Source of the DNA: Baffinella frigidus
Lineage: Eukaryota > Cryptophyceae > Cryptomonadales > Baffinellaceae
Assembly (NCBI GenBank): GCA_026770585.1
Contig: MU647422.1
Coordinates: forward strand, 72,395-92,729
Length of the DNA: 20,335 bases
Reading direction: 5' to 3'
Shown: positions 1 to 20,335 of the stretch, piece by piece
Numbering within the stretch: position 1 is the first letter of the stretch
Layout of the letters: each line of letters opens with the position of its first letter
Notes under the pieces: model-generated
Told to the model about the DNA's origin: nothing
Seen by the model: the letters and a program-made list of their open reading frames with translations, nothing else
The model's database searches: none
Made by a program: the position numbers and the translations under genes

Positions 1-375
1 GGGAGCGGTTTGGGGGGGGCGCGTTTGCTGGCACGCTTCCTACAGAGGGTTGAGGGGTTGAGGGTTTAGGGTTTGGGGTTTGGGGTTTGTTTTGGGGGGG
101 GGGTTAGGATGCATAGTTTAGGGTGTGGGGTTTGGGGTGTAGGGTTTGGGGTGTGGGGTTTAGAGTGCGAGGTTTATGGTTTATGGTTTAGGGTTCAGGG
201 TTTAGGGTTTGGGGATTAGGGTTCAGACTTTAGAGTTCAGGGTTCAGGGTTGAAAGTATACGTTCAGGGTTCAGGGTTTAGAGTGTAAGTTCAGGGTTCA
301 GGGTTTGGAGTATACGTCCAGAGTTCAGGGTTCAGTTTTTAGAGTATACGTCCAGAGTTCAGGGTTCAGAGTTAC

Positions 376-425
376 CATGCGCGGTGAGGGAGGCGCTTCG
401 TCGCTGCCCGGCTGCTTCTGCTTCC
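376..425 (-). CDS. Candidate downstream exon of the MIT-domain gene
   Basis: This is a non-repetitive island inside the heptamer array. On the minus strand it is preceded by AAGCAG and followed by GTAACT, a reasonable acceptor and donor. Its 50 nt continue the frame left open by the candidate exon at 1062-1150: one base completes a codon, then 16 codons (EAEAAGQRRSASLTAH), then one base. The first base after the acceptor is G, as in the importin gene. The composition is that of a low-complexity linker and no domain is recognised. This is an inference from splice signals and frame; it could be an exon echo instead. Confidence 0.35.
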
Positions 426-699
426 CTGCTTCAGGGTTTCAGAGATCAGAGTTTAGGGTTTAGGGTTTAGGGGATAGTGTTGAGAGATCAGAGATCAGGG
501 TTTAGGGTTGAGGGTTTAGGGTTAGGGTTCAGGGGTAAGGGGGTAGGGTTCAGGATTTGGGGTTTAGGGTTCAGGGTTTCGGGTTTCGGGTTCAGGAGCT
601 GGGGTTTAGGGCTCAGGGTGTAGGGGGTTCAGGGTTCAGGGTTAAGGATTTGAGGTTCAGGGTTCAGGGCGTAGGGTTCAGGGCTTAGTGTTGAAGGTG

Positions 700-757
700 T
701 ACCTAGTTTCCTGCCCCGTCCCAGGAACGTCCCCCCCCCCAGCCATCCGCTTAAAGA
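700..757 (-). pseudogene. Diverged echo of the 1062-1150 candidate exon end
   Basis: On the minus strand this reads as a degraded version of the 3' end of the candidate exon at 1062-1150. It has AAGCGG, then TGGCTGGGGGGG, then a segment ending GGCAGGAAACTAGGTAC, against GGCTGGAAACCAGGTAA in the better copy. It fits the pattern of exon-edge copies left in introns elsewhere in the window. Confidence 0.4.
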
Positions 758-925
758 TTAGGGTTCAGGGTTCAGGGTTTGGTCTAGGGTGAAGGGTGCA
801 GGGGTTAGTGCGTAGGGTGTGAGGTAGAGGTTTTGGAGCGTGGGGTTCAGGGTTTAGACGTCAGGGTTCGGGGGTTAGGGTTCAGGGTTTCGGTGTTTTA
901 TCTCAGAAAGGCCTTTTTAGAAGAC

Positions 926-1022
926 GTTTTCTAAAGTCACCCCCCCCATAAATATGTCAACTTACGCGTAGAGAAAAGAATAAGCTGACGGACTTGTAGA
1001 TGAATAGACTTCAGAAAACGAC
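926..1022. repeat. Small inverted-repeat element
   Basis: CGTTTTCTAAAGTC at 926-939 is nearly the reverse complement of GACTTCAGAAAACG at 1009-1022. The arms are also flanked by CAGAAAGGC near 905 and again near 1026. The interior is AT-rich. It is probably a short non-autonomous insertion and has no coding capacity. Confidence 0.45.
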
Positions 1023-1061
1023 TTTCAGAAAGGCTTTTTTTTAGATAAGGTTGGGATTTAC

Positions 1062-1150
1062 CTGGTTTCCAGCCCCTCCACAGCAGCTTTCCCACCCCCC
1101 CACAACCCCCCCAGCCAGCCGCTTCCGCCCTTAGCCGCCGCCGGTGCGGA
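1062..1150 (-). CDS. Candidate exon of the MIT-domain gene
   Basis: On the minus strand an acceptor (GGAGCAG) precedes an open 89-nt segment that ends at AAACCAG|GTAAAT, a good donor. Translated in phase 0, which fits the phase-0 end of the MIT exon at 4098, it gives a Gly/Ala-rich segment starting SAPAAAKGGSG and ending AAVEGLET plus two bases. Fragments of its 5' part recur at 1281-1300 and 1440-1478, so its true 5' boundary may lie in those copies. Low-complexity linker; function unknown. Confidence 0.38.
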
Positions 1151-1264
1151 CTGCTCCAGAGTTCATATGATGTATTTGTTAAGGGGTGTTGAGCCTACCG
1201 ACAGGGAATGGATGTGGAATTTCCATGTGATAATAGGGAACAATTGTTGAAAAAAGAAGGTGAG

Positions 1265-1300
1265 GGTTTGCCTTCGAAAGAGCCGCTTCCGCCCTTGGCC
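1265..1300. pseudogene. Inverted exon-edge copy flanking element A1
   Basis: TTCGAAAGAGCCGCTTCCGC and neighbouring bases at 1265-1300 are repeated in inverse orientation at 1440-1478 (read on the minus strand as GGGTTTGCTTTCGAAAGAGC). The last 20 bases also match 1117-1136 inside the candidate exon. The minus-strand copy at 1440-1478 translates as EGLLSKEPSAP, and 1062-1150 starts with SAP. This suggests pieces of one ancestral exon separated and inverted around an insertion. Confidence 0.45.
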
Positions 1301-1441
1301 ACATTTCGCCTAAGTCAACTCCCCCTGAAAGCCAGCGCCTTAAGTCAAATGCCGTCCATAGTGGCCAGGTCCATCTAAACGAAAACAGGGGAAAGTTGAC
1401 TTAGGTGAGCTGGTTGACTTAGCTGAAATCTTGTGGCTGAC
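1301..1441. mobile_element. Repeat family A, copy 1
   Basis: This shares an ordered set of blocks with 15803-15943: ACATTTC, CCTAAGTCAACTCC, CCTTAAGTCAAATGCCG, GGTCCATCTAAACGAAA, GTTGACTTA. Copies lie in two different genes and are about 140 bp each. CCTAAGTCAACTCC near the left end and AGTTGACTTAGGT near the right form inverted ends. No reading frame. It is best described as a short non-autonomous dispersed element of unknown class. Confidence 0.6.
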
Positions 1442-1502
1442 GGTGCGGACGGCTCTTTCGAAAGCAAACCCTCAACTCTGGACGCGGCGGGATGTGGAGT
1501 TT

Positions 1503-1632
1503 CTAGCTCCGTCCCACTAAATCTCGTCTCATCATTATTAGTTTTAAAGGAGGATCTCCAGTACAAATTAACCGTCCATCTACGTCTAAATGATTTTAAT
1601 GGTGAGACGAAACGTAACTCGAACAGAGCTAG
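1503..1632. mobile_element. CTAGCTC-TIR element, copy 1
   Basis: It begins CTAGCTCCGTCCCACT and ends ACAGAGCTAG, matching the terminal inverted repeats of the clearer copies at 10375-10513 and 15953-16104. Length is about 130 bp and it has no coding capacity. The flanks (AGTTT / GGTTT) are only a weak target duplication. Confidence 0.55.
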
Positions 1633-1679
1633 GGTTTGGGGTTCACAAGAGTCCAGAGTTGAGGGTTTGGGTTCCTTGA

Positions 1680-1834
1680 ACCCTAAACCCTAAACCCTAA
1701 ACCCTAAACCCTAAACCCTAAACCCTAAACCAGAACACGATAAGCGCATTCCGAAATCGAAACCAAAAGTTGATAAGCGCAACTTCCTAAACCCTAAACC
1801 CTAAACCATAAACCCTAAACCCTAAACCCTAAAC
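1680..1834. repeat. Two near-perfect CCCTAAA arrays
   Basis: About seven perfect CCCTAAA units at 1680-1730 and about seven at 1785-1834 are separated by a short unrelated spacer containing AAGTTGATAAGCGCAACTT. Their strand is opposite to the array at 1-895 and antisense to the leftward gene, so the heptamer polarity in this gene is not uniform. Confidence 0.85.
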
Positions 1835-1881
1835 GAGGTTCTGCTGACGGTGCTGACTTGTCCTGTGTGAGGGCTTTCATC

Positions 1882-2012
1882 TCGGACCATACCAGAATCT
1901 GTCCTGATGAAAAGGCGCAAGATAGCATCATTTGATGCCTAAAATAGCATATACACCCTTACCTTCCGCGTGGGGAGCCTAAGATAGCGGGACAGATTCT
2001 GCCTTGGTCCGA
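1882..2012. mobile_element. 131-bp TIR element B, copy 1
   Basis: Terminal inverted repeats of about 23 bp: the left starts TCGGACCATACCAGAATCTG and the right ends AGATTCTGCCTTGGTCCGA. Copies of the same 131-bp length lie at 9490-9620 and 18032-18162. The internal blocks AAGATAGCATC, TTTGATGCC and CACCCTTACCTTCCG are conserved. There is no reading frame, so it is MITE-like. Confidence 0.8.
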
Positions 2013-2029
2013 AATTAGCTTCGGGTTCT

Positions 2030-2466
2030 GGGTGTGGGATGCGGGGTTCATGGTTTCGGGTTTCGGGTTTCGCTTTTGGAGGCCACGCTAGGGCAGAAGT
2101 CGAAAATTCATTTTACTACACCATCTACTTGTAAAGTTGATTCTCACCCGGGAAACACGCCAAAAGTCTAGGAATTGGAGCCGTTGCCATGCGGTATCAT
2201 GTTTCAACTGTACCACGAAACACTTTTAGCGCGAAACGTTGCGTTTGAAATTCTCGCTTAGTGACCTGGCGTGGTCTCGGTTCAAAGGCTGAGAGGGTAA
2301 CAAAGAAGAAGAGACGTTTAGGGTGTCGGGTTCACCACGCAAGATTCTTGGAAGGGGTCGTCAAAAGTCAATTCCTCCTCAAGGCAAGGTTTTCAAAAGT
2401 TCACACCCGTATCCACATACGGTTTCAAAAAATCAACCCCCACATCCAATCTGGCGTGGCAGGGTC
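2030..2466. other. Unassigned intronic/intergenic stretch
   Basis: No convincing exon, known repeat or structured RNA is seen here. A short GGGTTTCGGGTTTCGGG heptamer remnant sits near 2050-2075; the rest is unique-looking and non-coding. Open frames on the plus strand here carry no recognisable domain and overlap the fold-back repeat that starts at 2467. Confidence 0.5.
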
Positions 2467-2556
2467 TACACCTTCGAGGAAGCGTCCGCGGCACGGCTTT
2501 CCTGGACACGCCCCTCGCACACCTGCAAGCGCTTCCTCAGTCGGCTTTCATAGGCC

Positions 2557-2704
2557 AACGTCCTGAAAATGGGGTAGTTAGGCCTACGGCATTGCCTAGG
2601 ACCTCCTACCGTAGGCCGAGGGATCCTAGGACCAAAAAGTCTCGGCCTACGGTAGGAGGTCCTAGGCAATGCCGTAGGCCTAACTACCCCCTTTTCAGGC
2701 CGTT
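2557..2704. repeat. Hairpin family C, copy 1
   Basis: Two arms of about 65 nt, containing GTAGTTAGGCCTACGGCATT and its reverse complement, face each other around a GGATCCTAGGACC centre. The same arms recur at 6200-6440 in importin intron 1. The unit is rich in CCTAGG and CCTACGGTAGG palindromes. Strong cruciform or RNA-hairpin potential; no coding capacity. Confidence 0.8.
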
Positions 2705-2718
2705 ACCCTATCAGCTTG

Positions 2719-2823
2719 TCGCACTCTTCTCAAGTTGACAACCTCCTCGTCTTCGCGGGTACAACCCCGTCAACTCTGGAGCGGGAAAGAGCCCGGGCGC
2801 ACGAAAATGGTGAGCCCAGATAG
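2719..2823. repeat. Family F repeat
   Basis: The order of blocks is TCTCAAGTTGACAA, GGGTACAA, CCGTCAACTCTGGAGCGGGA, AAGAGCCCGGGCGCAC, then AAAATGGTGAGC. A close copy lies at 3826-3920, and shorter copies lie in importin introns 3, 4, 5 and 7. AGTTGAC and GTCAACT near its two ends make it weakly inverted-repeat. It is a dispersed non-coding element. Confidence 0.65.
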
Positions 2824-3207
2824 ACCCGCCCTGGAGCGGACCTAGCAGCACACCTTCCAACATCCAGAAGAGCGGCATGTCGCACTCTTCTCAAGTTGAC
2901 AACCTCCTCGTCTTCAAGGCCGACTCGGAAGCGCTTGCAGGTGTGTGAGGGGCGTGTCCAGGAAAGCCGCGCCGCGGACGCCTTCTCCAAGGTGTAGTCC
3001 TAGCTCTGTCCCACTCTTCTCAAGACAAGGAGGTTGTCAACTTGAAACAAGGAGGTTGTCAACTTGACCTTCCAACACCCAGAAGAGCGCACCCGTGTCA
3101 GGATATCGCTTGGGGGGAACCGAAGAAGCGAGTTGAGTTGAACCCCACGCTCAACGCGTCCACTTGCTTTTCTCGGGGCCCACCTGAAGGCTGCAATACC
3201 CACGTTT

Positions 3208-3480
3208 TGCATGGCAAAACCACGGGCTACCTCCAACCACCAGCAACCCGTAGCAGCTTATAACCGGGTCGGGCACTGTAGTAATTTTCAGCTAAACCGA
3301 TGAGATCTCATCGGTATCTCCCGTCAGCAATTCGAGGTCCCTAGGGTTTCCTACCGTAGGGTCATAGGAAAGAGGGGGGGGGAATCAAATACCCGAATCC
3401 TTGGGAGGATCCGGTAAAAGCTGCTACGGGTTGCTGGTGCATGGCAAAACCACGGGCCATCTCCGACCACCCTGGAGGCA
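3208..3480. repeat. Direct repeat pair
   Basis: TGCATGGCAAAACCACGGGC occurs at 3208-3227 and again at 3438-3457, followed in both by a CATCTCC/TACCTCC-ACCACC context. About 100 bases around 3265-3400 hold an ATCTCATCGGT motif and a CCTACCGTAGG palindrome but nothing coding. Confidence 0.6.
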
Positions 3481-3595
3481 ACCCAGGGGCAAATCTAAAG
3501 TCAATCTGCCACAGATGCCACCCGATTCGGGTGGCATTTGTATGGGAGTTGACTTAGGATACCATCGATTTGCCCACACGTTGCCTCCAGGGTGG
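3467..3595. repeat. Inverted-repeat element
   Basis: ACCACCCTGGAGGCAAC near 3467 faces GTTGCCTCCAGGGTGG at 3580-3595. The interior contains a smaller hairpin (TGCCACCCGATTCGGGTGGCA). The structure abuts the second copy of the 3208-3227 repeat. Non-coding. Confidence 0.6.
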
Positions 3596-3650
3596 GGCAG
3601 CGTCCGGAATGGAGCGGCTCTCCTGGAATCGCCCCTCACAAACCACCGAC

Positions 3651-3786
3651 CCTCACGGGAGGACCAAATCGTCGATCTCCAAACCTTGGATTTACCTGGG
3701 CAGACCCCCGAAAAAGGGGGTCTGCCCAGGTAAATCCAAGGTTTGGAGATCGACGATTTGGTCCTCCCGTGGTCCTCCCGTGAGGG
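3651..3786. repeat. Near-perfect long hairpin
   Basis: An arm of about 60 nt from 3651 (CCCTCACGGGAGGACCAAAT onward) is followed after a 4-5 nt loop near 3713 by its almost exact reverse complement, ending at 3786. The right arm carries an 11-bp internal duplication (GGTCCTCCCGT). Such perfection implies recent origin or active pairing. No gene. Confidence 0.85.
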
Positions 3787-3825
3787 TTGGTGGCACCTGA
3801 AAGCGCTTCCTCAGTCGGCTTGTCG

Positions 3826-3920
3826 CACTCTTCTCAAGTTGACAAGCTCCTTGCCTTCGTGGGTACAAACCGTCAACTCTGGAGCAGGAAAGAGCCCGGG
3901 CGCACCAAAATGGTGAGCTC
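3826..3920. repeat. Family F repeat, second copy
   Basis: Closely matches 2719-2823 through the blocks TCTCAAGTTGACAA, GGGTACAAA, CCGTCAACTCTGGAGCAGGA, AGAGCCCGGGCGCACC and AAAATGGTGAGC. In both places it is preceded by CTTGTCGCACTCT. Dispersed non-coding element. Confidence 0.65.
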
Positions 3921-3922
3921 AT

Positions 3923-4068
3923 CCGGGAACATGTTTAATTTAAAAGAAAACGGCCTATCAAATCGGATTCTGACCAGTATGAAGTTTACTTAGGGCCCTA
4001 ATTAACCTTCGTCCAACTCCTATGAACAAATAGGGATCCATTTTCTTTTAAACATGTCCCCGGATAAG
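3923..4068. repeat. Inverted-repeat element next to the MIT exon donor
   Basis: GGGAACATGTTTAATTTAAAAGAAAACGG on the left faces CCATTTTCTTTTAAACATGTCC on the right, around an AT-rich centre (GGGCCCTAATTAACC). It lies about 30 bases past the MIT exon donor, so an intron-located insertion is the simplest reading. Confidence 0.65.
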
Positions 4069-4097
4069 AGCCCAGATAGACTGGGCGAGAGCTGGAC

Positions 4098-4325
4098 CTT
4101 GAAGCGCTCGGACGCGGAGGTGAGGAGGCGCTCCGAGCGTTTCACCGTGCTGTCCTCCCGGCACAGCTTTCCCTCTTTGACCGCCGTGCGGAGCAGCCCG
4201 ATCCCGATCACGTACTGCTCGGCGGCTTCGAGGGGCTTGTCCCCCGCATCGAGGTCCGCGGCCTTGTGCAGGACCTCGTCCGCCTGCTGCACTGTCCTCG
4301 CCAGATCCCGCGCCCGCTCCGCCAT
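4098..4325 (-). CDS. First exon of an MIT-like domain protein (partial)
   Basis: Starting from ATG at 4325, 76 codons read through two to three amphipathic helices: MAERARDLARTVQQADEVLH, then a helix with DLDAGDKPLEAAEQYVIGIG, then a basic third helix ending SASERFK. The spacing and the 'GD..EAAEQY..GI.LL' pattern resemble MIT (microtubule-interacting and trafficking) domains, found at the N-termini of VPS4, spastin and other ESCRT or microtubule-linked proteins. I cannot say which subfamily. The exon ends at AAG|GTCCAG; past that point the frame runs into repeat sequence, so an intron is likely. The same frame extends upstream to another ATG at 4604, so a start with 93 more residues is possible. 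I chose 4325 because recognisable domain sequence begins there. Downstream exons must lie to the left; candidates are 1062-1150 and 376-425. The gene is head-to-head with the importin gene. Confidence 0.68.
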
Positions 4326-4955
4326 TGCCTCGCAACAACCGCACCAGGCCGAAATGGGGATTTGGAAGCGGCGTTTCCGGTTAGCACGGAGCCGGAGCGA
4401 GATCGACAGTCCTGGCGCTCGTCTTGCAGCGCTGGGATTCTCTCCCCTCGACCCTTTCACCTCCTTTGAGTCCAAAAAACTCTGAAACACCCACAAAGTC
4501 CAGACTTCGAAAAGCAGTTCCAATCGTCCAGGCGACACCTTTTCCTCACGACTTTTCTCACGTGCCCCACGAGCGTGCCTCCTCCCGACACTTTCCCCGC
4601 TCACGATTCAGTCGATGCCTCTGCGCGCCCTAGCAATTCCGTTGCCCATCCGATTCCCCAAAAACCAGAATTCTGGTCCGCTCAAAAGTGGACAGTCTGA
4701 AAGTTGACAGGTGTTGAATAACCTGTTTGTGCTTCTTCAGCACGTGCCCTCTCCAAAAATCGGAATTCGTCATCGCGGAGCCGCTCGTTCTCGTAAGAGA
4801 CGGTGATACGCAGACGAGAACGGGCGATCGGCGGCTGTCGCCTCCTCCCTGCGCCTCTCCGCAAAAACCGACGAGCACCGCCAGCAGCAGGCAGCCTCGG
4901 AAGACACACAGACAGGTAGCCCAGGTCGGGCTCTGTTTGGAACCAGTCAGCCAGG
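4326..4955. promoter_or_regulatory. Shared upstream region between divergent genes
   Basis: These 630 bp separate the two start codons and should contain both 5' leaders and a bidirectional promoter. Two perfect CACGTG palindromes (E-box/G-box type) occur at 4559-4564 and 4741-4746, roughly symmetrically placed. No clear TATA box is seen. Unlike the flanking kilobases, this region has no telomere-like heptamers or fold-back elements. If the leftward protein starts at 4604, the region shrinks to about 350 bp and the first CACGTG falls inside coding sequence. Confidence 0.5.
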
Positions 4956-5114
4956 ATGGACCTCCAGCAGATCTATGCCGCGCTGCAGTCGACCCTGGCG
5001 AAGGAGGCAACGGAGCGCGACGCGGCTGAGGTGACGCTCAAGTCGTTCGAGGGGCAGCCGTCGTACATGTCCTCGCTCTTCCGCGTGGTCAACTCCGAGG
5101 GGGTGGCTCTCCAG
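4956..5114 (+). CDS. Importin exon 1
   Basis: 53 codons, MDLQQIYAALQ to SEGVALQ, ending CTCCAG|GTGCGG in phase 0. It contains the first helices of the importin-beta N-terminal domain. The sequence CAGGTGCGGCAGGC spanning the donor is repeated exactly at the exon 2 acceptor, so the reading VRQA is present at both ends of intron 1. Confidence 0.9.
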
Positions 5115-8100
5115 GTGCGGCAGGCTCTTTATTTCCCACACCCTAACCTCTAGACCCTGAAGCCCAACCCGCTGTTTTATCGAACCCGAAACTCTGACAC
5201 CCTAGACGCCTGAAAGCCTCAACCCCTGAAACTTTATTACTCTCGACTGAAAAGTGATCAACCACTAACCTAACCACACAGCGGACTTCGAAGGGATTTT
5301 GAATAACCCCTAAGCGACAAGACCTAGGACCCTACAGTAGGCAACCCGTAGCGGCATAGGGGGGTTCTCACGGATAAGGTAACGGAAACTCGGGCACTCA
5401 GCGCCCGAAAACCCCTTCGTAGCCCTGTGTGGACCGCGCGCCGATGGCTGGCTCCGTCATGCAAAAAGCTAACGCCAGCGAGGTACTTAGAGCCTACGGA
5501 TTGCCTACGGTAGGAGCCCCCCTCCTACGACTTTTAAAGACCTTTTTGTTTTTAACGTCGGTACGAGGAGGGGGGTTTCCTACCGTGGGCTAAGGGGTCC
5601 GCTGGCGTTAGCTTGTGGCATTACTCCGTCCACCACCACCAGCCCTCACAGCGAGACCAAATGCCTTGATTTCGGACGTGTGACCCAGGCACATTTAGGG
5701 CTTTAAAACATTGTATCACGGGGTGTCACGTCCAAAATATGTAAAAAAATGAGTTTACTACACGCGACCTGGGTGACGTGACCGGTCACGTCCTGCTCGT
5801 CGCGTGTAGTAAACTTGAGAAAAGAGTCGTGCGAAAAAATAATAGTCGTCTGGTCCTGGTCACGGATCAGGACACGGGTTCGACACCTGATCACGTCCGG
5901 GCCCTGGTTCAGGACTTTTAAATTAAAACGTTTTTGTCATCCAGGCGTATACGCCTGGATGGCAAGGTGAATCCGAGATCTCAGAATCGAGGAATTGGTC
6001 TTGCCGTGAGGGTTAGTGGCAGCCCTTCCAATTTCTCAAATATCCCCCTTCACTGTCTCCCATTTTACCTTGGATCGGGGTCGGATCCGACCCCGGATCA
6101 AGGTAAATCGAACATGCCCCAGAGCACTATTTGAGCCACCTCCCAAGGGCTGGTGGGCCCCAGACATCCTAGTGTTCTCTCGATACAGGTTAATAGGTCA
6201 ACGGCCTGAAAATGGGGTAGTTAGGCCTACGGCATTGCCTAGGACCTCCTACCGTAGGCCGAGACTTTTTGGTCCTAGAGGTCCTAGGCAATGCCGTAGG
6301 CCTAACTACCCCATTTCGAGGGATCCTACGGTAGGAGGTCCTAGGCAATACCGTATGCCTAACTACCCCATTTTCCCGCGGCCTACGGTAGGAGGTCCTA
6401 GGCAATACCGTATGCCTAACTACCCCATTTTCAGGCCGTTAGCCTGTGAAGGTCCTAGAGGGCCCTTACGCCTTGCGTTGAGTGATCGAAACGTGTATGC
6501 GCCCTGATACGCCTTGATACGAGCCCGCCTCGGTACAATGCATACGAGCCCGCCTCAGTACAATACGAGCCCGCCTCGGTACAATGCATACGAGCCCGCC
6601 TCAGTACAATACGAGCCCGCCTCGGTACAATCTATGCATGCGCCTTGATCCGAGCCCGGCTCGGTACGATACTGATACGAGCGCCCCTCGGCACCCTCGG
6701 GACAAACGCAGGTGCGGCAGGCGGGGATCATCTACTTCAAGAACCTGGTCGGGAAGCACTGGGAGCGCGAGGAGCCCGCCGACGAGGATGTGAGTCATCG
6801 AAACGTGCATGCGCCCTGATACGCCTCGATACGAGCCCGCCTCGGTAGAGCCAATCTGGTAGGACTTGGCCAGCGCGAACTTCGAAGTTACAAGATTGCG
6901 AACTTCTGGATGGACCGTAATTATTAGTAAACACCATATTTGTACTGCAAAATTTGAATTTAAAACACTGCATGTCCAAACGGGTCCATCTAGAAGTTCG
7001 CAATCTTGTAACTTCGAAGTTCGCGCTGGCCAAGTCCTACCAGATTGGCTCTATCCACTGTTACTTCTTAAGTTAACAGAGGTTCCAATTTTGCTTTGAG
7101 ACGTTCCACTCTCGACTTTTGTCTCGGTGGGCCGCGCTCTTGGGAAGCAAGAGAAACAATATATACGAGCCTGCCTCGGTACAATTCGAGCACTGGCAGC
7201 GCGAGGAGCCCGCTGACGAGGATGTGAGCCTTTGCTTTTTGCCACCCTAAATCCACTTTTGTGCACCCTAAATCCTAAACCTTTGTGCACCCTAAATCCT
7301 AAACCCGAAACACTTTTTTGCACCCTGAACCAAAACCTTTTTTGCACCCTCAATCCTAAACCCGAAGCTTTTGTGCACCCTAAAACCTTAACCCGAAGCT
7401 TTTGTGCACCCTAAATCCTAAACCCGACGCCCTATCGCGTACACCTTAAAACCCTTTCCCTACACCGTAAACCCTGAACCCTGAACCCTAAACCCTAAAC
7501 CCTAAACCCTAAACCATAAACCCTAAACCCTAAACCCTAAACCCCCGCATTTCATTCTCTCACCCGCGGTGGAGAAGGAGCACCGCACCCGCTCGACCCT
7601 CCCACCAGCGCTCCGAGGTTGCTCAAATAGTGCTCTGGAACTGTTTTTCAAAAGTTGATTTTTGGTACAAAATGTGTCAACCTTTGTCGCAGACACCCCA
7701 GATCTGGGGTGTCGGTCAAGGTACACTGAAAATGTTCCAGACCACTATGTGAGCCACTTCCAAGGGCTAGTGGTGCTCCGCACAGCCCTTCACACCCTTG
7801 ACATCTCGACACCCTCCTCCGCGCAGCCCTTGACACTCAACTCCGCACAGCCCTTGAACCCTGAACCCTGAACGCTCTCGGCAGGGCTACCTAAACCCCA
7901 AACCCTGAACACTAAACGGTCAGAACACCAAACACTCAACCCTAGACCCCAAACCCCAAACCCTGAACCCTGAACGCGCTCGGCAGGGCTACCGCTGGGT
8001 TATCGCGGAGGAGGAGCGGACCTTCATCCGCTCAACGCTCCTCGAAGCGCTCATTGCCGCCCACCCTCTGTGCCGCCAACAGGTCCTCTCCACACCCCCA

Positions 8101-11012
8101 TGTGCCGCCAGCAGGACCTTCCCGCTCCAAAGTTGACGGGGTTGTACTGACTGACCTTGAACCGTTGAAAGATTCGTCGAAGGGCTCATTGCCGCCCACC
8201 CTCTGTGCCGCCAGCAGGTCCTCTCTCAGAAAACTCTCAGAAAAGAAATCATTGACAGGCTTATGAGGAAACTAGGGGAAACATATTCCCAATGAAGGAA
8301 ATTATTTTCGTTTTCATTCCACCCCCATGTGCCGCCAGTAGGACCTTTCCGCTCCAAGGTTGACGGGGTTGTACTGACCTTGATCCGTTGAAAGATTCCT
8401 CGAAGCGCTCATTGCCGCTCATCCCCTATGCCGCCAACAGGTCCTTTCCGCTCCAGCTCTGCATCCCACGGCACACCATCATAGCCCTCACCATCATAGC
8501 CCTCTGCACAAACCTCCAGCAAACGATCAGATGTCAGCTTTTCCTCGACCCAAACTTGACGGGGGTGTACCACGAACCCTGCCAACCCCCACAGCGGGCT
8601 TCGAAGGGATTTTCGGCGCGTTTCGGGCCGAGTTTCCGTAACCTTATCCGTAGGGACCCCCTTATGTCCCTCCGGGTTGCCTACCGTAGGGTCGTAGGTC
8701 TTGTCGCTTTGGGGGTTATTCAAAATCTCTTTGAAGTCCGCTGTGTGGGGGTTATTCAAAATCTCTTTAAAGTCCGCTGTGTGGCTGAGGATAGTCCGTC
8801 AACCCGAGTGAGAAAGAGCTATCGCTATGAAGCGTTAGGAGGCCGGAAGAGGATCCCTCCTCGGAGGAACAGCCCCGCCGGCAGGCTCGTGAACGCCCGC
8901 GTGACCGGTCACGCGGACGCCGAAGCCAGACGGTCGGTCGTGACTGCCTTGCGTGTAAGGTCAGACCAGTATCTGAGACTAGTCTCGCGGTCGCAGCTCT
9001 GCTCGCGGCTGGACCATGGAACCTCTACCTCTGAAGCGTGAGGAGGCCGAAAGAGGGTCCCTCCTCGGAGGGTCCCTCCACCCTTAGGGTTCAGGGTTTA
9101 GGGTTTAGGGTTTAGGGTTCCTCGGAGGGACCCTCCGCAGGCCTCCTCAGGCCTGAGGGGTACACGGCCTACGCCACTAACTCGATGTTTGGGCAGGCGT
9201 GTGTGTGCAACGAAGCGTCGCATGTCATCGCCAATGCGATGCCTCAGCCGGATGATCCACACAGGGACCTAGGGATTTCGTAGTGGGACGGATCGAAGGC
9301 TGGTAAACAACAATGTGTACCTCTTTTTATATAAAAAACTACAGGTGGAAAACCCGATTTGAGCCGCTTCGGGTTGCTGGTGGCAGGTGGGGGTCCGCGC
9401 AAAGTTGACAGATTTATGGGTGAGTTGACTTTGGAAACAGGCTAATTTGATACGCAGGGCATCATCGCGTGGTGGGGGTCAATCTCATCTCGGAACATAC
9501 CTGAATCTGTCCTGATAAAAAGGCGTAAGATAGTATCTTTTGATGCCTAAAATAGCATATGCACCCTTACCTTCCGTGTGGGGAGCCTAAGATAGCGGGG
9601 CAGATTCCGTCTTGTTCCGAAGTTAAATCGACGGCGTGTACACTTCAACGACGGCGTGAATATTCACCCTGGCTCGTCCTAGGCAGGTCCTAGGGCCCTA
9701 CCGTAGGGCGTATGAGCATACAGGTGGGGGTCAATCGACGGCGTTTACACTTTAAACTGCACCTCCTGGGGGGAACCCCGTTTTTAGAAAACCGGTTTTA
9801 AGCCGCGACGGGTTGTCGGTGGCCCGCAGGTCCGGTTGTAAGCAAACCCGAACCCCAAAACCCGAACCCCGAACTCAGAAACCAGAACCCAGAAACCAGA
9901 ACCCAGAACCCAGAACCCAGAAACCAGAACCCTCAACCCCGAACCCCAAACCCCAAACCCATAACCTGCAGGTGGCGGAATCCCTGCGAAAAATCACAAA
10001 CCTCGACTTCCCGGACAAGATGCCCGACCTCCTCGGCCAGGTCCGATAACAGACTATTCGAAAGTTGACGTTTTGGATTCGTGGTACAAATCCGTCAGCA
10101 TTGGAGTGGAAAAGGCCTCCTCGGCCAGGTCCGATACCACACAGTGGACTACGGACCTTTCATCAAAAGTCAACTTGCCCTGAGGGCAGTTAACTTTAAG
10201 GATTCTCTACTGCACATTTGGTCTCGTTGCCGCTAAGCTAAATCTAGGGGTCCCGAACCCCTCGAAGCCCACCGTGTGGATAGACTATTCAAAAGTTGAC
10301 GTTTTGAATTCGTGGTACAAATCCGTCAACATTGGAGTGGAAAACGCCTCCTCGGCCAGGATAGCAGACTATTTCTAGCTCTGCCTCGGTTTGTTTGGGC
10401 TCAACCATTTGGTCAGCGCGGGCTCTTTTCCGCTCCAAAGTTGACGGATTTGTTCCAAACGCCCAGCATGTCAACTTGAGAATAGTCGGCCAACCCGGCT
10501 GAGGCAGAGCTAGTATTCGCAAGTTGACTTTTTTGAGTCCGCGGTACAAACCCGTCAACTTCCGAGCGAACCCCCCTCGGCCAGGTCCCGTAACAGACTA
10601 TCCTAAAGTTGACACCCCGGGGGTGGTGGTACAAATCCGTCAACTTTGGAGCGAAAAACACCCCCCCAGCCCCCAAATGCCGAACCTGAAACAGATTGCG
10701 GAGAGGCTGGACGTGTCGCTCCCGCCCGAGCAGATCAAAGCCGCCCTGACCGCCCTCCGCGTCTTGACCAAGAACTACGAGTACGTCCTCTCTGTCTCTT
10801 TCGCTCTCTCGCTCTCTCTCTCTCTCTCGCTCTCGCTCTCTCTCTCGCTCTCTCTCTCTCTCGCTCTCTCTCTCGTACCCTCTTAACGTACGTCCCTTGA
10901 CAACTCCACTGCTACCCAGGATATTTTACCTTGAGTCAACAAAACTGATCCTTGGTAGTAAGTTACCATTTTGTTGAGATGGACTTGCTCTGGGGGCAGG
11001 CATTTGACGTAC

Positions 11013-11060
<48 letters not shown>

Positions 11061-11517
11061 GCTCTCTCTCTCGCTCTCTCCCTCTCTCTCTCGTACCCTC
11101 TTAACGGTCCTGTCAACAGGTCCCAATCTAGTGAAAAGGGGTCAACTCAGTGAAAAGGGGTCAACTTAGTGAAAAGGGATCAACTGACCAACTACGCACC
11201 GTACGAGCACGTCCCTTGACAGCTCCCTTTGCAGACTATTCTCAAGTTGCCACTCTGGACGTCCCTTGCCAATCCTCAAGTTGACATGATGGGGTTGTGG
11301 TACGAATCCGTCAACTTTGGACGAATCCGTCAACTTTGGCGCGGGGCAGCCCCCCTGGGGGCATGTTCCGCTCGGTTGAAACTTTGGAGCGGGAAAGAGC
11401 CTGAGCTCACCAGATTGTTGAGCCCAAGTAGATAGATATCGATCGCTCCTCTCGACTCGACACTCAACGTTGCTCTTCTCCTCATGAGGCGTCCTCACCA
11501 AGAACTACGAGTACGTC

Positions 11518-11573
<56 letters not shown>

Positions 11574-14500
11574 CTCTCTCTCTCTCTCGACCAACGATAC
11601 CCCCGCTCGGGGACCCGAGCGGACCAAAGCCGCCCCTACTGTCCTCCGGGTCCTCACTAACAACCAAGAGTACACCCGAAACCGTGAACCATGAACCCGG
11701 AGCCCTCAACCCTAAACCATGAACTCTAAACCATGAGCCCTAAATCCTAAACCCTTAACCGTGAATCGAAGGGGGGAAACAGATCTATGCATCCTAAACC
11801 AGGAGCCAGGAATCCAAACCCCTAAACCCTAAACCCTAAACCCTAAAACCTAAACCCTAAACCCTGACCCCTAAGGAGGCAACCACCCCCCACGGGTCCT
11901 AGCTCTGCCTCAGTCGGGTTGACTGATCGTGTCCACACCAAAAGTTGACGGAACCCGAAACGCTGACGCAGGTACAAGTCAGCGGAGCGGAACCATGAAT
12001 CCTAAACCCTAAACTAGGAGCCATGACTCCAAACCCCCAAACCCTACACCCTGAACCCTAACGCCCTGACTCAGGTACAAGTCAGCGGAGCGGAACCATG
12101 GATCCTAAACCCTAAACTAGGAGCCATGACTCCAAACCCCCAAACCCTAAACCCTAACGCCCTGACGCAGGTACAAGTCAGCGGAGCGGCGCAAGGCGCT
12201 CAATGAAATCCTCTCCGCAACCTTCACGCGGGTAAGCCCTAACCCCTAAAAGGTCTTTGCTTTTTTGCACCCTAAATCCTAAACCCGAAGCCCTATATCC
12301 TAAACTCGAAGCCCCGACGCCCTATCGCGTACGCCTTAAACCCGGCGCAAGGCGCTCAACGAAATCCTCTCCGCAACCTTCACGAGGGTGAACCCCTGAA
12401 ACCCTCACCCCTAAACGGGTGAAACCCTAAAACCCTAACCCCTGAAACCCCAACCCCTAAACCCCACACGGCGCTCAACGAAATACTCGCCGCAACTTTC
12501 ACGCGGGTAACCCCTTTTGTTGCGCCCTAATCCTTGTTTTGCACCCTGAATCTTTTTTTGCACCATAAATCCTAGACCCTGAACCCTAGACTCTGAACCC
12601 TGAACCCTAACCCCTAAACCCCAACCCAGAACCCTAAACCCTAAACCCTAAACCCTAAACCCTAAACCCTAAACCCTAAACCCTGAACCCTGAACCCTGA
12701 ACCAGGTGCAAGCTGTTATGGAGGCGACTCTGACGGCACCCCTGGGAGACGAGGTGCGATAGGGTTCAGGGTGTAGGGTGTGGGGTGTGGGGTTTAGGGT
12801 GCAGGATTCAGAGTTTGGGGGGGGGGGGGGTAGCGGGTAGCGGGTAGCGGGTAGCAAGTAGCGGGTAACAAGTAGCAAGTAGCTGGTAGCAAGTAGCGGT
12901 TAGAGGTTGACGGTTAGCGGTTAGGTGTGGGGTGTGGGGTTTAGGGTGCAGGATTCAGAGTTTGGGGGTAGAGGTTGGCGGTTGGCGGTTGGCAGTTGGC
13001 GGTGAGCGGTTAGGGTTTCAGAGTTTCAGGTTGCAGGTTTGGGTTTCGGGGTTAGGGTTTCAGGGTGCAGGTTTGGGGGTGGCTCACCGAAATCCTCGCC
13101 GCCGCGTTTGCGCGGGTCCAAGCTTCCACGCCACGCCAGGGCACTCGAAACATCCACTTTTGACATCTTTCAAGGGAAATGCCTCGAATTTTTAAGTCAA
13201 CCGCGCCAGATCTGGCGCGGATAAGGCGTCGGTTTCCCTCGATCATTCTGGCGTGGTGTGATTGAGGCCACTCTGACCGTGCCCCTGGGCGGCGAGGTCT
13301 AGCTGTGCCCCACTCGGGTTGACTGTCAGACTATTCCCAAGTTGCCATGCTGGGGTTGCGGTTCCAATTCGCCAACGTTGGAGCGGAAAAGAGCACAGTT
13401 GGACCCTAATTAATTTAATAGGGTTCGGGGTTTAGTGTTCATAATTTAGGGTTCAAGCAGGCCTAATTAAACCACTTTCGTATCGTTAAGTTGACCAACG
13501 CGCTTTGTGTGCAGTTGAATTTGGCCTGATAGGCTAACTGAATAGGCCCAATTAGGCTTATTAAAGAGGCCTAATTAGGCTAAATGAGTAGGCCTAATTA
13601 GGCTAATTAAATAGGCCTAGTTAGGCTAATGAAATTGTGACAGGACAAGTTGCCAAGGTGCTAAGGTGCTAAGTTGAAAAACGCGTTAAGTTGCTAAGGT
13701 TAAGTTGCTAAGGTGCTAAGTTGACAAAAACGCGTACCGTGAGCAGGTGGCAGCGGAGATGCAGAAGATCATGATCAAGGCCATGTGGTCTTCTTGCCAT
13801 TCCTCGCTCCCGCTCTACCTCCAGAACGGCGAGTCCCTACTCCTTAAACACTAAACACTCAACACGCATGCCACTCTTCGCTCCCTCTCTACCTCCAGAA
13901 CGGCGAGACTCTGAACACTAAACACTAATCTCTACACACTAAACACTAAACACTAAACACTTAACACTAAACCCTCATCTCTACACACTACACACTAAAC
14001 ACTAAATACAAAATACAAAACCATTCCTCGCTCCCGCTCTACCTCCAGAACGGCGAGTCCCTACTCCCTAAACACTAATCTCTACACACTAAAAACTAAA
14101 CAGTCATCTCTACACACTAAACACTACACACTCATCTCTACAGACGAAACACTACACACTCATCTCTACACACTAAACACTAAACACTAATCTCTACACA
14201 CGAAACACTACACACTAAACACTCAGCACTAAACCCTACCTCGCTCCCGCTCTACCTCCAGAACGGCGAGTCCCCAACCCCTAAACACTCAATCCCGCTC
14301 TAACTCGAGAACGGCAAGACCCTCATCCCTAAACACTAAACCCTGAACACTAAACACTAAACACTAAACCCTGAACACTACCTAAACCCTAAACACTAAA
14401 CACTAAACACTAAACCCTAAACCCTAAACCCTAAACCCTAAACCCTACCTAAATCCTAAACACTAAACACTTAACACTAAATACAAAACCCTAAACCATT

Positions 14501-17500
14501 CCTCGCTCCCGCTCTACCTCCAGAACGGCGAGACCCTAATCCCTAATCACTAAACACTAAACACTTAACCCTGAACACTCAACCCTAAACCCTAAACCCA
14601 AAACCAGGCGAGATCTTCATGTCGTGGATGTCCCTCATGTACCGTGTGATCCAGGTGAATCATCCTAAACCCTAAACCCTAAACCCTGAACCCTAAACCC
14701 TAAACCCCAAACCCCAAACCCCAAACCCCAAACCCCTAAACCCCCAAAACCCAGGCGCCCAATAAACCCCAAACCCTAAAAAAACCTACGCTACCCCAAA
14801 CCCCTAAAACGCTACCCTACCCTACCGCTACCCCAAACCCCTAAAACACTACCCTACCCTACAGGCGCCTGTGCCGCCCTCGGCCGTGGGCAAACCCGGC
14901 GAGGACAACAAGGCAAACCCCAACCCCAAAACCCCAAACTCATAACCCCCCAACCCCCAACTCCCAACCCCCAACCCCTCAACCCTCCACCCCAAACCAC
15001 TAAACCCTGAACCCTGAACCCTGAACCCTGAAACAGGAGATGGACAAGATGGTGTTCTGGAAATACTAAATACCAAACCCCAAACCCCAAACCCCAAACC
15101 CACAACCCCTAAACCCAAAACCCAAAACCCAAAACCCAAAACCCAAAACCCAAAACCCACAACCCCCAAACCCACAACCCTAAATCCTAAACCCCAAACC
15201 CCAAACCCCAAACCCCAAACCACTTGACCCTAAACGCTGAACCCTGAAACCTAAACCCCAAATCCTGAACCCTGAACCTGAACCTACAACCTGAACCCTG
15301 AACCCTGAACCCTGAACCCTGAACCCTGAACCCTGAACCAGGAGATGGACAAGATGGTGTTCTGGAAGTGCCGCTTGCACCTCAAACCCACAACCCCCAA
15401 CCCCTAAACCCCAAACCCCAAACCCCAAACCCCAAACCCCAAACCCCAAACCACTAAACCCTAAACCCAGACCTCTGAAACAGGAGATGGACAAGATATG
15501 TGTTCTGGAAGTGCAAACCCCTAAACCCCAAACCACTAACCCCTGAACCCTGGTTACTGGTTACTGACCCCCTCCACAGGAGATGGACAAGATGGTGTTC
15601 TGGAAGTGCAAGCGGCGCGCCGCCCAGATCCTGCACCGCCTCTTCCAAAAGTGTGTACTCCACACGGAGGGCTACCCACACACGTTATCGCTAAATCCAG
15701 GGGTCCCGAAACCCTCGAAGCTCACCGTGTGAGCTTCGAGCGGCGCGCCGCCCAGATCCTGCACCGCCTCTTTTACAAGTGCGTACTCCACTCCGAGCCA
15801 GAACATTTCACCTAAGTCAACTCCGCCTGAAAACTACAGCCTTAAGTCAAATGCCGGCTCCCAGAGCCGGTCCATCTAAACGAAATGGCCACTTACTGCC
15901 GAGGATCAGGTTTGTTGACTTAACTTAAAATATCCTGGCTGGCAGTGTACTCCTAGCTCTGCCCCAGTAAATTTGGGCTCGCCATTATTTCGCCCCCCCG
16001 GAAATTTCGGAGGTGGATTTTGACACCCCCCCCATGAAATTTACCTGTGAAATTTCGGGGGGGCGAAATGATGGCGAGCCCAAATCCAAGTGGGACAGAG
16101 CTAGTACTCCACACAGAGGGCTACGAAGGGATTTCCCTGCCGTGCGAGGTTTCGCTGTGTTGCATACCGTACCGCGGTTTCGAGAAGAGTGTCCCGCCGG
16201 CAGGCTCGTGAACGGCCCTTTTTACCCCGCGAAAAGGCGTCTTGTGGCCTCGAACCCACAGAAGAGTGTCCCTACTGTGGTGCATACCGTAGGAAGGCCC
16301 ATATATCTAGGGCGCTATGACGGTCCTAGGGGGGGGGGGTGCGCTTTCTTATGAGCGAGGTATCCCTGTAGTCAACCCTGGTTAGGATTAGTCAAACACG
16401 AGGCTGAAGCCACCGGCCACCTCTTCCGCACAGCCTCTTTCAGAAGTAACCCTCGAAACTCAAACCCTAAACCCCAAACACTAGATCCTAAACCCTAAAA
16501 TCCTTACCCCGACACCCTAGACCCCAACCCCTAAAACCTGACGCCCTGAAAAACCCTGGAAGCTTAACCCCGAACCCTACACCAAAAAAATCTGAAATCT
16601 GAACCCCAAACCTTAACCCCTAAACCAAACCCTAAACCCTAAATTAGGTACGGCAACAAGAAGATCGCGGAGAAGCAGTTTGGAGAGGAGCGTGCTGGCG
16701 AGGTGTCTCCCTGCACCCTGAACCATAATCCATAAACCCTACACCCTAAACTCTGAACCCGAAACCCTAAACCCGAAACCATCAACAATGCAAAACGAAC
16801 AACAAACCATAACAAACAATACACCATAAACACACAATAAACAATGAACAATAAACAATGTTTAAACAATAAACAATTAACCATAAACAATAAACAATAA
16901 ACAATAAACAATCAACTATAAACAATAAACCATAAACAATAACAACGAACCCCTCAAGTACCAGCCCGGAACGCAGGTGGCGATCTCAGTGGCCTTCCAA
17001 ACCCTGAACCATAATCTATAAACCATAAACCATAAACCATAAACCATACACCATAAACCTTAGGTCTCCAGAGACATTCCTCCAGAGACATTTCTCCAGA
17101 GACATTTCTCCTGACCATAAACCCTGAACCATAGTCCATAATCCATAAACCATAAACCATAAACCATAAACCATAAACCTTAGGTCTCCAGAGACATTTC
17201 TCCTGAACCGTAAGCCCGGAACGCAGGTGGCTCCCAAAACCCTGATCCATAATCTATAATCCATAAACCATACACCATAAACCTTAGGTCTCCAGAGACA
17301 TTTCTCCAGAGACATTTCTCCAGAGATATTTCTCCTGAACCGTAAGCCCGAAATGCAGGTGGCAACCTCAGTGGCGTTCCACGACCATAAACCCTGAACC
17401 ATAAACCATAAACCATAAACCATAAACCATAAACCATAAACCATAAACCTTAGGTCTCCAGAGATATTTCTCCTGAACCGTAAGCCCGAAACGCATTTCT

Positions 17501-20335: not shown

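Follow-up and report, generated by a model that had tools for sequence, protein, structure and literature searches.

The introns of an importin-7-like gene contain many copies of the ends and starts of the exons that flank them, most of them still joined to a splice site, and these copies (here called echoes) are very likely the remnants of many separate, local, head-to-tail tandem duplications that crossed exon–intron junctions and were hidden by splicing. The appearance and lengthening of introns are usually inferred from a few ambiguous cases. In the importin gene, about thirty copies with 76–100% identity accompany a source exon that is still in place, other loci of the same genome are alike, and the sequence keeps a record of the growth of its introns. 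This makes it possible to measure directly how often duplication occurs, which breakpoints are tolerated, and how true splice sites are chosen over decoys.

Gene structure and intron age

The window (the whole stretch of 20,335 nucleotides that was analyzed) lies at the end of the contig labelled C999 in an assembly of 382,457,362 bases and 1,364 contigs. According to the gene model, positions 4956–20335 (plus strand) hold the first 17 exons and 16 introns of the importin-7-like gene, with splicing deduced from the reading frame and homology. The frame is open across all 17 exons and yields 379 amino acids, the 17th exon being cut by the contig end. The product matches the Pfam family IBN_N (2.8e-15), with DUF5682 as a second match below its cut-off, and its residues 8–379 align with importin 7 (6n88; 7.1e-40). 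The exons measure 34–159 nt and the introns 210–1,889 nt; 14 of the donors are GT, and two (introns 8 and 10) are GC. The upstream neighbor is divergent, with its first exon at 4098–4325 on the minus strand. The product of this exon has a weak match to the MIT domain (0.00054, below the Pfam cut-off), and the exon, the sole one tested of the upstream gene, had no echo at a score of at least 12.

Eight related proteins from metagenome records (P0001–P0008) are 47–66% identical to the importin-7-like product, for which a set of viral contigs (viral_contigs) yielded no relative. Because at least 6 of 11 relatives (P0001–P0008 and a few more distant ones) continue without a break across 15 of the 16 intron positions, the introns look lineage-specific, that is, gained, with loss in the relatives as an alternative; position 10 falls in a poorly conserved loop and is unscorable for presence in the relatives. 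P0008 is likely genomic because it is encoded on a 23,750-base contig, and the other relatives may be transcripts.

Copies of exon edges in the importin introns

Every importin exon was compared with every intron at score thresholds of at least 12 and at least 15. The lower threshold gave 32 exon–intron matches, of which 29 were in adjacent introns and 3 elsewhere (one of the latter being the end of exon 6 in intron 7), against 1 reverse-complement match and an average of 0.1 per shuffle over 20 dinucleotide shuffles. At the higher threshold, 24 matches were adjacent, and none was far, reverse-complement, or found in the 20 dinucleotide shuffles. The echoes reported by the sequence-only reading are thus real, and the count against shuffled controls that it had proposed gives an excess in the importin gene. 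The sidedness is strict at a score of at least 12: all 18 adjacent copies flagged as exon ends are downstream of their exon, and all 7 flagged as exon starts are upstream. Four of the 29 adjacent matches have no edge flag, and two of these (exons 5 and 11) reach the junction with mismatches. The edge copies are 13 to 65 nt long and are cut off at the end opposite the retained splice site. Direct orientation and adjacency, as expected for tandem duplication, were found both in the importin gene and in a second multi-exon gene (L011, see below), and the reading frame of the importin gene is unaffected as far as the deduced splicing goes, the 379-residue frame matching importin 7.

Echoes are present in 11 of the 16 introns. 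No echo of the neighboring exons was found at a score of at least 12 in intron 9, between exons 9 (14608–14654) and 10 (14865–14912, GC donor), or in introns 14, 15, and 16, which separate exons 14 (19431–19471), 15 (19737–19790), 16 (20031–20064), and 17 (20289–20335). The intron-by-intron list of the sequence-only reading holds for introns 2, 3, 4 (three copies), 5, 6 (two copies), 8 (five copies), 10 (three copies), and 11, and the exceptions are given where they occur.

Intron 1, between exon 1 (4956–5114) and exon 2 (6712–6789), had been said to carry a repeat at both splice sites, and this proved to be a 14-nt direct repeat. Its donor side consists of the last 3 bases of exon 1 and positions 5115–5125 and matches the start of exon 2; its length exceeds all 240 cross-pair controls (maximum 9). 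A 57-nt segment of intron 1 (6479–6535) is repeated at 6791–6847 with 94.7% identity, and since this piece recurs directly after the exon 2 donor, a longer segment including the whole of exon 2 is suggested to have been duplicated once. Large palindromic elements are located at 2550–2711, 6190–6450, and 6846–7053, and the arms 6846–6916 and 6983–7053 are 99% complementary. Intron 2 contains an echo of the end of exon 2, followed by GT (7189–7223, 33/35), and, by local repeat comparison, an echo of the acceptor and first bases of exon 3 (7863–7891).

Introns 3 and 4 contain tandem arrays. After exon 3 (7987–8082), two partial echoes of its end (8093–8114 and 8319–8337) accompany two long ones, which belong to unit 2 (8153–8217) and unit 3 (8376–8440). 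The units share intron sequence (32/34 between two pieces), and one of them has an insert. The end of exon 4 (9972–10040) recurs in unit 2 (10116–10128), in unit 3, where the GT is lost (10347–10359), and in unit 4 (10575–10587, by array comparison); intron sequence is common to the four units, with 60/63 identity between units 1 and 2. Intron 5 follows exon 5 (10695–10780) and has, as had been listed, two echoes of the end of exon 5, one with its CT-rich intron start (11489–11510) and one more diverged (11614–11669), and two of the start of exon 6 (11972–11990 and 12075–12093). The end of exon 6 (12171–12231) is found twice in intron 6 (12343–12387 and 12467–12506). Copies of exons 6 and 7 had been reported in intron 7, which follows exon 7 (12706–12753), and both were recovered as diverged echoes, that of the exon 6 end at 13082–13115 (26/34, 76% identical) and that of exon 7 at 13257–13296 (32/40, 80% identical).

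The end of exon 8 (13747–13828, GC donor) is echoed five times in intron 8 (13869–13902, 14021–14052, 14234–14265, 14288–14313, and 14496–14527), which makes six units counting the real exon edge; the shared intron parts are repeat-rich. Upstream of exon 11 (15580–15650), intron 10 contains three start echoes (15037–15062, 15342–15371, and 15484–15516), which probably arose in separate events because their exon end positions differ (26, 30, and 32). Intron 11 contains one echo of the exon 11 end (15739–15778). Three starts of exon 13 had been claimed for intron 12, between exon 12 (16648–16702) and exon 13 (17641–17703). Two of them are clear (16977–16999 and 17359–17387), but of the third, just the acceptor with a few bases of the exon is left.

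In intron 13, a first tandem unit of 213 nt, composed of the end of exon 13 and the start of intron 13 (17655–17867), is followed by a second (17868–18197) that begins with an echo (17868–17916) and includes an inserted MITE-like element; the exon parts of the two units are identical (49/49), and so is nearly all of the next intron part (70/71). The element is 141 nt long (18027–18167) and has AATT on both sides, and unit 1 is without it and has AACT at that place. Comparison of the two units shows that the element entered unit 2 after the duplication. The MITE-like family (~141 nt) has at least three copies in the window (1875–2017, 9485–9625, and 18027–18167), which are 88–95% alike among the matches listed and carry apparent 4-nt target repeats. 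Two mobile-element patterns had no match in viral_contigs, and one had none in genome_contigs. Echoes of the exon 13 end continue in unit 3 (18198–18246) and at 18436–18461, in agreement with the three copies that had been described. The claimed copy of the exon 14 start was less substantial: it is a match of just 5 exon bases in the first unit of a 130-bp tandem array with 3.8 copies (18878–19432). This array ends at the exon 14 acceptor, so that the acceptor would lie inside a satellite unit.

Units of duplication and the case for break repair

That the units arose by tandem duplication across junctions, as the sequence-only reading had suggested among other possibilities, agrees with direct, adjacent copies on the correct side and with the intron sequence shared between units. 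A unit spanning both sides of the junction is clear in introns 3, 4, and 13, repeat-rich in intron 8, and unclear for 6 of the 30 copies examined, which share 5 nt of intron or less with the original. These six are the copies of exon 2, of exon 3 at 8337, of exon 5 at 11669, of exon 6 in intron 7, of exon 7, and of the exon 11 start at 15484. In several other copies among the 30, the shared intron part is a simple repeat. The six copies would need a later rearrangement or a repair-type event at that place.

An origin of the copies in double-strand-break repair, by staggered-end fill-in or templated filler and not by clean tandem duplication, would account directly for copies that join unrelated intron within 5 nt of the splice site. 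The 14-nt repeat flanking intron 1 also resembles those of new Daphnia introns, which reportedly have short flanking repeats. However, in the clearest arrays, the units have intron sequence in common, no reversed or non-adjacent copies were found in the importin gene at a score of at least 15, and a flanking direct repeat beyond the control range was found in intron 1 only. We regard break repair as an unlikely general source, if the best placed of the alternatives.

Proposed mechanism

Here, we propose that the echoes accumulated by tandem duplication under the cover of splicing. When a duplicated segment reaches from inside an exon into the following intron, the exon end and the intron start would be present twice over. 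The first copy, which is attached to the exon, would be spliced, and the second copy and its donor would be concealed within the intron. At acceptors, the converse event would leave exon-start copies upstream, and duplications confined to the intron would be equally hidden. Duplications within an exon, or those adding a working exon, would alter the protein and be removed by selection, and this is probably why truncated edges are seen and exon middles are not. The arrays would later be extended as echoes were themselves copied, would acquire mobile elements and telomere-like repeats, and would decay.

The copies are local, direct, and side-specific, intron sequence is common to the units of introns 3, 4, and 13, one unit records a later insertion, and the pattern recurs at other loci. 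The mutational source was probably replication slippage, template switching, or unequal exchange, and selection presumably acts as the filter, with exon-attached sites being those that are spliced.

The sequence-only reading had envisaged a serial re-targeting of the same exon edge that pushes older copies inward, and this is only partly right. A strict order with older copies deeper fails in introns 8 and 10, where the copies at the greatest distance match the exon at 100% identity. Nor was the exon edge the only template: echoes also appear to have been copied from echoes because the two long echoes of exon 3 share derived changes and the two start echoes of exon 6 share a breakpoint.

Are exon edges special?

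Whether the edges attract duplication was judged by two measures. Probes of 24 nt, for which a nearby copy was counted at a score of at least 16, found a copy near 10 of 32 edges, at 344 of 1,500 deep intron positions, and at 1 of 20 exon-interior positions, the interior probes being taken from the longer exons only. Among the 32 edges, 13 were covered by non-simple local repeats, as were 4 of the 17 exon middles and 26.3% of the deep unmasked intron bases; without masking, the values were 24/32, 8/17, and 52.3%, respectively. By the probe test, the edges appear to resemble intron and to differ from the exon interior, and by the coverage test, even the exon middles (4/17) appear close to intron. 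Since edges behave approximately like deep intron and exon interiors are rarely duplicated, random duplication filtered by splicing fits better than edge targeting; it seems that duplications arise anywhere and persist wherever they are concealed by splicing. Edge-targeted insertion, which the sequence-only reading had raised, is not preferred after these tests, in which the edges had no clear preference over deep intron. Its further remark, that it knew of no ordinary mechanism behind so systematic a trail, does not hold: tandem duplication filtered by splicing can do so, and single cases are described in the available text of two publications (PMC4974935, PMC2812944).

A related possibility is that splice junctions are duplication hotspots because of breaks, stalled forks, or adjoining telomere-like repeats. 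The coverage of the edges compared with that of the deep intron (binomial 0.055) leans in this direction, and many junctions are bordered by telomere-like repeats. When random units were placed by simulation on the geometry of the gene, 76% were intron-only, 6.8% crossed one donor, 6.1% crossed one acceptor, and 11% included whole exons. A real edge is included in 22 of 38 local repeat pairs, a larger share than the 24% of simulated units holding at least one junction, the two measures being not strictly comparable. On the other hand, the fixed 24-nt probes give a small gap between edges and deep intron (31% versus 23%), and exon-anchored copies should be easier to recognize because selection keeps one of the two. 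This easier recognition, together with the later copying of echoes, may explain the excess of 22/38, and a mild hotspot at the edges may also contribute. Junction hotspots as the main cause are improbable on this evidence, and splicing-filtered tandem duplication remains our preferred reading.

Other loci of the same genome

The pooled set consisted of eight readable stretches on four contigs, a small sample in which some stretches were picked for lying next to readable sequence. Of 20 places sampled at first, 13 consisted entirely of N and 3 were wholly or partly readable, and later sampling added four mainly readable stretches and one of N only. For all genes but the importin, exons were assigned manually or predicted. 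Edge echoes were found for 28 of the 61 pooled curated and predicted exons, with 55 right-sided and 1 wrong-sided edge matches, in a tally that omits matches touching neither edge and those more than 1,200 nt away or beyond the next exon. The expected splice dinucleotide was present at 33 of 36 end echoes (GT or GC) and at 16 of 19 start echoes (AG). Exons with end echoes outnumbered those with start echoes (16 versus 8), and the difference was not significant in this set (p 0.15).

The second multi-exon gene, L011 on contig C350, was modeled manually with 13 exons. Its echoes were 17 adjacent, 0 far, and 0 reversed at a score of at least 15, and 21, 2, and 0, respectively, at a score of at least 12. 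Exons 9 and 10 of this model do not join in phase, and an exon may therefore be missing. In cross-tests between the two genes, with one serving for training and the other for testing, the exon finder placed 9 of 15 and 7 of 11 exons exactly; before the score cut, it also called 22 and 9 exons in excess. Trained on both and used at a score of at least 15, it predicted 58 exons in five stretches, 40 of them with a local copy. Downstream copies comprised 59 ends, 3 starts, and 5 middles, and upstream copies comprised 26 starts, 4 ends, and 8 middles; nine copies were reversed, eight of these in L011, and one copy lay in another locus. This tally is inflated because some of the predicted exons look like echoes themselves. 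In a fresh stretch (L021, contig C800), four of seven predicted exons were echoed, with 4 downstream end copies, 6 upstream start copies, 1 middle copy, and none reversed. The single predicted exon in each of L015 and L017 had no echo. This speaks against a genome-wide process, as do the echo-free exon of the upstream minus-strand gene and an excess of inverted over direct local repeats in L017 (0.145 versus 0.106) and in the part of the window upstream of the importin gene (0.307 versus 0.037). The peptides of L011 and L020 had no Pfam match above the cut-off, and the product of L020 may, from a motif reading, be an ion-channel-like protein.

The importin introns are also rich in telomere-like heptamers (CCCTAAA type), which are strongly one-stranded (249 C-rich versus 14 G-rich) with the exceptions of intron 3 (5:6) and intron 7 (1:8). 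The corresponding C:G counts are 199:15 in L011, 188:7 in L018, 194:12 in L019, and 141:1 in the inferred gene sense of L020, with L021 as an exception (34:25). The CCCTAAA repeat has neither GT nor AG, so splicing may select its strand.

Continual junction-crossing tandem duplication may be the main engine of intron growth genome-wide in this lineage, and perhaps of intron birth. We offer this extension tentatively and at less than even likelihood, as its genome-wide extent is extrapolated from four contigs. If it is true, introns would store old copies of exon edges whose decoy splice sites are still intact, the splicing machinery would cope by using only the sites attached to a full exon, and the divergence between exon and echo would be usable as a clock of intron growth.

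Mobile introns, alternative exons, and assembly

Repeated insertion of introner-type mobile introns at AG|GT, duplicating the exon edge, had been put forward by the sequence-only reading. The apparent gain of the introns (15/16 sites without a break in at least 6 of the 11 relatives), the 14-nt repeat flanking intron 1, the MITE-like elements in introns, and the short repeats shared by introns 2 and 6 near the donor or its echo would be in keeping with it. However, the in-register flanking repeats are no longer than those of mismatched intron pairs, intron 1 excepted (mean 4.75 for the true pairs with intron 1 included, 4.03 for the mismatched ones), and a regular flanking repeat of the target-site type was not found at the ends of the 16 introns. 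The edge copies vary in length from 13 to 65 nt, and no intron family extending from donor to acceptor was noticed among the matches listed for the 16 introns. Likewise, the in-register repeat of the next exon start with AG|GT at both ends, as required by a Rogers-type gain test, did not characterize these introns, intron 1 alone exceeding 9. Introner-type insertion is thus very unlikely to have produced the echoes.

It is still less credible that the echoes are alternative or tandem exons included in some mRNAs: a splice dinucleotide is kept in most of them (33/36 and 16/19), but the copies are incomplete at their other end, and one exon edge has five copies. An assembly artefact, which the near identity of two intron 13 units over 120 nt could suggest, is the least probable explanation, given echo identities of 78–100% in the pooled set, derived changes common to echoes, an element in just one unit, and the occurrence of the pattern in stretches on four contigs.

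Comparison with known systems

In the open-licence papers searched, we noticed no case in which exon edges are echoed serially in most introns of a gene and at several loci of a genome. The closest published cases, as described in the available text of each source, share parts of the process proposed here. In a potato RdRp gene, a tandem duplication crosses an intron–exon boundary (PMC4974935); as in the importin gene, the unit extends across one splice junction, and what was once exon sequence lies inside an intron. The potato case is one event in one gene that made a new intron, whereas here many events at many junctions mainly lengthened introns. Human segmental-duplication genes have internal tandem repeats at exon–intron boundaries, with 27 intron modifications (PMC2812944). 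Both systems seem to involve a minisatellite-type expansion that changes the length of exon and intron; the human examples are recent paralogs, whereas the echoes described here affect the majority of the introns in a single importin gene and further loci of the same genome.

AGGT-type duplication and intron sliding, as treated in a review and in Drosophila (PMC3443670, PMC2891723), likewise depend on splicing to hide a tandem duplication and leave the protein unchanged. In the available text of these sources, new introns arise from exon sequence, whereas the duplications here overlap existing introns, and a long flanking repeat is kept by intron 1 only. Introners (PMC9860276) also give many apparently lineage-specific introns. 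Their mechanism, as far as that source describes it, is different: among the matches listed, the 16 importin introns have neither a shared family nor a regular flanking repeat. Single duplications of this kind are thus known, and what appears new against the papers searched is a process that, in the importin gene and its companion loci, is gene-wide and multi-locus.
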